The translations under genes and the position numbers were made by a program. A stretch of DNA of 64,000 nucleotides, taken from NCBI GenBank assembly GCA_905221615.1, contig CAJNDT010004890.1, positions 124,001 through 188,000 on the forward strand. The letters are read 5' to 3'. Below, one piece after another: positions 1 to 64,000 of the stretch; position 1 is the stretch's first letter; the number at the start of each line of letters is the position of its first letter. The notes below the pieces were generated by a model. The model worked only from the letters and a program-made list of their open reading frames with translations, was not told the origin of the DNA and did not search any database. This stretch comes from Symbiodinium sp. CCMP2592 (lineage: Eukaryota; Sar; Dinophyceae; Suessiales; Symbiodiniaceae).

Positions 1-24
1 CCTACCCTACCCTACTACAACCCT
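1..24. repeat. CCTAC microsatellite
   Basis: Three and a half copies of CCTAC open the window. This is a telomere-like variant short repeat. Nothing coding is convincing in the first 560 bases. Confidence 0.7.
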
Positions 25-235
25 CTTCAGCCTGAGCCTCCTGCTGAGCTGCCTCTCTGGCCACAATACAAAAAACCCAAACTGCCCTAAAAACCGCGAA
101 CCCAAAAACACCTGACCTTGAAACATGTGGCCCTAAACCGCGAGCCCCATGCCCGGAAGTTGCATCCCAGGCCTCCGAGACGACGAACTGATCGAAGGCC
201 CAGAGTGGCATCACAAAGGTCGAGGGCTCAACTTC

Positions 236-381
236 GACTCCCGGGGGAGCCTCCGAGGCAGCTTCTCACTTGGAGCTTCATGGGTTGGTATATACAAGTG
301 GAGATATTTGGGGACTTATAAGCCTACTTAGAAATAGAGACCGTGTCGCTGCGACTCCAGGGGGAGCCTCGGGGGCGGCTT
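236..381. repeat. Duplicated GGGAGCCTC block beside family B ends
   Basis: The block ACTCCxGGGGGAGCCTCxG with a following GGCxGCTTC occurs at about 236-264 and again at 352-381. A decayed family B left arm (CTTGGAGCTTCATGGGTTGG) lies between them at about 268-330. This looks like a local duplication. Confidence 0.5.
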
Positions 382-456
382 CACAGATAGAGGGTTACTT
401 TAAGGGCTCCCTTTTAAAGGGATCTATAGGGATTCTATACGGGTATAGGGTTTAGG

Positions 457-560
457 GTTCATGGGTAGATATAAGTGGAGTTAATAAGTAAGGTAAGGGC
501 AATTATAACCCAGATTAGGGGACTTATAACCCTACCTATAACTACCCACGAACCTCAAAG
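457..560. mobile_element. Foldback element, family B
   Basis: Inverted arms: TTCATGGGTAGATATAAGTG on the left and TATAACTACCCACGAACCTC on the right. The CTTTAAAGGGATCTATAGGG leader module precedes it directly (395-455), as at six other family B copies. Confidence 0.75.
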
Positions 561-861
561 CAGGAAAGGGCGTAAAGGTTCAGGGGTTCAGGTTTAGGGT
601 TTAGGGTGAGGGTCTAGGGGCTACGGTTTAGGCCTACTTGTCTTACGGCTCGACCCTGTCTGCTCACTGGCGGGATGCAAACATGTGCTCTGATCTGTGA
701 CATGGTTTTCCTTACGAGACTTCGTAACGCTCCCGCACTTTTGGCCAATCTGCCTATCTATGAACGTTAGTCGCTAAACCTTGCCACGGGGCCGGTAACA
801 AGTGGGAAGGCTTTTTTCCTTCAGAATCCCGTTGCTTAAGTCTCAATCTGGAACACTAACC

Positions 862-1480
862 CTAAGGGTCCAAGTAGTGATTTTCCCATCCATCCAAAGT
901 CCCAACATAATTCCGGAAGCTCGGTATGTCAAGCCCTGAACTCCATACCCCAATGGGGGTTTTGGCCTTAACGGTTCGCAATTTAGGGCTTACGGCCCAG
1001 ACTCTGAAATCTTGAACCTCAGATATAACCCTCAGGGTCCATGTGCCCAAATAGTATGGAATTTGGCCTTGAAGCAGTCCCAATGTAGCCGAAGTATATA
1101 TTATCTGGGTACATGGACGGACCCTTAGGGCAAATAACCCCAAGGCGCTGAAGCTCCTTGTGTCCCCAAGCCCTGAGCTCCAACAGCTCTTGACTCCCAA
1201 ACCTTCAAATGGCCCCAAAGCCCTGAAGCCCCAGGCCCTACAACCCCTACGCCCCAATATCACCGAATCTGCTAGTAAGTACAGCCCTCAAAGACCTGTT
1301 CTGTCAACCCTCGGCTACAAGGCGGATGAAATCCTATAAAAGACTAAACGACCACACCAACCACGACCCACCTTCCGGGGGTCCTCTCCATCGGATTGGT
1401 AGAAGTCTCCGATGACCCCTGCGCTTCGACGCGTACAGCCCTAAACCCGAAACCCCGAACCCAAAACCCAGATCTATAGG
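862..1480. repeat. Degenerate CCCTAAA-like tract
   Basis: C-rich strand dominated by mutated CCCTAAA/CCCTGAA heptamers. The open frame on the minus strand (862-1263) is translated telomere-like repeat and I do not treat it as a gene. Confidence 0.6.
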
Positions 1481-1489
1481 CTCAAAGTT

Positions 1490-2340
1490 AGCTTCAGGGT
1501 TTGGGACTTCACTTACTGTTTTGAGGTTTAAGGTTAGATCAGTTAGATGGTTTAAAGCTGAAGATCAAATGGCTTTAGTAGGTTGAATGGTTTAAAGCTT
1601 AGGGTTGGATTGTTGCGGGTTTTGGCAAAGATGGTCTAGAGTTTCGAGGAGGACTACGGAGTTCTGGTACTTAGCAGTGGATTGGTGGCGTCGTATTGAG
1701 CAGTTACTTACTGATGACTCGGATGACTCTTGAAGCCATCCTCAACAGTGTCTTAGTATCGTCAACCCTAAACTCCTAAACCCTAAACCCTAATCTACCA
1801 ACGGGGGCATGAGAGTCCTGAAGACAATCCCCCCTTAATCGCCCCAAGGATTCGGTGAAAACTGAGGGCAACGGGTGTTGTGGTTTCGGTGGCTTTTAGG
1901 GGTTTAGTTAGGGTTTCTGGGTTTAGGCGTGGGATGTACTAAGATACGACAAAGACGACGAGATAAGGTAAGATAGGTTAGGCTGACGTATGATAAGATT
2001 TTATGTGATACAATCGCACAAACATACAAGGAAGGAACGCATATCACGGTACAAACTAAACCTTGACACCTGGACAACCCCCTGACACCCAAACCCACAC
2101 ACACACACAGAATCCTAACATCAAGGCCCTTCAAGAAAGCGGCCCTGCTACACTAGGCCCTAACCATAAACCCTTGCCCCCGCGGCCTATACCCCAAACC
2201 CAGAACACCGAACACTCTCCTCCAACCCCCACTCGCTGAAGTCTGAAAGATCTAGAGACGCCTCAAACTCGAAAACTTGAAAGGGTTGGGGTTTAGGGTC
2301 TAGGCTCTACAACTCTACCATCTACATCCCTCAACGCTTA
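1490..2340. repeat. Mixed-polarity telomere-like region
   Basis: G-rich decayed heptamers at 1495-1640, three good CCCTAAA copies near 1765-1795, then C-rich decayed sequence to 2230 and G-rich near 2285. A short CA run lies at 2096-2108. No gene seen. Confidence 0.5.
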
Positions 2341-2587
2341 GGTTCCCCAATACCGCTTAATGATAAGGGTCCCCTCTTTCCTGGTATGCAGCGTTAACCT
2401 AGGAACCCTGACAAAAAAGGCAAAGGGGTACGGTACTACTGAGAAGCTTAGTATAGCACTTTTAATACGGCACACTTACGAAGAGGAACCTGTAGCCTTG
2501 AAGAGTTTAGAAACCCGAATCGATCCATTTATGGAACCTTACAAAGGTACTCTAATTTAGAGAACGTAACTACCCCTATGATCATCC

Positions 2588-2690
2588 CTCGATGCCTTGA
2601 ACTGCTTTGATGAGGACACTTTTCAGATGCTTCGCAGCAGTCGAGCCGTCCTGGAACAGGGCTGGGGCTATGGGCTTCACGGTTTAGGGG
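2588..2690 (+). CDS. Possible exon, unknown protein
   Basis: One frame reads DALNCFDEDTFQMLRSSRAV and continues with balanced codons until it runs into telomere-like sequence. An AG acceptor after CACTTTTC lies inside it. Short, unrecognised and weakly supported. Confidence 0.28.
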
Positions 2691-2739
2691 TGAGGCTTAC
2701 GGTATTGCTGGGCATGACCTGTTGCTACAGCCTTAAACC

Positions 2740-3120
2740 CAACAGAACCTAAAGGCGTTCAACTCCTTAACATCATCCAACCCTCAGCCCCCAAAACCCT
2801 CTCAGACCCGGAAATCTTCGAACTGCAGTCCCCTAAACCCTAAACCCTATGTAAACCCTCAACCCTGGTCCATAAGCCCTAAACCCAAATCCCTAGACCC
2901 TAAACCCTCAAACTTCCATCGGACCTCGCAGTCTGGTATCTCGATGCCGAGAAAGATCTTGCTAGTGGGCACCTGGCCGTTTTCAGGTCTGCACGTTTCA
3001 AGGCAAGGTTTTAGGGGGGGTTTAAGGTTTAAGGTTTGGGGTTTTAGGGCTTACGGTTTAGTTTTTTGGTTGGTTTAGGTTTTGAGGTTTAGGGCTCTAG
3101 GTCAAGGAACCATGCCATGA
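2740..3120. repeat. Telomere-like tract with polarity switch
   Basis: C-rich CCCTAAA-type heptamers up to about 2910, then G-rich TTTAGGG-type from about 3010. About 100 bases of ordinary sequence lie between them. Confidence 0.6.
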
Positions 3121-3520
3121 ATCTCCAGACCCTGAGTACGTAATAGTAACAAATAGTAACTAGTAACAACGAAGCAATACTGAGAACAATAAGTAGTATG
3201 TAGTCGTACTCTTTTAGACAGGGAACAAGAGTACATACACAAATGTACATGCTACAACAGCATGATGATCAAACCTGCTTGATTGCACAGTGCCCGTGCA
3301 AACCCAAATCCCCAAACCCCAAGCCCCTAAACAATCTTCGCACCCTCGGGGGGTTGATTTCGAAGTCATCATAGACATAGACTTGCAACCTGAACTTCTG
3401 TAACTTCTACGTGGAAGAGAACGGACCTGTCACAGAATCTCATTGCACCTGGCTGCCATACCCTACGGCACCTGCTTCAAGCGCATCTGGAACCGGATCT
3501 CCCACAAACGCTTCCTCTCT

Positions 3521-3627
3521 GCTTGGAGGTTCATGGGCAGCTATACATGGGGATAAAAGTCCCCTAAAGTAGGTCGTTAGTTGTTACTATAGTTACCCTC
3601 GTTAAATCCCCACCTATAACTAGCCGA
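3521..3627. mobile_element. Foldback element, family B
   Basis: Left arm CTTGGAGGTTCATGGGCAGC; right arm ends CCCACCTATAACTAGCCGAA. Coding-like frames on its left side (3420-3520) run directly into it. Confidence 0.65.
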
Positions 3628-3686
3628 AGCGCGAATGCCCGACACCTTACAGAACCCTTACAGCCCCGCTTACAATATCCCATGAA

Positions 3687-3798
3687 CCCAGAGACTCCAA
3701 TATCCCTTAATTAAGAAATATTCCTTAAACCATATTAGGGATCCTATTATGATTTAATAAAGTATATTCCTTAATTAAGGGATAATGGAGTCTCTGCG
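3687..3798. mobile_element. Foldback element, family A
   Basis: Long near-palindrome from CCCAGAGACTCCAATATCCC to GGGATAATGGAGTCTCTG. The core has CCTTAATTAAG on both sides of a CATATTAGGGATCCTA centre. The flanking dinucleotide AA may be a target duplication. A coding-like frame (TSAVCGIALELRRGIEFEGC) starts right after it. Confidence 0.85.
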
Positions 3799-4134
3799 GA
3801 ACCTCCGCGGTTTGTGGGATCGCTTTAGAACTCAGACGAGGCATCGAGTTCGAGGGTTGCCGGGTTATACGGGCCTTACCTGGGCCCCAAAACTATGTAG
3901 AATAATAGCCTCTTATAGGTTTTGGGCCATTTTACCTATTTTTCGGGGTCTAGGTAATAACTAGAATAGGGTTCCTTTATAGGGCTCCTTACAAGGGTTA
4001 CTATAAGGGATACAAAGGGATGTAGTATAGGGGCCTTGGAGTAACTATGCTGTATATAATCATTATAGGGGTTGGGGCGATTAGGGGTTGCTGGACAATC
4101 GGGGGGACCTATATGCGGATTTTTCGTTTGTGCA

Positions 4135-4452
4135 GCTGTCATGTTTCAGATTTCACGAGCTCACAAACTTCTGCATCGCCTTTCGACGGTTCCTTCAGCA
4201 ATCATGCCGCTAATTGCACTTGTAAGGGTTTCTCAAACCGTAAACCGTCATGTGTTATCCAAGACCCTCGATGTGGCTACAGGTAGACTCACGAACATCC
4301 CAACAACCGGAAACCAGCAACATGAGAAATGTAAACCCGAGTCCCAACCTTGTCACAGATTCGTCGAGTTTCTATGGGAAGTAGGTGTCACAGGTATTAA
4401 ACCTCCTAGACTTTGCACTGAACTTAGTCTTAGTTGTGGCATAAGCCTCTAA
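4135..4452 (+). CDS. Exon-like reading frame, unknown protein
   Basis: A strong 3' splice site (GGATTTTTCGTTTGTGCAG) precedes a frame of about 105 codons ending in TAA at 4450-4452. The reading is free of telomere-like repeat and has mixed, protein-like codons (it begins near VMFQISRAHKLLHRLSTVPS). A decayed TATAGGGGCC end of family G lies upstream in the presumed intron. No recognisable domain. The 5' part of the gene was not found. Confidence 0.45.
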   Translation, partial: AVMFQISRAHKLLHRLSTVPSAIMPLIALVRVSQTVNRHVLSKTLDVATGRLTNIPTTGNQQHEKCKPESQPCHRFVEFLWEVGVTGIKPPRLCTELSLSCGISL

Positions 4453-4706
4453 GGTATAGGCATCCGAAACCAAGAAGTCGAAACGGCTCCTGCGCGCTAA
4501 TACAGAAGCTGGGACACTACCAAAATGTTTCCACAGGGTTCCATGGATAAAATAAACACGTACACCAACCCGGTTTGTTTGCTATACAAGGATACGTCAC
4601 TCCGACAGGTGGCCCTACAGTGGGCCCTTCAACAATTGCGGGTAGCATTTTTCCTACTGTTTGGTTTTAATAAGAGAACCCACAATCAAAACGGGCAGAA
4701 GGGTGC

Positions 4707-4811
4707 TACTGTTGATGAGAAAAATCCTGCATTACCTTAATGACCCTAGACTATGGGAATTGTGGTATATTCCTTTTCATGGATAATGCAGGATTTGTAT
4801 CATCAGCCGTA
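4707..4811. mobile_element. Foldback element, family D
   Basis: TACTGTTGATGAGAAAAATC at the left and TTTGTATCATCAGCCGTA at the right, with shared ATCCTGCATTACC inverted arms. Flanked by TA on both sides. Confidence 0.85.
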
Positions 4812-4890
4812 CTCAGGAACCTAGTCGAGTCCAAAGGTGGGATTCGGCGAAGGCCATAAGGAAAGAAGTGGCTTGAGGGGCTTCGGGGTA

Positions 4891-5000
4891 CCCAGAGACT
4901 CCAGTACCGCTTAAATAACGAACATACCTGAAATTATAGTAGGATCCCTTATATGATTTGAAGTATATTCCTGAGTTAAGGGATATTATAAGTCTCTGGG
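4891..5000. mobile_element. Foldback element, family A, TA-flanked
   Basis: CCCAGAGACTCCAGTACCGC to TATAAGTCTCTGGG, 110 bp, bounded by TA on each side. On the minus strand, coding-like frames flank it. If it and the family D copy at 4707-4811 are each removed with one TA, a frame of about 57 codons stays open. Confidence 0.85.
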
Positions 5001-5795
5001 TAAGTTAGACCTGGGGCGTTTCTGGTGGCTTGCAGATGTCTAGGGCTTCGGCCGGGGTTCAAGGGTTCAGGGCTCACGGGTTTAGGAACTTCGTCCTGGG
5101 GCTCTATGCTCGAGGGTCCAGATTAGAGAGATGCGATGCCCTGCAGCGACATCTGGGGGGATCATGGAACTTAGCAAGCAAGGTGATAAGTACCTTGTTA
5201 CTGTTAAAGCTATGAGTATGCTGCATAACCATAGCTACCTTGTTTATATGGTTAGCTACCGAATTAAAACCGATAGTTACCTGATTCATCGTTACCCTAT
5301 CAAGACCAATAGTTAGGTCCCGTTATCCTTCAAGCATGGACTGTCCTTCCGCACAAATGCCAACCATAAGGGTAGTCGGCAGTCTCCTGGTCATGGTGGC
5401 AACGGGGCTGGGTTCAGGTTTGACAGCCCCCCACGCGCACATTCATCCTGCTAGGACCTTCGTGATAGTGTTACCCTAAACCCTAAACCCTAAACCGCTA
5501 TAGCCGGACTGCGCTACGAGGCTAAAAACTCCTAGGGTACCTTTCAACGCCACGCTGGAGCCCTAGACCTTCTCGGTCACCAGCACCCTGTAATAACTAG
5601 AATAATTACGTAAGGTTTTGGAATACATTTCAGTAGAATTTCCCTAAGCCCTAAACACTTAACCCTAAACATCCTAAACCGTTTAAATAAGGGACCCCGA
5701 GGATCGATATTGGTAGTGATGAGGGCTTCTAAGCCGAAGACGGAAAGCCTTCATCGTAAACCTTGACGCAGAAGTCGAAGCTTCACAACGATTTA

Positions 5796-5882
5796 CCCAG
5801 AGGCTCCATAGTAGTTCCTTCTTGGGATTACCTTATAGGATTCTGTATATGAGCCCGAAAAGGAACTACTTTGGAGCCTTAG
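5796..5882. mobile_element. Short foldback related to family A
   Basis: CCCAGAGGCTCCATAGTAGT and its near-inverse AACTACTTTGGAGCCTT bound an 87-bp hairpin. The outer end resembles family A but the core does not. Confidence 0.6.
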
Positions 5883-6062
5883 GGTATCTCCTTACCCTTA
5901 AGACTGCCACCCTTGATGCGACATGCTGAACCACTTTTAATTTCGAGTAAACCCATCAAGGCGAAATCTGCAACCATCCCAAGCCTTTACACTGACATCA
6001 GTACTTAGAGCTTACGGTACTAGGTTCTGTCTTAAGTTAAGAGTCTGCGTGGGTACTGGCCT

Positions 6063-6570
6063 TTATTGTGTCGTTCTTCTTACCGAGCAGTCCTGCAAAG
6101 AGGCAGCTATCTTATTTTGCGCACAGGCTCACTATGCTTCGTTACTGGTACTGTTGCTGCATACAAGAAAGAGTGCGTTGCCCGACTCCAGCACCACTCC
6201 GTCCAGGGCCAGCCCAGACCTTCCAAAATCCCTTAATTAAGGAATATACCTTAAATCATAGTAGGAGCCCTAATATGATTTAAGGTATATTCCTTAATTA
6301 AGGGATTTTGGAAGGTCTGGGTCCTTGCACCACAGCATCGGAGTCGTCGATGGACGTGGGAAGCACACTGCCACCGACGTCTTCCACAGCCAACATGTCT
6401 TTGCTGGCCAGCATCGTGGCGCCAGCAGTCCGTCCCAGCCGGAGCAGTCCAGAGCTGGACCAAACACTTGCGTCTGCACCCTTGAAGTCGGCACTGAACT
6501 GCGGACGAAGAAGCACCTTCCCTGGGTATGCGCACGGCCTTGAGTCTCGGGCATCATTTGTTGGTTGCAT
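6063..6570 (-). CDS. Split gene, unknown protein, interrupted by a family A foldback
   Basis: The minus strand reads about 80 GC-ending codons from 6570 to 6322 (it includes PGKVLLRPQFSADFKGADAS). A 109-bp family A hairpin follows at 6213-6321, then LALDGVVLESGNALFL at 6165-6212. Exact removal of the hairpin keeps the frame. A GTATGC donor follows at 6164 and a TCTTTGCAG acceptor near 6100 leads to a short last exon with a TAA stop. The hairpin has no GT-AG ends, so it is either a non-canonical intron or a disabling insertion. The plus strand of the same region is also open. Confidence 0.5.
6213..6321. mobile_element. Foldback element, family A (clean copy)
   Basis: Near-perfect palindrome with ends CCCAGACCTTCCAAAATCCC and its inverse. 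The arms contain CCTTAATTAAGGAATATACC and a 10-12 base loop. Sits inside the coding-like frame described at 6063-6570. Confidence 0.92.
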
Positions 6571-6999
6571 GATTTCAATTCCATTTGTCTATCGCTCTTG
6601 GCGGTCTTGCTGATAATGCTACGGACTTGTCTATCGATTTCACTGATGTCACGGCCGTGTTGGTGTTGCTGTTGTCGCTGTCGTTACACATCCCTTCAAG
6701 CAGCCCTTACAGGAACCCTAAAAAGAGTACCCGGGAAGGAACCCTTAAGAAGGAATCTGATATGATGTCTTGTATGTTCATATTCCTTAATAAAGGGGTA
6801 TGTCGGGTATGTGGGCCCTATAAAACGCCCTAAAAACCCACTAAACAAGAGCCCTTCCCCTATAGACCCTTTTGAGAAGGAGGCCTTAAGGAACCCCTCA
6901 AGACCGCCCCCCCGCGTGGGGCCCAGCCTCTCGCCAGGGCTCGTGGGTGGGTCGATGCGTTGCGAGAACCTGTGGAAAACGTGGTTTGGCTTCCAGGGT

Positions 7000-7080
7000 C
7001 TGGAGTTTAGGGTTTAGGGGTTAAGAGTTTCAGGGAAGAGAGTTTAGGGTTCAGGGGTTGAGTTTAGAGCTTGGATTCTG
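7000..7080. repeat. TTTAGGG-like tract
   Basis: G-rich decayed heptamers on the plus strand. Confidence 0.6.
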
Positions 7081-7155
7081 GACGGCTTTTTAACGCGTAA
7101 AGGGGTTCGAAAGGGTTCCGTTTAAAGCTTATAGGGATTTAGAAGATGTTATGTC

Positions 7156-7349
7156 CTAAGCAGCAACTCCTGCTAAGCCCCACACCCCCGAAGGCGACAT
7201 CTGCAGCTGTATTCTCTTGGCTCTGGAAGAAACCGGAACCTGCAGCATTGTTAAAGCCTCAGCACGGTCTGCATGGATTCGCTCGAGGCTCATATCCTGG
7301 ACATCCAAGTGCTGGCAGAGTTCCCGGAGTTGCTTCTCAAGCCAGGTAT
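7156..7349 (-). CDS. Exon-like frame, helical peptide, unknown
   Basis: The minus strand reads NTWLEKQLRELCQHLDVQDM and on to about ALTMLQ. This is an amphipathic, charge-rich stretch, followed by a possible CTGCAG|GTTCCG donor. Its 5' edge touches the family G foldback at 7350-7453, so that element would sit in the upstream intron or supply the acceptor. Confidence 0.42.
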
Positions 7350-7453
7350 TATAGGGGCCTAAAACAGTTCCCAATACAATTTTGTTGGTTCCTTATTATA
7401 ATTATGGCTAACTGGACCCCCAAACCCTTGTGATAATTGTTAAGGCCCCTATA
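7350..7453. mobile_element. Foldback element, family G
   Basis: TATAGGGGCCTAAAACAGTT at the left; ATAATTGTTAAGGCCCCTAT at the right. The middle carries the family's GGTTCCTTATTATAATTATG motif. Confidence 0.8.
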
Positions 7454-8342
7454 TTCGGTTCCGACGAATTCAGCCTGCATTTCATCCTTGGGCCTGCAAA
7501 TTGGATGTCCTCCACTTTGTAGAGTCGTCAGGGTTTGGGTTTAAGGGTTCAGCGGTTCAGGGGTTTAGGCTGGCGAACTATCTGGGTTCAAGATTGCCCT
7601 GGTGCAGCGATACTTGACTTCGTGAACATACATGCCAGAGTACACGACAGCCTTCAGCAAACCACTATCATCAGCTCTTGCACTTTCATGCCACCAAAAC
7701 CATTAATGGAACAGTTGGCAATAATAATCCCTAGTGGCCCCGGAAACACTGCGGTATATACAATACTCCCCCCAAACATATTCTAGTTTTAAAGGCACCT
7801 ACCCTTCAGTAAACTCCACAGTTGGAGCAACCCCTAGAGAAATCCTTATGGAGGAACCCTCAAACAAAGAACCCTCTAACACCCGAAAGCCATCCGAAAG
7901 CCCTCTTTGAAGGCCTTACACCGAAACCTGAACCCTAAACCCCAAAGGTCAGGCCTCTAAAACTTAAAGACACGCACCGAAAACCCGGTTTAGGGTTCAG
8001 GGTTGAGGGGTTTTGGGGCAAACTCAAGCAAGCTTAGCCGCTTAGCCAACAAGCCTGCAGCCCTAAACCCTAGACCCTAAACCATAAACCCTGGTGTATC
8101 TAAGGGTTGCGGGCCTTCATGTGGCAGAGGTCGTTTTCTTGCGCGTGCGGCTGGGAGGTATTGGCACGGTGCACCTTAGTCAAAACCCAGCCTCAGCCTT
8201 TAAGGGTTCCTTTAAAGGGCTCCTTTGAGGGTTTGTTTTAAGGGTTCCTGTAAGGATTTCTAGAACTTAAAGGTACCTCTACGGGTCTCTATGAGGGTTC
8301 GTTTGAGGCTTAAGGTTTAGTTTGGGGCTTTCGGGTTTTGTT

Positions 8343-8795
8343 TTAGCTCCCGAGTCGCTGCTCCAGAAAAATGGATTCCTCGTGCCTGCTGAGTCGCAAT
8401 AGGAACGCTCCAAAACAGAGAAATACTGGAGAAATCATCTGCAGAAGCTCCTGAATTCGTACAGGAAGGCTGCGCGAGTCTTTCACACCATAGCTTCTGG
8501 AGGAGTTTGGCTGCATGCTTTGGCTCCAGCACGGAAGCTGCAAGATAAAACCGCACAGCTCGATCTCAAACCCTGCACAGTCTTGGGTGTGACAATGGAA
8601 GCAGGTGCATGTGCGCCTTCGCGTAACGATGCTTATTGCCTTGTTTCTCAGAAGTCGCCATTCTGAGGTTCATTCGGGTTTCTTACCATCTCTGGTGGCT
8701 CAAGAGCGCCCTACGGCCAAACTTCTGCTTCAAGCTGGGTTGTGCCTCTGATTGCCGACCAAAGCCCTATTGAACTCCATGTCTTTTCAAAGCCT
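8343..8795 (-). CDS. Two exon-like segments with matching splice sites
   Basis: On the minus strand an open segment (it includes SEAQPSLKQKFGRRALLSHQ) ends at 8687 with a good donor, AGATG|GTAAGAA. A strong acceptor, GGTTTTATCTTGCAG, precedes a second open segment starting at 8537 and running to about 8343. Two frames are open in the second segment, one with a hydrophobic MISPVFLCFGAFLLRL stretch, so the joined reading is unsettled. No domain recognised. Confidence 0.42.
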
Positions 8796-9159
8796 AGACC
8801 CTCAACCCGAAGCGGAAACTTCACCTTAAAAGCTCAAATAAAGCCCTGTTTAAACCCAAGATCCCAAACCATGAAAGCCAAAACTCCAAAGCCCGATAAT
8901 ATCCAGGCCCTCTGAAACGTAAAGTTGCAAACCTACACCACATCCCTCTGAGATCCAAAAGCTCTAAAGCCGCAAACCCCGTTCTGAAGCCCCCCAAACC
9001 ATACATTCACATGCAGCCGGTGCACCCCATTTGATGGCAGGAAGGTCCATCGAAGCGGATCCTGCCGATTAGCTGCGCAAACTTTCGAAGTAATGAGAAG
9101 CGGCTTAGCTTTTCGGATTTAGGGCTAAGCTTTGGGGTTTAAGGCTCGAGCTTCAATAT

Positions 9160-9400
9160 TCAATTTTGGTGTGTTCTGACTGGTGTTTTCGTGTTGTTAA
9201 TTTTTGTGCGGTCTGCATGAGTGTATGTTATGATGCGTTATGTACTTTTGTGATGCGATGCGTTGCACTATGTTTTGTTGATTATGCGATGCTGTGACAG
9301 ATTGTTATGCCTTATTTGTTCTTCATGTGCGACTATTTGTTTCTGCAATAAGGTTTCCTTTGCAACTGTTTTGCTTTGTGGCATACATAGCTCAGGAGGT
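9160..9400. other. T/G-rich region of unusual composition
   Basis: The plus strand is rich in T and G with repeated ATGCGATG and TTTGTTG words, unlike the surrounding telomere-like sequence. Possibly untranslated or intergenic DNA. No reading frame is convincing. Confidence 0.4.
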
Positions 9401-9817
9401 TAATTTTATGTTCCGGGCTTCCTCTGTAGGAAGTAGAGGAAAGGACGGGGGCAGTATGGTGGCATTTTAATGATTAGAGTAGGGACCATACGACTATACG
9501 AGAGTTTGGGACCGGTCTCCTCCAACAGAAACTGGCCACTAAGTAACCACTAACTCTGAAATTCGTAAAAATACTTCGTACTGACGGGTCCTTGAGTTGA
9601 CTACAGGCTCTGCAGACAACATAAGAGGGAACCCTAAGTATGAGGTTATGAGGCATCCCTCATTCTCGGAAGCCAACGAAACCTTCACGCTAAGTCCTAC
9701 AATCCCAATGTGCATAGAAGGTGGAACCATGAACCCGTAAAACCTAAACTCAAAAGATCGAAAACCATGATCCTAAAGCCCTGCGCACCACATCCAAAGC
9801 TTATTGGAGTCCCTCTA

Positions 9818-9899
9818 CATACTGAACTTGGGACCCTTGCCAAACCTGTAGTCGATTTTGGCTGTTTCTTAAGGGTTATTGTAACCAAATATTAAACAC
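9818..9899. mobile_element. Dispersed repeat, family Q
   Basis: Shares TACTGAACTT, GCTGTTTCTT and GTTATxxTAACCAA with 11531-11637. Two diverged copies of one element. Confidence 0.5.
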
Positions 9900-9984
9900 T
9901 GTTTCCGAGTCCTGGTACGAGGAGTCTTCCGGTAGCACGGTGACCACTCCCTCCAGGGTGGACGCAGGTATCCAATCCTAGAGA

Positions 9985-10083
9985 ATACAGAATCCCCCAA
10001 TTAACGCGTATGCCTTAAATTATATAAGGGGATCCTTTGTGTGATTTTGGGCATATTGGTTAATCCAAGGCTTTTAGAGTCTG
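9985..10083. mobile_element. Decayed family A foldback
   Basis: TGCCTTAAATTATATAAGGGGATCC core with partly matching arms. The outer ends have decayed. Confidence 0.5.
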
Positions 10084-10212
10084 TCTCCACATGCAAGTCG
10101 CCAAGGGCCTAGGGTACCTTGGTTTCCTTTCCTTTCATCGCCCAAGGTAAGACCCTAACCCTAAACCCAACGCCCAAAGTGAGACCCTAAATCCCGGTCC
10201 CTAAGTAGAAGG

Positions 10213-10420
10213 GAGTTTCCGACAATTAGGGGGTACCTAATTTTTTGGGTCCTTATAATAAGGTTCCTGCTATTTAGGGGTACTATGGTTGATGATATAC
10301 ATCCTGCATTACCCATAATAAGGAATATGCCATAAATCCCATAGTTTAGGGTCCTGAAGGTCATGCAGGATTTATATCACCAACGGTATATTGGGGTCCC
10401 CTGTTTTCGGAAACTCCCAG
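10213..10420. mobile_element. Family E foldback interrupted by a family D foldback
   Basis: The family E left arm GGGAGTTTCCGACAATTAGG runs to GGGGTAC at 10283. A complete family D element (10286-10387) follows, then the family E right arm to TTTTCGGAAACTCCCA. TA is duplicated at the insertion point. Comparison with the uninterrupted E copy at 46683-46786 gives the empty site. Confidence 0.9.
10284..10389. mobile_element. Foldback element, family D, nested, TA target duplication
   Basis: TGGTTGATGATATACATCCTG to TTTATATCACCAACGG, flanked by TA on both sides inside a family E element. This is direct sequence evidence that family D transposes into TA. Confidence 0.92.
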
Positions 10421-10478
10421 AAGTCACACAGTCCAAGAAGCTCCAACCCTGACGGCGCCAAGGTATGTTTAGTTTAGG

Positions 10479-10590
10479 TCCTGCCCCCCCCCCCCCCCAT
10501 AATACAGTAATAGTCTATAGTAGGGCTACTATTAAGGTCCTAATATATCTGTTTTATGAATATTATTCAACTATTACTGAGTGGGGGCAG
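10479..10590. mobile_element. Foldback with poly-C end, family O
   Basis: CTGCCCCCC run at the left and GAGTGGGGGCAG at the right. AGTAATAGT and ACTATTACT inverted blocks lie inside. Single copy here. Confidence 0.6.
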
Positions 10591-10676
10591 TACCCAAGTA
10601 TAGTATCCTTATGGGAGGGGGCTCCAAGAAAGGGGTAAAGAACCTACTGATTCCTAGTTCTCTCTCGTGCTCCCTG

Positions 10677-10786
10677 CTTGGAGGTTCATGGCTAGTTATA
10701 AGTGGGGTTATAAGTGGGGTGACTATAGTTATAACCCATATTAGGGGACTTCTAACCCGACTTATAACTGCCCATGAACCTCCAAG
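10677..10786. mobile_element. Foldback element, family B
   Basis: CTTGGAGGTTCATGGCTAGT to AACTGCCCATGAACCTCCAAG, with the typical GTTATAACCCATATTAGGGG interior. Confidence 0.92.
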
Positions 10787-10918
10787 CCCTAAACCCTAAA
10801 CCCCTAAACCCTAAACCCTAAAGTAAGGTTCCCTTAAGGTTTGCAAGGATCCTTTGTACCCTCCCCCCTTGAAGCACCCTCCCTTAAGGCCCCCATCAAG
10901 ACTTGGGGGCCCGGGGTT

Positions 10919-11033
10919 CCCAGACATTCCGATATCCCTGAAGTAAGGAAGTAAGGAAGATGCTCTAAATCAGAACAGGGATCCTACTATAATTTAGGGT
11001 ATATTCCTTAATTCAGGGATATTGGAAGGTTTG
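10919..11033. mobile_element. Foldback element, family A
   Basis: CCCAGACATTCCGATATCCC to GGGATATTGGAAGGTTTGGG. GATCCTACTATAATTTAGGG lies in the middle. Confidence 0.8.
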
Positions 11034-11134
11034 GGTTTAGGGGGTTCCGGCATGGAGCTGAAGCCAGGCTCCTTGTTTGAAGCCCCCAAATCTAACAGCC
11101 GCCCACTGCCTAGTTGATCTTTGGATGAGTCCTA

Positions 11135-11341
11135 CCCTATCATCTCGTACATCTTGTAGAGTGCTGCCTGGCTATGGGGGTTGGGCGGAAGCGGAATCTC
11201 GGCTGCTTGCCAAAGCCGTTGTACCGCTTTTGCCCTGGATGATGTCCCCTCTTCGCCGATCGGCTGAGGATGCTGACTAGTCTTCTCAGCACCCAGGCTT
11301 GACTTTGAATGATGTCTCCTCGGCCCCCGAAACCAGCTCAT
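11135..11341 (-). CDS. Possible exon, unknown protein
   Basis: Starts with a true ATG (MSWFRGPRRHHSKSSLG) and stays open for 69 codons on the minus strand, ending in a KMYEMIG-like helix and TAG. Two short internal segments resemble each other (GGAGACATCATTCAAAG and GGGGACATCATCCAGGG), which suggests a small internal duplication. The plus strand is also open here. Confidence 0.4.
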
Positions 11342-11530
11342 TAATCGACAAACACCATGAAAGCCCTAAACCCTAAACCGAAACCCTAAACGCATCCTTT
11401 GACTCCAGGTTTCCCTGGCAGGGACATGGCCATCTGAAAGAATCTTGCCACCTCCCCCCCTTATGGCAGACACTGACGGCCGAAGCCCGGGATGGCGAAG
11501 TAGGTTTAGGGTTTAGGGTATTGTTAAGGG

Positions 11531-11637
11531 TATTCTATACTGAACTTAAGAACCCAAGCAAAAATTCTAATTTTAGCTGTTTCTTGGGGATTATAATAAC
11601 CAACAACTAAAAATTATTTCTAAGTACCCCTAAGTAT
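11531..11637. mobile_element. Dispersed repeat, family Q
   Basis: Second copy of the repeat at 9818-9899. Shares the TACTGAACTT start and a GCTGTTTCTTGGGGATTATA block. Confidence 0.5.
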
Positions 11638-11699
11638 TGGTGCAGGGACTGCGGAGTTGAGTACTATGGTCGGTCCTCGAAAGGTACTCTCTGGGGACG

Positions 11700-12497
11700 A
11701 TGCGGTATGATCGGATTTTTCTTCCACTACTATGGACTGTTCCTCTCGTCGTTGACAAGGTGGGGAGAGAAACGCACGACACTTGTGGACGACATGACAA
11801 GATCCTGTGCGGCCAAATACAGTCCAACGTGTACAGCATCAGTTTTGTAACTGCGGTTGAGGGGTTTCGCGTGGTGACCTCAGCTGCAGTGCTTTTCGAA
11901 GCATATTCTTACCATGTGGTGAGGAATTTGGCGTCACAAGTCGGGGGCATCATTTGTACAGCAGGTGCTTCGACAATGCGCCTTGCGCCTACATGGGTGG
12001 CTATGTCATTGTGTTCGTGGATGTCAATTTCCGGGCTCAATGGGGAGATGTTTTACCTTGGCTGTGAGGGTTTATCAACTGCACGGTTTGGGGCACGTCT
12101 TGTGTCTACAAACTGTGGGAATGGCTATGGCATTCGTGCCACGGCCCCTGGGGAGTTCCATGGTGGACACTGCTCACCCTCGATGGGATCCTTAACCTCG
12201 CCTTCGCCGGGGAAGGATCTGGCTAATGGCAAACCCGCAGTTGAACCTGTACCGACAAGGCGTATCGTGTCCTCCTTACGATGGGATTTTTTGGGTTGGT
12301 TGTCTTTGATTCCTTGTTTATGTGATCATGACATCGCTGTCCACCTAATTACATCGGTGGGGGCGTGGGAACGGAGCTCCACCCCACGCCGGGTTGGGAG
12401 CTCGCTGTGGTCGACAGGTCCTACGCTACACCCACGACCCCTACGCCCGCCCCCGATGGCACGGCGCTCCCTCATGTGGGCTGTATCGACAGCGTGA
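11700..12497 (+). CDS. Longest reading frame in the window, 265 codons, unknown protein
   Basis: True ATG at 11700 and TGA at 12495-12497, with no telomere-like repeat inside. Codon choice is mixed with many G/C third positions. The first 30 residues are hydrophobic (RIFLPLLWTVPLVV), which could be a signal or membrane anchor. A second hydrophobic stretch lies near residue 200 (WDFLGWLSLIPCL), and the C-terminal 40 residues are rich in Pro and Arg. Cysteines are scattered. No catalytic motif recognised. A second plus-strand frame (its 3' part is 12365-12658) is open with several stops, and TTTTCTTCCAG at 12526 is a good acceptor, so the true gene may continue by splicing. Unusually long for this window. 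Confidence 0.55.
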   Translation: MRYDRIFLPLLWTVPLVVDKVGRETHDTCGRHDKILCGQIQSNVYSISFVTAVEGFRVVTSAAVLFEAYSYHVVRNLASQVGGIICTAGASTMRLAPTWVAMSLCSWMSISGLNGEMFYLGCEGLSTARFGARLVSTNCGNGYGIRATAPGEFHGGHCSPSMGSLTSPSPGKDLANGKPAVEPVPTRRIVSSLRWDFLGWLSLIPCLCDHDIAVHLITSVGAWERSSTPRRVGSSLWSTGPTLHPRPLRPPPMARRSLMWAVSTA

Positions 12498-12708
12498 ACA
12501 CCACCTACAATAGAATTTTCTTCCAGGCCCGCACCATGAGGCTTCCAAAACCTAGGGCCTCCAAGCTAACCGTAAAACTGCTGAATCAAAAAGGAACTAC
12601 AGTGACTACAAATTTTACATGGGCCCTGAAGAACCCACCTTGCTTAAGGATATCATAATAAGGAGCCCTACAAAGGTAGGTTCTTTAGGGTCCAGGTAGG
12701 TCGGCCTC

Positions 12709-12882
12709 CGAGAGCCTCCAAAACCCCTGAATTAAGGAACATGCCTTAAATCATATGAAGGGTCCTATTGTAGTTTAAGATATATTCCTTGTTTAAGGGG
12801 TTTGGAATATGCCGTAACTCATACTAAGGGCCCTAGTATGACTTAAGATATGTTGCATATTTAACGGGTCTGGGAGTTTCTG
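12709..12882. mobile_element. Compound family A foldback (four arms)
   Basis: A first hairpin core (CCCTGAATTAAGGAAC ... ATTCCTTGTTTAAGGGG) is followed by a second pair of arms ending TTAACGGGTCTGGGAG. Looks like two overlapping or nested family A units. Confidence 0.6.
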
Positions 12883-12971
12883 GCCAAACCATAAGTACCA
12901 CAGCCCAAAACTCAGTCTCCCTGAGACCGGTGACCTTCCTACTGCGCGAAACGCACCATGCCGTGACCAGC

Positions 12972-13090
12972 CTTAAGGGTTTAGGGTTTATAAAAAGTTT
13001 AGGATTTAGGGTTCGGGGTTTAGGGCTTTAGGGGTTTAGGGTTTAGAGTTTTAGAGTTTAGGGTCTTAGGGGGTTTAGGCTGCGACGGTT
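12972..13090. repeat. TTTAGGG-like tract
   Basis: G-rich decayed heptamers on the plus strand. The sequence from 13100 to 13560 is unique, with a GCCTCCGT/ACGGAGGC inverted repeat near 13240. I cannot name a gene in it. Confidence 0.7.
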
Positions 13091-13563
13091 TAGGATCCAT
13101 GGCCTAGGGTTTTGCGATCAACAAAAAAAACTGGATCCTCAACCCCACAAGGACAGGTTTTCATGTTTCCACATTACGGTCATTGGGGTGTCCCTCATTA
13201 AAGACTTCCCTTGTACGACTGGCTGCCCAACGAGCCTCCGTACGAGCGCACGACGGAGGCTTGCGTGGCGAAACTGGGCATCAGGTAACAGAGCGGTCGC
13301 GAGCCAGTGCCTCTAAACCCTGAGCGCGAAATACACCTGCCTGCAAATCCTAAACCCTGAGCCTTAAACACCCCCGACTCGCAAATCCCAGGCCTAAGCG
13401 GCAGAATTCGCCCCGAAGCCCCTAAACTTAAAATCTAAACCCCTAGTCCCCGTGAATGAGAAGGAATGGGAGCTTGGCGCGAAAAAGGGGCCGTATGAGG
13501 ACCAAAGCGCAGGCCCAGGGGATGCATGAACAATAAAAAAAACAAGGTTTTCGGACGGAGTAC

Positions 13564-13670
13564 GACGGTTGATGATAAAAATCCTGCATTACCTTAATTA
13601 CCCTAAACTATCGGAATTATGGTATATTCCTTATTATGGGTAATGCAAGACCGACATCATCAACAGTATA
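13564..13670. mobile_element. Foldback element, family D
   Basis: CGGTTGATGATAAAAATCC to CGACATCATCAACAG with a TA just outside the right end. The plus strand has GT at the left end and AG at the right end. Confidence 0.85.
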
Positions 13671-13794
13671 GGGGCTTTCAGCAAATAGGACCCTTGCTAT
13701 CCTTGCAGATATGGGACCTAAACGAGGGACTGCTAAGTTTAAGAGCCTCTACGCAAGGCTTCGGCTTCGCTCTGAGGAGGCCGAGCGCCGTTGT

Positions 13795-14045
13795 CGTTCA
13801 GGGTACAGGGGTTAGGTTTGAGGGTTTAGGATTTAGGGGTTTAGGGGTTTAAGGGTTTGGGGATTTAGAATCTAGGGATTTAGGGTTTTAGGGGTTTAGG
13901 GAGCTCCCTTCTGCCGGGAGGCCGGTATTGGGAGCCAGCAGGAGCTTCAAGAGGGCCACCACGAAGACCTGTAAGCTTGTTACGGCCTGGGGTTTAGGTT
14001 TTCAGGGTTTTAGGGTTTGGGCTTTTCGGGTTTAGGGAAACACAG
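13795..14045. repeat. TTTAGGG-like tract, interrupted
   Basis: G-rich heptamers at 13800-13905 and 13990-14040, with about 80 bases of ordinary GC-rich sequence between. Confidence 0.7.
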
Positions 14046-14169
14046 CAAAGGGGGTGGACTTTTCGGCTAAGCCGCCTGTACTCGAGGATTAGCAACAGCA
14101 AGCAGAGCAGAAAAGGAACGAAAAAGACTCGCGTCTCTACATGTCGGAGAGTCAGCAGCACTGCCTCTC

Positions 14170-15054
14170 GAGTCATGCATATGTTTGAAAGAGTATTGGG
14201 CTCCATCACGAAAAAGCTTTCAGCAGCAGGCGACAGGATTGAGCTTGGGGCTTGTGGTAAATGTGCATCTGCCAAGCACGGCACCCGGGTGTTGCACTTA
14301 CCCGGCGCGCTCTTCTGCGTCATAAAGGAAGTCATCCCGCTATTAGCAACTCATGGAAGATGATGTTATTGTCTGTAGCGACGGCGGGAACCCAAAACAG
14401 GTTTTTGACCGCGGATACCGATCTCCCGCACTAAAGGCCCCAAAGGCCTTATGCGCTACGATGATGCTTGTGCCGCTTCATGGTACGGCTTACCCGGCGG
14501 TTTCTTCTGCGACATCACAAAGGAAGTGGCTACGCAGAACTCAAGACGTGCTTTGACGGTAGGATACCGCACACCAAGAGAAAGCCAGTCTGCGATGAAT
14601 CCCCCGAATAAGACGCACTCCAATCTCGAGTGCCACTCCAGCTCACCCTCCCCAAACAGCCGCAGGGTCGCCGGGAGCCAGTCCAGGGCACCTTATGGTC
14701 GGCACCTATTGTTCACCACATCAGCGGTTATATGCAGGCTTCCCTGCCAAACTGGGAAGGCTGCTTGTTCGCCCTCTGCAGAGGTTTCCACTGGACGGCG
14801 GAGTGACGCTGCTTTCGGAAGTGGGTTGGTGCCAGGGGGCTTTGTGTGCTGAGGCTGTGCGATTCGTCTATGACCGTTCTTTCAGAGGTAACAGCTTGGC
14901 CGGTTTAGGGCGCCGAGGCTTGGGAGGACCTGACTCAACTCTGTTTTTCACAGCTTGCCCAACTCAGACTCCTGTGGGACCGTGGGAAGTCCTGCACTCC
15001 TCGGCCAGTCGGGAGGTGTCTTCGGCAGAGCTGGCCGACGCCCGTCGGGTGTAG
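14170..15054 (+). CDS. Multi-exon gene candidate with an internal duplicated module
   Basis: Plus-strand coding-like sequence without telomere repeats. Two related blocks encode LPGALFCVIKEV (about 14299) and LPGGFFCDITKEV (about 14490). They differ by an in-frame codon, which argues for protein selection. Downstream, a long frame (it includes GFPAKLGRLLVRPLQRFPLD) ends at a donor, TTTCAGAG|GTAACAG. A 66-base intron (14888-14953) has a CTGACTC branch-like site and CTGTTTTTCACAG acceptor. The last exon (14954-15054) ends in TAG. Exon joins in the duplicated part are unresolved. Function unknown. Minus-strand frames at 14000-14335 include a hydrophobic stretch and are the main competitor. Confidence 0.55.
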
Positions 15055-15329
15055 ACCGGGAAGTGATTCCTCGCACTCGCACGCAGTGCCGCGCATTCAG
15101 TCTGCGACCTGGGACAAGCACACACAGCTCGCCTGTAGTGACTGTAGTGAGTCACCGGCAGCTGCAGCCGGTTAAACTCGGAGGCGGAGGACTAGGTGCT
15201 GGATTCTTTGCCAAAAAAGTCGATTAGTTGATTCTGTGGTACATTCTGTCTTAACGGGGAGCCATAGACGTAAGAGTGAAACGGGTCCAAACACCCCAAG
15301 CTCTGAACACAAAATTAAACTCTCTACAT

Positions 15330-15500
15330 CCGAAGCCCTAAACCCTAAACTCTCTGAGCAATATCTAAACCCTATATCCCCAAAACCCCCTAATCTTTCA
15401 CGCCTAAACCCCAACCCTAAACCCCAAAACCCTAAACCTCCAAACCCGAATCACCAAACCCCTAAACCCCGTAAGCCCGAAACCCTGACATCCCCCTGAG
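15330..15500. repeat. CCCTAAA-like tract
   Basis: C-rich heptamers with many CCCCAAAACCCT variants on the plus strand. Confidence 0.75.
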
Positions 15501-15610
15501 GATCTGACGACGGCGGCCCAAGTGGCGCAGCCACCTCCAAGGCCCAACAGTCAAGCTCATGCGGGGATGGTGCTCGGGGATTGGAGGGTTTGGAGTTGCG
15601 GGTTTTAAGC
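15487..15610 (+). CDS. Possible exon, unknown
   Basis: GAGGATCTGACGACGGCGGC begins a frame reading EDLTTAAQVAQPPPRPNSQA before it fades into G-rich repeat. Short, between two repeat tracts. Confidence 0.28.
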
Positions 15611-15611
15611 T

Positions 15612-15725
15612 TTGGGGTTTAGGGTTTAAAAACCCTAAACCCTAAGATTTAGTTTTTTGTACAATAAACCTTCCAAACCCTTAAACCCTAAACCCTGAGA
15701 TCTAGTTTAATTACAACAAACCTTC
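15612..15725. repeat. Head-to-head telomere-like junction with tandem copy
   Basis: GGTTTAGGGTTTAAA meets AACCCTAAACC in a near-perfect palindrome at about 15617-15642. The following CCCTAAACCCTAAGATTTAG block repeats about 45 bases later as CCCTAAACCCTGAGATCTAG. Confidence 0.8.
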
Positions 15726-15748
15726 CTTTACTTAGGGTGTCGGTTTAC

Positions 15749-15873
15749 TCCCAGACCCCCGGAGGATCTAGAAAGTAGATCCCCTAAATTGGGGCCCTCT
15801 ACTACTAAGGGTACTTTATAGGAACCCCCATTAGGGGGTGTACTTTTTGGATTCATTCTCCCGGGAGTCTGGG
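15749..15873. mobile_element. Foldback element, family P
   Basis: CTCCCAGACCCCCGGAG at the left and CTCCCGGGAGTCTGGG at the right bound 125 bp. GTAGATCCCCTAAATTGGGG lies inside. Single copy. Confidence 0.7.
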
Positions 15874-15889
15874 CTTAAGGTGTCGAGCT

Positions 15890-16130
15890 TGGGGATGAGT
15901 GGAATTCAGGAGATCTGGAGCTGAGTTTCGGGGATTCAGGGGATCTCGGGTTCAGGTTGAAAGGTTTAGGGTTCAGGGATGAAAGGTTTTGGGTTTAGGG
16001 GTTGCAAGATTAAGGTTCGGGGTTGCAAGTTTAGGGTTTAGGATTGCAAGTTCAGGGTTTAGGGTTGAAAGTTTGGGGTTTAGGTTTTAAGGATCTTTGG
16101 GGTATGGGGGTTTTAGGGGATTTCGGCCTA
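15890..16130. repeat. TTTAGGG-like tract
   Basis: G-rich decayed heptamers with several GTTGCAAG/GGATTGCAAG variants. From 16130 to 16690 there is unique sequence mixed with C-rich heptamers (16500-16610). No gene seen there. Confidence 0.7.
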
Positions 16131-16689
16131 GTGCGGACGAAAGCCACATGATTTCAGCCTAAGGTTTCTCGAGCTCGTGGCTGGCCCGAGGCTCGTTCTA
16201 AATTCGGGTCGCTCACAACACCCGAACCCTAAACCCTAAACTATCCTGAGGTAGCATATTACAGTTTAGGGTTTAGTCAGGCGTTGGGGGTTGCTAGCCC
16301 TAGCGTCTGAAAAATCCTTCGTTTTGCGAAAGAAACCTGGGTTTCTGAATCCTTACGTTGCAAACTCAACAAGGCAAGCCTCCGTCCGGCGGCAACTAGC
16401 CAAGTACTCAGGGATCAGATAGATAAAGCCTTGGGGGTATACCCGTGTATCAGACTATGGCAAGGTAGCATTTCTACAGAAAACATCTGACCCACGATCG
16501 AGGCTCAACAATTCAACCATAAACCTTGGACCTTAAACCCTAAACCCTAAACCTTGGAAGCCCTAAGAACTAAACCCTGCACCCCTATGCCCTAGACCCC
16601 TGAACTGACGCGGAAAGGCTCTTACATCCGTAACCTAAGCCCTACACTTTATGTTACATCATAACCAGTGAAACTAAAAACATAAAGAG

Positions 16690-16829
16690 GCCAATACCCC
16701 TTAATTACGGAATATGGACCTCAAACCATAATATTGCTGCCTCTATAAGTCAGGTATATACTTTAATTCAGGAATATACCTTAAACCATAACATAAACGT
16801 TCCCAACTATTCTTTAATTAAGGGATAGG
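16690..16829. mobile_element. Family A foldback, extended
   Basis: GGCCAATACCCCTTAATTAC at the left and TTCTTTAATTAAGGGATAGG at the right. An additional internal CAGGAATATACCTTAAACC arm suggests a compound copy. Confidence 0.6.
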
Positions 16830-16910
16830 CCCTGGACTGTGCGGGCCTAGCCGGAGAAAGGCAGCAAGCCTTGGTGCGAGTGCGGACAGCGATGGACGCT
16901 TTAGAGAACT

Positions 16911-17032
16911 CCCAGAGAGCCCAATACCCCTTCGTTAAGGAATATACCTTAAACATCCTGAAACTATCGTGGCCTTAAGCTTTGTATGATTTTAGGTATA
17001 ATGCTTGATTAAGGTGTGTTGGGCTCTCCTAG
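16911..17032. mobile_element. Foldback element, family A
   Basis: CCCAGAGAGCCCAATACCCC to AAGGTGTGTTGGGCTCTCC. Outer arms intact, core partly decayed. Confidence 0.75.
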
Positions 17033-17520
17033 TGAATGGGTTGTCGTGTCAAGGTCCAGAGCCTTCAGGACTCCGGGGTTTCACGCATCTAGCTTCGGGA
17101 TATGTCGTTTGGTGGGTTATAACAACGTCCGACAACAGGAGTGCTTGTGATTCCTGTTGCCCTTCACCGCACATGCCTGCATCACCGCATCCTGCATCCT
17201 AGAGCCAGTCTCTTACTTCATTGACTCCCATGCTTGCCGGCTACGACCCTGCAGGTACCAGGAATGCGGCTACAGTGGCGGCTACAACTCAAGAGGGTGC
17301 TTGTGCTTGACGCCTCTCTCGCCGCGAGCATACCGGCCTGGATGGCTTGGGTGTCCTTCTCAGGAAGCACGACGTGTCCAGCACCACGTCCAATCCAGCT
17401 TGCGGTCCAATCTAATCCAGTCATCTTCTCGAACCTTCCGGAGTCTGGATGCACTAACTGCCCACCCACCACTCCCAGGGCCCAGAAAAAGCGGGCTAAA
17501 AAAAGAGTGTGTGCGTAAAT
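17033..17520. CDS. Coding-like unique region, strand uncertain
   Basis: Stop-poor unique sequence with open frames on both strands. The minus strand (17472 to 17218) reads GGQLVHPDSGRFEKMTGLDW and onward. The plus strand is open through 17516. Flanked upstream by the family A element at 16911-17032. I cannot decide the strand and see no domain. Confidence 0.35.
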
Positions 17521-17767
17521 TCAAACAAAAAACACAAAACTCGCAAAGTGATGGTTTCAATGTTGATTTCTGAAAAGGGGTAGATTTTTACTCAGTGGAT
17601 TCTCTTACATAGTGCCGAAGCAAGGCTTGCGACAATTAGTATTTAGGGGTTTAGGGTTTACGTGATTGCGGGACGACACCGACCACGCCCACTGCTAGTA
17701 CTCAAACGGGAATCATGCCGGGCTTCGTCTGAATTGCCAAAGCGTGCATGCATTGTAAACCATAATG

Positions 17768-17873
17768 TAGGGGCCCTTTGAAAACTGGAATAGGGTTTTG
17801 GGGTATCATGATACTCTATCTTTATAAACAACCCTAAGGACTAGTATGAAATAGCATTCCCCAAACCCTAAAT
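17768..17873. mobile_element. Decayed family G foldback
   Basis: ATGTAGGGGCCCTTTGAAAA start and a GGAATAGGGTTTTGGGGTAT body. The right arm has decayed. Confidence 0.45.
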
Positions 17874-18067
17874 CCCTAAACCCTGATCGGCCTCTTACGT
17901 TTGTAACGTGAGCCCGGACACTCAGAGGGCTTTTCAGTTCGGCCCGGGGTGCCTGAAAGCTTTCCTGCCTTCTTCCCGAGGTTCAGGATTTGGCGGTTTA
18001 AGGCCTAGGGTTTAGGGCTGAAGGTTTAAGATTGAGAGTTGACGGTTTAGGACCTAGGCTTCAAGGT

Positions 18068-18435
18068 TTAGGGTTTACGTAGGACCCGGAAGCCCAAACA
18101 GAAGTTTCTCTCACAGACGTGGCCCGGGTCCGAACTCTTCTCACAGCCAAGGCTCCCGATGGCAATGAAAATGGAGGAAGCATAACCCGCCGGCTGTCTC
18201 ATTGCTGCGAAAAGCAGGAAAATCTGTAAAGGCGAAGGCCCTAACAAAACAAGCTGTGCTGCGAGGCACAGACTACTCTGAGTCACGACTACTTCAATAT
18301 AGCAACAATGTAGCGATGATGAAATCAGGCTGCATGGGGTCTGATCCCAGCTTTATTGGCTGAGCTACGAAGATCGATGCAGTGATCATGTTATGAGAGC
18401 AGCTGCTGCAGGTTGGCGTAGACTTCAGCGTTTAG
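18068..18435 (-). CDS. Two exon-like segments, hydrophobic protein, unknown
   Basis: On the minus strand a frame from 18435 to 18297 (it includes NMITASIFVAQPIKLGSDPM) ends in TGA. A second, differently phased frame from about 18290 to 18068 carries CLAAQLVLLGPSPLQIFLLF, which could be a membrane segment. The second frame ends in telomere-like sequence. The join is not resolved. Confidence 0.42.
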
Positions 18436-18460
18436 GGGTTTCTCTCTTCTTCAACAACAG

Positions 18461-18527
18461 GGCCCAAAAAAGTTCAAACTTTCTAAGATAGAGCCTATAT
18501 ATAAGGCCAAAAAGTTTGAAGTTCCCC
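18461..18527. mobile_element. Small foldback, family L
   Basis: AAAGTTCAAACTTTC and AAAAAGTTTGAAGTTC inverted arms around a TATATATA centre. Confidence 0.6.
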
Positions 18528-18686
18528 CGTTCACTATCTACTAGGGTTTAGGGTTTAGGATCACGGCGTGAGAGGAGGACGAAGGAACATATGGAAACGG
18601 GCTTTCGGGAGTAGGTCTTTAGACTTAGGTTTGAGGGTCCAGGCTTTGAGGTAAGGTTTGGGGTTTTTCGGCTAGTAATTATGTCC

Positions 18687-18797
18687 TAATGTAGGAACCT
18701 GATTAAGAAACCCTGGGCCTATAACCCCAAAATAAGAGGATTCATACAAGGAACCCTAAGAAAGGCCCAAGGTTTCTTAATCTGGTTCCTACGTTAC
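18687..18797. mobile_element. Foldback element, family J
   Basis: AATGTAGGAACCTGATTAAG to CTTAATCTGGTTCCTACGTT. The interior is nearly identical to the copy at 35151-35263. Confidence 0.9.
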
Positions 18798-18887
18798 ACG
18801 CTATCCAAAGGATTCCGGTAAAACTGCAAGGTGCTAAGACTGCTAAGAGTACACACTCCGGCAGGGGCTGAAGCCCTACTTCCGTGT

Positions 18888-18976
18888 GGGGGTCTCCGAA
18901 AATGGGGGATCCTAATCTAGTGCCCTAAATAGTAGGATCCCAAACCGCAGTACCCCTGCTGTAATTTTTAGAAAAC
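18888..18976. mobile_element. Decayed family E foldback
   Basis: CTCCGAAAATGGGGGATCC left arm and CCTAAATAGTAGGATCCC core. The right arm is worn. Confidence 0.6.
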
Positions 18977-19030
18977 CCCGTGTAGCTGAAAGCTAAACTT
19001 CGAAGTCGCTGTCACTCCTCGAGCCCAGCA

Positions 19031-19189
19031 ACATTCCAGACGTTGCAATATCTAATTGAGAAATACGGCTTAAAATGTAGGAGGATCCATAATTGAAGGT
19101 TGAGTGAAGGATCCCTAATATGGCCCTAATATGATTGAAGGTCGACTTAAGGAAGACATCAATTGAGGGATTTCGGAAGGTCTGGGCTG
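19031..19189. mobile_element. Family A foldback, enlarged
   Basis: ATTCCAGACGTTGCAATATC at the left and GGATTTCGGAAGGTCTGGG at the right. The centre carries a duplicated GGATCC/TAATATGG block. Confidence 0.55.
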
Positions 19190-19410
19190 AAGAAGCCCGA
19201 AAGCTCCGAAGTGCTAACACACTTTTTCGCCCCCAAAGCCGGAACAGGAGAAGTGTTCTGAGGTTTAGGGTTCAGGGTTTAGCCTCAAAGCCTCAACATG
19301 AGAGCACGTGACCCTGCGACTTACCAAAAAAGACCGCTAAGTTTAATAACAAACTAATTACTATATTTGGGCTTGTAAGGTGTCATATAGAAGCCTAGAT
19401 CGTCTTCCCG

Positions 19411-20053
19411 CTAGGCAGCGATGGAGGTTCCTGCTCTAGCTATAGACACGCCGACCCCCATGTGGAGCTCCTGAAAGTGCCAACCCACGATATGCATAAA
19501 AGATGGAATGCCCAATGTAAGGGCCGAAGCCAGTATGTTAAGGGACTAGGGTATAGCGTTCTATATTCAATCCTGATAAAAGGAGCCCTCACAACGCCAG
19601 ATCGTGTGAACCACGCCGTACGCGAGTCGTAAACGGCCCAGGGCTGGCAGGTGATGGCAGCACGGAAAGCCTCACTGCCGTAAGAGGCTGTCAGGCACGG
19701 GTCCTCCGTCAGCGCCTCCCACCACCGTCGGCGCAGCTTGACTTCGTGGGCGTCCACGAGAATCACAACGGTAAGTTGGGCAACGGACCAGTCCATTCCA
19801 GAGACGTCGCTGGACCGCAAGCGGCTATCGCACCGTCTTCGCAGCCCCTTCTATTTTGGGGAAGGCGCGGCCTTCCTCGGACATGCTCACCCCTACGAAC
19901 GTGCCAGCTCGCCCTTCTGCTGAACATGAAGTTCGAGCGCTGACACGGGCTTCTGGAGCACATACTGCACGAGGTCGTCTGTAGTGGCTTGGACAAGAAT
20001 AGAACGCCGCCGTGGGTGTTGGAAATTCTTCAGGCTTCGATATTCCCGGGGCA
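19411..20053 (-). CDS. Three-exon gene, 3' end, unknown protein
   Basis: Exon a (20053-19897) reads LKNFQHPRRRSILVQATTDD and on to KGELAR, ending at the donor TTC|GTAGGGG. After an 87-base intron the acceptor GCGGTCCAG opens exon b (19809-19593, 217 bases) in phase. It includes LTVVILVDAHEVKLRRRWWE and ends at GTT|GTGAGG. A second intron (19471-19592, 122 bases) ends TTGGCACTTTCAG. Exon c (19470-19411) reads ELHMGVGVSIARAGTSIAA then TAG. All three join in frame with GT-AG introns, and codons favour G/C thirds. Upstream exons are missing or outside the readable part. Intron 2 contains a decayed TGTAAGGGCC/GGAGCCCTC hairpin like family G. No family recognised. Confidence 0.65.
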
Positions 20054-20109
20054 CTCAACATTTACATACTGGGTTGTGGGGCCCAGCATAAGGCCCATGT
20101 TGGGTGTCC

Positions 20110-20470
20110 AGGTATCTGAAGCTCAACCCTAAACCCTAAAGGCCACCATACTCTCAAGTGAAGCCCCTCACAAACCCAAGACTCAGACCCTAAACCCCCA
20201 AACCCCAAACCCCTAAACACCAAAACCCCTAAGCCCTAAACCCCTAAAACCCCCAAAACTCTAAAGCCCCAAACCCATCAACACCAAAAACCCAGGCACC
20301 CCGAAGTCCAAACCGCTAACCCTGAATCCTAAACTCAAAGTTTACCTGCGGATACCCGTAAAACCCCCAAAACTCTAAAGCCCCAAACCCGTAAACACCA
20401 AAACCCAGGCACCCCGAAGTCCAAACCGCTACGCCCTGAATCCTAAACTCAAAGTTTACCTGCGGATCCG
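20110..20470. repeat. CCCTAAA-like tract with 114-bp tandem duplication
   Basis: Two copies (about 20243-20356 and 20357-20467) share CCCCAAAACTCTAAAGCCCC, CCAGGCACCCCGAAGTCC and AAGTTTACCTGCGGAT at a spacing of 114 bases with a few differences. This is a recent duplication. Confidence 0.85.
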
Positions 20471-20599
20471 AAAACCTACCGTTTTAAGGGTTCGACCCTC
20501 TAATTAAGGGGTCATAACCTACTATTTTGTAGGGTTTGGGGTCACAGGTACGGTTTAGGTTTTGGGGGTTTGGGGCAAACTCAAACAAGCTTACCCGAA

Positions 20600-20670
20600 G
20601 ACCCCACTACACCCTAGTTAAGGAATATACTGTGAACCATTTTGAGGATTCCTCTACACTTTTCGTATGC
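20600..20670. mobile_element. Half of a family A foldback
   Basis: Only the left arm CCTAGTTAAGGAATATACTG and part of the core remain. Confidence 0.45.
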
Positions 20671-20814
20671 AGAAGTATTCTATTGCACGCATCTGCACAA
20701 TAATGCCAGAGATGTACACGCACCAAAATCCTAATGTAAACCCTAATTTCATGTATCTGAGGCAAGGGCATTTGGCTTCTTCAGGCAACGCTGACCCCGA
20801 GATACCGCCCCGAA

Positions 20815-21020
20815 GCCCTCAACCCCCCAAAAAGAATCCCAAGCCCGACCACAAAACCCCGTAAACCCCAAAATCCCAAAGCCTAAACCCCAAACCCTCA
20901 ACCCTCATCCCTGAACCCTATAAACCCCAAACCCTAAACCCTCATCCCTGAACCCTAAGCCCCAAAATCCCAAACCCTAAACCCCAAACCCTAAATAACC
21001 CTAAACCCTAAACCCAAACG
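20815..21020. repeat. CCCTAAA-like tract
   Basis: Includes AACCCTCATCCCTGAACCCT twice, about 45 bases apart. From 21020 to 21360 the sequence is unique, with a TGATGATGA run near 21125. No gene seen. Confidence 0.7.
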
Positions 21021-21359
21021 CACAGCTCAAGCATCCCTGAGACTGAAGCAGCTCGCTGGTCGAGTAAGAATCGACCTTCAGCGCTTAGGATTTGGGATTC
21101 CTCTAAAGGCACTATTGATGAATATGATGCTGATGATGATGATCGCTTTTGATAGTATGATTACTATTGTCATTATTACAAGGTTCCTGTTAAGTTTTAA
21201 ACCGAACCCTATTAAAGTGTCCCCTGGCAATTACTATTAACGGCTACGTAAAAGCGAGCCAGTATGTTAGGAGTAAAGCTCAAGGTACAGAAGTTGATAA
21301 GCTTCTCTCGTCAGGAGTGGGAGTAAGAGTTAGGCACTCTGCGTTAGGGCTTCGCGGGC

Positions 21360-21435
21360 TTAAGCACTACTAAGAGGCTCTGGTTTCTGTACGACTGCAA
21401 TCGTAGTCAGCTCTGCCTGATCCGGCTGTAGAGTT
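21360..21435 (-). CDS. Possible last exon, unknown
   Basis: The acceptor CTAGTCCTTTTGCAG opens a minus-strand frame reading LQPDQAELTTIAVVQKPEPL and ending in TAA. Short but with a good splice site. Confidence 0.38.
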
Positions 21436-21743
21436 CTGCAAAAGGACTAGAAGGGTTCCGTTTTCCACAGGGGCAGCTTGGGGCTTAGGGTTGAGGGCTT
21501 AGGGCTTGGGGATGCTTAGGGATACGTTCTGAGACTTGCTGGCCATTCAACGACTATGACTTATGCCTGCCCACTGCCTAAACCCTAAACCCCTTGACTG
21601 CCATCCGTCCATAATCCGCAAAACGGCAGTACAGCAAACAAAAGCCTTTCGGGTCACTCGCAACCCGAACCCAAGAAGGATCATGCCGCATGCCATGACA
21701 CACAGCGAGAAGCCCTCTGCAGTTGAGGGACTATATATTTAAA

Positions 21744-21948
21744 CTATGTCAATTCTGTGGTAATTACTGCCGATACAACATGAAAAAAGCTTCGTATGGG
21801 ACAACCAGAATGGACTCTACTGCAAAGGTTTCGGGCCTCGGATGCCGCAGGACAGGGTGCCGCAGGCTTCTCTGTCTCGAGCAGCCTGTGTGCAGACCAT
21901 GGGGCTTGGGGTTTCGGCTTAGGAACCTTACGACCGATGAAGGCACTC
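21744..21948 (-). CDS. Exon-like frame after an AG|G acceptor
   Basis: GATTTTGATTGCAG|GAG opens a minus-strand frame (it includes RLLETEKPAAPCPAASEARN) of about 65 codons to TAG. The plus strand is also open for 86 codons over the same bases, so the strand is uncertain. Confidence 0.35.
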
Positions 21949-22019
21949 CTGCAATCAAAATCTGCTTTCAGATGACGCGATGATATGGTTGGGCTGATAT
22001 TTCCCATGTGGAACCTGTG

Positions 22020-22250
22020 AAAGAACTCTCAGCCCCTCAACCCCGAACCCCAAATCCCTCAACCCCAAACCCCTCAACCCTAAACCTTAAGCCCCTCAAG
22101 TCCTCAACTCTAAACCCATCAGCCGAAACCCCCCAAAGCCCATAAAGCCTAGACCTTAAACCCTGCACCCCAACACTAAACCCTAGACCCCCCAACCCCT
22201 AAACCCTAACCCCAAACCTTAAACCCCAAACCCTAAACCTTAAAATGTGG
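22020..22250. repeat. CCCTAAA-like tract
   Basis: C-rich, many CCCCAAACCCCT variants. Followed at 22310-22450 by a G-rich tract of opposite polarity, with 60 bases of ordinary sequence between them. Confidence 0.75.
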
Positions 22251-22309
22251 AAGCCTTCGAGCCAGTTCTTGGCAGGTCGCCGCATGCTCCTGGCCAGGGC
22301 ATGGGGTTT

Positions 22310-22450
22310 ATTGGTACAAAGGTTCAGAGCTGTAGGGTTTCAGGGCTTTGGGGTTTAGAGCTTTGGAGCTAAAGGGTTTAGGGTTTAAAGCTTTAGGGTT
22401 TAGGCGTTCAGGGTTTAGAGCCTTAGTGTGCAGAGTTTTAAGGTGATGTT
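22310..22450. repeat. TTTAGGG-like tract
   Basis: G-rich decayed heptamers in opposite orientation to 22020-22250. Confidence 0.7.
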
Positions 22451-22469
22451 TGTTTCAAGGTTTCGGGCT

Positions 22470-22711
22470 TTGTGGTACTGTAGCTGCATTAAGCGCCGAA
22501 CTGCCTGCAATAGCGCAAGAGACAGCTTTTAGCCCTCCTCCTGGAAGTGGCTGCTGGGTTTCTCTGGTGACCCGTTGTTCGATTCTGCCTCTCATCGCAG
22601 ATTTTTGCGCCACGGTCCCTGTAGGACTGTGAGCGCGTACTGTCTTCCAGATCATTCATATAGGTGCTTGTTGACTTCATCATGCGAGGGGTGCGTCTGC
22701 CGGACCCAAGC
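22470..22711 (-). CDS. Exon with a very strong acceptor, basic protein, unknown
   Basis: AACTGTTCTTTCTTTCCCTGTAG|G precedes a minus-strand frame of about 73 codons (it includes MMKSTSTYMNDLEDSTRSQS), rich in Arg and Ser. A second minus-strand frame (VTRETQQPLPGGGLKAVSCA) is also open, so phase is uncertain. Half of a family B element (22737-22780) sits just upstream in the presumed intron. Confidence 0.45.
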
Positions 22712-23006
22712 CTACAGGGAAAGAAAGAACAGTTAACCTACTTATAACCCCACCTGTAACTACCGATGAGCTTTCAAGTGAACCGTCCGACCGGAGCTTA
22801 ACATCGCAGATCGAAGGCTTCCGTTCTCGAAGGGTTTAGGGTTTGAGGCCTTGTTTGGGGCTTCAGTCTGAGTTGTTTAAGGGCACATGTTCACCTCACT
22901 TGGGAATCCAAGCATTCGGAGCCTTGGGCCCTGAACCTAGACGACACTCCTGCACCATGACGACTCTGAGCCCCTAGGCCCTAAACATGAAACGGCCCTA
23001 AGCCCT

Positions 23007-23126
23007 GAACTGATTGCTTCCACCAGTCCCTGTGAGGGCTGATTGGGTTTATCAGACTGAACTTGGGGTAGAGAGTCCTGGTGGTGGCGTTGGAGGGTAG
23101 AATACTCGGATCACCAGAGCCTTCAA
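23007..23126 (-). CDS. Exon-like frame, unknown
   Basis: The minus strand reads EGSGDPSILPSNATTRTLYP and on through KFSLINPISPHRDWWKQ, about 40 codons without repeat sequence. No splice site was identified with confidence. Confidence 0.4.
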
Positions 23127-23469
23127 GCACAAAAGCCTCAAGGCCATAACACTATATAAGCTGCAGAGCCCCAAACTCCCAAACCCTGAACCCGAAAGCC
23201 TAAAATGGGCCTAAACTCTTGGCTGACTTCTGAACCCCTCCTAAAAGTCAAACGTTTAGCCCCATTATCATGGTTCATATCGAAAACCAGAAAATTAAAG
23301 TCCTAAGAGCCAACCAGACGAACGCCAAGAAATAGTATACTTAGGTCGAGATGCTCAGGGGGACAACACTACACTAAACCCTAGAACTCTGCACCCATAA
23401 ACGAAACCCAAAGCTCGGAACCCTAAACCCACAACAGTACCCGGATAGATACCTTACAAGCACCCTGAC

Positions 23470-23571
23470 TCAATCCACTAACTGAATTTGCACCTCCTCC
23501 CGCTGCTGATAGATAATGCTTTGTAGGCGGGCCTCAGCTTGTAACTCCAAAGCTCGGGGCTTTTCCGGGTC
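23470..23571 (-). CDS. Last exon, coiled-coil-like, unknown
   Basis: The minus strand reads EKPRALELQAEARLQSIIYQ then QREEVQIQLVD and TGA. It is a charged helical stretch with leucines spaced for a coiled coil. An AG boundary (CCTTGAG) precedes it. Confidence 0.48.
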   Translation of the reverse strand, partial: DPEKPRALELQAEARLQSIIYQQREEVQIQLVD

Positions 23572-23639
23572 TCAAGGCAAAGGGCTTAGGGGGAAAGGGG
23601 ATAAGCGCCGATGGGTTAGGGGTGGAGAGTGTACAGTAC

Positions 23640-23800
23640 GGTTGAGAGTGGGAGACCTCCGTTACCTCCGAGGTTTAATGTTTAAGGGTTTAGTGTTTAT
23701 GGCTCCGGGTTTAGCGGTTTAGGAGTTTATGGTTTTAGGGCTCTAGCGCTTTAGGCTTTTAGGGTTTTAGAAAGTGTTAGAAATTTCCGATTCTTGGGGT
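23640..23800. repeat. TTTAGGG-like tract
   Basis: G-rich decayed heptamers, plus strand. Confidence 0.65.
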
Positions 23801-23812
23801 TTAGGGGCTGGG

Positions 23813-24431
23813 GCAAGCTCTTTTGCTGACCATGTCAGGGGCTTCTGGCTTCTTGGCTGCCTTAGTTGCTGAGTTCATAAGCCCCCACAAGTGTACACTT
23901 TTGGTTTTATAGTGGGTAATATTATCCGAAAAAGTGTAGTGTATCCACTCAGTTACGAAGGTGCTTTATGCTGGTGTAGGAACGGTTTCTGGGGCTTCAA
24001 AGTTTAGTGTTTATTTAGGATATAGGAACCTAAACAACTTTGCTGGGGCTTGGGTGTATTTGTATACTTCGCCCCAAAACTGTATGGGAGTGGCTGGTGA
24101 ACTAGATTGTTTTCTGGCCTCGTGGCAAATTCCATCTCTAAACAACCTCCTTGAAATCCCGCTTGAAATCCTAACACGCCAAAGGGCCACGGATCCCAAA
24201 TCGTACAGACCCCGTGAGCCCAGCACCCCTTACAAAATTAAGGAATAGACCTCAAACCATAGTGTTAAGTACCCTGAAATTAAAGGTCTATTCCTTAGTT
24301 AAGGGGAATTGGGCTCTTCGGTGAACTTGCCAAAACCTGAAGGAGATATCCCAAGCTGGGGGTCCGGCATTGCGCTCCACTTCCTTCTGCTGAGCCGTGC
24401 GCTCCTCAAACGGCTGAGATCTCTGGGTTAG
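23813..24431 (+). CDS. Gene with foldback introns (families H and A), unknown protein
   Basis: Segment 1 reads ASSFADHVRGFWLLGCL to 23864. The family H foldback at 23865-23952 starts GTTGCT and ends CTCAG, and splicing it out joins in frame to segment 2. Segment 2 includes TKVLYAGVGTVSGASKFSVY and WVYLYTSPQNCMGVAGELDC and is clean for about 90 codons. A family A foldback lies at 24216-24317. Removing exactly 102 bases joins to segment 3 (it includes PKPEGDIPSWGSGIALHFLL), which ends in TAG at 24431. A GTGAGC donor is also present at the start of the family A element. No domain recognised. Confidence 0.58.
23865..23956 (+). mobile_element. Foldback element, family H, with GT-AG ends
   Basis: GTTGCTGAGTTCATAAG at the left, TATCCACTCAGTTAC at the right, inverted for about 15 bases. 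TTA lies on both sides of GTTGCT...CACTCAG. A second copy is at 42589-42678. Confidence 0.85.
24216..24317. mobile_element. Foldback element, family A
   Basis: GAGCCCAGCACCCCTT to AAGGGGAATTGGGCTC. The core GAATAGACCTCAAACCATAG is inverted as AGGTCTATTCC. Confidence 0.85.
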
Positions 24432-24654
24432 TGATTTGCATGTTGGGAAGGCTTCTTATGGTTTTAGTAAGGCTTCTATAATAACTATGCATTTCCAGAA
24501 GGGTGCGGTAAAAGGCCTCTAGATTTCTATAGTCTATAAGAACTCCTTTCTGATCCCCAGCCTTCGGGTTTAGGGATCAAGGTTTCTGGCTTTCATGACT
24601 ATTCTGCCCGCTTTTCCCGCACAGCAGAAAACCGGACGCAGCTTACTCCCGTGG

Positions 24655-24760
24655 ATGCAAAACCCCTAAACCCTAACCCTAAACCCCTAAACCTAAACCT
24701 CTAAACCCTAAGCCCAAACCCCTAAACCCCTCAACCCTAAACTCTTAAACCGCCCGCTGT
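24655..24760. repeat. CCCTAAA-like tract
   Basis: C-rich heptamers, several exact CCCTAAACCC. Confidence 0.75.
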
Positions 24761-24896
24761 GACACGCGAAGCCTTCCAGTCGGAATACTCGGCTTCTAGC
24801 CTTAGCAACCCTACTTCAACTCTGTTATATGGGCTCCTTTAAGGATCCCCTTTAACGGGATCTAGAGGGATTCTGTCAGGGTATAGGGTTTAGGGC

Positions 24897-24999
24897 CTTC
24901 ACGGGTACTTATAAGTGGGGTTATGAGTAGGGTAACTGTAGCTATAACCAATATTGGGGGACTTATATCCCCACTTATATCTACCCATGAACCTCCAAG
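24897..24999. mobile_element. Foldback element, family B
   Basis: TTCACGGGTACTTATAAGTG to CTACCCATGAACCTCCAAG. Preceded at 24832-24896 by the TCTAGAGGGATTCTGTCAGG leader module. Confidence 0.85.
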
Positions 25000-25031
25000 T
25001 ACACACCCCCACCCTACCCACACCCCTCCAA

Positions 25032-25226
25032 TACTGAAGCCACAAGCCCATGCACCTGAAGGGCATTTGCCATGTGGTTGTTGACCCGGCGCAGCTCCTG
25101 GTGGAAGTCTAGCTCACCCACAAACTGCAAAACCTCTTCATTAAGGCATACATCCTGAATCATATCAAAGACCCCCTTATGATTCTCTAGGGCTCCAGCT
25201 ACCGAAATAGTGGGTTCCTGGGGTAC
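25032..25226 (-). CDS. Exon, helical protein, unknown
   Basis: The acceptor TTTTATTCTGTACCCCAG opens a minus-strand frame of about 65 codons (it includes VFDMIQDVCLNEEVLQFVGE and LDFHQELRRVNNHMANALQV). It ends near a GTGTGG|GTAGGG donor. Strongly amphipathic helical content. The family B element at 24897-24999 lies just downstream in the presumed intron. Confidence 0.55.
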
Positions 25227-25404
25227 AGAATAAAATATGGTTAGCAACCTACTATTTAGGTAAGTTACTGGAGCCCTAGCCCTAAACCCTAAACCCTAAG
25301 CCCTAAGCCCTAAACCGCTTGTTGGTATTTTCGTTCATGAAGCGGCTTTGGAGTTCCCGCATGGGCACCAAAGGCAGAGGCCTCGAAGATGGGAACAACT
25401 TTAG

Positions 25405-25537
25405 TATAGGGGCCTTAATAATCAGAGTGGTTTTGGGGCCTATTATACTATAGTTATAATAATACCCCTATAGTTATAATACGGACCCCCCCCCCTCCCC
25501 CCCGCCAGAATAGTATAGATAATTTATTAGGCCCCTA
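25405..25537. mobile_element. Foldback element, family G, with poly-C insertion
   Basis: TATAGGGGCCTTAATAATCAG to TAATTTATTAGGCCCCTATT. A CCCCCCCCTCCCCCCC run interrupts the right half. Confidence 0.8.
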
Positions 25538-25833
25538 TTTTCGGGGCTTAGGGTCTGGGGGCTGGCAAGGATCTCTGTAAAAAGCTCCTCAACCTCTGCG
25601 CGGAGCTGCACTTCCGCAGATTGCGCCCGGAACATGGACCCTGCCTCCACACACCTGGCCGGTGTAGAGCTTGCACCGGTAAGTCTTCCAGTTTGGGTTT
25701 CTTGAGACTGGAGATCCCAAACTGTTTCTCCGTGATGTAGTTACTGCAAATCATACTGCAGCGTGCAGTTCTGCTGAAACCAGCGATCATCAACAGTGTC
25801 GCTATGCATGTTCTTGCCAATACTGCAAGCCAC
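25538..25833 (-). CDS. Coding-like region between two foldbacks, possibly broken
   Basis: The minus strand reads KNMHSDTVDDRWFQQNCTLQ, meets one in-frame TAA, then continues in the same frame through RAQSAEVQLRAEVEELFTEI. Other minus frames are open in parts. The single stop suggests a pseudogene or an unplaced intron. Bounded by family E (25835) and family G (25537). Confidence 0.42.
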
Positions 25834-25834
25834 A

Positions 25835-26031
25835 TGGGAGTTTCCGAAAATAGAGGACCCTAATATAGTATCCGAAATAGTAGATCCTTATTATTTGGAC
25901 CCTCGAATACGGTATTCCCTAGTTTTCTGAAACTCTGAATTCTAAACCCTTTATAGAACCCTTATAGTACCCATATTGGACCCCTTTTTAAAGGAACCCT
26001 AAGGTACCCCTAACTTTCCGAAACTCCCAAC
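25835..26031. mobile_element. Family E foldback with a second right arm
   Basis: TGGGAGTTTCCGAAAATAGA, CCTAAT core and a first right end GTTTTCTGAAACTC at 25936. A second right end, TTTCCGAAACTCCCA, lies at about 26028. Confidence 0.7.
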
Positions 26032-26106
26032 ATGATTCTCCTTGCGACCCTGAGGATGGCGAGGTCTGATGCTGCTACTGCTGGTCACGCTGGGTAGTGG
26101 ATGCTG

Positions 26107-26238
26107 CTTGGAGGGTCGGGGGACTTAGTAACTGGCTGTTTTAGGGACTTGTAAGTATCATGACCCCGATTAGGGTCCCTTTTAGGGTACTTGTACGTCT
26201 ACTTACTACCTACTTACTAAGTGCCCCGACCCTCCAAG
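26107..26238. mobile_element. Foldback element, family C, TG target duplication
   Basis: CTTGGAGGGTCGGGGGACTT to GTGCCCCGACCCTCCAAG. TG lies directly outside both ends. Confidence 0.92.
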
Positions 26239-26244
26239 TGGGTA

Positions 26245-26442
26245 CTTGGAGGCTCATGGGTAGTTATAAGGGTTCCGTTAAGGGTGCCTTTAGAGGGATC
26301 TATAGAGATTCTATAAGGGTATAGGGTTCAGGGTCTACTTGGAGGTTCATGGGTAGTTATAAGTGGGGTTACAAGTCCCCTAATATGGGTTATAAGCACA
26401 GGGTATTGTAAGCCCACTTGTAACTACCCATGAACCTCCAAG
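26245..26442. mobile_element. Compound family B element with leader module
   Basis: A first left arm (CTTGGAGGCTCATGGGTAGT) leads into the TCTATAGAGATTCTATAAGG module. A complete family B hairpin at 26338-26442 follows, flanked by TA on both sides. The same layout recurs at 42950-43133 and 44105-44303. Confidence 0.85.
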
Positions 26443-26446
26443 TAGT

Positions 26447-26571
26447 GGCACCTGCAGCAACAGCAGGAAGTGGAGACACCCTCCATCGAAATGCCGACCA
26501 GCCGTGGACAACCAACAAACATGAGTACCTGGCCAAGGCCCCAAACTGCTCACCTCACAATCCAATCTAAA
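26447..26571 (+). CDS. Exon-like frame, unknown
   Basis: Directly after the family B hairpin the plus strand reads APAATAGSGDTLHRNADQPW and on to SPHNPI then TAA. Third positions favour G/C. No domain recognised. Confidence 0.42.
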
Positions 26572-26649
26572 GCCCAGAAAGCTTTGGCTAAACACACCCA
26601 GCGCTCTAAACTGCAAACCATATTATAAAAGACCAAAAACCCTGAACCC

Positions 26650-26781
26650 GAAAGCCTCAGCGCCCCGTCGTCGCCATGCTGCTGGCTTCTAGAAGCGCCC
26701 TGACTTGCCTGAGAGATCAGAGAAAGCAGCCTTACTACTTGTCCTCCGAAGGGGGCTTGCGGTGGATACTCTGGGGTATAT
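26650..26781 (+). CDS. Short frame with ATG, unknown
   Basis: ATG at 26676 opens MLLASRSALTCLRDQRKQPY and on to TAA at about 26781. The 5' side is open for several more codons. The end runs into AT-rich sequence. Confidence 0.38.
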
Positions 26782-26814
26782 AATATGCATATTCAGGAGC
26801 CCTAAGGAATAGTG

Positions 26815-26885
26815 TATACATGTGTACATATAGAAATATATATGTATACGCACATACATGTGTGTGTGTGTGTGCGAAGTGTGTT
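26815..26885. repeat. TA/TG microsatellite
   Basis: TATACATGTGTACATATAGA followed by a TG run (GTGTGTGTGTGTG). Confidence 0.7.
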
Positions 26886-27121
26886 TGTACAGTACATTAC
26901 ATCTTGATAGAAGGGGCCCTATGGGGAATAGTGTTGGCAATTACTAAGGCCGCAAATAAAGTGTTTTGGGTTTAGGTCTGGGTTTCAGGGTTTGGCGGCC
27001 TAAGGTTTCAGAAAATTCGGTTTGGGAGTTTAGGGCCGTTTGGGGGTTTAGCTTTTCCATGGCATTTTGTTTTTACGGCTTGGGATGCAGGTTCGGGGTT
27101 TGAACACCTGGGGTTGAGGGG

Positions 27122-27270
27122 TTTCAGGTGTCGGGACTGGTGATTCAGCGTGCCAGCTATTGTCTGGCAATATTATGCGAGGTTGATGAACCAACAGGGT
27201 TGACAACTATCTGGAATCGGGTTTGGGAATTTAGGGGTCTGGATGTAGGTTTGATAGGTCTTGCTCATTA
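27122..27270 (+). CDS. Exon-like frame after TTTCAG
   Basis: GGGGTTTCAG|GTGTCGGG opens a frame (it includes LVIQRASYCLAILCEVDEPT) of about 47 codons to TAG. A related plus-strand frame (HLHESLGACKTQSLPPAKHL) resumes at about 27420, directly after the family M foldback. Confidence 0.4.
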
Positions 27271-27297
27271 GCAGACAAAGTCTCGACCCTATACCCC

Positions 27298-27419
27298 CTA
27301 GGATACCCAGTAACCTAAGAATAAGAAGGCCTCTCTTTTTGGTATTGGGTAACTTTATAAGGAACCTAGGACTACAAAAAGGGAATAAGGGTACTACTGG
27401 GCATCCTAGCCCCTCACCG
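27298..27419. mobile_element. Foldback element, family M
   Basis: CTAGGATACCCAGTAACCTA to TACTACTGGGCATCCTAG. The interior matches 51419-51530 almost base for base (GGAACCTAGGACTAC, GGGAATAAGGGTACTAC). Confidence 0.88.
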
Positions 27420-27769
27420 GAGATGCATTTGCACGAAAGCCTGGGTGCATGCAAGACGCAGTCATTGCCGCCAGCGAAGCACCTTCCTCAGCCTTGCTGG
27501 AAAGACTTGCCGGGGACTCCCAAACTCTCTAGTTATTTGAGGAATATACCTTCACTTAGAAGGCGGCTGTTGATGCGATTTCGGATTTGGGCAACATGTC
27601 AGAGAACAAACCGTAAGTTATAAGGGGCCGAATGCAGCTGAGTATTATGGCTTAAGCTCTGTTCCTTAGTTGTGGCTCTCCGGGCTAATCCGCTACCCCA
27701 TATCCACGATTGAAGGTTTAGAGCCCTGAACCCCATACCCTAAACACCAGAACAACATAACATACTCTA

Positions 27770-27883
27770 CTTGGAGGTTCATGGGTAGCTATAAGTGGGA
27801 TTATAAGTAGGGTGACTGGACTTATAACCCATATCATATTTAGGGTCCTATAACCCAGTTGTAACTATCAATGAACCTCCAAG
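27770..27883. mobile_element. Foldback element, family B, TA-flanked
   Basis: CTTGGAGGTTCATGGGTAGC to TATCAATGAACCTCCAAG with TA on both sides. Confidence 0.92.
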
Positions 27884-27885
27884 TA

Positions 27886-28019
27886 ATTATACTCGAATTC
27901 CAAGAATGTTCAGTTCAGCCAGACGAAGAAAACCGGCCGGTACCGGCGGTGGCTGCATCGGAGTATATAGAAACGGGGGTGCATTGCATCGAACCCCAAA
28001 TGTCCCCTAAACCCCAAAC
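27886..28019 (+). CDS. Exon-like frame abutting a foldback
   Basis: From the family B end the plus strand reads EFQECSVQPDEENRPVPAVA and SEYIETGVHCIEPQ, then fades into CCCTAAACC-like codons and TAA. Acidic and unrecognised. Confidence 0.42.
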
Positions 28020-28199
28020 CTAAATCCCTCTGAAGATGAGTCATTAGGGTCCCTCCCTCCCTCCTTCCCTTCGCCTTTCCCTTTCCGATCCGAAACAGGC
28101 AGGCGGAGTTGCGATGTAGGCTATTTGTTCCAGGCCGGTTTATGTATGTAGGGATTTGGGATTTTGTGTTCAGGAGTATAGACGGCTTAAGGCTTTAGG

Positions 28200-28500
28200 G
28201 TATTGAGCCGTCACTGCCTCTGCGACGTCGATGGTAGGCAAGGCAGCCAACTTCCTGGGATCCTCGAGAAATGGAATTAGTGCGCTCGGGGCTTTCGATT
28301 CCCAGAGACTCCAATGTCCCTTCATGAAGGAAGATACCTTAAATCATATAAGGGATCTTACCATAACTTAAGGTATATTCCTTGATTAGGTGATATTGGA
28401 GTCTCTGGGTTCATGGCTGTACAGTTCGGGGTTACCGAACATGATCTAGTGGCCTGGACACAAAAAGAATCGGTTCTCTGGGTACATTAGAATATAATCA
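28200..28500 (+). CDS. Gene fragment interrupted by a family A foldback
   Basis: The plus strand reads VTASATSMVGKAANFLGSSR up to 28300, then the 109-bp family A hairpin. Removing the hairpin plus one flanking T joins to MAVQFGVTEHDLVAWTQKES on the far side. Removing the hairpin plus the whole TT duplication gives a stop after about 12 codons instead. Left-hand coding support is good. Confidence 0.48.
28301..28409. mobile_element. Foldback element, family A, TT-flanked
   Basis: CCCAGAGACTCCAATGTCCC to GATATTGGAGTCTCTGGG, 109 bp, with TT on both sides. Confidence 0.92.
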
Positions 28501-28627
28501 TAAGAAGGAACCCCGAGGAATAAATGCGGTAATTAATCGGGCGTTTTCAAGGCCTTAACTATTTTAAGGGTCAAACCCCAAAAAGGTTAGAGGCCACCTA
28601 CTCTAAACTCAGGTTTGTGATTGCAGC

Positions 28628-28738
28628 TTTACCTCAACCTAACAAAACCTACCAAAAAAGTAGGGCCCCTATAAATCCCATACTAGGGTTTTTAATAAGA
28701 AAGGGCAGAGTTTGGTAGGTTAAGGTGGGGCTAAGGGA
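28628..28738. mobile_element. Foldback element, family N
   Basis: AGCTTTACCTCAACCTAAC at the left and GGTTAAGGTGGGGCTAAG at the right, with AAACCTACCAAA/TTTGGTAGG arms. Confidence 0.8.
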
Positions 28739-28744
28739 TGATTT

Positions 28745-29040
28745 CAGACCCTCGGGGCCTCAGGGTTGGGGTTCAGGGCTTCCGGGATGGGCTTCAGTGC
28801 ACCAGGGAGTCGAGCTCTTTGAGTATGTTCCTTGGAGGGTCGGGGGACTCGGTAAGTAGGTAGTAAGTAGACGTATTAAGTACCCTGCAAGGGGCCCGAA
28901 TTGGGGTTCTGGTACCGATAAGTCACTAAAATAACCAGTTACTAAGTCCCCCGACCCTCCAAGTAGTCTCGAATTTCTGGGTTTGGGGCATTTCAGGCAA
29001 AGCCAAGGGTATACAGAGTCTTGAAGCTCTCTAAGCAACT
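28745..29040 (-). CDS. Reading frame interrupted by a family C foldback
   Basis: The minus strand reads LRELQDSVYPWLCLKCPKPR up to the hairpin. On the other side it reads EHTQRARLPGALKPIPEALN. Exact removal of 28831-28963 puts both in one frame. The right-hand part then continues into telomere-like codons. No target duplication is obvious here. Confidence 0.42.
28831..28963. mobile_element. Foldback element, family C
   Basis: CTTGGAGGGTCGGGGGACTC to CCCCCGACCCTCCAAG. Has the family's two different arm interiors (AGGTAGTAAGTAGAC against AACCAGTTACTAAG). Confidence 0.92.
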
Positions 29041-29150
29041 AAAGCCCTACAGCCCTTACTCCTGAATCCTAAATTACGAAGCCCCTAAACCCGAAACCCT
29101 AAGGCCCGACAACCCTAAAACCCTAAAGCCTTGAGTCTTCGGCCCCAGAT

Positions 29151-29369
29151 GGGAGTTTCCGGACCCAAATATAGTACCCTAAATAGTAGGATCCTTATTA
29201 GTAAGGACCCTAAATCTGGAGTTTGAAGTAACCAGGGAGAAAAAAGTATAGACTTTTATTTCATAATGGTTCCTTTAAGGAACAGGTACCAAAAAAGTAT
29301 TCACGCATGGTACTCCAAATCCAGGAAATAAGGTACCCCTGATTTTCGAAAACTCCCAGATCCCCTTTG
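29151..29369. mobile_element. Family E foldback with a second hairpin inside, GA-flanked
   Basis: The family E arms TGGGAGTTTCCGGACC and GATTTTCGAAAACTCCCA are flanked by GA. Between them a different hairpin (CTGGAGTTTGAAGTA ... GGTACTCCAAATCCAG) is inserted at 29214-29331. Collapsing to one GA leaves a plus-strand frame open (ALSLRPQIPFGPALKC). Confidence 0.8.
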
Positions 29370-29399
29370 GACCGGCCCTGAAGTGTAGGGACCAGGACA

Positions 29400-29570
29400 T
29401 GGCATGCAAGACCGGTCCCTAAACCCCTAAACACCTAAACCCCTAAACCCTAAACCCCTAAACACCTAAACACCTAAACACCTGAACCCTAAACCCCTAA
29501 ACCCTACACCCTAAACCAGCCTAAACCCCAAACCAACCCTAAAGCTAAACCCTACATGAACCATCTTCAA
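29400..29570. repeat. CCCTAAA-like tract
   Basis: Many exact CCCCTAAACACCTAAA units on the plus strand. Confidence 0.85.
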
Positions 29571-29650
29571 CAGTAAGCCATCCTAACCCCACAACCTTCG
29601 GAGCTTCGGTTATATTCGTTCCCCTCCCCCTGCCCCTCCCTCTCCCCTAG

Positions 29651-29815
29651 TCCTGCTGCGGTGGCGGCCGATGGATCCTTAGCACCTTCGGGGCGGCGGA
29701 CCTCAGAAAAGCTGTTCGTCGGTTCCAGGTTTCATAGAGCTGAGGTGTTTTTTTGTGTGATTAAATGCACTTCGCAGGCAAAAACGGCTTAAGATCCAAT
29801 AGCGCTGATGCAATT
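29651..29815 (+). CDS. Two small exons with strong splice signals
   Basis: A long pyrimidine tract ending CCTCTCCCCTAG opens exon 1 (29651-29728, ending TTCCAG|GTTTCA). It is open in two frames, one reading SEKLFVGS near its end and the other GRWILSTFGAADLRKAVRRF. A 49-base intron ends ATGCACTTCGCAG|G at 29777. Exon 2 then runs to a stop within about 50 bases. Function unknown. Confidence 0.52.
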
Positions 29816-29856
29816 TGCTGCGGGTGCTGAATTCGAGTTTTCAGGCGCAAGTCACT

Positions 29857-29956
29857 CTAAACCCATTCGACCGGAGAGCAGGAGCGGGGTGGACAGGATT
29901 CTTGGTGGCCCCTGCTATCTACTTGTGCCCAGGCCACAAAAGCAACCAGAGTAAAC
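29857..29956 (-). CDS. Short frame, unknown
   Basis: The minus strand reads LVAFVAWAQVDSRGHQESCP and on to SPVEWV then TAG. No splice site assigned. Confidence 0.33.
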
Positions 29957-30214
29957 CCTGAACCATCAACCCTAAACCCCAAACCGCGGCCCTTACCTTG
30001 AAACCTAAACGCCAATAAACCCAAAACCTCAAACCGAAAATCCCAAAGCTGAAAAATCATAAACCCTAGAGGCCCAAATTTAATGATGATTTCACAGAAT
30101 GGGCGACCCCCGAACTAGAAGACCCCTTGCTGTAAGCATGGCCAAAGAGGGACCCCGAGTTATCCGATACCCTCAAAGATCTCGACCCGTGGGCTTTGAG
30201 GGTTTAGGGTTCCA

Positions 30215-30600
30215 TGCTTCCTGCAACAGACCGAAGTTACAAGCTTCATTGACAATGCTCCGCGGCATCCCCTGGCCCACGAGCATGTGCAACAACGCGC
30301 AGGAACAGTCCGTAGAGGCCAAGCTGACGGCCGGCAGGAAGGCGTCGTTGTGCAAGCGGTGACTAACATCCAAAGCAGACCGCAAGCACCCATCCATGCG
30401 CATCGCGGAATCCCTCTCCCTGCTCGCGCCAGTACAGCGGATCCTGGTCTCGCATGCCAAACTTCCAGATCAACATGTTCACGACTTTCACTTGCTTCGG
30501 TTCGCCGTCTGTGAGTAGCATGCAGGCACCCTTGCTGCTGAGCGAACCCGGGCCGATCGGCAAAGCAGGCTCGGAAAGTGCATGTCCAGAGACACGCCGG
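30215..30600 (-). CDS. Coding-like segment with a frame change, unknown
   Basis: The minus strand reads GACMLLTDGEPKQVKVVNML through WKFGMRDQDPLYWREQGEGF. Near 30400 the likely frame shifts by one base and continues as ALDVSHRLHNDAFLPAVSLA and LLHMLVGQGMPRSIVNEACN, ending in telomere-like sequence. Both halves use G/C third positions. Either a frameshifted pseudogene or an unplaced splice. Confidence 0.5.
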
Positions 30601-30675
30601 TACCTTGAACAGCTGAAATCTCACTGGAAGTTTAGAGTTTCAGTTTGGCTTTAGGGTTTAGAGTCTAGGTTTGGG

Positions 30676-30719
30676 ACAGACGCACACACACACATACATA
30701 CATATATATATATATATAC

Positions 30720-30757
<38 letters not shown>

Positions 30758-30785
30758 TGTCTGTATATATATATATATGTATACT
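30676..30785. repeat. CA and TA microsatellites
   Basis: CACACACACACA, then long TA runs with a GTCTGTCTG interruption. Minus-strand open frames here are repeat translation. Confidence 0.95.
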
Positions 30786-30894
30786 GGGATAACGTAGTAT
30801 TATATGTAAATATGCAGTCATGGCCTAGTGCAACACAGTATGCTACTGAAGCGGAATACCAACAAATTATCATGTACATAGTCGGTATGCGTCT

Positions 30895-31295
30895 AAAACC
30901 GCGACCCCTAAGCCTCAATCCAAAACCCCAAGCACTTAAACCCCAAACTCTTAAACTCCAATGCTCTAAACCCTTAAAGCTCCCCTGAACTTTAAACCTG
31001 TCAGCCCCCAACTTTTAAACCCTAAACCCTTAAACCTCAAACTCTTAAACCCTAATCCTTCAAAGCCTTAAAACTTAAAACTCCCCTAAAGCCTAAATCT
31101 TGAAGCACTTAACCCTTAAACTCTTAAACCTTAAACTCTTAAACCTTAAACCGTCAAGGCCTTAAACCCCAAACTCTTAAACCCTAAACCTTGGAAGCCT
31201 TAAAACTCCCTTAAACCCCTAAGTCTTAAACCCTAAACCATCAAAGCCTCGAATCTTAAAACTCCCTGAACCCTAAACCTAACCCTTAAACCCTT
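30895..31295. repeat. Degenerate CCCTAAA-like tract
   Basis: Mixture of AAACCCTTAAAC, AAACTCTTAAACC and AAGCCTTAAAAC units that grades into the 210-bp tandem array. Confidence 0.8.
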
Positions 31296-32644
31296 AAGCC
31301 CTAAACCTTCAAAGCCTCAAATCTTAAAACTCCCCCGAACCCTAAACCTTCAAGCCCTTAACCCTTAAACCCCTAAAACCCTAAACCTTCGAAGCCTCAA
31401 ATCGTAAAACTCTTAAACCCTAAACCTTTAAAGCCTTACAAACTCTCTTAAACCCCTAACTCTTAAACCCCAAACCTTCAAAGCCTCAAGCCTCAAAACT
31501 CCCCTAAGCCCTAAACCTTCAAAGCCTCAAATCTTAAAACTCCCCCGAACCCTAAACCTTCAAGCCCTTAACCCTTAAACCCCTAAAACCCTAAACCTTC
31601 GAAGCCTCAAATCGTAAAACTCTTAAACCCTAAACCTTTAAAGCCTTACAAACTCTCTTAAACCCCTAACTCTTAAACCCCAAACCTTCAAAGCCTCAAG
31701 CCTCAAAACTCCCCTAAGCCCTAAACCTTCAAAGCCTCAAATCTTAAAACTCCCCCGAACCCTAAACCTTCAAGCCCTTAACCCTTAAACCCCTAAAACC
31801 CTAAACCTTCGAAGCCTCAAATCGTAAAACTCTTAAACCCTAAACCTTTAAAGCCTTACAAACTCTCTTAAACCCCTAACTCTTAAACCCCAAACCTTCA
31901 AAGCCTCAAGCCTCAAAACTCCCCTAAGCCCTAAAGCTTCAAAGCCTCAAATCTTAAAACTCCCCCGAACCCTAAACCTTCAAGCCCTTAACCCTTAAAC
32001 CCCTAAAACCCTAAACCTTCGAAGCCTCAAATCGCTAAACCCCTAAAACCCCCTCTTAAACCTTCAAAGAAGCCTCAAAACTCGTAAAACTCTTAAACCC
32101 TAAACCTTTAAAGCCTTACAAACTCTCTTAAACCCCTAACTCTTAAACCCCAAACCTTCAAAGCCTCAAGCCTCAAAACTCCCCTTAAGCCCTAAAGCTT
32201 CAAAGCCTCAAATCTTAAAACTCCCCCGAACCCTAAACCTTCAAGCCCTTAGCCCTTAAACCCCTAAAACCCTAAACCTTCGAAGCCTCAAATCGTAAAA
32301 CTCTTAAACCCTAAACCTTTAAAGCCTTACAAACTCTCTTAAACCCCTAACTCTTAAACCCCAAACCTTCAAAGCCTCAAATCTTAAAACTCCCCTAAGC
32401 CCTAAAGCTTCAAAGCCTCAAATCTTAAAACTCCCCCGAACCCTAAACCTTCAAGCCCTTAACCCTTAAACCCCTAAAACCCTAAACCTTCGAAGCCTCA
32501 AATCGTAAAACTCTTAAACCCTAAACCTTTAAAGCCTTACAAACTCTCTTAAACCCCTAACTCTTAAACCCCAAACCTTCAAAGCCTCAAATCTTAAAAC
32601 TCCCCTAAGCCCTAAAGCTTCAAAGCCTCAAATCTTAAAACTCC
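31296..32644. repeat. 210-bp higher-order tandem repeat built from telomere-like units
   Basis: The phrase GAAGCCTCAAATCGTAAAAC recurs with its ATCG at 31401, 31611, 31821, then about 32292 and 32502. The copy at 32031 is altered and carries an extra short segment. Period 210 bases, about 6.4 copies, near-identical. Units contain CCCTAAACCTTCAAAGCC, ACTCCCCCGAACCC and AAGCCTTACAAACTCTC blocks. Confidence 0.95.
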
Positions 32645-32735
32645 TGGGCTTTTTCCGGGTGCCCGGGCGGCGTGGACACCGTAGGAGGAGCCTGGGAGCT
32701 CCAGGAAGAGCTGCTGGAGCAGCTGCTCCTGGGGT
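32641..32735 (-). CDS. GC-rich coding-like spacer at a polarity switch
   Basis: The minus strand reads QEQLLQQLFLELPGSSYGVH and ARAPGKSP with almost all G/C third positions. It separates the C-rich 210-bp array from a G-rich tract. Could be an exon remnant. The sequence also folds (GAGCTGCTGGAGCAGCTGCTC). Confidence 0.38.
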
Positions 32736-33005
32736 TTTCGGGGGGTTTTAGGGTTTTTTAGGACTTTAGGGTCTTGGGGGGCTTTAGGGTTTTGGGGGTT
32801 TTAGGGTTTTGGGGCTTTAGGGTTTTGGGGCTATAGGGTTTTAGGGGTTTTAGGCTTTTTGTGGGGGGCTTACGGGATCAGGGTTTTTTGTAGGGGGTTT
32901 AGGGGATTAGGGTTTTGGTAGGGTTTTGGGGGGTTTAAGGTTTTAGTAGGGGATTAGGGTTTAGGGGGTTTGGGGATTAGGGGTTTAGGGTTTGGGTGGG
33001 GCCTA
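32736..33005. repeat. GGGTTTTAGGG-like tract
   Basis: G-rich strand, mostly TTTTAGGG with four Ts rather than three. Opposite polarity to the array at 31296-32644. Confidence 0.8.
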
Positions 33006-33169
33006 TCTAAGGTTTTTTACTTTGTAAGGCGTTTACATTTCTATGATTTGCACGCTGTCAGTGCTTCGGAATTTATACCAAAGGGTAGAGTTTAGGGCTG
33101 AGGCCTTTGAGTTCCGTGTTTAAGTTTTCGAGTTTAGGGCAGACGTTGTTTTTTGGAGTCGACACGGGT

Positions 33170-33258
33170 GAAATATTGTGCAGTTCGGAAGTTCGGCTAC
33201 ACGCCCTCGAACTCAGAAAGATTTCAAAGGCTCGCGAGGCCAATGGAGAGAGTGGCTA
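33170..33258 (+). CDS. Exon-like frame before a family C foldback
   Basis: Reads EVRLHALELRKISKAREANG up to the hairpin at 33259. The phrase AAATATTGTGxAGTT occurs at 33173 and again at 33395 beyond the hairpin, so part of this stretch is duplicated. Confidence 0.35.
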
Positions 33259-33390
33259 CTTGGAGGGTCGGGGGATTTAGTAAGTAGGTAGTAAGCAGAC
33301 TTATTAAGTACCCTAAGAGGGGCCCTGATTGGGAATATGGAACCTATAAGTCCCTAAAATAACCAGTTACTAAGTCCCCCGGCCCTCCAA
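33259..33390. mobile_element. Foldback element, family C
   Basis: CTTGGAGGGTCGGGGGATTT to CCCCCGGCCCTCCAA. TA precedes it and ATA follows. Confidence 0.9.
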
Positions 33391-33393
33391 ATA

Positions 33394-33526
33394 AAATATT
33401 GTGTAGTTTGGGGTTCATCTTCGGGACTAAGGATTTCACCAGGGTTCTGTGTCAAGCGGGGCTACTGGCAACAGCGAGAAGCTCGCTCCCTAAAGGAGGC
33501 CTTGCGGGAAATTTGGATTATGTTTA
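33394..33526 (+). CDS. Exon-like frame after a family C foldback
   Basis: Reads FIFGTKDFTRVLCQAGLLAT and ARSSLPKGGLAGNLDYV then TAG. Unrecognised. Confidence 0.4.
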
Positions 33527-33629
33527 GCTCTTCAGCAATGAACAGATAGTATGTATATTATAACATAATACAATATGGTATAATAGTACAGTATGCTGCA
33601 ACATGTCCTGGGATAAGAAATCCTTACTG

Positions 33630-33961
33630 CAGGAATGCTAGAGAGGAGCCCCGGGTGTTTCCTAAATCGGCTGGCAGAGCCTCCAGCTGCTGGAGCCGTC
33701 TGGAACGACGCGTTGCTCCTCAGGCCACCAGGGATGTCCGGGGCTTCAGACAGGAATTTCATTGTTCGTCAGTTTTCGCTGTGGCATCATGTCTACTGTT
33801 GCCATGATGTTGATGGACGTTAGGACCATGGACGTTAGAACCTGTATCACGTCTGTGCTCTCGGTGGTAGTGCTGGCAGAAACGATGGTGGAACAAATGG
33901 CAATGGCCGTGATCGCCATCATCGTCGTGGTAGAAGCAGCAGCCCAAGACCCTGCCTCATA
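33630..33961 (+). CDS. Coding-like segment, hydrophobic tail, unknown
   Basis: CCTTACTGCAG|GAATG opens MLERSPGCFLNRLAEPPAAG and about 50 codons. Near 33765 the better frame changes to MSTVAMMLMDVRTMDVRTCI, with MDVRT repeated. It ends in a hydrophobic stretch (AMAVIAIIVVVEAAAQ) and TAA. An unplaced short intron or frameshift is needed. The minus strand is also open (a His-rich frame and a Thr/Ile-rich frame). Confidence 0.42.
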
Positions 33962-34224
33962 ACCCGCCCCCCCCCCAATACCTCTGGCCCGGATTGCTAA
34001 ACTATGAGTACTCCTGTAAACCCAGAATGGGGATGAAACGTGGCACAGCATTCCCTCAAGCCTTCTGGTGGAAACCCTAAACCCTAAACCTTAAACCCCC
34101 AAAAACCCTAAACCCCTAAACCGTGCTAGCTTCAAGTCACTCCAGGGTCGTGGCAGCACGCCAGAGGGCCGGCACGTGGACCTGCACCCCAGCAAGTTTT
34201 GTCTTTCAAGTTCGCGACAGAAAA

Positions 34225-34563
34225 TCAAAGCCGTCCTTCCCAAGTCTGAGGTGCTAAATTTGAGTCTTCGTGAGTTCTCCGTGTGCCAGCACAGGCTCTA
34301 GCCAGGCTTCTTTTGTGCCGCTTGCACGCAGTGCTGGATCTGCAGCCCGATTGAAACATGCATGACTCCTGCATCCTGCACTCATTGCGCACATTGCTCC
34401 TGTTGCAAGCACTGGTGCCAAGTAGTAGTTTCGTTGCCACTGTGGCTACTGCTCCACATGTTGCCGAGATGGTAAGAAGGCTAGCTGTAGTATTCACGCC
34501 GTTTGCCCACCTCCAAGTGCGACATAATGCTAACATCCAAACCAAAGCAATACTCGAAAGCAT
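34225..34563 (-). CDS. 112-codon frame, possible secreted protein, strand uncertain
   Basis: True ATG at 34563. The first residues (MLSSIALVWMLALC) resemble a signal peptide, followed by several cysteines. On the plus strand the same DNA encodes a Cys-rich stretch (CAACTQCWICSPIETC and CCKHWC) followed by VVVSLPLWLLLHML and a perfect ATG|GTAAGAAG donor at about 34471. Either strand is possible. Confidence 0.38.
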   Translation of the reverse strand: MLSSIALVWMLALCRTWRWANGVNTTASLLTISATCGAVATVATKLLLGTSACNRSNVRNECRMQESCMFQSGCRSSTACKRHKRSLARACAGTRRTHEDSNLAPQTWEGRL

Positions 34564-34718
34564 ATATACAAGTTAACAGCAAGCGTATGAGTACCTGAGC
34601 TGGGGCTCTGAGTGAAATTTGAACAAGTCGTATAATGTAAGGGTCCCCTCACTTATCACCCTATTTATCGGGACACTGATGCTATGAGTAGGCATGCTTT
34701 CCGGCTTCGTGTTTGTAG

Positions 34719-34812
34719 GGCATGCCGTGGAGGTGGACAAGTCAATCCCTGAAGCAGCTCCAAGAAGGATGAGCGGACTTCCTCGTGAGAGACTTCGGCT
34801 TAGTGTTTAGGG
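34719..34812 (+). CDS. Short exon-like frame after GTTTGTAG|GG
   Basis: Reads HAVEVDKSIPEAAPRRMSGL and ends at TAG inside telomere-like sequence. Confidence 0.35.
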
Positions 34813-34929
34813 TTTAGGGACTTTACTAACGAAACGACAATCGTGCCTAAACCCTACACCCTAGAAGGCAAAACTGCGGAAAGCCCCGTGCAACCCCAAA
34901 AAACAAAGCCAGCAACTCTAAACCATTGC

Positions 34930-35017
34930 TTTGTGGTTCATGGGTAGTTATAAGTGGAGTAAGCAGTAGGATAACTGTACTTAGAACCCTCTTGTAACTA
35001 CCCATGAACCTCCAAGT
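34930..35017. mobile_element. Foldback element, family B
   Basis: GTGGTTCATGGGTAGTTATA to CTACCCATGAACCTCCAAG. An extra right arm (ATCCATGAACCTCCAAG) lies at 35067-35084. Confidence 0.8.
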
Positions 35018-35150
35018 GGACCCTAAACCCTATACCCTTATAGAATCTTGAAAGAAGCCCTATAACTATCCATGAACCTCCAAGTGGACTATCGAGCCCC
35101 TAGCCAAAGCAACGCTAAAACCCTGAACCCATATGTGGACTTTGGTCGAA

Positions 35151-35263
35151 GTAATGTAGGAACCTGATTAAGACATCCTGGACCTATAACCCCGAAATAA
35201 TAGGATTCATATAAGGAACCTTAATAAAGGCCCCAGGTTTCTTAATCAGGTTCCTACATTACC
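35151..35263. mobile_element. Foldback element, family J
   Basis: GTAATGTAGGAACCTGATTA to AATCAGGTTCCTACATTAC. Near-identical to 18687-18797. Confidence 0.92.
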
Positions 35264-35275
35264 CAGGGAGAAACC

Positions 35276-35500
35276 GTGCCATCTTCATCTCACAGTTGTT
35301 CCTTGCAAAACCCTAAACCGGGTTGCTGTCTGCCTCCGGTGAAGGCCGAAGCATGGCTTCCAGGCACCGTGCTCTGCCTGGCCATGCTTTTCTTTACGGG
35401 GTCTACTATACGGGGCCTCAACTTGTGCACTACAGTACAATTACGAGAAGGAGCCCGCAAACTAGTATCGGCAATTATACGGCAGGGGCTCAAAAGGGGG
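35276..35500 (+). CDS. Coding-like frame after family J, frame uncertain
   Basis: All three plus frames are partly open. One reads VKAEAWLPGTVLCLAMLFFT, a hydrophobic segment. The 3' part overlaps a TATACGGGGCCTCAAC/GGCAGGGGCTC decayed foldback and a G run. Confidence 0.33.
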
Positions 35501-35795
35501 CTTAAGGGTGAAGGGGGTCTTAAGGGGGCGGGGGGGGGGGGGCTAGGGCTGTAAGTTGAAGTAGGATTGATTTGGGTTTAGGGTTTTGGGCTTAGAGTTC
35601 AGATGATAGGGTAGGGGAGCCAACGCTTGCAGATTCGAGTTTAGACTCTTAGAGCAAGCGGTCTTTTCTTCAGGGTTTCCCTCGCGAGTGCTAGCCTTCT
35701 TCAAACCCTAAACCCTAAAGCCTAGACCCTAAATCCTAAACCTTGCATCCTAAACCTTAATAACCCTAAACCCACAAACTGAACCCTAAGCCCAA

Positions 35796-35912
35796 GGACT
35801 CTGCAGAGCCTGTAGGACTCTATCAAGGGTTGATGCTCAGAAAGGCCTTAGCCGACCACGTTGGGTTGTACCCCAATGCGGGCTTGAACTATAGTTGCCC
35901 TAATTACTTATA
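35796..35912 (+). CDS. Exon-like frame ending in half a family B element
   Basis: Reads DSAEPVGLYQGLMLRKALAD and HVGLYPNAGLNYSCP, then TAA within the family B right arm at 35899-35944. Confidence 0.45.
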
Positions 35913-36007
35913 AGCCTATGTATAACTACCCATGAACCTCCAAATACATGAACAAAGTCGGAAGATAGCAGGGTTGGGGGAGCAGCCTGGGCGAGCCTGC
36001 GACAGTT

Positions 36008-36196
36008 TCACAGATTCTGTTCTGCGACTATTCGAAGTTTGGTGAAGAGTAGAACCTTAACCGCAACTTCTACTGGGGTCAGGCGAGAGCCTTCTGGTGA
36101 ACGGCACCTTGGGATTTGGGGGAACCCTGAGATGGGTGTTAAGGTCTCGGATGCCTTAGAAATCCGCCCACGATCTGCGAAAGAGTGATACCACAT
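36008..36196 (-). CDS. 62-codon frame, unknown
   Basis: The minus strand reads WYHSFADRGRISKASETLTP through PVEVAVKVLLFTKLRIVAEQ and TAG. Free of repeat sequence and protein-like throughout. Confidence 0.45.
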   Translation of the reverse strand: MWYHSFADRGRISKASETLTPISGFPQIPRCRSPEGSRLTPVEVAVKVLLFTKLRIVAEQNL

Positions 36197-36276
36197 GCTT
36201 AGTTATAAGTTATAAGGGGTTCCCTTTAAGGGTCCCTTCAAAGGGATCTCTAGGGAGTCAGAAGGGTTTAGGGCCT

Positions 36277-36474
36277 ACTTGGAGGTCCGTGGGTAGTTAT
36301 AAGCGGCGCTATAGGGTTTCTTTAAGCCTTCTATTTGGGGTTTAGGGTTTAGGGGTTTAAGGCTTAGGGTTTAGCGTAGCAATAAGTGGGGTTAATAAGT
36401 CCCCTGATATGGCTTATAATTACAGTTACCCTATACCTATAAACCCACTTGTAACTACCCAGGCACCTCCCAAG
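36277..36474. mobile_element. Family B foldback split by telomere-like sequence
   Basis: Left arm CTTGGAGGTCCGTGGGTAGT, then about 80 bases of GGTTTAGGGTTTAGGGG-type sequence. The rest of the family B body follows, ending CACTTGTAACTACCCAGGC. Confidence 0.75.
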
Positions 36475-36602
36475 TACCCTGAACCCTGCACGCTGAACCC
36501 CCAGCCCTACATCCCTTAGCATGGCCGTTTCAACAATACAATTTCGCAGTACCGCGCCGAACCGTTACCGCACCGCACCGAACCGCGCAGCAATACCGAA
36601 AA

Positions 36603-36815
36603 CAACCGCTTCACCCCCTCCACCCCTCCAGCCCTACCCCTCTCCACGCCCTCCCTCCCACCCCTCCACCCCTCCACCCCCACCCACCCCTCCACCCCCC
36701 CCTCCCCCCCCCTCCACCCCTCATTCCACACCCCTCCACCCTCCACCCCTCCACCCCTCCACCCCTCCACCCACCTCACTCCACCCCTCCACCGCCACCC
36801 CCTCCACCCTTCACC
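36603..36815. repeat. CCACCCCTC minisatellite
   Basis: About 20 imperfect copies of CCACCCCT/CCTCCACCC. Proline-rich and glycine/tryptophan-rich frames here are repeat translation. Confidence 0.95.
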
Positions 36816-37274
36816 TAAACCCCAAACCCACACCTTCCTAAGCCAGGCAGCAGTTTAGAGTTTCAGGTTGAGGCTTTATGCCTATCTGGGAATGTGGGGC
36901 TTATAGAGTTTAGGAGTCGGACATTAAAAATGAATCAGAGGGTGTAGGATTTCATTAGGGCGGGGAACACCTCCAACGCTAGAAGATATTGAGTCCGAGA
37001 GTAGCCCCACTTAGCACAATGCCCCAGTACCCCAAAACCCTCATCCCCAGACTTCTAGATACCCAAACCCTGATACCCAAACCTCTAAACTGTAAAGGCC
37101 TTAAAGCCCAAGCCCCAAACTCTAAAACTCTAAAATGCATCCTTGGATTCTCGCGGGGAGGTTTCGGTTAGGCCCTTGAGGTGAGCAGAGTCTACGAGTT
37201 GCGTCGAAATGCTTCTAAGATATCGAGGCGGCTTTGGTGTTCAGGATCCTGCTGTAGGGGCCTAGACGTTACAG

Positions 37275-37490
37275 ATGGAGGTGGAGGGGTGGAGGGGTGG
37301 GTGGAGGGTAGGGAGGTGGACGAAGGAGAGGCGGGCAGGAGGAGTGGAGGGGTGGAGGGGAGGTGGAGGGGTGGGAGGTGGAGGTTAGGTGGAGGGTTGG
37401 AGGGGTGGAGGGGTGGAGTGGAGGAGGGTGGAGGGGAAGGTGGAGGATGGGGGTGGGGAGGGGGTGAGTGGTGGAGGGGTGGGCGTACCG
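37275..37490. repeat. GGAGGGGTG minisatellite
   Basis: Same type of repeat as 36603-36815 on the other strand. Strongly G-rich, with many GGGG runs. Confidence 0.95.
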
Positions 37491-37591
37491 TACCGCACAG
37501 AACCGTGAGCCCGCAATACCGCGCAATACATACCGCAACACACCGCAGCAAGGCAGTACCGCACCGTACCGATATTAAACAGCCATGCTTA

Positions 37592-37780
37592 GGCCGTGGT
37601 CCGGAGTCCGGAGCTCGATTTCTGGCGACTCCCTAACAACTTGTTGTTTCTTGGGCAGTTTACGGGCAGGTTGCATGAGATTTGGCGGATTAGGGTGCAA
37701 GTACGTAGCATAATCAGCGTTTCATGAAATAGATCTACAGGTTCCTTCCTTTTGCCTTGTGTACGATGTCCCCCGTTACT
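37592..37780 (-). CDS. Exon-like frame, unknown
   Basis: The minus strand reads GGHRTQGKRKEPVDLFHETL and IMLRTCTLIRQISCNLPVNC, then basic residues to a TAA inside the inverted end of the 1.07-kb element. Confidence 0.38.
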
Positions 37781-37839
37781 CCTCGCAACACGAGCTCTGA
37801 ATCCTGAACCCAATGCTTCAAGCCGCGTCCTGCCCTCTA

Positions 37840-37971
37840 CTTGGAGGGTCGGGGGACTTAGAAAGTTGGTAGTAAGTAGACTTATAAGTACCCTAAAGGG
37901 GACCCTAATTGGGGTTATGGTACTTATAAGTCCCTAAAATAACCAGTTACTAAGTCCCCCGACCCTCCAAG
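37840..37971. mobile_element. Foldback element, family C, TA target duplication
   Basis: CTTGGAGGGTCGGGGGACTT to CCCCCGACCCTCCAAG with TA directly outside both ends. Confidence 0.95.
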
Positions 37972-38021
37972 TATCACAAACCCCGAGCCCTGCCGCATAG
38001 TTCGGAGTTTGGATTCCGTGC

Positions 38022-38252
38022 AGGGTTCCTTTTAAAGGGCACTGGACGATTCTATAATAGGATTCCCTTTAAGGGTTCTACAATAGGGTTCCCCGCGAGG
38101 GTTCTATAATAGGCTTCCCTTTTAAGGGTTCTATAATAGGCCTCTATCATAGGCTTCCCATTAAGGGTTCTATAATAGCCTTCAATTTAAGGGTTCTATA
38201 ATAGGGTTCCCTTTAAGGGTTCTATAATAGGGTTCCCTGTAAGGGTCTATCA
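38022..38252. repeat. 26-bp tandem repeat related to the B leader module
   Basis: About eight copies of GGTTCTATAATAGGGTTCCC-TTTAAG. This unit is the same sequence type as the leader found before family B elements. Confidence 0.9.
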
Positions 38253-38348
38253 GGGATTTACAGAGTAGGGAAGCAGACAACGTCGAGCCTTTGGCAGAAG
38301 GTAATCCTGCTTTGAGGTTCACCTGTCAGGTCAGGGTTACAAAAGTGC

Positions 38349-38376
38349 TATGGTGGATGATATAAATCCTAGGGTT
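38349..38376. mobile_element. Family D left end only
   Basis: TATGGTGGATGATATAAATCC followed directly by CCTTTAAACGGGTCTATAAGG-type sequence. A truncated copy. Confidence 0.55.
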
Positions 38377-38490
38377 CCTTTAAACGGGTCTATAAGGGTA
38401 CATTTAAGGGGCTCCTTTAAGAGATCTGTAGGGTTTTAGGGTTATTGAAGTGCTATGGTACCACTCGAAAACCTAACCCTAAACCCTGAA

Positions 38491-38883
38491 CTACGTATCG
38501 ATGTGGCCCACTTCTTGTTTCTGTACCCTAATCATACACGAGTTTTTTGGGGGCTGTTGAAACCGACACCTACGGTTGATGATAAAAATCCTGCATGTCG
38601 CACAATAAGGAATATACCAAATTTCTCATAAGTTTTTGTCCTTAAAGTAATGCAGATTTATACCATCAACAGTATGATACCAGTCGCAGTTCTGAAGGTC
38701 GGCAACGCGCAATGGATTCAGGCAGTTGTATCACTAGCAATTCACGGTGGGTCTCGGCAGATTGATACTTGGATGTGTGAGGGCAGGTGCCGGTGCTCCC
38801 TGCGAAGTGCTGGAAAGCCTACGTATCATGACCATTTGCACACGGTTTTAAGGCTTAGGCAACAAATGGTCAAACGACATTAA
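38491..38883 (+). CDS. Reading frame interrupted by a TA-flanked family D foldback
   Basis: Left segment: IDVAHFLFLYPNHTRVFWGL. Right segment: MIPVAVLKVGNAQWIQAVVS through a Cys-bearing CEGRCRCSLRSAG and KPTYHDHLHTVLRLRQQMVK to TAA at 38883. Deleting 102 bases (the hairpin plus one TA) joins them in one frame of about 95 codons. The hairpin itself contains an in-frame stop. In the plus orientation the hairpin also has GT...AG (GTTGATG...CAACAG), but that splice would put the right part in another frame. No family recognised. Confidence 0.58.
38571..38674. mobile_element. Foldback element, family D, TA target duplication
   Basis: CGGTTGATGATAAAAATCC to TTTATACCATCAACAG, TA on both sides. Confidence 0.92.
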
Positions 38884-38959
38884 TTTCCAGAACACCTCTA
38901 TGAGCAGAGCTTGGAGCCTGTTGTCACTTCTAGCTACACTTACAACTCAATGCCACTGC

Positions 38960-39000
38960 CCCTAAACCCTAAACCCTAAACTCTAAACCCTAAACTATAA
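38960..39000. repeat. CCCTAAA units
   Basis: Four near-perfect CCCTAAA copies. Confidence 0.85.
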
Positions 39001-39060
39001 CCTCACTAATCGTTCTCATCCTTCTAACTGCCAGGGGCCAAACCCTGGCACCAGACCCTT

Positions 39061-39265
39061 ACTTGTAGGCTCATGGATAGAGATAAGTGGGCGTATGAGT
39101 GGGGCAAAAAACATGGATTTAGTATATTATAACAAAATTGGTTTAAAATATAATTATAGTATCTGTTTAATCTTTTAACAAATGATTTAGCATTCTTGTA
39201 GCTATACTTACAACTCATATAAGGGTGCTTATATCCTCACATAGAACCCCCGTGAACCTCCAAGT
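39061..39265. mobile_element. Family B foldback with AT-rich insertion
   Basis: Arms CTTGTAGGCTCATGGATAG and CCCCGTGAACCTCCAAG are 205 bp apart instead of about 105. The extra central DNA (39115-39190) is AT-rich, with TATATTATAACAAAATTGG and TTTAATCTTTTAAC. Confidence 0.7.
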
Positions 39266-39412
39266 AAGTCCCAAGTTCCATCAAATCTCAAGCCCCACCC
39301 CATAAACAAGAGCCCTGAAGCCAACGACTCTTGACCCGCACCTGCGCGATGCTAAACGCCTGAGCCTCAACTCCAAACTCACGTTGGGTACATAAGCCTT
39401 GCAAACATGGAG

Positions 39413-40189
39413 CTACGTGCTTCTCGATGGGTTTAAAAAGGGCGTTAATTCAAGCAAACACAAGCACCCAAAGCCATGCATACATCGTTTAGCTTGATAT
39501 ATCTTCTTCACTGTGCCCAAAACCCATCCGGAAATAGGCTGTCTCGGCCTCCGTGCGTTGCTTCTCAGAAGCCCGCTTAGAGCGAGGGAAAAAGCGGTAG
39601 CCGTGCTGCGGTCGGAAACCCCCAAAAACGTCCCACACACGAGTGTAATTGCCTGTGGGTGTCCTGAATCCTCGAGTCCATGCTTCCGGTTCAAAGTTGG
39701 TGGTTTTTCTCGAAGCACGAGCGCTTGGTCTAGGGTAGTTTGGAGGTTTGGGATTTACGGTTTATGGTCTGGGGTTCAAGGTGACGCCGCTAGTTCCCGG
39801 TTTGGTTGTGAAATACAACACCGCAACCGTCACGACATACACCAAACGCACTCATTCTACGGCTTCCCCCTTCGGGCCGAAGTGCACACATGCAATCCCA
39901 AAGGCGTGCTCTATCGTGCTCTCTCGAGGCCTCAAGTCACGCTGAAACACTCATCCGTGCTAATTGTTTTGTATAATGCGACTGTGACCACTGCTGTTAC
40001 TTTTGCTTGAGTTGACATGTTCCCCAAGCCTTCTGCTACAAGAGCTATGATGTTGATAACAGGAAGGAGAAGGAGCACACGTCCCTGCAAGCCATGGATG
40101 CTGGGGTACGGCGGGGTACGGGTATGTATGACTGGACCATGGCATCGACAACAGCAATGCTGAAACATTAAGTCTCCCCTAAACTTCAA
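39413..40189 (-). CDS. Two exon-like frames, membrane protein candidate, strand favoured minus
   Basis: Segment 1 (40189-39932) starts at ATG and contains a clear hydrophobic stretch (GRVLLLLPVINIIALVAEGL), then MSTQAKVTAVVTVALYKT and a TGA. Segment 2 (39718-39413) includes KHGLEDSGHPQAITLVCGTF and SDRSTATAFSLALSGLLR. The plus strand carries a competing 165-codon frame (39513-40010), so the strand call rests on the hydrophobic segment and codon use. Segment joining is not established. Confidence 0.45.
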
Positions 40190-40288
40190 ACCCTAATGGT
40201 TCAACTCATGCAGCTCTCACACCCAGGTGTGTAATCTCTGGAAAGCAATCAAAATAAGTAAGACGGCTAACAAATGCAGCAATAGCAT

Positions 40289-40402
40289 GATCTCAACCAA
40301 GGCAAGTTGCAGCAAAAAAGACTTCTGAATCAGTCTCGTGCCTGGAGCCAACCGGGTCACGCTATATTAACCCGAAAAGCCTGCACTTTGCTTTGCTTCT
40401 AA
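40289..40402 (+). CDS. Short exon-like frame
   Basis: Reads HDLNQGKLQQKRLLNQSRAW and SQPGHAILTRKACTLLCF then TAA. Unrecognised. Confidence 0.36.
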   Translation, partial: DLNQGKLQQKRLLNQSRAWSQPGHAILTRKACTLLCF

Positions 40403-40588
40403 GACCCCCCCAAGCAAACCTGTTGTCAAGGCCGATGTTGAACCCCCTCAACCCTGAACCTTAAATCCTTAAACCCGAAATTTAAATAGTCCCTAAATCC
40501 CGAAGCAATCTCTAAATCCTTAAACCCTACATGATCCCTAAATCCCTAAACCATAAAATAGCCCCTAAATCCCTAAACCCTTAACCCG

Positions 40589-40687
40589 ACTTAGAGGTTT
40601 ATGGGTAGTCATATTGGGGTTATAAGTCTCCTGATATGGGTTACCCTACTTATAACCCCACGTCTAACTACCCCTGAACCTCCAAGT
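40589..40687. mobile_element. Foldback element, family B
   Basis: CTTAGAGGTTTATGGGTAGT to AACTACCCCTGAACCTCCAAG. Confidence 0.88.
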
Positions 40688-40792
40688 ATAGAGTGGGTCC
40701 CCAGAAAAGACGCCTTTTCGTGCACGGCATTCCCAACATCTCCTGGAGTTCCCTGCGTCGCTTCACAGCTCCCCGGGGTGGTGTTCCTTTAA
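40688..40792 (+). CDS. Exon-like frame abutting family B
   Basis: Reads IEWVPRKDAFSCTAFPTSPG and VPCVASQLPGVVFL then TAA at the start of a leader module (40784-40851). Confidence 0.42.
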   Translation: MEWVPRKDAFSCTAFPTSPGVPCVASQLPGVVFL

Positions 40793-41173
40793 GGGCCCCT
40801 TTAAAGGGATCTATAGGACTTTATGAGGGTGTAGGGTTTAGGGCCTATAGGGTGTATGTTTAAGGCTTTTGGGGGTTAGGGGTTCAAGATTTAGGGGTTA
40901 AGAGGGTAGGGCTTATACACGGGGCGGGGGGTTTAGAAGCTGGGGGTTTAGGGTTGAGGTCTTGATCGTTTGTGAAAGCCTGTGTTGTTTTACCGGATTT
41001 GAGGGGCTAACACAGGTCGTTTTTGCTTCCTTTAAGACCTTTAAGGCTGTTTTAAAGTTGCCGTTTTGTAAGCTGAAGAATTCATAGGCTTCGGCTTCAA
41101 CGTCTCAGACCGAGCCTTTTCAGACTAAGCTTGGGGTGTCGAGTTTAGGGCGTCATGGAGGGGCCTTGATAAG

Positions 41174-41276
41174 TGGGTGGTTGTCAAAATTATGGTCCCT
41201 TTTTGGGTCCCTAATATAGTACGGCACCTAATATTTAGGGTACCTCAAAATGGACCATGATTTTGACAACCACCCA
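41174..41276. mobile_element. Foldback element, family F, AG target duplication
   Basis: TGGGTGGTTGTCAAAATTAT to GATTTTGACAACCACCCA with AG directly outside both ends. Confidence 0.95.
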
Positions 41277-41279
41277 AGT

Positions 41280-41368
41280 AGCATAGGGTGTTGGGCTCCT
41301 TTATAGAGTAGTACCAACACACTGAGGAACCCAGAAGAATGATAGTGGACATCATTTAGGCCCCTATG
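41280..41368. mobile_element. Small foldback, family T
   Basis: GCATAGGGTGTTGGGCTCC and TTTAGGCCCCTATGC are partly inverted, with GTACCAACACACTGAGGAAC inside. Confidence 0.45.
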
Positions 41369-41593
41369 CATCCGAAACCCATCCGCTGTGAGGTCTTTGC
41401 AACCCCACTGAACACCAGACCCTCTGGATGCCATGTGCTTCTTTGGCAGGAGGTGCACTGTCCAGCAAGGCCAGAGAACGCGAACGACGGGCAGAGGTTT
41501 GCGGTTGGGTCGAGCTTCACGGGTAGCAAGTCTAAGACTCCCCCAATTTGGGAAGCGTCAGTAGACTTTAAACGGAACCTTAGCATGTCTTAG
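41363..41593 (+). CDS. 76-codon frame with ATG, unknown
   Basis: ATG opens MHPKPIRCEVFATPLNTRPS and continues through HVLLWQEVHCPARPENANDG to TAG, mostly with G/C third positions. Two minus-strand frames are also open. This could be the first exon of the disrupted gene that resumes at 41974. A family C-like foldback (41600-41710) follows immediately. Confidence 0.48.
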   Translation, partial: PMHPKPIRCEVFATPLNTRPSGCHVLLWQEVHCPARPENANDGQRFAVGSSFTGSKSKTPPIWEASVDFKRNLSMS

Positions 41594-41599
41594 AATGCT

Positions 41600-41710
41600 A
41601 CTTAAAGGATCATGGGACTTAGTAACTAGGGTTATAATTAGGGTAACTATACTTATAACCCCAATTAAGGTACTTATAACCTTATTTACTAAGTCCCATG
41701 ATCCTCCAAG
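41600..41710. mobile_element. Foldback element, family C variant
   Basis: CTTAAAGGATCATGGGACTT to AAGTCCCATGATCCTCCAAG. The same variant (GGATCxTGGGACTT) is at 51014-51146. Confidence 0.85.
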
Positions 41711-41875
41711 TAAGGTTTAGGGCCTTATACGCTGAACTCTGTTTACGGTTTGCAGTGTAAGCTTGAGGGGGTTAGGCTTGAAGGTGTGGGCTGACCACAG
41801 GGTCGGGTTGTGTGATAAGTACTACTTACCCTGCGACTGCGTCACCAACAATATCAAGAACCCCTCAAGCCTACG

Positions 41876-41956
41876 CCTGAACCTTAAATTAAGGAATATA
41901 CCTTAAACTATAGTAGGATCCTTAATCTATTTTAAGGATTATTCCTTTTCTAGACC
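41876..41956. mobile_element. Family A foldback, ends worn
   Basis: AAATTAAGGAATATACCTTA core and its inverse. Lies about 18 bases upstream of the acceptor at 41973. Confidence 0.65.
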
Positions 41957-41973
41957 CATTTCTGGCTTTACAG

Positions 41974-42060
41974 GCTGTAGCAAAGTCTTTGCGTTGCCTG
42001 AACGCTCAACTGGAAACCTGGGCTTCGACATCTGAGAAGCTAGTTCGAGAACCAGGCGCT
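41974..42060 (+). CDS. Exon after a strong AG|G acceptor, unknown
   Basis: CCATTTCTGGCTTTACAG|G opens AVAKSLRCLNAQLETWASTS and EKLVREPGAS before the frame enters the CCTTTAAAGGGATC leader module. Helical, charged. Good codon use. Confidence 0.52.
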
Positions 42061-42130
42061 TCAAGGGTCCCTTTAAAGGGATCTATAGGGATTCTATAAG
42101 GGTTCAGGGTTTAGGGCTTAGAGTACTCTA

Positions 42131-42222
42131 AAGTAAAAGCCAGAAAGTTGGAATATGATTATCCTAAACCCTTTATGGTAAATTATAAGGTGTCCTACCC
42201 TGAAACCATATTCTAACTTTAG
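42131..42222. mobile_element. Foldback element, family K
   Basis: AAAGCCAGAAAGTTGGAATATG to CATATTCTAACTTTAGC. Second copy at 45487-45593 in the opposite orientation. Confidence 0.88.
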
Positions 42223-42311
42223 CAGCAATGGGTCAGAGGCAGAGGTGCCGAAAGTCTTAAGGAGCTGTAGCTGCTATTACTAGACGTGTAGCAAAGCCTA
42301 AACCCTAAACC

Positions 42312-43173
42312 TTCTCATCTTGGCTCCCTGGCCTTGCATCTGCTTGCATGCGGAGTTTGCCCTTCCGGGTCTAAGCACCGAGAAACCCTCAGCCCCGAGT
42401 GAGGTGTTACGGTCAGAGTTTGCCAGGAAGCTGCCGGCCGGTACCAGCCGTGTCAGTGGTACGGTTCATGATATAAATCCTGCATTCCCATAATAAGGAG
42501 AATGCCATAGTTCCCATATTTTGGGTCCACAAGGTAATGCAGGATTTATATCATCAACCGTAGTGGTAATGTAGGGGTCTCAAACTGAGTTGCTGAGTTC
42601 ATAAGCCCCGAAAATCATACACTTTCAGCTTTATAGTGCGTAGTATTATCCCAAGAAGTGTAAAGTGTATCCACTCAGCTTCTAAGGTAATGTAGGGGCC
42701 TTAAAAATTACCTACCAGTACAACATCTTTGGGGCCCCCTTATTACAATTATGGTGTAATATAGCCCCAAACCCTATTCTATTTGTTAAGGCCCCTATAC
42801 TAAACCCTTCTAGTAGCCCATATAGACCCCTTTACGTAAAGGGACCCCTATTCTGATTTTTGAGGCCCCTACATTAGTGGTAGTGGTGGTCCTCTACATG
42901 ATATTCGGTCCCCTGGCTTCAAGCCTTGTGGCTTTGATCTTACGCTGTTTTGGAGGTTCATGGGCAGTTATACCTGTTCCTTTAAGGGTCCCTTTAAAGG
43001 TCTCTATAGCGATTCTATAAGGGTATTGTTTAGAGCCTACTTGGAGGTTCATGGGTAGTTATAGGTGGAGTGATAAGTCCCCTAATAAAAGTCTACTGAT
43101 AACCCCACTTACAACTACCCATGAACCTCCAGGTAGAACTGGCCAGGTTTATGGCTGATGGATCGTTGCTTTA
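42312..43173 (+). CDS. Gene split by a stack of foldbacks, unknown protein
   Basis: Segment 1 (42312-42459) reads CICLHAEFALPGLSTEKPSA and SEVLRSEFARKLPAGTSRVS. A stack of D, H and G foldbacks fills 42460-42879. Segment 2 (42880-42950) resumes as SGGPLHDIRSPGFKPCGFDL after ...CCTACATTAG, which would be the acceptor. A compound family B element follows, then segment 3 reads ELARFMADGSLL and TAG at about 43173. In segment 2 another frame encodes a hydrophobic LASSLVALILRCF, so phase is not certain. Confidence 0.48.
42460..42563. mobile_element. Foldback element, family D, TA-flanked
   Basis: CGGTTCATGATATAAATCC to TTTATATCATCAACCG. TA on both sides, and GTGG repeats outside. Confidence 0.92.
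42589..42678 (+). mobile_element. Foldback element, family H
   Basis: GTTGCTGAGTTCATAAGCC to GTATCCACTCAG. Same ends as 23865-23956. Confidence 0.85.
42689..42877. mobile_element. Family G foldback with an extra right end
   Basis: ATGTAGGGGCCTTAAAAATT to TTTGTTAAGGCCCCTATAC at 42799. A further right end, TTTTTGAGGCCCCTACATTA, lies at 42877. Confidence 0.8.
42950..43133. mobile_element. Compound family B element with leader module
   Basis: TTGGAGGTTCATGGGCAGTT, then the CCTTTAAAGGTCTCTATAGC module, then a full B hairpin (43038-43133), TA-flanked. Confidence 0.85.
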
Positions 43174-43223
43174 GGGTGGTCGTAGGGTTTTAGTTTGAGG
43201 TTAAGGGTTCGACGCTTCAGGCT

Positions 43224-43619
43224 TTAGGGTGCAGGGGTCCAGGGTTCAGGGTTTTGGGTTGTGCCCCTTCTTGAGTAGATTGGACTGAGAGTTTGAGGCC
43301 GTTGAGTGGATATTGCTCGAAACGGCCAGAAACGCGCGTGAGACTGGAATGTCCAAATCTTCCGAGATACCTTAGGTAGGAATCTACGGTCCATGTTCCG
43401 GCTTCTAGTAGATTCTAGTTTCTTGTCGGTGCTTCGGAAACTGCTCGTAAGTTTTGAAGTGTGCTCCGTTATTGTGACACGACGAAAGAACCATCGCTCT
43501 TCAAGCTCTAGTGGAAGTTTTGGTTGGGCTGCTTCGCAGGACCAACTCTCGGCAAAATCACTGCTCAAGTCTTCCAGTGCTGGCTGCTTGGCAGCCGTGA
43601 CTGAAGACTCCGACACCAA
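43224..43619 (-). CDS. Long frame, 131 codons, unknown protein
   Basis: The minus strand is open from 43619 with good codons (it includes TAAKQPALEDLSSDFAESWS, LPLELEERWFFRRVTITEHT and SFRSTDKKLESTRSRNMDRR). The last 20 codons enter telomere-like sequence, so the true end is probably a splice. No ATG at the start of the open stretch, so it is an internal exon or starts upstream. Plus-strand competitor: 43393-43767, Ser/Lys-rich and ending in repeat. Confidence 0.48.
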   Translation of the reverse strand: MVSESSVTAAKQPALEDLSSDFAESWSCEAAQPKLPLELEERWFFRRVTITEHTSKLTSSFRSTDKKLESTRSRNMDRRFLPKVSRKIWTFQSHARFWPFRAISTQRPQTLSPIYSRRGTTQNPEPWTPAP

Positions 43620-43694
43620 AAAGTTGGTTCTCTCTGCGTGGCTCGACCAGAGACAGACCCCAACTTATAGAAAAGCAGAAGATACGACCCAGAC

Positions 43695-43780
43695 CGAAAA
43701 CCCTAAACCCCTAAACCCTAAAACCCCAAACCCCCAAACCCTAAACCCTAAAACCCCAAACCCCTAAACCCTTAGCCCTA
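43695..43780. repeat. CCCTAAA-like tract
   Basis: CCCTAAACCCCTAAACCCT units with CCCCAAACCCC variants. Confidence 0.85.
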
Positions 43781-43876
43781 CGCTTGCCTCAACTCCAGGA
43801 GCACACCATCCTCAATAGCATTGAAGACCTGAATACCCTTGACCATGAATTTCGGGGATTTAGAGATTTCCATACA
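43780..43876 (-). CDS. Short frame, unknown
   Basis: The minus strand reads MEISKSPKFMVKGIQVFNAI and EDGVLLELRQA then TAG. It starts at the edge of the family C hairpin at 43880. Confidence 0.46.
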
Positions 43877-43879
43877 TCA

Positions 43880-43999
43880 CTTGGAGGGTCGGGGCACTAA
43901 GTATGTAGGTAGTAAGTAGACTGAAAGGGACCCTAATTGAGGTTATGGTACTTACAAGTCCCTAAAACAACCAGTTACTAAGTCCCCCGACCCTCCAAG
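43880..43999. mobile_element. Foldback element, family C, CA target duplication
   Basis: CTTGGAGGGTCGGGGCACTA to CCCCCGACCCTCCAAG with CA on both sides. Left interior shortened. Confidence 0.92.
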
Positions 44000-44104
44000 C
44001 AGGTTAGGCAGCCCGGCTGGCCATGCACGCGCAGGTGGAGAAGGCACTAACGTTCATTCAACATGCAAGCTGTGGCCGCCGAAGCGGACCTTTTCCATAT
44101 CCTC

Positions 44105-44303
44105 GGTTCATGGGCAGTTATACCCGTTCCTTTAAGGGTCCCTTTAAAGGGCTCTATAGCGATTCTATAAGGGTATAGGGTTTAGAGTCTACTTGGGGGT
44201 CCATGGGTAGTAATAAGTGGGGTGAAAAGTACGGTAACTAGAATTACAACCCCTTTTAGGAGACTTGTAACCCCCAACTTATTACTACCCATGAGCCTCC
44301 AAG
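44105..44303. mobile_element. Compound family B element with leader module
   Basis: GGTTCATGGGCAGTTATACC, then the CCTTTAAAGGGCTCTATAGC module, then a B hairpin to CATGAGCCTCCAAG, TA-flanked. Near-identical layout to 42950-43133. Confidence 0.85.
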
Positions 44304-44430
44304 TACGGCTTCGGGGGTTTAGAGCTGAGGTTTTAGGGGATTGGACTTGTGTAGTTTAGGGTTCAGGGTCGGCTGGGACCCCAAACCCTGAACCCGTAGA
44401 TCTACGGTTTACTTGAGGATTTCGGACGAA

Positions 44431-44516
44431 TATAGGGGCCTTAAAGATTTTAATACGCTTTGGGGGTTCCTTATTATCGTTATAGTATATTCCAGTTATT
44501 CAGGCCCCTGCATTAG
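44431..44516. mobile_element. Foldback element, family G, short
   Basis: ATAGGGGCCTTAAAGATTTT to CAGTTATTCAGGCCCCTGC. Confidence 0.75.
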
Positions 44517-44749
44517 GGGCCCCGATTCCCTGAACCCGGAGTTCGGGCGTGGCATTCTGAGTCTGGGACAAGGAGACCTTGAGGAGCCCAGCAAAAAATC
44601 TCGTACACTATTTTTTTAGGGTTTGGGGAGTAGGGTGTTGGGTTTAGGGGTTTACTGTAGTACAAGGAAATACACTACAACATACCTTAATGTACTCCCA
44701 TATACTATTATACACTATACTGTACCATCGCATACTACCATAATATACT

Positions 44750-44874
44750 CCCGGGCTCATGAACTGAAAACCGAAAAGCTGCAAACACCTGCGAGTCGTT
44801 CCTTTGACCGTAGCAGACCCGCTTCTATGGCACAACCGCTCTTCAACGACACGAAGACGTCCATAGATAGATAG
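44750..44874 (+). CDS. Exon-like frame, unknown
   Basis: Reads HELKTEKLQTPASRSFDRSR and PASMAQPLFNDTKTSIDR then TAG. Basic and hydrophilic. The preceding 100 bases are AT-rich. Confidence 0.4.
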
Positions 44875-45184
44875 GTACATACCTGCACTTAGACGCATAG
44901 ATCTACAAATACGTGGCCGTCACTGCTTCTCCCTCGCTTGCTGCTTATTGACGAGATATCTCCACATGTATGCATGTACAAAAATATGTATGCAGATGTA
45001 TGACATGGGACGTGATGCATATGTGTACAGAGTACAAGCAGACAGAAACACATGTGTTTACTACTAGCACGAGACTGGGCTTGAAGGCAGCAATGACGAA
45101 GCTTCTAGAACCATACCCTATACCCGGAAAGTCAAACCCTAAACCCCTATTGGATACACTTAGAACCCGACAACCCTTAAGCCG

Positions 45185-45490
45185 ATGAGCCGTGAAGCCA
45201 AACCCCCAAAACGTAAACCCTAAAATCTAAGTCTACCGCACACGAACCCTCAACCCTAAACCTATAAACCCAAGAAACTTAAGCCCACACAATCTCAACT
45301 CAAATCCCGGAAACGTTACCCCCAAAACCTTGAGCTCATGACCATGAAGCCTCAACATGAACTCTCAACCTTAAACCTTAAAAGCCTACCTACCTGGAAA
45401 GCCCAAATCCTACGACCTGAAGCCTCGAACGCTCATCCACAAACGCTGAAACCCTAGAGCCTTGTAGAACCCACAAAAAAACCCTATAAA
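45185..45490. repeat. Degenerate CCCTAAA-like tract
   Basis: C-rich, poorly conserved heptamers. No gene seen. Confidence 0.55.
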
Positions 45491-45593
45491 GGGAACTCCA
45501 GAAAGTTGGAATATGGTTTCAGGGTAGGATACCTTATATTTTACCATAGAAGGGTTATATACGATAACCATGTTCCAACTTTCTGGCTTTTAC
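45487..45593. mobile_element. Foldback element, family K
   Basis: CCAGAAAGTTGGAATATGGT to CATGTTCCAACTTTCTGGC. The interior is inverted relative to 42131-42222. Confidence 0.9.
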
Positions 45594-45793
45594 CTCAACA
45601 CCCTGTGTCGCGCACTTTGCTGCCATGGGACTCTCTTCCAGGCCTTATCGCGCCGGCGCTGGGACGACTGCAGATGCTTTCGGGCGTCAGCATGCCTAGA
45701 GACAGGTTCTACGTTTAGGACTTCAGGTTTTGGGTCTGTGTGGTTCGGGGCAGATGCATGTTATTCCGGTGTTCAAGACCCAGCCAGCAACTA
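45594..45793 (+). CDS. Coding-like region, frame uncertain
   Basis: All three plus frames are open for 40-70 codons directly after the family K hairpin. The longest includes RRRWDDCRCFRASACLETGS and ends in TAA. No domain recognised. Confidence 0.33.
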
Positions 45794-45799
45794 ATCATC

Positions 45800-45919
45800 A
45801 TGACATGATATCTAGTTTTAAGCGGGGTTATCAATCCCCTAACACGGGTAATAATTGTAGTTATAGTTACCCTACTTGTCACCCCACTTATAACTGATAA
45901 CTACCCATGAACCTTCAAG
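45800..45919. mobile_element. Family B foldback, left end worn
   Basis: The interior GGGTTATCAATCCCCTAACAC and right arm CTACCCATGAACCTTCAAG are clear. Confidence 0.7.
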
Positions 45920-45959
45920 TAAAAGAACAGCCTTCCTACTCATAGACGCTCTGATCCTA

Positions 45960-46340
45960 CTGTTGACTCTAAACCCATAAACCCTAAAACCCAAACCCTA
46001 AAACCTAAACCCCAATTGAGAATGGAGCCGAATTCTTACAATCGAAATCATACAGATTTTTTCGGTAGAATCTTCCGCGTGTTGGCAGCCGTCTGCAATG
46101 CCTGTCTCAGCAGAACAAGCTAAACCCCTAATAACTAATAAGCCTAAGCCCCTAAACGCTAAACCGCTAGTAACCCTAATTCCCTAAACCCGAAACCCCA
46201 ACACCAAACCCCGAACTCAGAAGATCGGCCGCGCTCCCTTCCAAAAGTCTTTGAGCCTAAATCCTAGACACCTAGACAGGCTCCCGATCCGAGGTTCTAG
46301 AAATTGAGTCGTAAACCCCCACAACTCTAGGGTTTAGGGT
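45960..46340. repeat. Degenerate CCCTAAA-like tract
   Basis: C-rich tracts at 45970-46020 and 46110-46330, with unique sequence between. Two exact TTTAGGG copies at 46320-46345 have the opposite polarity. Confidence 0.6.
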
Positions 46341-46386
46341 TTAGGGTTCTCTGTCTCAAGAACAGCAAACGTGGCAGAAGCTTGGC

Positions 46387-46975
46387 TCAATTCGCTTCCT
46401 GAAAAACCCAGACCATGTGTCTCCCCGTGCCGCACGCTGGAGCCAATCCCAGCAAGAGACACTTGGAGGGTCTTTAGGGGACTTAGTAAGTAGGTAGTAA
46501 GCAGACTTATAAGTACCCTAACAGGGACCCTAACTAGGGTTATGGTACTTGTAAGTCTAAAAAAATAACCAGTTACTATAAGTCCCCCGACCCTCCAAGC
46601 AGGGTGTGGCGGCTCTGAGCGCTGGGGAATGCCGCTTGTGCTGCATCCACGTCAGGCGACTTCCAGGGCTTCCATGTCCATACGGTAGTTTCCGAAAATT
46701 AGGGGTACCTATTTTGGGGTCCTTAAAAATAAGGATCCTATTATTTAGGGTACTATATTAGGGTACTCCATTTTCGGAAACTCCCATACCGCGTAGAACT
46801 CGTCCTGCGAACCTGTTGCAGGCACCACCCTTGTGGGTGTGGCAGCCTGATGCGCGCGTTCGAGGCGAGAAGGCAGCTTGAGGATGCAGGCCGTCCTGTC
46901 AACAACTCGTCAAACTTGAGCCGGCACCCTCGGAAAGTAGCAATCCTAACCGCTTGCAGCTTTCGGGTCGAGGGG
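46387..46975 (-). CDS. Gene interrupted by two foldbacks (E and C), frame restored on removal
   Basis: Minus-strand segment 1 (46975-46789) reads LQAVRIATFRGCRLKFDELL and NARIRLPHPQGWCLQQVRRT with strong codon use. Deleting 46681-46786 (family E plus one TA) continues in frame as HGSPGSRLTWMQHKRHSPAL. Deleting 46460-46599 (family C plus one CA) continues as LLLGLAPACGTGRHMVWVFQ then TGA at 46387. The result is about 110 codons without a stop. Neither deletion is a multiple of three. The 5' side touches a family G foldback (46977). Protein family unknown, basic with few acidic residues. Either a gene with introner-type introns or a recently broken one. Confidence 0.62.
46462..46599. mobile_element. 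Foldback element, family C, CA target duplication
   Basis: CTTGGAGGGTCTTTAGGGGA to AGTCCCCCGACCCTCCAAG. CA at 46460-46461 and 46600-46601. Confidence 0.95.
46683..46786. mobile_element. Foldback element, family E, TA target duplication
   Basis: CGGTAGTTTCCGAAAATTAG to CATTTTCGGAAACTCCCA. TA at 46681-46682 and 46787-46788. Confidence 0.93.
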
Positions 46976-46976
46976 T

Positions 46977-47172
46977 AGTGTAGGGGCCTCAGAAGCTGGA
47001 CTGGTATGGCGACTATCAGGGCATAGTATGACTATTTGTTCTGTGCCCTGATCTTCCTCGGGGTCCCAAGTCACAAAGGGACTGAATAAATAGAACAGGG
47101 TTTCGGGGCCCATAATACTATAATTACAAAAAGGAACCCCGAAATAGTATTGGTAATTATTCAGGCCCCTAT
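46977..47172. mobile_element. Family G foldback, enlarged
   Basis: TGTAGGGGCCTCAGAAGCTG to TAATTATTCAGGCCCCTATC. About 95 extra bases near the left arm include an inverted CAGGGCATAGTATGACTATT/CTGTGCCCTG pair. Confidence 0.8.
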
Positions 47173-47294
47173 CCTAAACCCTAAACCCTATAGATCCCTT
47201 AAAGGAGCCCTTCAGGATCCCTGTAGGCTAGATTATTGAAATGTTGGTCCAAAAGCCTTTGGACGCCTAGATTTCTCCAGCCCTCTGAGTTGGT

Positions 47295-47400
47295 TCCAGG
47301 GTTTAGGGTTTTAGGATTTTTAGGGTGTCGGGGTTTAAGGGTTTAGGGGTTTAGGGCTCAGGGTTTTAAGGTTAAGGGTTTAGGGTCTAGGGTTTAGGTT
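47295..47400. repeat. TTTAGGG-like tract
   Basis: G-rich decayed heptamers. Confidence 0.75.
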
Positions 47401-47597
47401 CCCGAACCCCGCAATAGAAGCCACACGCAAAGCCACATCACGACAACCCTGAGCCCAAAATCCCAAACTCGGGAATTTAAACTAGAGGACTCCGAGATAA
47501 ACAGGAAAAAATTACAAAGAGGCACCGCAAAACAACACCGACACATACTAATGCCAATATACTGCTGACGCTCTACCCCAAACCCTAAACCCTAAAC

Positions 47598-47790
47598 CTG
47601 GCAAAACCAACATCCCTTGAGAGCCTTGATCCCCACATGCACAGGATGGAGCCCTTGCAGAGCCACTTCGGAACCCTTTCAAGCCATAGAGCCCATAGAA
47701 AGCATGAAGACTACTAGCCCAGAACTCTAAATCCCAATAACATGCTGGCAGAACCCTCGACAGGACCAAAAAAAAACCCACGACCCTGCA
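47598..47790 (-). CDS. Possible exon inside a repeat-fed frame
   Basis: The minus strand reads LSRVLPACYWDLEFWASSLH and GSARAPSCACGDQGSQGMLV. Both flanks are telomere-like translation. Aromatic-rich and unrecognised. Confidence 0.33.
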
Positions 47791-48014
47791 CCTTAAGCTT
47801 TCTGAACCCCAAAACTCCGTCAATCCCTGCACCCTTGAACCAAACCCTAAACTCTGAACCCCTAAACCCAAAACTCTATATCCCTTAATCCAAAACCCTA
47901 ACCCCTGTAGTTGTAAACTCAAAACGCTTGTGGGCCTATGATGCCCCGGCGCAGGGAAGAGCGAGGACCTATGCTTCTTCCAGCGTTTTCTTCATTTTTT
48001 GGGGATCTTGGGGT

Positions 48015-48119
48015 TTCCCCAAGGGTCCAAAGGACCCAATAATCAGGTACCCGGTTTTACGATATGTAGGTTAGGATTTTGGAGAGTATATGACTATCAG
48101 GTACTTGGACCCTTGAGGT
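48015..48119. mobile_element. Small foldback, family R
   Basis: CCCCAAGGGTCCAAAGG at the left and TACTTGGACCCTTGAGG at the right, with ATCAGGTACC blocks inside each arm. Confidence 0.55.
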
Positions 48120-48133
48120 TTGGGGTTAGGATT

Positions 48134-48236
48134 TGGGAGTTTCCGAAAATCAGGGATACCTTATTTTGGGGGCCTTATAATAAGGATCCTACTATTTAGG
48201 GCACTATATTAGGGTCCCGTATTCTCGGAAACTCCC
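48134..48236. mobile_element. Foldback element, family E, TT-flanked
   Basis: TGGGAGTTTCCGAAAATCAG to TATTCTCGGAAACTCCCA. Confidence 0.92.
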
Positions 48237-48239
48237 ATT

Positions 48240-48412
48240 TTAGTGTTGGGATGTTTTAGGGTTTAGGGTGTGAGGCTCTCGGGTGTTCAAAGGTTTTGCA
48301 TTTTAGGGTTTGGGGTTTATAGTTTTACGGTTTTGGGGTTTATAGGTTTAGGTTTTGGGTTTGTAGGTCCAGGGATTTAGGGCGTAAGGATTTTAGGTCT
48401 AGGTCTGGGGTT
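48240..48412. repeat. TTTAGGG/TTTTGGGGTTT tract
   Basis: G-rich decayed heptamers. Confidence 0.7.
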
Positions 48413-48700
48413 TGGTTTTCTTTGAATGTTGCTACGGAGTTGGGGTTGAAGTTCAGTTGAAGGGGGAAGCGGGCGAGGGGTGCTGGAAGGTGCAAGGATG
48501 CCCACCAGCAGGGTTACAAGACTGGGGTGGTTGTCAAAATTATAGTGCCTTTTTGGAAACTCCAAATATTAGGTGCAGTATAATAATAAGGACCCCGGAC
48601 CCCCAAAGGGACCCTAATATTGACAACCACCCACTTTGAGTACGGCAGCAAAAGTTGTCCTCCAAGGGGCTGGAAGCCTCTAAGCCCTAAACCCAACACC
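48412..48700 (+). CDS. Reading frame interrupted by a CT-flanked family F foldback
   Basis: Left segment reads VFFECCYGVGVEVQLKGEAG and WKVQGCPPAGLQD. Deleting 48524-48635 (the hairpin plus one CT, 112 bases) continues in frame as FEYGSKSCPPRGWK before telomere-like codons. Left to right the frame is open for about 90 codons. Cys-containing and small, unknown family. Confidence 0.52.
48524..48633. mobile_element. Foldback element, family F, CT target duplication
   Basis: GGGGTGGTTGTCAAAATTAT to AATATTGACAACCACCCA. CT at 48522-48523 and 48634-48635. Confidence 0.94.
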
Positions 48701-48716
48701 CAAAGCCTACCCCCTA

Positions 48717-49229
48717 CTTGGAGGGTCGGGGGACTTAGTAACTGGCTATTTGGAGTCCGGTTTATGACCTAGCGAGTCTATGTTTCTTTTGTGTTTCAAG
48801 GGCTCCTTTCTCGTGGTTTGCGGTTGAGGATACAGGGTTTGAGGGTTGGCGTCATGTTCCTACTTTTACGATCTTCTAAGTCCTGGCTACTGTAAGGGGT
48901 TAACAATAAGGCGGCTGCAAAGGGTACTGCGAGGTTACCATCAGTGTCTAGGGAACTGCTGGGTTGATGCTTTTCAGTTTAGGGTTTAGGGTTTAGGGTT
49001 TCCGGTGCAGGGTTTGGGGACTAGGGTTCATGGGTTTCGGGCAGAAGGGCCGTTTCCAACTACGGTGGATGATATAAATCCTGCGTTACCCATGATAAGG
49101 ACTAGACCATTATTCGCAAGGTCTGGGGTCAGGGACTTAGAAGTGCCATAACCCCAATTAGGGTCCCCTTTAGGGTACTTATAAGTCTACTTTCTACCTA
49201 CTTACTACGTCCCCTAAAGACCTTCCAAG
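48717..49229. mobile_element. Family C foldback split by a 384-bp insertion
   Basis: The left arm (48717-48752, CTTGGAGGGTCGGGGGACTT ... CTGGCTATT) and the rest of the element (49137-49229, AGGGACTTAGAAGTGCCATA ... CCTTCCAAG) are collinear with the reverse-oriented copy at 26107-26238. The inserted DNA holds a coding-like segment and half of a family D element (49061-49110). Confidence 0.82.
48796..48975 (-). CDS. Coding-like segment carried inside a family C element
   Basis: The minus strand reads SLDTDGNLAVPFAAALLLTP and SQDLEDRKSRNMTPTLKPCI, ending RKPRERSP and TGA. About 54 codons, clean of repeat. Could be a captured exon. Confidence 0.5.
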   Translation of the reverse strand, partial: EKHQPSSSLDTDGNLAVPFAAALLLTPYSSQDLEDRKSRNMTPTLKPCILNRKPRERSP

Positions 49230-49239
49230 TGTTTCCTTC

Positions 49240-49905
49240 AACCCCAGCCCTAAACCCTAAACCCTAAACCGTCAACACCCAAAACCCAAAGATCCTGCGC
49301 CCTGAATCCTCCAAGAACCGCAGCCCCAACAGCCGAAATCCCAAAACTCTACCCCCCCAATTTCCAGATCCTCAAGTCCTAAATCGGAAAATCCCAAACT
49401 TGCAAGATCCTACAACTCCCCAGCCCGGTAAACTACGAAACCCTTACATCACCAAACCCTAGAACTCAGACATGTAAACCCGAATCCCGAAATCCGTATA
49501 GAACCCTGACAGTAGCCCTTATAGAAAATCCTTGTGGGAACCCTATAATAAGCCCTTATAGCCTTTCTGGAAATGCTTTTGGGAACCCTATGAGCATACA
49601 GTAGCCATTATAGAAATTCTTTTGGGGACCCTATACGAAGCCCTCCTAAACACTAAACCCCAAATCTATAAGAAGCCCCAAACCCTAAACCCTGTAAGAA
49701 GCCCGAAACCCTAAATCCTAAACCCTACAGGCAGCCCTAGACCTTTAAACCCTAAACCCTATAAAAGAAGCCTTAGACCCAAAACCCTAACACCCAAAAC
49801 CCTAAACTAAGAAGCCCTACACCCAAAACCCAATAAGAAGCCCTAAACCCTATAAACCCTAAACCCTTAAACCCTGCCCTAAGCATTCAAACCTAGCCCT
49901 AAAGC
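49240..49905. repeat. CCCTAAA-like tract with AAGAAGCCCTAAACCCTATA units
   Basis: C-rich. The 49480-49880 part has a loose tandem unit of CCCTATAAGAAGCCCTAAAC type. Its complement appears at 50030-50180, beyond a GC-rich spacer. Confidence 0.75.
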
Positions 49906-50000
49906 CTCGAAAGCCCCAGCGCCAAGTGTCCCATTCGAGGCTGCGTTGGGTCGCCGCGCCGAGGGCCGGAGGCTGGCCTAGCAAGGCATCAGAAGAAGAG
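49905..50000 (-). CDS. GC-rich coding-like spacer at a polarity switch
   Basis: The minus strand reads SSDALLGQPPALGAATQRSL and EWDTWRWGF with G/C third positions. Lies between a C-rich and a G-rich tract, as at 32641-32735. Confidence 0.38.
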
Positions 50001-50004
50001 AAGT

Positions 50005-50190
50005 GAGAATAGTACGGTTTAAGGTTTAGGGCTCCTTAAAGGGTTTTGGGGTCTAAGGCTTCTTATAGGGCTTAGGGTTTAAAGCTTAGAGAGACGTGAG
50101 AATAGTGCCGCTTAGGCTTTAGGGATTCTTATAGGGTTTAGGGCTTCTTAAAAGGTTCAGGGTTTAGAGTCTAGGGTTTATGGAATCGTG
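50005..50190. repeat. 91-bp tandem repeat, G-rich polarity
   Basis: GTGAGAATAGT recurs at about 50005, 50096 and (GTGAGAGTATT) 50187. TTTAGGGCTTCTTAxAxGG-type units lie between. Confidence 0.75.
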
Positions 50191-50283
50191 AGAGTATTAC
50201 CACTAACAGCAACACCACTGACACGCATACTACGAAGAATAATGACCATGACAATGTACATACGACCAAGACGAAATTACAAG

Positions 50284-50326
50284 TACTACTCCTCCTCCTC
50301 CTCCTCCTCCTCCTCCTCCTCCTCCC
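50284..50326. repeat. CTC trinucleotide microsatellite
   Basis: Thirteen or so uninterrupted TCC units. Confidence 0.98.
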
Positions 50327-50426
50327 ACTACTTCTTACTATTCAGTTCTGATTTATTTGCAAGGGCCTTGATTTCCGAGAAGGTTTTGAGGGCTCTAGGG
50401 TTTAAATAGTAGATTTAGTGGCCTTC

Positions 50427-50570
50427 TTCCTTTTGCTGCCACCAGCGCTATGGTTCCTACTGCTGCAATACTATGTCTAGTCACGCTTACTTTTCTTATT
50501 CGCTACGAATATGACCTAACAGCGATGGGGACTCCTGGAAACCCAAACAACCCGGCACGTGTCGCAATAT
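50427..50570 (+). CDS. Membrane-segment exon, unknown protein
   Basis: Reads ATSAMVPTAAILCLVTLTFL then IRYEYDLTAMGTPGNPNNPA and RVA up to a family G foldback. The hydrophobic run of about 17 residues followed by Arg and acidic residues fits a transmembrane helix. CTTCTTCCTTTTGCTGCCACCAG upstream is a plausible acceptor. Confidence 0.52.
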
Positions 50571-50672
50571 AGGGGCCTTAACAATTGGAATAGGGTTTTG
50601 GGGCCAAGTCTACTATATTAATAAGAAGGAACCCCCCAAAATAGTGTGGGTAATTATTAAGGCCCCTATATA
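50568..50672. mobile_element. Foldback element, family G
   Basis: TATAGGGGCCTTAACAATTG to TAATTATTAAGGCCCCTATA. Confidence 0.93.
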
Positions 50673-50796
50673 CTAAACCAACTAAAGCCCCATAATACCC
50701 CTTGTAGTAATCCTTATAGACCCATCTACAAAGCCTTGCGATCATGTGGCTGCCAGCAAATTAGCATGCCAAAATTTCGGAGGGCAAGAATGCATA

Positions 50797-50901
50797 TGGG
50801 TGGTTGTCAAAATTATGGTCACTGTTTGGGTACCCTAAATAATAGGTGCCAAGTATTTTAATAGGGGCCCAAAACGGGACCCTAATTTTGACCACCACCC
50901 A
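50797..50901. mobile_element. Foldback element, family F, TA target duplication
   Basis: TGGGTGGTTGTCAAAATTAT to AATTTTGACCACCACCCA. TA outside both ends. Collapsing it leaves a minus-strand frame open (IIDFVYDMHSCPPKFWHANL). Confidence 0.94.
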
Positions 50902-51013
50902 TATCGTAGACGAAGTCAATGATTCAACAGTCCTAAGTCCTACAAACCCTAAACCCCGCAATCCTGAGCCCCACACGCATTAAAAAACTTAGATTAGAAC
51001 ACGCGGGAGCTCT

Positions 51014-51246
51014 GCTTGAAGGATCGTGGGACTTGGGACTTGTGATTGTAGGGTCATAAAGAAGGTAGGAATGTTAACTTCCGACCCTCCTCGAGGTAAT
51101 TATAAAGTTATAATCTTACTTCCTACATCCCAGGATCCTCGAAGCAAGAGCCCAAACAAGGGTTATAAAGAAGGTATATGCTTGCGACTTGTATATTGCC
51201 CCCACCCCCCCAATTAAGGCACTTAAGTCCTATGACCCTCGAAGTA
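51014..51246. mobile_element. Two adjacent family C-variant foldbacks
   Basis: First unit CTTGAAGGATCGTGGGACTT to CCCAGGATCCTCGAAGC (to 51146). A second, decayed unit shares GGGTTATAAAGAAGGTA and TCCTATGACCCTCGAAG. Confidence 0.7.
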
Positions 51247-51319
51247 CGAGCCCAAAAGCCGTCAGCCTGCGAGGCCGGACGTGCCATGGGAGGAAGCTCC
51301 CTTCGCGACCTCAGAACAG
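51246..51319 (+). CDS. Small exon with CAG|GTAGGC donor
   Basis: Reads AQKPSACEAGRAMGGSSLRD and LRT, ending at GAACAG|GTAGGC. Directly follows the foldback pair. Confidence 0.45.
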
Positions 51320-51418
51320 GTAGGCTTCTTTTTAAGGGTTCCTTTTGCGGGGGCTTGCTTTAAGGGTTCCTTGAAGGGTTGCTATCATGCTCAGGATGAG
51401 AGTTCAGGGTTTAAGGTT

Positions 51419-51530
51419 TAGGCTGCCCAGTAACCTAGGAATAAAAAGGGCTCCCTGTTTGGTATTGGGTGACTGTATAAGGAACCTAGGACTACGAAAA
51501 GGGAATAAGGGTACTACCGGGCATCCTAGG
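51419..51530. mobile_element. Foldback element, family M
   Basis: TAGGCTGCCCAGTAACCTAG to TACTACCGGGCATCCTAGG. Matches 27298-27419. Confidence 0.88.
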
Positions 51531-51684
51531 TAAAGCTTAAACCCCGAGAACAAACCGAAAACCTGGAGTTAGGGACACATCCGCATTAGAGGACTAGGAG
51601 GCGTAGTACATAGGGATATAACTAAGACAACTATATTACTATGACAACTACGTTTAGCCTCCCCCCCACCCCCAACTTCTGCAG

Positions 51685-51803
51685 TGGCTATGGATCATGA
51701 CCCCTTTCGGGTGTACCGGCCCATGCAACTCTTAATAATTGAGGCGCTCCCTGTCTTGCCTCTTGGTATCTCAATGCGCATAGCCCGACCACCAGTGACC
51801 TAA
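51685..51803 (+). CDS. Last exon after a strong acceptor, unknown
   Basis: A pyrimidine-rich stretch ending CAACTTCTGCAG opens AMDHDPFRVYRPMQLLIIEA then LPVLPLGISMRIARPPVT and TAA. 38 codons, clean. The hydrophobic LLIIEALPVLPL part may be a buried helix. Confidence 0.57.
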
Positions 51804-52148
51804 CACCCCCAGAAGGGGCCAAGAAACGGAAAAAATAATTTCGCAACACCGCGCAAAAGCCATAAACCCCTTAGGCCGTACCAGACCTTAATTATTGCCA
51901 TGAATCCCCAAAACCCCAAAACCCCTCCTATAGCATACTATTACGCCCTTCAAAACAAAACCCAATCCCTAAATCCCCAACACCCCAAAACCCTAAAGCC
52001 CTGAACCCTGAAACCCTCAACCCTTGCAGTACCCTTTAGAGCCCTTTAACGGAACCCTTAGAATCCCGTTTAAAGGATTCCCAAGCTGCAAATTTCAACC
52101 CTGACTCGGCTCCAGGTCATCACCCTCATCCAACTTAGGTCATCGCAA

Positions 52149-52570
52149 TACTGTTGATGAAATAAATCCTGCATTACCTTAAGGACCCTAAACTATGGGA
52201 ATTCTGGCACATTCCTTATTATGGGTAATGCAGGGTAGAGAGGAAGAGCAGAGGAAGGAGGAGGAAGGAGCGCGCAATATTTTGCTCGATCAGTAGCGCC
52301 AAGTCGGAGATGTCCCAGCAGGAAGCTGAATCGGGGCTTGCCATGTCGTTCTGCGGGCCTCCACCTCCTTGAGGGTCGCGATCTCCGTGACGGAGGCCAT
52401 GTACGGAAGGTGCCGGCCTTCTTGAAGAAGTTGGAGATGGCAAGGATGTAGGTACAGCCGATGTCGCTCATGTATAAGTGTAGCCAGGCGGTACTTGACT
52501 TGATCCACGTTCATGTCGCTCCACACGTGGAACTCATAGTGTTCAGTCGACATCTATATCATCAACCGTA
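52149..52570. mobile_element. Family D foldback carrying a 319-bp coding-like insert
   Basis: TACTGTTGATGAAATAAATC and the full left part to ATGGGTAATGCAGG (52234), then foreign sequence, then the right tip ATCTATATCATCAACCGTA. The insertion point is within the right inverted arm. Compare the intact copies at 10284 and 42460. Confidence 0.85.
52235..52553 (-). CDS. Captured coding-like fragment inside family D, unknown
   Basis: ATG at 52553 opens a minus-strand frame reading EHYEFHVWSDMNVDQVKYRL and later LQEGRHLPYMASVTEIATLK. Two other minus frames contain protein-like stretches (TYILAISNFFKKAGTFR and CWDISDLALLIEQNIA), so introns or frameshifts are likely. The pattern of the first frame is loosely like a ubiquitin-type fold, but that is not secure. 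GC-ending codons predominate. Confidence 0.45.
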
Positions 52571-52574
52571 GGGA

Positions 52575-52770
52575 TCTAGGGCTTCCCTGGTTTAGGGTTT
52601 AGGGCAATAGGGTTTAGCGTTTAGGGTAATGGGGGTTAGGGTTAGGGATTCAGGGCAACAGGGTTTAGGGATTCAGGGTAGTAACAGGGTTTAGGGTATA
52701 GGGTGTTTAGGGTAATAGGGTTTAGGGGTTCAGGGTGTGCTAGGGTTTAGAGATAACGGAGCTAGGGTTT
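52575..52770. repeat. GGGTTTAGGGTAATAG tract
   Basis: G-rich heptamers with a recurring TAATAGGGTTTAGGG variant. Confidence 0.85.
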
Positions 52771-53028
52771 CCCTTCTGGCCGTAACTTCAACGGAGTTCC
52801 TTAACGAGTACCCAGAATAGGGCACTTTTGTAAATGATAAGACTTCCTTGCGACACTAAGATTTAAGTTACCATAACAAGGAAAGCGTATTTACCACAGA
52901 TCCTCACTCGGTTCCTGAGTAGCCCCATTGCACTATAGGGTTACCCTTTGTCCTACTATTCGGATTTAAACAAGGGGACCCTAGAACAAAAAGGGCAAAA
53001 GGGTACTACGCAGGAACCTAGCAGACTG

Positions 53029-53119
53029 AGTTGTCCTTTAAGCCCTTTGAAAATTATTTATATACTATTATGGTTCTCTACAAAAAGGAGGGGAAATTGA
53101 AAAAGATCCCAAAGGACAA
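53029..53119. mobile_element. Small foldback, family S
   Basis: GAGTTGTCCTTTAAGCCC and TCCCAAAGGACAACCC inverted arms. Confidence 0.6.
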
Positions 53120-53169
53120 CCCAGCAGATGAATCTCCTAGAAAGCCTCCAGTACTCTTAATTATCTCTC

Positions 53170-53285
53170 TTAGGAACCTTTATAAGGAACCCCAAGCCCT
53201 AAACCCCTAAACCCTAAACCACTAAAACCCCTCAACCCTAAACCCCCAAACCCTAAACCCCTAAACCCCTAACAGCCCTAAACCA
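53170..53285. repeat. CCCTAAA tract
   Basis: Good C-rich units. The G-rich counterpart begins at 53400, after a basic coding-like spacer. Confidence 0.85.
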
Positions 53286-53404
53286 AATCTCCTGAACGAC
53301 AAAGCAGCAAAGGCCGAGGAAGCGTAGGGCTGCTTCGGACGAGGTCCTGCAGCAGGGAGCCCCGAAGAAAGGGGAGCCGGAACTCTACCGGGAACGGGAT
53401 TAGG
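53283..53404 (+). CDS. Basic coding-like spacer at a polarity switch
   Basis: Reads KSPERQSSKGRGSVGLLRTR and SCSREPRRKGSRNSTGNGIR. Arg/Ser-rich. Third case of GC-rich, open sequence between C-rich and G-rich tracts. Confidence 0.33.
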
Positions 53405-53560
53405 AGTTTAGGGGTTTAGGGGTTTAGTTGTTTAGGGTTTAGGTGTTTAGGGGTTTAGGGGTTTACATAGGGGTTTAGGTGTTTAGGGTTTAGGGGTTTA
53501 GGGATTGAGGAGTGTATACATGTTTAGGGTTATCGATTATACAGGGTTTAGGGCAGACTC
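53400..53560. repeat. TTTAGGGG tract
   Basis: Many exact GGGGTTTAGGGGTTTAGG units. Confidence 0.9.
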
Positions 53561-53990
53561 AAATCCACAAATTTCACTTCGTGTTTAGAGCTTACGGTAT
53601 GGGGTCAAGGGTCAGGCGAGGCGACGTTAAACGTAAATCCTTCAAACCTGACCTACACCCCAAACCGAACTCCTGGATGCGAAACCCTGAAGCCCTCATG
53701 CTGCCAACCCGAAATTCCGAAGCCATATAGCCCCAAACACGAAAATCCTGAAACAAAGTCACGAAACATACCTCAAAACTCTTAAGGCCTCAAGGCCACG
53801 GAACCGGTTAGGGCTTGGGAGTTTGGGCGTTTAGGGGTTTAGGGTTTGAACCGAAAATCTTAAACTCCGCCGAACCACTAAACCCGCAAGACTAAAACCT
53901 GAAACCTTAACCCTAACCGCAAATGGGCAGTCCCAAACCCGAAACTCCCGAAAAACCTCAAGGTTAACCTTCGGGATTATAGACGGGATA

Positions 53991-54095
53991 TGGGAGTGTC
54001 CGAAAATAGGGAACCCTAATGTAGTACCCCAAATAGTAGGATCCTTATTACAAGGACCCCAAAATAGGGTACTCCTAATTTTCGGAAACTCCCAT
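53991..54095. mobile_element. Foldback element, family E, TA-flanked
   Basis: TGGGAGTGTCCGAAAATAGG to TAATTTTCGGAAACTCCCA. A clean reference copy of the family. Confidence 0.95.
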
Positions 54096-54174
54096 ATAGT
54101 AATTACCCCAAATCGGTCGAAGGCTACCTACTCTACACCCAAGAGTTCATGTTCTTCAACTCCGGGCCCAAAAG

Positions 54175-54300
54175 CTTAGGGTTATGGGTTTAGGGTCGAG
54201 GGTTTAGGGTTCAGGGCTGGGTTTAGGATTTAGAGCTTTGGGTTTAGGTTTTTTGATATAGGGTTTGGGGTTTAGGGCCGAGCATTTAGGGTTCAGGTAA
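54175..54300. repeat. TTTAGGG-like tract
   Basis: G-rich decayed heptamers. Confidence 0.75.
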
Positions 54301-54575
54301 ACACGAAACCTTAGTTTTACTTTGTTGTAATGGGTGGGGGCAGCAACCTCCCGTAAGCCTTGATTGGGCTTTGGACAGAAGTCAGAAAGAGAACACACAA
54401 CATTATTATTCTGCTGCAACATCCTCGACTCCAATCGTGATCACCTAAACCCCACTAGCCAGCTGTTGCTACATCCGACTCTTAGTCTAAGCCTCTAAAA
54501 ACCATTCCTAACTTCGCTTGGGCTCTTGGAGGTGGCACCAGGGTGTCCGGATTCTGATCTCCCAGCCGGTGCGGC

Positions 54576-55222
54576 TTGCAAACAGCTGGTACCACCGGTG
54601 GAGCAGCTCATACGCCGAGTGATTACCCAAAAGTTGAGCACCAAAAAGTTAAAGGTTACGTGCTGATTGCGACGAAGATCCTCTGTCTGAAGCAACAAGT
54701 TCTGCATCAGATCTCGGCCAGAGCTATGAATCACAGGTTCCGTCGGAATGTGCGGAAAAGGGAAGGGCTCGGTTGCATCGTCAGGGCCGTGCTATATACC
54801 AGTCGTAACATGTTTTGTATTGCTTGCAATAAGACTTGAGGGGGCCTCTGCGCATGCTGCGTGATTATCACGCAGCTGTGGAAGCTTTCGTTCCTGTGCA
54901 AGTTCCACCCACCCAGGCATGGCGAGGCTCCGCCAAACCCTGCCCCAAACTCAAAACCAACAGGAACAAGTCATCCCTAGGACTGACTGCGGCGATCGAA
55001 TCCAACCTCACAGGATGTGTCCCTGGAAGCTGGGAACACCAGATGGTTCTCCAGCATTCTACGGGCTCAGCCAACCCCTCCAGTATGGTACCCCTTCAAC
55101 CCACAACTGAAAGTCCTAAAACCCCGAGCCCTTCAAGCCTAAAGCCTTCCAACCCAAGTCCCACATATGTAACCTTGGTGGCCCTGAATGACTGGAATTG
55201 GGCTTGGGGGTATATAAAATAA
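54576..55222 (+). CDS. Coding-like region, possibly two exons, strand uncertain
   Basis: Plus frame 54576-54839 includes VKGYVLIATKILCLKQQVLH and ISARAMNHRFRRNVRKREGL. An overlapping plus frame (54836-55222) includes AAVEAFVPVQVPPTQAWRGS and ENDS in a Pro/Ser-rich tail. The minus strand is also open in parts (54734-54495 and 55074-54868). No family recognised. Confidence 0.38.
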
Positions 55223-55329
55223 ATGTATACAGGGGAGAGGCCACTCGACGTACCCTGCGGGTTGGGCGGGGTCTACGGGTTTGTGCATTTAAGGTTCTGG
55301 AGTTTGCGTGTTTCCTCAAATCCACAACC

Positions 55330-55830
55330 TTGCTGGAGACTTCGAACAATCTGCCAAGACCCCAAAACCCCAAAACCCCAACACCCCAAACTCCCAGCCC
55401 TAAAACCCCAGGCCAAAAACCCTACATTGCAAAGTCTAATTCCAACTTCTAAACCCTCAACCCTGCACCCCAAAACCCTAACCTTCCTAAACGCAACCCT
55501 CAACCCCTACAAGCCCTCAAACCGTACACCCAAAGACTCCCATACCCCTTAAGGCCTTCATTAAGGAATATCCTTAAAATTTCACATGATTTTGCTAGTA
55601 CAGTTTTAAAGAGTATTCCTTAACTGAGGTTCTGGAATCTCTATGACCCCCCTAAACCCTCATCCCAAAATCCCCCCAAAACCCAAAACCCGAAACCCTA
55701 CAGCCCCAAAATCCCGAGGCCAAAAAACCGCCCCCCCCCCTAAAAAAGGGCCTCAACCCTAACTCCCTAAAACCACAAAACACTCCCCAAACCCTAAACC
55801 TTAAACCCTAAGGCCCTAAGCCCCCCCCCC
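55330..55830. repeat. CCCCAAAACCCC-rich tract with poly-C runs
   Basis: C-rich heptamers and CCCCAAAA variants on both sides of a family A element. Poly-C runs at 55730-55738 and 55819-55833. Confidence 0.8.
55533..55647. mobile_element. Family A foldback, partly decayed
   Basis: AAAGACTCCCATACCCCTTA, CATTAAGGAATATCC core, right end TGAGGTTCTGGAATCTCT. Confidence 0.65.
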
Positions 55831-55845
55831 CCCCTCGTTCTCAGA

Positions 55846-55928
55846 AAAAAAGGGGGGCCTCTTTGGCAAAGAGTGACCCACCAGACTCAGGGCTGCTTTC
55901 GCAACCTTTGCTTCTTCGTTGCTGCATT
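55846..55928 (-). CDS. Short frame with ATG
   Basis: The minus strand reads MQQRRSKGCESSPESGGSLF and AKEAPLFF then TGA beside the poly-C region. Weak. Confidence 0.28.
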
Positions 55929-56002
55929 GGGTTTAGGACATTCAGGGTTTAGGGGGGGTTGGTGATTTTGGGTTTGAGGAGTTTAGACGTTTAGTGGTTT
56001 AT

Positions 56003-56230
56003 TCAGGGGTATTGGGGGTTTAGGGCCACGATTGTTTGGTGTTGTGTTGTTGGGGGCTTTCGGCTTGACCTTAGTTTGCCTGCTTGCTCTTGAAGGATTG
56101 GTGTGCTTCTTTTTGATAAGGGTTTTGTAATTATTCCAAACACTAAACCCCTCAACTCGCACAGCCTTACACGATCAGACCGTGTTGGGGCTCTCCGTCT
56201 AACCAGGCTTTGGGATCGGGCTTTAGGCAT
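56003..56230 (-). CDS. 75-codon frame with ATG, basic protein, unknown
   Basis: True ATG opens MPKARSQSLVRRRAPTRSDR, then RLCELRGLVFGIITKPLSKR and many Lys/Arg/Gln to TGA. The last ten codons enter repeat-like sequence. Could be nuclear or ribosome-associated by composition only. Confidence 0.45.
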   Translation of the reverse strand: MPKARSQSLVRRRAPTRSDRVRLCELRGLVFGIITKPLSKRSTPILQEQAGKLRSSRKPPTTQHQTIVALNPQYP

Positions 56231-56273
56231 AGCTCAGGGCTCTTGTCGGTTCGGGGCTTAACACATGGTTCAA

Positions 56274-56742
56274 CTAAGGCTTTAGGGTTTTGGGGGTTGA
56301 CACGGGGGTGCTTGGGCCGGGCCTCAGTTCAGTATTCAGCTCAGTCAACCAGCGCCGCAATCTCGCGAGGGACGCCAGCGACAGTTGAAGGGCCTTTCCC
56401 AGACAGCATTCACGCAGAATCCAGCGGGGCCCAGAGCTTGAACGAGCCGTCCATTTGAAAAGCCAGTTTCTGAAGATTGAGACGAGCTCATCCTGATCTG
56501 TAATGGTCCGTCCACTGACCCTACTCCACCCATAAACCGTGCTGGTGCTCCTACTTTGTAGGATGTCGTAGCGCCCCAGGGAAATGTAGTTGCGGGCAGG
56601 AGTGGCGTGGTTGGGTGGGCTGCTCAGAGCGGCGGATCAGGGTATGGAGACCACTGCTGCTACCACGAGCACGACTAAGTACTTCGTTGCCACTCATCGT
56701 GAATGTGGGGAGGGCCTCACCTTGTCTCTTTGCAAAGGACAT
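56274..56742 (-). CDS. Gene of about 155 codons with one frame change, unknown
   Basis: True ATG at 56742 opens MSFAKRQGEALPTFTMSGNE. Near 56636 the better frame shifts by one base and stays open for 120 codons (it includes NYISLGRYDILQSRSTSTVY, TITDQDELVSIFRNWLFKWT and LQLSLASLARLRRWLTELNT) to TAG at 56274. The second part is one of the longest open stretches in the window and has no start codon of its own. A frameshift, a tiny intron or a sequencing error could explain the change. Overlapping plus-strand frames (56210-56458, 56615-56797) are treated as shadows. Confidence 0.57.
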
Positions 56743-56841
56743 ACTAAGTCTAAGTAAGGTTACAAGTTATACGTACCCTAACCGGGGTTGTAAGTAATTA
56801 CAAGCAGAGTTGCCTTATTTATGTAACTCGGGTTACGATTC

Positions 56842-56885
56842 TTACTTGGAGGTTCATGGGTAGTACCCTTGAACCTCCAAGTAAG
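56842..56885. mobile_element. Minimal family B hairpin
   Basis: TACTTGGAGGTTCATGGGTA joined almost directly to CCCTTGAACCTCCAAGTA. Only the two tips remain, with no body. Confidence 0.9.
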
Positions 56886-56978
56886 CCCTAAACCTTTTTC
56901 CGGAAAACCTTGAACCCTAAACCTTGGCCCCAAACCCTACACGTTAAACCCTAAAGCACCAGCCTAGACCAAACAGTA

Positions 56979-57072
56979 ATGACCATTGGAGTGCAGCTTC
57001 GCGGCTATGCGCAGTGACTGGGCGGCTGCTCCTCGGAAAGGAATGAGCAGAAAAAGGGCTCTGTCGAAGAGC
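56979..57072 (+). CDS. Exon-like frame ending at a family G foldback
   Basis: Reads LECSFAAMRSDWAAAPRKGM and SRKRALSKS then runs into TATAGGGGCC. Confidence 0.4.
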
Positions 57073-57143
57073 TATAGGGGCCTTCAGAATTACAGGGGCG
57101 TTCATAATTGATTAGAATAGGGTTTTCGGGAACTATAAGTAGG
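57073..57143. mobile_element. Decayed family G foldback
   Basis: TATAGGGGCCTTCAGAATTA, then a second CAGGGGCGTTCATAATTGAT start and TAGGGTTTTCGGGAACTATA. Right end lost. Confidence 0.6.
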
Positions 57144-57145
57144 AA

Positions 57146-57566
57146 CGGCGACAGTCTTTTGCAAGGTTGCGAGGTCAAGTTCGTCGAAAAGGACTAGCCA
57201 TGTGTCATTGCATGCATGTTTTGACTTGCTCAGCGAAATACCACCTTCCATCATCGACCAGTGACGGGGTTGAGGGCCAAGTGCGCAGGCTTTGCACTCC
57301 AACATGAGCGAGGCTTGTGCTTGGGGTATATACTGATTAAGAGATGAGAACGGCGTTGATCCCCAAGCCCTTCAAGACCTGCCCAAACCAGGAAGGTGGA
57401 TGCCTCCTTGCAGAGGGTTCCAGCTTTCACGAAGTAACAGTCAGCTCGTCTTTCATGGACCCTAAGCCCTAAACAACAAACCCTCCTGAGCCAAAGCCGC
57501 GCGACGACCTTTGCTCTGAACCGCAGCTAGACCAAGCCGAAATGCACCAAGACCAGAGAGAAGCCC
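57146..57566 (-). CDS. Gene with two or three exons, unknown protein
   Basis: On the minus strand LSGLGAFRLGLAAVQSKGRR (57566-57480) is followed by RADCYFVKAGTLCKEASTFL (about 57462-57362). Then comes the longest part (57345-57146), which includes PQAQASLMLECKACALGPQP, GGISLSKSKHACNDTWLVLF and ELDLATLQKTVAVPTY and stops beside a family G hairpin. Codon use is good throughout. Exact joins are not fixed because two frames are open around 57360. No family recognised. Confidence 0.52.
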
Positions 57567-57611
57567 TAAACCCGAAACCCAAATGACAGCACGCCACACC
57601 TAGAACGACTT

Positions 57612-57706
57612 GTGTAATTCCTTAAGTTAGGTCCCTTTTACAGTCCTTTCTGTAAGGTGCTGTGCCACTTCGGACCTACATAGGGGCCCTAACTTAGAGA
57701 ATTACC
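57612..57706. mobile_element. Foldback element, family I
   Basis: GTGTAATTCCTTAAGTTAGG to CCCTAACTTAGAGAATTACC. Confidence 0.85.
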
Positions 57707-57839
57707 CACTTGCAAAAACCAGAACACAGATCCAACATCTTGAATGTCGCTCGTTTAGGGTTGGCGGTGCTCGTTTTTACGGTTTTCGTTCTCCCTGTAA
57801 CAGCAGACCTTTGATAGGTTCACGGAATAGAAGACAAAC

Positions 57840-57960
57840 ACCCGAAATCTCAGCACTCGAAGCCCAAAGTCTAAAGCCCTAAACCGTAAGCCCCGAGTCC
57901 ACAAACCCTGTTGACAAATCCCAAACCAGAAAAAGCCCTACTGTAAACCCTCAACCCAAC
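57840..57960. repeat. Degenerate CCCTAAA-like tract
   Basis: C-rich, weakly conserved heptamers. Confidence 0.5.
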
Positions 57961-58038
57961 CAAGAAAGAGCACACTGGCAGGCAGTCCTGAGCTGAATTG
58001 GCTCCTGCAACGGTGCCAATTCTACTCTAGAGTCTAGA
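57951..58038 (+). CDS. Short exon-like frame
   Basis: Reads PRKSTLAGSPELNWLLQRCQ and FYSRV then TAG. Unrecognised. Confidence 0.38.
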
Positions 58039-58079
58039 GGCTTGCAAATGATTCTATAGGATGTCATACCGATTGCACC

Positions 58080-58510
58080 CTGCACCCTAAACCGGAGACC
58101 CAACTCCGAACCCGCCTGTTTGAAGCCCTAACTCCCAAAGCTCTTAGCCCTCTAAACCATATGTAAGGGCCTAAACTGTGAAACCCTACAGTTTGTTGCT
58201 GTAAACCCTGTCACAACCGATCGTTGTGCTGAAAAACCCTAAACAGTCCTAAGCCCGAAGCCCGAAGCCCGAAACCCTAGCCGGCCAGCCCTTGAATCTG
58301 CCTTACTAAACCATGAAACCGCAGAACCTGGCGCCTGGGCCCGACACCCTAACTACACCCTCAAATCCAAAACTCGAATCCCAAAACCTTAAGACTTAGC
58401 CCTTGAACCCAACACCCAAACACCACCCTCAAACACCAAATCCAAACCTAGCCCTTGAACTCGACACCTTAACCACACCACCCAAAGACCAACCCCCAAC
58501 ACCTAGCCCG
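58080..58510. repeat. Degenerate CCCTAAA-like tract
   Basis: C-rich, with AACACCCAAACACCACCC and AGCCCGAAGCCCGAAGCCCG local repeats. No gene seen. Confidence 0.65.
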
Positions 58511-58681
58511 TGAAGCGGAAAGCGCTGGGGTTTCAAGGTTCAGTGATCTAGGGCCCAAGGCCTTCGAAAGAGCTTATGGGCCTTCGGGTTAGGGGATTTA
58601 CCTGGAGTGTGGTGGGGTGCGGATTTAGGGATTAGGGATTAATTAAAATAGGGAACTACACAGCCCCCCCCCCAAAAAAAT

Positions 58682-58852
58682 TGGAGGGTTCCGGTGTTCA
58701 CTACAAGCCGCTGCTTGCTTTGGGCTACATATTTCGGTGAAGGGTGAAATTCTAGACCTAAGCCATCAGCATCCACTGCATCTACTTGAACCGGAGTTTA
58801 AGACAACAGTAAAGACGCGACAGTTACCTCTCTTTCTTGTAACACTCTGCTA
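58682..58852 (-). CDS. Two exons with a 52-base intron, unknown protein
   Basis: On the minus strand QSVTRKR starts right after the family G end CCTACATTAG and reaches the donor GAGAG|GTAACTG. After 52 bases the acceptor AGTAGATGCAG opens DADGLGLEFHPSPKYVAQSK and QRLVVNTGTLQ, in frame. Canonical GT-AG ends and good codons. The family G hairpin would supply the 3' splice site of the preceding intron. Confidence 0.53.
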
Positions 58853-58922
58853 ATGTAGGCGCCTTAATAATGAGAACAGGGTTTTGAGGCCCATTATATA
58901 TTATCATTAGGGCCCCTACAGT
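58853..58922. mobile_element. Foldback element, family G, shortened
   Basis: AATGTAGGCGCCTTAATAAT to ATCATTAGGGCCCCTAC, 70 bp. Confidence 0.85.
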
Positions 58923-59017
58923 AAATAGGTTCCCTGGTCCTCAGAAGTGGGTTCTGGTGTACAAGCCTTAACAGTCTTGGGTGCTAAGGTGTCTGTTCGG
59001 CTTAGCTTTCAGCCTTA

Positions 59018-59119
59018 CTTGGAGGTTGACGGATCGTTATAGGTGCGGTTGTAAGTACATAGGGTAACTCTACTCATAACTCATGTGAGGAGACGCAAAC
59101 TCCACACTTATAACTCCCA
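59018..59119. mobile_element. Family B foldback, right tip worn
   Basis: CTTGGAGGTTGACGGATCGT to CACACTTATAACTCCCACC. Confidence 0.7.
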
Positions 59120-59146
59120 CCCTGAACCCTACCCCCCTAAACCCTT

Positions 59147-59275
59147 CACACGCATTACCTGCGAACATCAATGTCGGCTTGTTCAAGGTACGGGGTTGGA
59201 TCCTGGCATACAGAGCCTTGGGAGGCCTTGGTGGTTAGAGGTGGGTTTGAGCAGGCTTTGCTCAAGGGGGGTTAG
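59147..59275 (+). CDS. Exon-like frame, unknown
   Basis: Reads HYLRTSMSACSRYGVGSWHT and EPWEALVVRGGFEQALLKGG then TAG. A TCAAG|GTACGG donor lies inside, so it could end there instead. Confidence 0.47.
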   Translation, partial: HTHYLRTSMSACSRYGVGSWHTEPWEALVVRGGFEQALLKGG

Positions 59276-59362
59276 GGTGTTGGGCGTCTAGCATTCTAAA
59301 CCCTATAGCATTCTAAACCCTAAACCCCTAAGTTAGATCCGAGACATTGGGACCCTAGGCCC

Positions 59363-59470
59363 TAAACAATGGATCTTCAGAGCCCTATGCGCAAAGAGCA
59401 CAACTGCCAGGACCCAAACTCCCCAAAGCCGCAGCACCCCTTAAACCCTCAGCTGCACAAGTTTCAGTTT
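59363..59470 (+). CDS. Exon-like frame, Pro/Ala-rich, unknown
   Basis: Reads NGSSEPYAQRAQLPGPKLPK and AAAPLKPSAAQVSV then TAG. Confidence 0.42.
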
Positions 59471-59526
59471 AGGGTTAGGATTTGGGTTTAGGGTCAACCG
59501 CGAACCCGAAAGCCCAAAACCACTGG

Positions 59527-59685
59527 CGTGAGTCCTTGTGGAGGCTGACCATATCAAGGGGTTTAGGGTTTTAGGGGCTTAAGGGGTTTAGGGCTTTAGG
59601 TCCTTGTGGAGGCTGACCATGTCAATCACAGCCTTTGACCGGATAAGCTTCGTCCCCAGCTGTTCCGTGACCTTGGAACTTAGGG
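59527..59685 (-). CDS. Exon with a partial tandem copy, unknown
   Basis: The minus strand reads SKVTEQLGTKLIRSKAVIDM and VSLHKDLKP then TAA (59685-59593). The 3' part (GAxATGGTCAGCCTCCACAA) occurs again at 59534-59556 after G-rich repeat, so the exon tail is duplicated. Helical, with a basic face. Confidence 0.48.
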
Positions 59686-59831
59686 CTTAGGGGATTCTGG
59701 GCTCAGTGGGTTTAGGATAGACTTGGTTTTCTCTACGGCTTTGGGGTGAAGGATAGTTTGAGGATATTCCGGTATAGGACTTTCATTCAGAGGGTAGGAT
59801 TAAGACTTGAGGTCTAGCTGCCGTTTTGCAG

Positions 59832-59912
59832 CAGCGTCCCTCGCTGAGGATTCCCGGATTGACTAGGGCTGAAGTAGTTCCAAACCGTGAGCCACACACT
59901 GTAAAGGCTTAG
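59832..59912 (+). CDS. Last exon after a strong acceptor
   Basis: CTAGCTGCCGTTTTGCAG opens QRPSLRIPGLTRAEVVPNRE and PHTVKA then TAG, with telomere-like DNA following at once. Confidence 0.52.
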   Translation, partial: QRPSLRIPGLTRAEVVPNREPHTVKA

Positions 59913-60085
59913 GGTTTAGGGTTTAGGGGTTCAGATGGGTTTAGACTTTAGGGACACGCTAAACACCAACGCCCCCGCATTGCAAAGCTAACTTCCTGCA
60001 TTGTCATACATCCAAAGCCCCAGGACCCTGCCTAAACCTTTCTTTAACCCCAGAGTCCCTACTTATCTTGATCCTTCAAACCTCT

Positions 60086-60180
60086 TCAGTAAGCCTTTGA
60101 TTTTCGCTCAGGCATGCCGCCTGCTTCTCCAAGATCAGGTAACGGCGATACCAGGATGGCATTGACTTTACCTTGAACTG
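60086..60180 (-). CDS. Coiled-coil-like last exon, unknown
   Basis: The minus strand reads KSMPSWYRRYLILEKQAACL and SENQRLTEEV then TGA. Heptad-like Leu spacing with charged residues. Similar in character to 23470-23571. Confidence 0.55.
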
Positions 60181-60232
60181 ACTTCAGTTGGTTTAGGGTT
60201 CAGGAGTTTAGGGTCTAGGGTTCAGTGCCAAA

Positions 60233-60311
60233 AACAGGGGCCCTGATAATCGGAATTTCAAACGTTGTACTATGTTTAGAAGGAGGAACCCTAAGGAATA
60301 GGCTTATCAAC
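60233..60311. mobile_element. Decayed family G foldback
   Basis: CAGGGGCCCTGATAATCGG start and GGAGGAACCCTAAGGAATAG body. Right end lost. Confidence 0.45.
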
Positions 60312-60339
60312 TGTTCCGGCTTCTGTACTAGTCAAATCC

Positions 60340-60533
60340 CAAGGGTCCTGAACCCGGCCGCCCCATCACCTAATCCTAAACCCTGTGTGCAAAACCGTGC
60401 CAGCTCCCCTAAAGGAGGGCTCAACAGTCCTATAATTGTAGGCAGGGGTAAATTAACATCAGTCACGGATGAAGTGCCTGCAGAATCAAAAGACGGTTTT
60501 GGTAAAGTATACTGCGACTGTACAGAATTGTAA
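60340..60533 (+). CDS. Exon-like frame, strand uncertain
   Basis: The plus strand reads PKGGLNSPIIVGRGKLTSVT and DEVPAESKDGFGKVYCDCTE then TAA. The minus strand is open for 79 codons over the same DNA. Confidence 0.38.
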
Positions 60534-60544
60534 AACGTAGGGCG

Positions 60545-60832
60545 ATGCTCAATACTCAAAAAACTTTGCAAGCAAGCCTGAATTTAAGATCCTGCCACAT
60601 TCCCAAACCTCCAAAAGGCTTTAACCCAAAAGGAACAACAATCGCCCTACACCCGAAATCCCCAACTCTTAGAGTGACACTTGTAATAGCCCTCACACGA
60701 ATCCAGTTTGAACCCAGACCCAATCCTAAACCGCGAAACTGTTTGGCCACCGAAAAGTGGAGCCATGTGCCCCGAGACCAACCCGAAGCTCAACTGCTAC
60801 AGTTTATTGTTCTCGGTGAATCTACCTTGTAG
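60545..60832 (+). CDS. 95-codon frame with ATG, unknown
   Basis: True ATG opens MLNTQKTLQASLNLRSCHIP, then LRVTLVIALTRIQFEPRPNP and CLATEKWSHVPRDQPEAQLL to TAG. A 10-base inverted repeat (GTAGGGCGAT/ATCGCCCTAC) spans the first 100 bases, so a decayed foldback may be included. Confidence 0.47.
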   Translation: MLNTQKTLQASLNLRSCHIPKPPKGFNPKGTTIALHPKSPTLRVTLVIALTRIQFEPRPNPKPRNCLATEKWSHVPRDQPEAQLLQFIVLGESTL

Positions 60833-60910
60833 TGTAAGTATGTTTAAGGTTCCGGGTGTCTGATTATGAGAAGCTTATACCAAAATGATATCTCCTGTTG
60901 TCGGGCACAG

Positions 60911-61009
60911 AAAAAACAATCTAAAGTCGAGCGGCTGAATTCGCTGTCAGAAGCATGTCCATGCAGCTCGTGCGGAATGCCTCGCGCCGGAGCTTGTGTG
61001 GGTTTTTAG
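60911..61009 (+). CDS. Cys-rich last exon, unknown
   Basis: CTCCTGTTGTCGGGCACAG opens KKQSKVERLNSLSEACPCSS and CGMPRAGACVGF then TAG. The C-x-C-x2-C group may bind metal. The frame also continues upstream through CCRAQ. Confidence 0.55.
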   Translation, partial: KKQSKVERLNSLSEACPCSSCGMPRAGACVGF

Positions 61010-61189
61010 GGCTTGGGCTCTGGGCTTTTGGAGTTTCAGCGCAAGAAGAGCGAACGGCTCTTAGCTTTAAAGCAAGCTAAGCCGCGTGAGGGCGGTGAAG
61101 CCAAACCCGGTTCGGTCCCCTAAGTTCTTAAAGAACACGCCGCCCTAACAGGCAGAACGCTAAAGCCTCAAGCCCGACAGCAGTAACCC

Positions 61190-61440
61190 TGACCTGACAT
61201 CCCGGCCGCCACCCGAGAACTAGATGCTAAAAGACACGGAGCCGAGTTGAACCAATGCCTGCCCTCGAAGAGAAAACATGCCGACCTCAGAGTTCAGTGT
61301 TGTATCCAAAGATGCATCCTTCACACGATAGACTATGGTGTACCTTGTTCACCCTAGGTTTCCACTTAGATGCCAGCCTGTCAGAAACAAAGATGCCTTG
61401 GGATAGACCAATGCCGCACGGCGAAACTCGAACGGCATAA
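61190..61440 (+). CDS. Coding-like region with two good frames
   Basis: A frame with ATG at 61255 (MPALEEKTCRPQSSVLYPKM to ETRTA, TAA) overlaps another (it includes RELDAKRHGAELNQCLPSKR and VQCCIQRCILHTIDYGVPCS, TAG). Both are clean and protein-like, so only one can be right. Confidence 0.47.
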
Positions 61441-61514
61441 CCGTCATGACCTCCAGATGGTCCTAAACCTCAACCTTCAATGCAAAGTTCAGCGTCGACA
61501 GCCCTGATGCCGTA

Positions 61515-61606
61515 CTTGGAGGTTCGTGGTTGGTTGTAAGGGGGCTATTATAAGTAGGGCAAGACTTATAACCCTCTTGTCAACTAGTTGCCCATGAACC
61601 TCCAAG
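61515..61606. mobile_element. Foldback element, family B, short
   Basis: CTTGGAGGTTCGTGGTTGGT to TAGTTGCCCATGAACCTCCAAG. Confidence 0.88.
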
Positions 61607-61666
61607 CAACCTAGAGTCCTAGAGCCTAAGACCTAAACCCAAAACTATGCAACACCCGACAATCTG

Positions 61667-61812
61667 GGGGTTTCCGAAAATAGGGGACCCTAATATAGTG
61701 CCCTAAATAGTAGGATCCTTATCATAAGGACCCCAAAATGAGGTACCCCCAATTTTCGGAAACTCTAAACCCTTCCCAGCCCTTTAAAGGAACCCTAAGG
61801 TACCCCTAATCA
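61667..61812. mobile_element. Family E foldback within a 17-bp direct repeat
   Basis: GGGTTTCCGAAAATAGGGGA to CAATTTTCGGAAACTC at 61766, then a CCTTTAAAGGAACCCTAAGG tail. CAACACCCGACAATCTG stands immediately on both sides (61650-61666 and 61813-61829). Confidence 0.85.
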
Positions 61813-61829
61813 CAACACCCGACAATCTG

Positions 61830-62090
61830 AAAGATTCACTCCCAGAGCCTCGACAGCCGTCACAGCCACTACGCGAGCCCCGAACCTGGCAAACGAGGTT
61901 GGGAAGTGCCTTGCTTGGAGGGTCGGGGGACTTAGTAAGTAGGTAGTAAGTAGACTTATAAGTGCCCTAAAAGGGACCCTAATTGGGGTTATGGTACTTA
62001 TAAGTCCCTAAGATGACCAGTTACTAGGTCCCCCGACCCTCCAAGTGGGTTTTGGAAGCGAAGTGTTTAGGGCTTATGCTTGGGGCATGA
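61830..62090 (+). CDS. Open region interrupted by a TG-flanked family C foldback
   Basis: Left and right of the hairpin all three plus frames stay open when it is removed with one TG. For example one joins ANEVGKCL to GFWKRSV with a stop. The DNA is stop-poor in every frame, so restoration of the frame is not strong evidence here. Confidence 0.33.
61914..62045. mobile_element. Foldback element, family C, TG target duplication
   Basis: CTTGGAGGGTCGGGGGACTT to CCCCCGACCCTCCAAG. TG outside both ends. Clean reference copy. Confidence 0.95.
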
Positions 62091-62103
62091 GGGCTTGTAA
62101 GGT

Positions 62104-62224
62104 GCTTGGAGGTTCATGCGTAGTCAAAGTGGGGTTATAGGGGCAGTGATAGGGAGTTTAAGTATAATTATCTTACTCATGGCCCCACTTACGTCACTTA
62201 TAGCTACCCATGAACCCCCAAATA
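62104..62224. mobile_element. Foldback element, family B
   Basis: CTTGGAGGTTCATGCGTAGT to TACCCATGAACCCCCAAAT. Confidence 0.82.
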
Positions 62225-62251
62225 GGGAGCGAAGTCTGAGGGGGTTATTGT

Positions 62252-62325
62252 TCAGGGGCCTGGGCTGCAAGCTTTGAGGGCTTCAAGATGTCGGCCGGCA
62301 AGAACCGAATGCCCTTTTAGAGCTC
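62252..62325 (+). CDS. Short exon-like frame after TTGTTCAG
   Basis: GGTTATTGTTCAG opens GAWAASFEGFKMSAGKNRMP and TAG. A second frame is open too. Confidence 0.35.
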
Positions 62326-62419
62326 TTATCCAACACCAACAGTGCCTCTAAACACCTGCAGCTGTACCGCAAGCCCCAGACGTCCAACCCACCCCCCTGA
62401 TCTGGGTTTTAATCTTGGC

Positions 62420-62692
62420 GACCCTACTTATAACTCCACTTATAACTACCCATGAACGTCCAAGTACCCACTTGGAGGGTCGGGGGACTTAGTGACTGGT
62501 TGTTTTAGGGACATATAAGTACCATAACCCCAATTAGGGTCCCTTTCAGGGTACTTAGAAGTTTACTTACTACCTACTTGCTAAGTCCCCCGAGCCTCCA
62601 AGTATACCCCGAAAGTCCTAATATGAGTTATACTTCTTGTTACCCTACTTATAAATCCACTTATAATGATAACCACTCATGAACGTCCAAGT
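62420..62692. mobile_element. Family B half, full family C, family B half
   Basis: A family B right arm (CTACCCATGAACGTCCAAG, to 62466), then a complete family C element (62471-62602), then another B right arm (CACTCATGAACGTCCAAG, to 62692). The shared GAACGTCC variant suggests the two halves were one duplicated piece. Confidence 0.75.
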
Positions 62693-62696
62693 ACCC

Positions 62697-62816
62697 TACA
62701 CCCCAGAAAAAAGCGGGCCGAAGGCGGCTTCACGGGTAGTGGCTCGGGAAGCAGCGGAACTCCGCCCCCGGCGCCCAGCGTGAGGATCCTGGAGCAAAAG
62801 CGAAAGGATCCTTAAG
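62697..62816 (+). CDS. Exon-like frame, basic and Gly/Ser/Pro-rich
   Basis: CTACACCCCAG opens KKRAEGGFTGSGSGSSGTPP then PAPSVRILEQKRKDP and TAA. The KKR start could be a nuclear signal. Composition suggests a linker. Confidence 0.43.
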
Positions 62817-62828
62817 GGGCTTCCCAAA

Positions 62829-62933
62829 GAACCCAAGACCTCTTAATTAAGGAGTATACCTGAAACCATAATTTCCAGGCCCCTATAATTCAAGGTATAT
62901 TCCACCAATACGGGGTATTGGGCTCTCTGGGTT
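62829..62933. mobile_element. Foldback element, family A
   Basis: AACCCAAGACCTCTTAATTA to GGTATTGGGCTCTCTGGGTT. Loop altered by CCAGGCCCCTATAATTC. Confidence 0.75.
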
Positions 62934-63473
62934 CAGGGTTTGGGTTTAGGGTTTAGTAAGGTTAGGGTTTGAGATAAACCAAGTAGAAGGGTTCCATAAT
63001 ATAGAGGTCTGTATAAGGTTCTGGGGTTTGGGGTAAACCAATGAGGCTGAGTTTTTAAGGGTTCCACAATATAGAGGTCTGTTTTGGGGTTGTGTTGGAT
63101 TTCTTGAGGGTTCTGTGTCTCGTATTGGTCTGCATTTATGGTTTACGGCTTAATAGCTGAAGGGCGTGTAAACGAGGGTTTTGTAGTGTTTCATGCTGGT
63201 AACTTCAGCGGATTGACTGTGCTGAGATTCTCGATTTAGCTTGTGGCTTGGCAGTAACGCAGGTTTGCTGAGGGTTTTTTGGTCCTTTAGGGGTTTTTAA
63301 AAACTGAGGCTTCTTCGCTTTGTAAGGAAGCCCTGAAACCAGAGAGGGTTGGAGTTTCGGGTTTAGGGTTCAATCCAGTCCTCGAAGTAGTGACGGCCTC
63401 GGCAAATATCGAACCCTCAAATCGCTCCTGATTTAAAACCTGGTCCCCGAAGTAGTCCGGGCCGCCCTATCTT

Positions 63474-63571
63474 ACTTGGAGGTATAAGTGGGACATAAGA
63501 AGGATTGCCATGATTTGAAAACTCATATCAGGGGACTTGTAACCCCACTTGTAACTACCCATGAACCTCCC
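63474..63571. mobile_element. Family B foldback, left arm shortened
   Basis: TACTTGGAGGTATAAGTGGG to TAACTACCCATGAACCTCCC. The left arm lacks the TTCATGGGTAG block. Confidence 0.8.
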
Positions 63572-63673
63572 AGCAAGGCCAGGCGACGGGTTCACCGGGT
63601 GATCGGCTGGGCCAAGCAGAAGGACGGCACGTCCGCGAGCAAAGACCTCACTTGCTTGAGGTCTACGGTTTAG
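63572..63673 (+). CDS. Exon-like frame abutting family B, basic
   Basis: Reads KARRRVHRVIGWAKQKDGTS and ASKDLTCLRSTV then TAG. G/C third positions predominate. Unrecognised. Confidence 0.5.
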   Translation, partial: SKARRRVHRVIGWAKQKDGTSASKDLTCLRSTV

Positions 63674-63884
63674 GGTTCAGGGTTTAAGCGGTCTGATACT
63701 GTGAGCCTTATATTCAACACTGAAAGACTGTACAAACCAATAGAGAAATTGTATCCTGCCGCCAAAAACTCTCACAAAACCCCCGGAAGAATCCAAACTC
63801 GAACCCCGCAAAAGCAACCTGAACGCCTTTCAGACAAACCCTCAAACACCAAAACCCTTAAACCCCAAAGCCTAAACCGTGACC

Positions 63885-64000
63885 CAGGGGCCCAGTTGTG
63901 GGCACCTGCCGGCGGGTCAGGGGCCACCTTCCACTCCTCGCCCGGCGCGAGGATGTAGCGCGTCTTGGAGACGAAAGGCTGGTTTGCTTTTCATAGGGTT
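63885..64000 (-). CDS. Exon running off the window end, unknown
   Basis: The minus strand reads NQPFVSKTRYILAPGEEWKV and APDPPAGAHNWAPG from the window edge, with nearly all G/C third positions. It then enters telomere-like sequence, so a splice donor is expected near 63890. Probably a continuing gene to the right of the window. Confidence 0.57.

Follow-up and report, generated by a model that had tools for sequence, protein, structure and literature searches.

We analysed a window of 64,000 nucleotides, the whole stretch of DNA under study (positions 124001-188000 of contig C4874), and searched the assembly, which holds 1,098,105,373 bases in 5383 contigs. Positions 46387 to 46975 of the window contain two foldback elements, here called C and E, and three segments of host DNA that have been proposed to form one minus-strand gene interrupted by the elements. 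The features of this locus, with the target duplications taken from a reading of the flanks, are as follows.

46387..46461, minus strand: host segment in which the joined frame terminates at TGA, candidate coding
46460..46461, plus strand: left copy (CA) of the C target duplication
46462..46599, no strand: element C, a 138-bp foldback with ends CTTGGAGGGTC...GACCCTCCAAG
46600..46601, plus strand: right copy (CA) of the C target duplication
46602..46682, minus strand: host segment between C and E, candidate coding
46680..46683, plus strand: left copy of the E target duplication, ATAC (GTAT on the minus strand)
46684..46785, no strand: element E, a foldback of about 102 bp with consensus ends GGGAGTTTCCGAAAAT...ATTTTCGGAAACTCCC, the left end being mutated in this copy
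46786..46789, plus strand: right copy (ATAC) of the E target duplication
46789..46975, minus strand: host segment upstream on the minus strand, candidate coding

Ends, copy number, target duplications and divergence of the two elements

Both foldback elements noticed in the preliminary description are real, and they are copies of two abundant families of short inverted-repeat transposons. When the minus strand is folded as RNA, the C hairpin reaches -63.1 kcal/mol (z -6.5 relative to dinucleotide shuffles) and the E hairpin -35.6 kcal/mol (z -5.0), and in each case none of 200 shuffled sequences folds as well. The window carries at least 8 full-length C-like copies and several E-like copies, 264 kb of contig C4874 contain 16 full and 8 partial copies of C together with 16 full and 15 partial copies of E, and 6356 E elements with both 12-bp ends exact are found genome-wide. 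A search of Rfam produced nothing at the gathering score, and pattern scans of viral and of bacterial/archaeal contigs gave 0 matches.

The placement of C at 46462-46599, between CA and CA, is confirmed. Our sample of this family comes from 39 genome loci and comprises 42 full copies for which both flanks were read (3 partial copies were set aside); these loci are the best genome matches, i.e., the copies nearest to the locus copy. A 2-bp direct repeat flanks 38 of the 42 copies, namely TA in 26, CA in 7, TG in 3 and AA in 2. Because the CA/CA and TG/TG repeats are direct rather than inverted, they represent true target duplications of C. One copy (L024) lies within a run of CCCTAAA, and deletion of the element along with one TA restores the array.

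Element E had been described as occupying 46683-46786 with TA on either side. The hairpin itself stands, whereas the boundaries and the TA do not, since the TA is the middle of an ATAC/ATAC repeat. An exact 4-bp repeat is present in 10 of 30 E copies, compared to 2.0 expected when the right flanks are re-dealt, and the excess indicates that E is better bounded at 46684-46785, which leaves the number of bases removed (106) unchanged. Nine of the 10 exact repeats have the form ANNT, and the repeat at the locus copy is ATAC. A 2-bp (TA) duplication had been considered for this family as well and was replaced by the 4-bp duplication once loci with AGGT targets were read. The suggestion that both are mobile elements with target duplications is therefore borne out. 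Both have the properties of MITEs, being short (138 and about 102 bp), near-palindromic, bounded by terminal inverted repeats and devoid of coding capacity, with a high copy number and a target duplication specific to the family.

The proposal that the elements entered the locus recently finds no support in their divergence. Relative to its subfamily consensus, the locus copy of C has 8 mismatches in 135 positions (5.9%) plus 3 gap columns, a divergence that is the joint highest among 29 copies; the locus copy of E, with 14 mismatches in 104 positions (13.5%), ranks fourth in divergence among 16. Since many other members of family C lie within 1% of the consensus, this family has been active recently, although the locus copy is not among the young ones.

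The joined reading frame

The preliminary description placed C and E inside one gene on the strength of an open frame restored by their removal. With both elements retained, no frame spans them; deletion of 140 and 106 bases does join a minus-strand frame that ends with the TGA at 46387 and measures 132 codons from stop to stop. The same exact removal produces four frames that span both junctions, two on the minus strand (132 and 109 codons) and two on the plus strand (109 and 96 codons). When C and E are each removed together with 0, 1 or 2 additional bases, a frame of no fewer than 110 codons crosses both junctions in all nine combinations, on one or other of the two strands. Since every combination opens a frame, we reject the restored frame as evidence for a gene. 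The host sequence contains 13 stop codons over the six frames, compared to 15.7 +/- 2.8 in dinucleotide shuffles, and 212 of 1000 shuffles have as few. An end-to-end open frame occurs in 16 of 56 GC-matched 343-base stretches of the window (overlapping, in 25-base steps) and in 12.7% of 2000 mononucleotide shuffles of the host; the joined host scores 0 on this strict count because the TGA of the frame falls just inside. For family C as a whole, taking out the 42 copies with 0, 1 or 2 additional bases leaves spanning frames that average 70.1, 69.5 and 68.2 codons, respectively, and the 2-base removal is best in 16 of the 42; with means this similar, family C as a group shows no tie between insertion and reading frame.

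Searches for homologues point in the same direction. The four joined frames match no Pfam family at E 1, the six read-through frames of 44001-49000 match none at 0.01, and the joined protein has no match in the PDB at E 1. In the 1.1-Gb genome the joined host DNA (401 bases) has no match at E 1 other than itself, in a search that skips very common words. GC content by codon position is 0.57/0.61/0.63 in the joined minus-strand frame, whereas all 10 ORFs of the contig used for comparison, most of which are not proven genes, have their lowest GC at position 2; the RCC1-repeat gene described below, for example, has 0.63/0.50/0.62. Scoring of the joined frame by codon usage was also attempted and set aside as having no power, as it failed to tell the RCC1-repeat gene's sense frame apart from the other frames of that gene.

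With no domain match, an unremarkable frame and no second genome copy of the host DNA, we find no support for the claim that the elements lie inside one gene, and in all likelihood the frame that they interrupt is open by chance. Pfam matches are also missing from several long ORFs of contig C4874, and the absence of a domain at the locus may be compatible with a lineage-specific gene.

Nor do the element ends favour the suggestion that the two hairpins are spliced as introns at this locus, as neither has a splice pair that would allow exact removal. On the minus strand, E reads GTAT/GGGAG.../GTAT: a GT is available on the 5' side, whereas the 3' side lacks an AG and the next AG is located downstream in host sequence; on the plus strand there is no splice pair for exact removal. 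The minus-strand reading of C is TG/CTTGG...CCAAG/TG, with an AG at the 3' end and a 5' GC that lies one base ahead of the element, so that the GC-AG pair would take 139 bases, one short of 140.

Family E at AGGT targets

Elsewhere in the genome family E probably does make introns, to judge from sequence, where it is inserted at AGGT targets (AG/GT-element-AG/GT). An E copy at a sense-strand AGGT would form a GT-AG intron because the target duplication supplies both splice sites. Such copies interrupt genes with ubiquitin-like and RCC1, FKBP and NYN domains, and exact removal of the GT-AG segment restores the protein. The first of these genes came to light when the contig was screened for genuine genes of any kind, and the case was not picked by its target letters. 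Its features are as follows.

C4874:225054-228000 (L062 7054-10000), minus strand: gene with a ubiquitin-like domain and RCC1 repeats (Pfam RCC1_2, 8.2e-23)
C4874:227054-227156: E copy in the N-terminal ubiquitin-like domain of this gene
C4874:225835-225966: C copy in a putative intron of this gene, not itself the intron

The E site in this gene reads GAGGT/GGGAG...GTCCC/AGGTC, and the GT-AG intron would consist of exactly the element and one AGGT. After joining, the N-terminus matches the Pfam ubiquitin family at 9.1e-6 (25.8 bits, just over the cut-off), compared to 0.022 for the unjoined downstream piece and no match for the upstream piece, and the ubiquitin alignment is ungapped over the E junction. 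The element is 8.7% diverged from the consensus (9 of 103 positions) and the exon that follows it runs for 360 codons with no stop, which argues that the gene stayed functional after the insertion. A second E-like element lies near the 3' part of the same gene region.

Additional cases come from loci where the element has GG at both borders. Pfam was run on 6 of 30 such joined loci, picked by eye; FKBP and NYN matches scored above the cut-off, one locus below it, and three had no match. The FKBP case (L094, AGGT, C363 about 204080-204186) has a Pfam E-value of 1.6e-15, and joining does not raise the score (57.6 bits, compared to 59.1 for the downstream piece), so the support for this case is the PDB alignment, which is ungapped over the junction. 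The NYN case (L085, AGGT, C88 about 99522) scores 26.4 bits when joined, compared to 22.2 for the downstream piece and no match for the upstream piece, with a cut-off of 24.2. At the sub-threshold locus (L101, C791:18187-18697) an AGGT copy lies in an apparent potassium-channel S5 segment, with an ion-channel Pfam match of 16.2 bits (cut-off 25).

The genome-wide counts put these cases into perspective. Among the 6356 intact E copies, the dinucleotide present on both sides is TA in 2102, GG in 80, GC in 7 and CG in 11, in pattern counts that left the outer A and T of the target unspecified. When the genome counts are set against the numbers of background sites in 264 kb, the figures are 80/2251 for GG/CC, 7/1138 for GC, 11/422 for CG and 2102/1013 for TA. 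Per available site, GG is thus about 6 times as frequent as GC and hardly more frequent than CG, and the counts consequently lend no support to selection for AGGT. AGGT stands on both sides in 26 of the 30 GG loci read. Twenty loci had been fetched by a GG at the left end, 10 of which lacked a right-hand GG and were excluded ahead of the frame test; one locus (L071) was retained despite a poor right end with 8 mismatches in 17 positions. In the frame test of the 30 GG loci, mean frame lengths in the sense orientation are 73.4 codons after exact removal and 70.8 and 75.5 codons with 1 and 2 additional bases, the corresponding antisense values are 69.8, 72.4 and 71.0 codons, and exact removal gives the longest frame in 9 of 30. 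Exact removal therefore has no average frame signal among these 30 loci, which speaks against a simple claim that GG copies are introns; most GG-type copies may lie outside coding exons. We lean towards the view that family E is a conditional introner, which becomes an intron at a sense AGGT and is an ordinary insertion at other ANNT targets.

Origin of the locus and relation to known elements

Our preferred explanation, to which we assign a probability of about 0.8, is that the locus consists of two independent and fairly old MITE-type insertions into single-copy GC-rich DNA with no sign of a gene. Each element would have arrived by cut-and-paste, with a target duplication of 2 bp (CA) for C and 4 bp (ATAC) for E and with transposase presumably supplied in trans, and neither locus copy would be removed from RNA. 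The restored frame would be the expected product of stop-poor sequence with such composition. With E lacking a 3' AG and C off by one base, the AGGT mechanism of E cannot remove either element exactly at this locus; an E copy would yield a GT-AG intron given a sense AGGT target, and the ATAC copy would be unable to do so. What counts against this explanation is that a non-canonical spliceosome, or a 139-base GC-AG intron at C, may be at work.

Three other explanations can be compared with it. An unlikely one is that a gene has its exons elsewhere and that C and E belong to one of its untranslated regions or to a larger intron of the conventional kind. Family C would have a precedent for this elsewhere on contig C4874, in the gene with RCC1 repeats, where it appears within the putative intron and not as an intron; against it, no exon detectable by Pfam occurs in 44001-49000, which together with one long ORF makes up the part of the window scanned in this way, although introns hide exons. 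Still less probable is a once functional gene that was broken by both insertions and is now a pseudogene. Its frame would be open as observed, and removing an element with one target copy restores the frame of any coding insertion, but the other frames are equally open, the searches found neither a homologue nor a second copy of the sequence, and its codon-position composition differs from that of the comparison ORFs. We see very little chance that C and E are introners of a real lineage-specific gene, spliced via hairpin-joined non-canonical ends as proposed for Amoebophrya: the stable folds, the frame left open by exact removal of both elements, the probable introns of family E elsewhere in the genome, the Amoebophrya introners with their inverted repeats, direct repeats of 3-5 nt and non-canonical ends (PMC7789003) and the GT/GC/GA-AG ends in use in dinoflagellate introns (PMC11453091) all agree with this explanation, but E lacks the 3' AG and C offers only the off-by-one GC-AG, the frame is unremarkable and has no codon-position signal, no homologue (Pfam, PDB) or second genome copy was found, and the three domain-matched E cases have canonical GT-AG ends at AGGT. 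The term introner-like, which the preliminary description applied to the hairpins, consequently suits family E at AGGT targets elsewhere in the genome and neither of the two copies at this locus.

Considered as two MITE-type insertions, C and E can be related to several known systems. MITEs of the Tc1/mariner type use a TA target and have a strict TA duplication. C and E resemble these TA-target elements in being short, non-coding and present in many copies with inverted ends, and in having TA as the commonest insertion dinucleotide. Unlike them, C is found at TA in 26 of 42 copies and at CA, TG or AA in 12, and E has a 4-bp duplication of the form ANNT. According to PMC9860276, introner family 1 of Symbiodinium microadriaticum is, like E, a short non-autonomous element in a dinoflagellate with terminal inverted repeats and a 4-bp duplication, and E copies at AGGT share with it the use of a splice site drawn from the duplication. 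That family carries a 3' splice site of its own and derives the 5' site from the duplication, whereas E would take both from the duplication; in a further difference, the majority of intact E copies lie at targets other than AGGT, and the locus copy is at ATAC. Introner families with both splice sites from the target or its duplication are reported in the same source (PMC9860276). C and E are also similar to the Amoebophrya introners as dinoflagellate hairpin elements with inverted and short direct repeats, but according to PMC7789003 those introners have mostly non-canonical splice ends, unlike the GT-AG predicted for E in the three gene cases. In Prorocentrum cordatum, introner elements are enriched among introns (PMC10666404).

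The locus itself is of little significance, as the verdict is an ordinary pair of transposons and a coincidental open frame, and it serves as a warning that, where stop codons are few, a frame produced by element removal counts as weak evidence. What deserves to be followed is the possible role of family E as a conditional introner. Transposons are already known to give rise to introns, in dinoflagellates included. If our view of family E is correct, one genome would hold intron-competent and intron-incompetent E copies that can be told apart by the 4-bp target, which would help to distinguish insertion bias from selection. With GG on both sides in 80 of the 6356 E elements, the full insertion spectrum could then be compared with the exon subset, and selection on new introns could be measured directly.

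The window contains further foldback families with other ends (CCCAGAGACTCC, CTTGGAGGTTCATGG, TGGGTGGTTGTCAAAATTA, TAATGTAGG and ATATAGGGGCC), located at 6213-6321, 26335-26445, 41174-41276, 42688-42876, 50567-50671 and other positions; the CTTGGAGG end of family C is common to some of them. Degenerate CCCTAAA/TTTAGGG arrays occur across the whole window (45980-46350, 47300-47400 and others), distant from the contig end, with 155 tandem-repeat rows in all, and the telomere-type words CCCTAAA and TTTAGGG are found 215 and 163 times, respectively. Telomeres of TTTAGGG are a dinoflagellate feature, according to PMC11453091. The dinoflagellate spliced-leader motif has 429 exact matches in the genome and 0 for the reversed control. 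These features, together with a genome size near 1 Gb, point to a dinoflagellate host, perhaps in the size class of the Symbiodiniaceae. On the same contig, C4874:34892-55143 holds a cluster of long ORFs (1205, 1205, 893, 810, 387 and 377 aa), possibly a large mobile element, in which a Pfam match was obtained for 1 of 5 ORFs scanned, a weak one that falls short of the cut-off (VapE-like, 1.7e-4). The two 1205-aa ORFs are near-identical over the 70 residues printed, which suggests a duplication.
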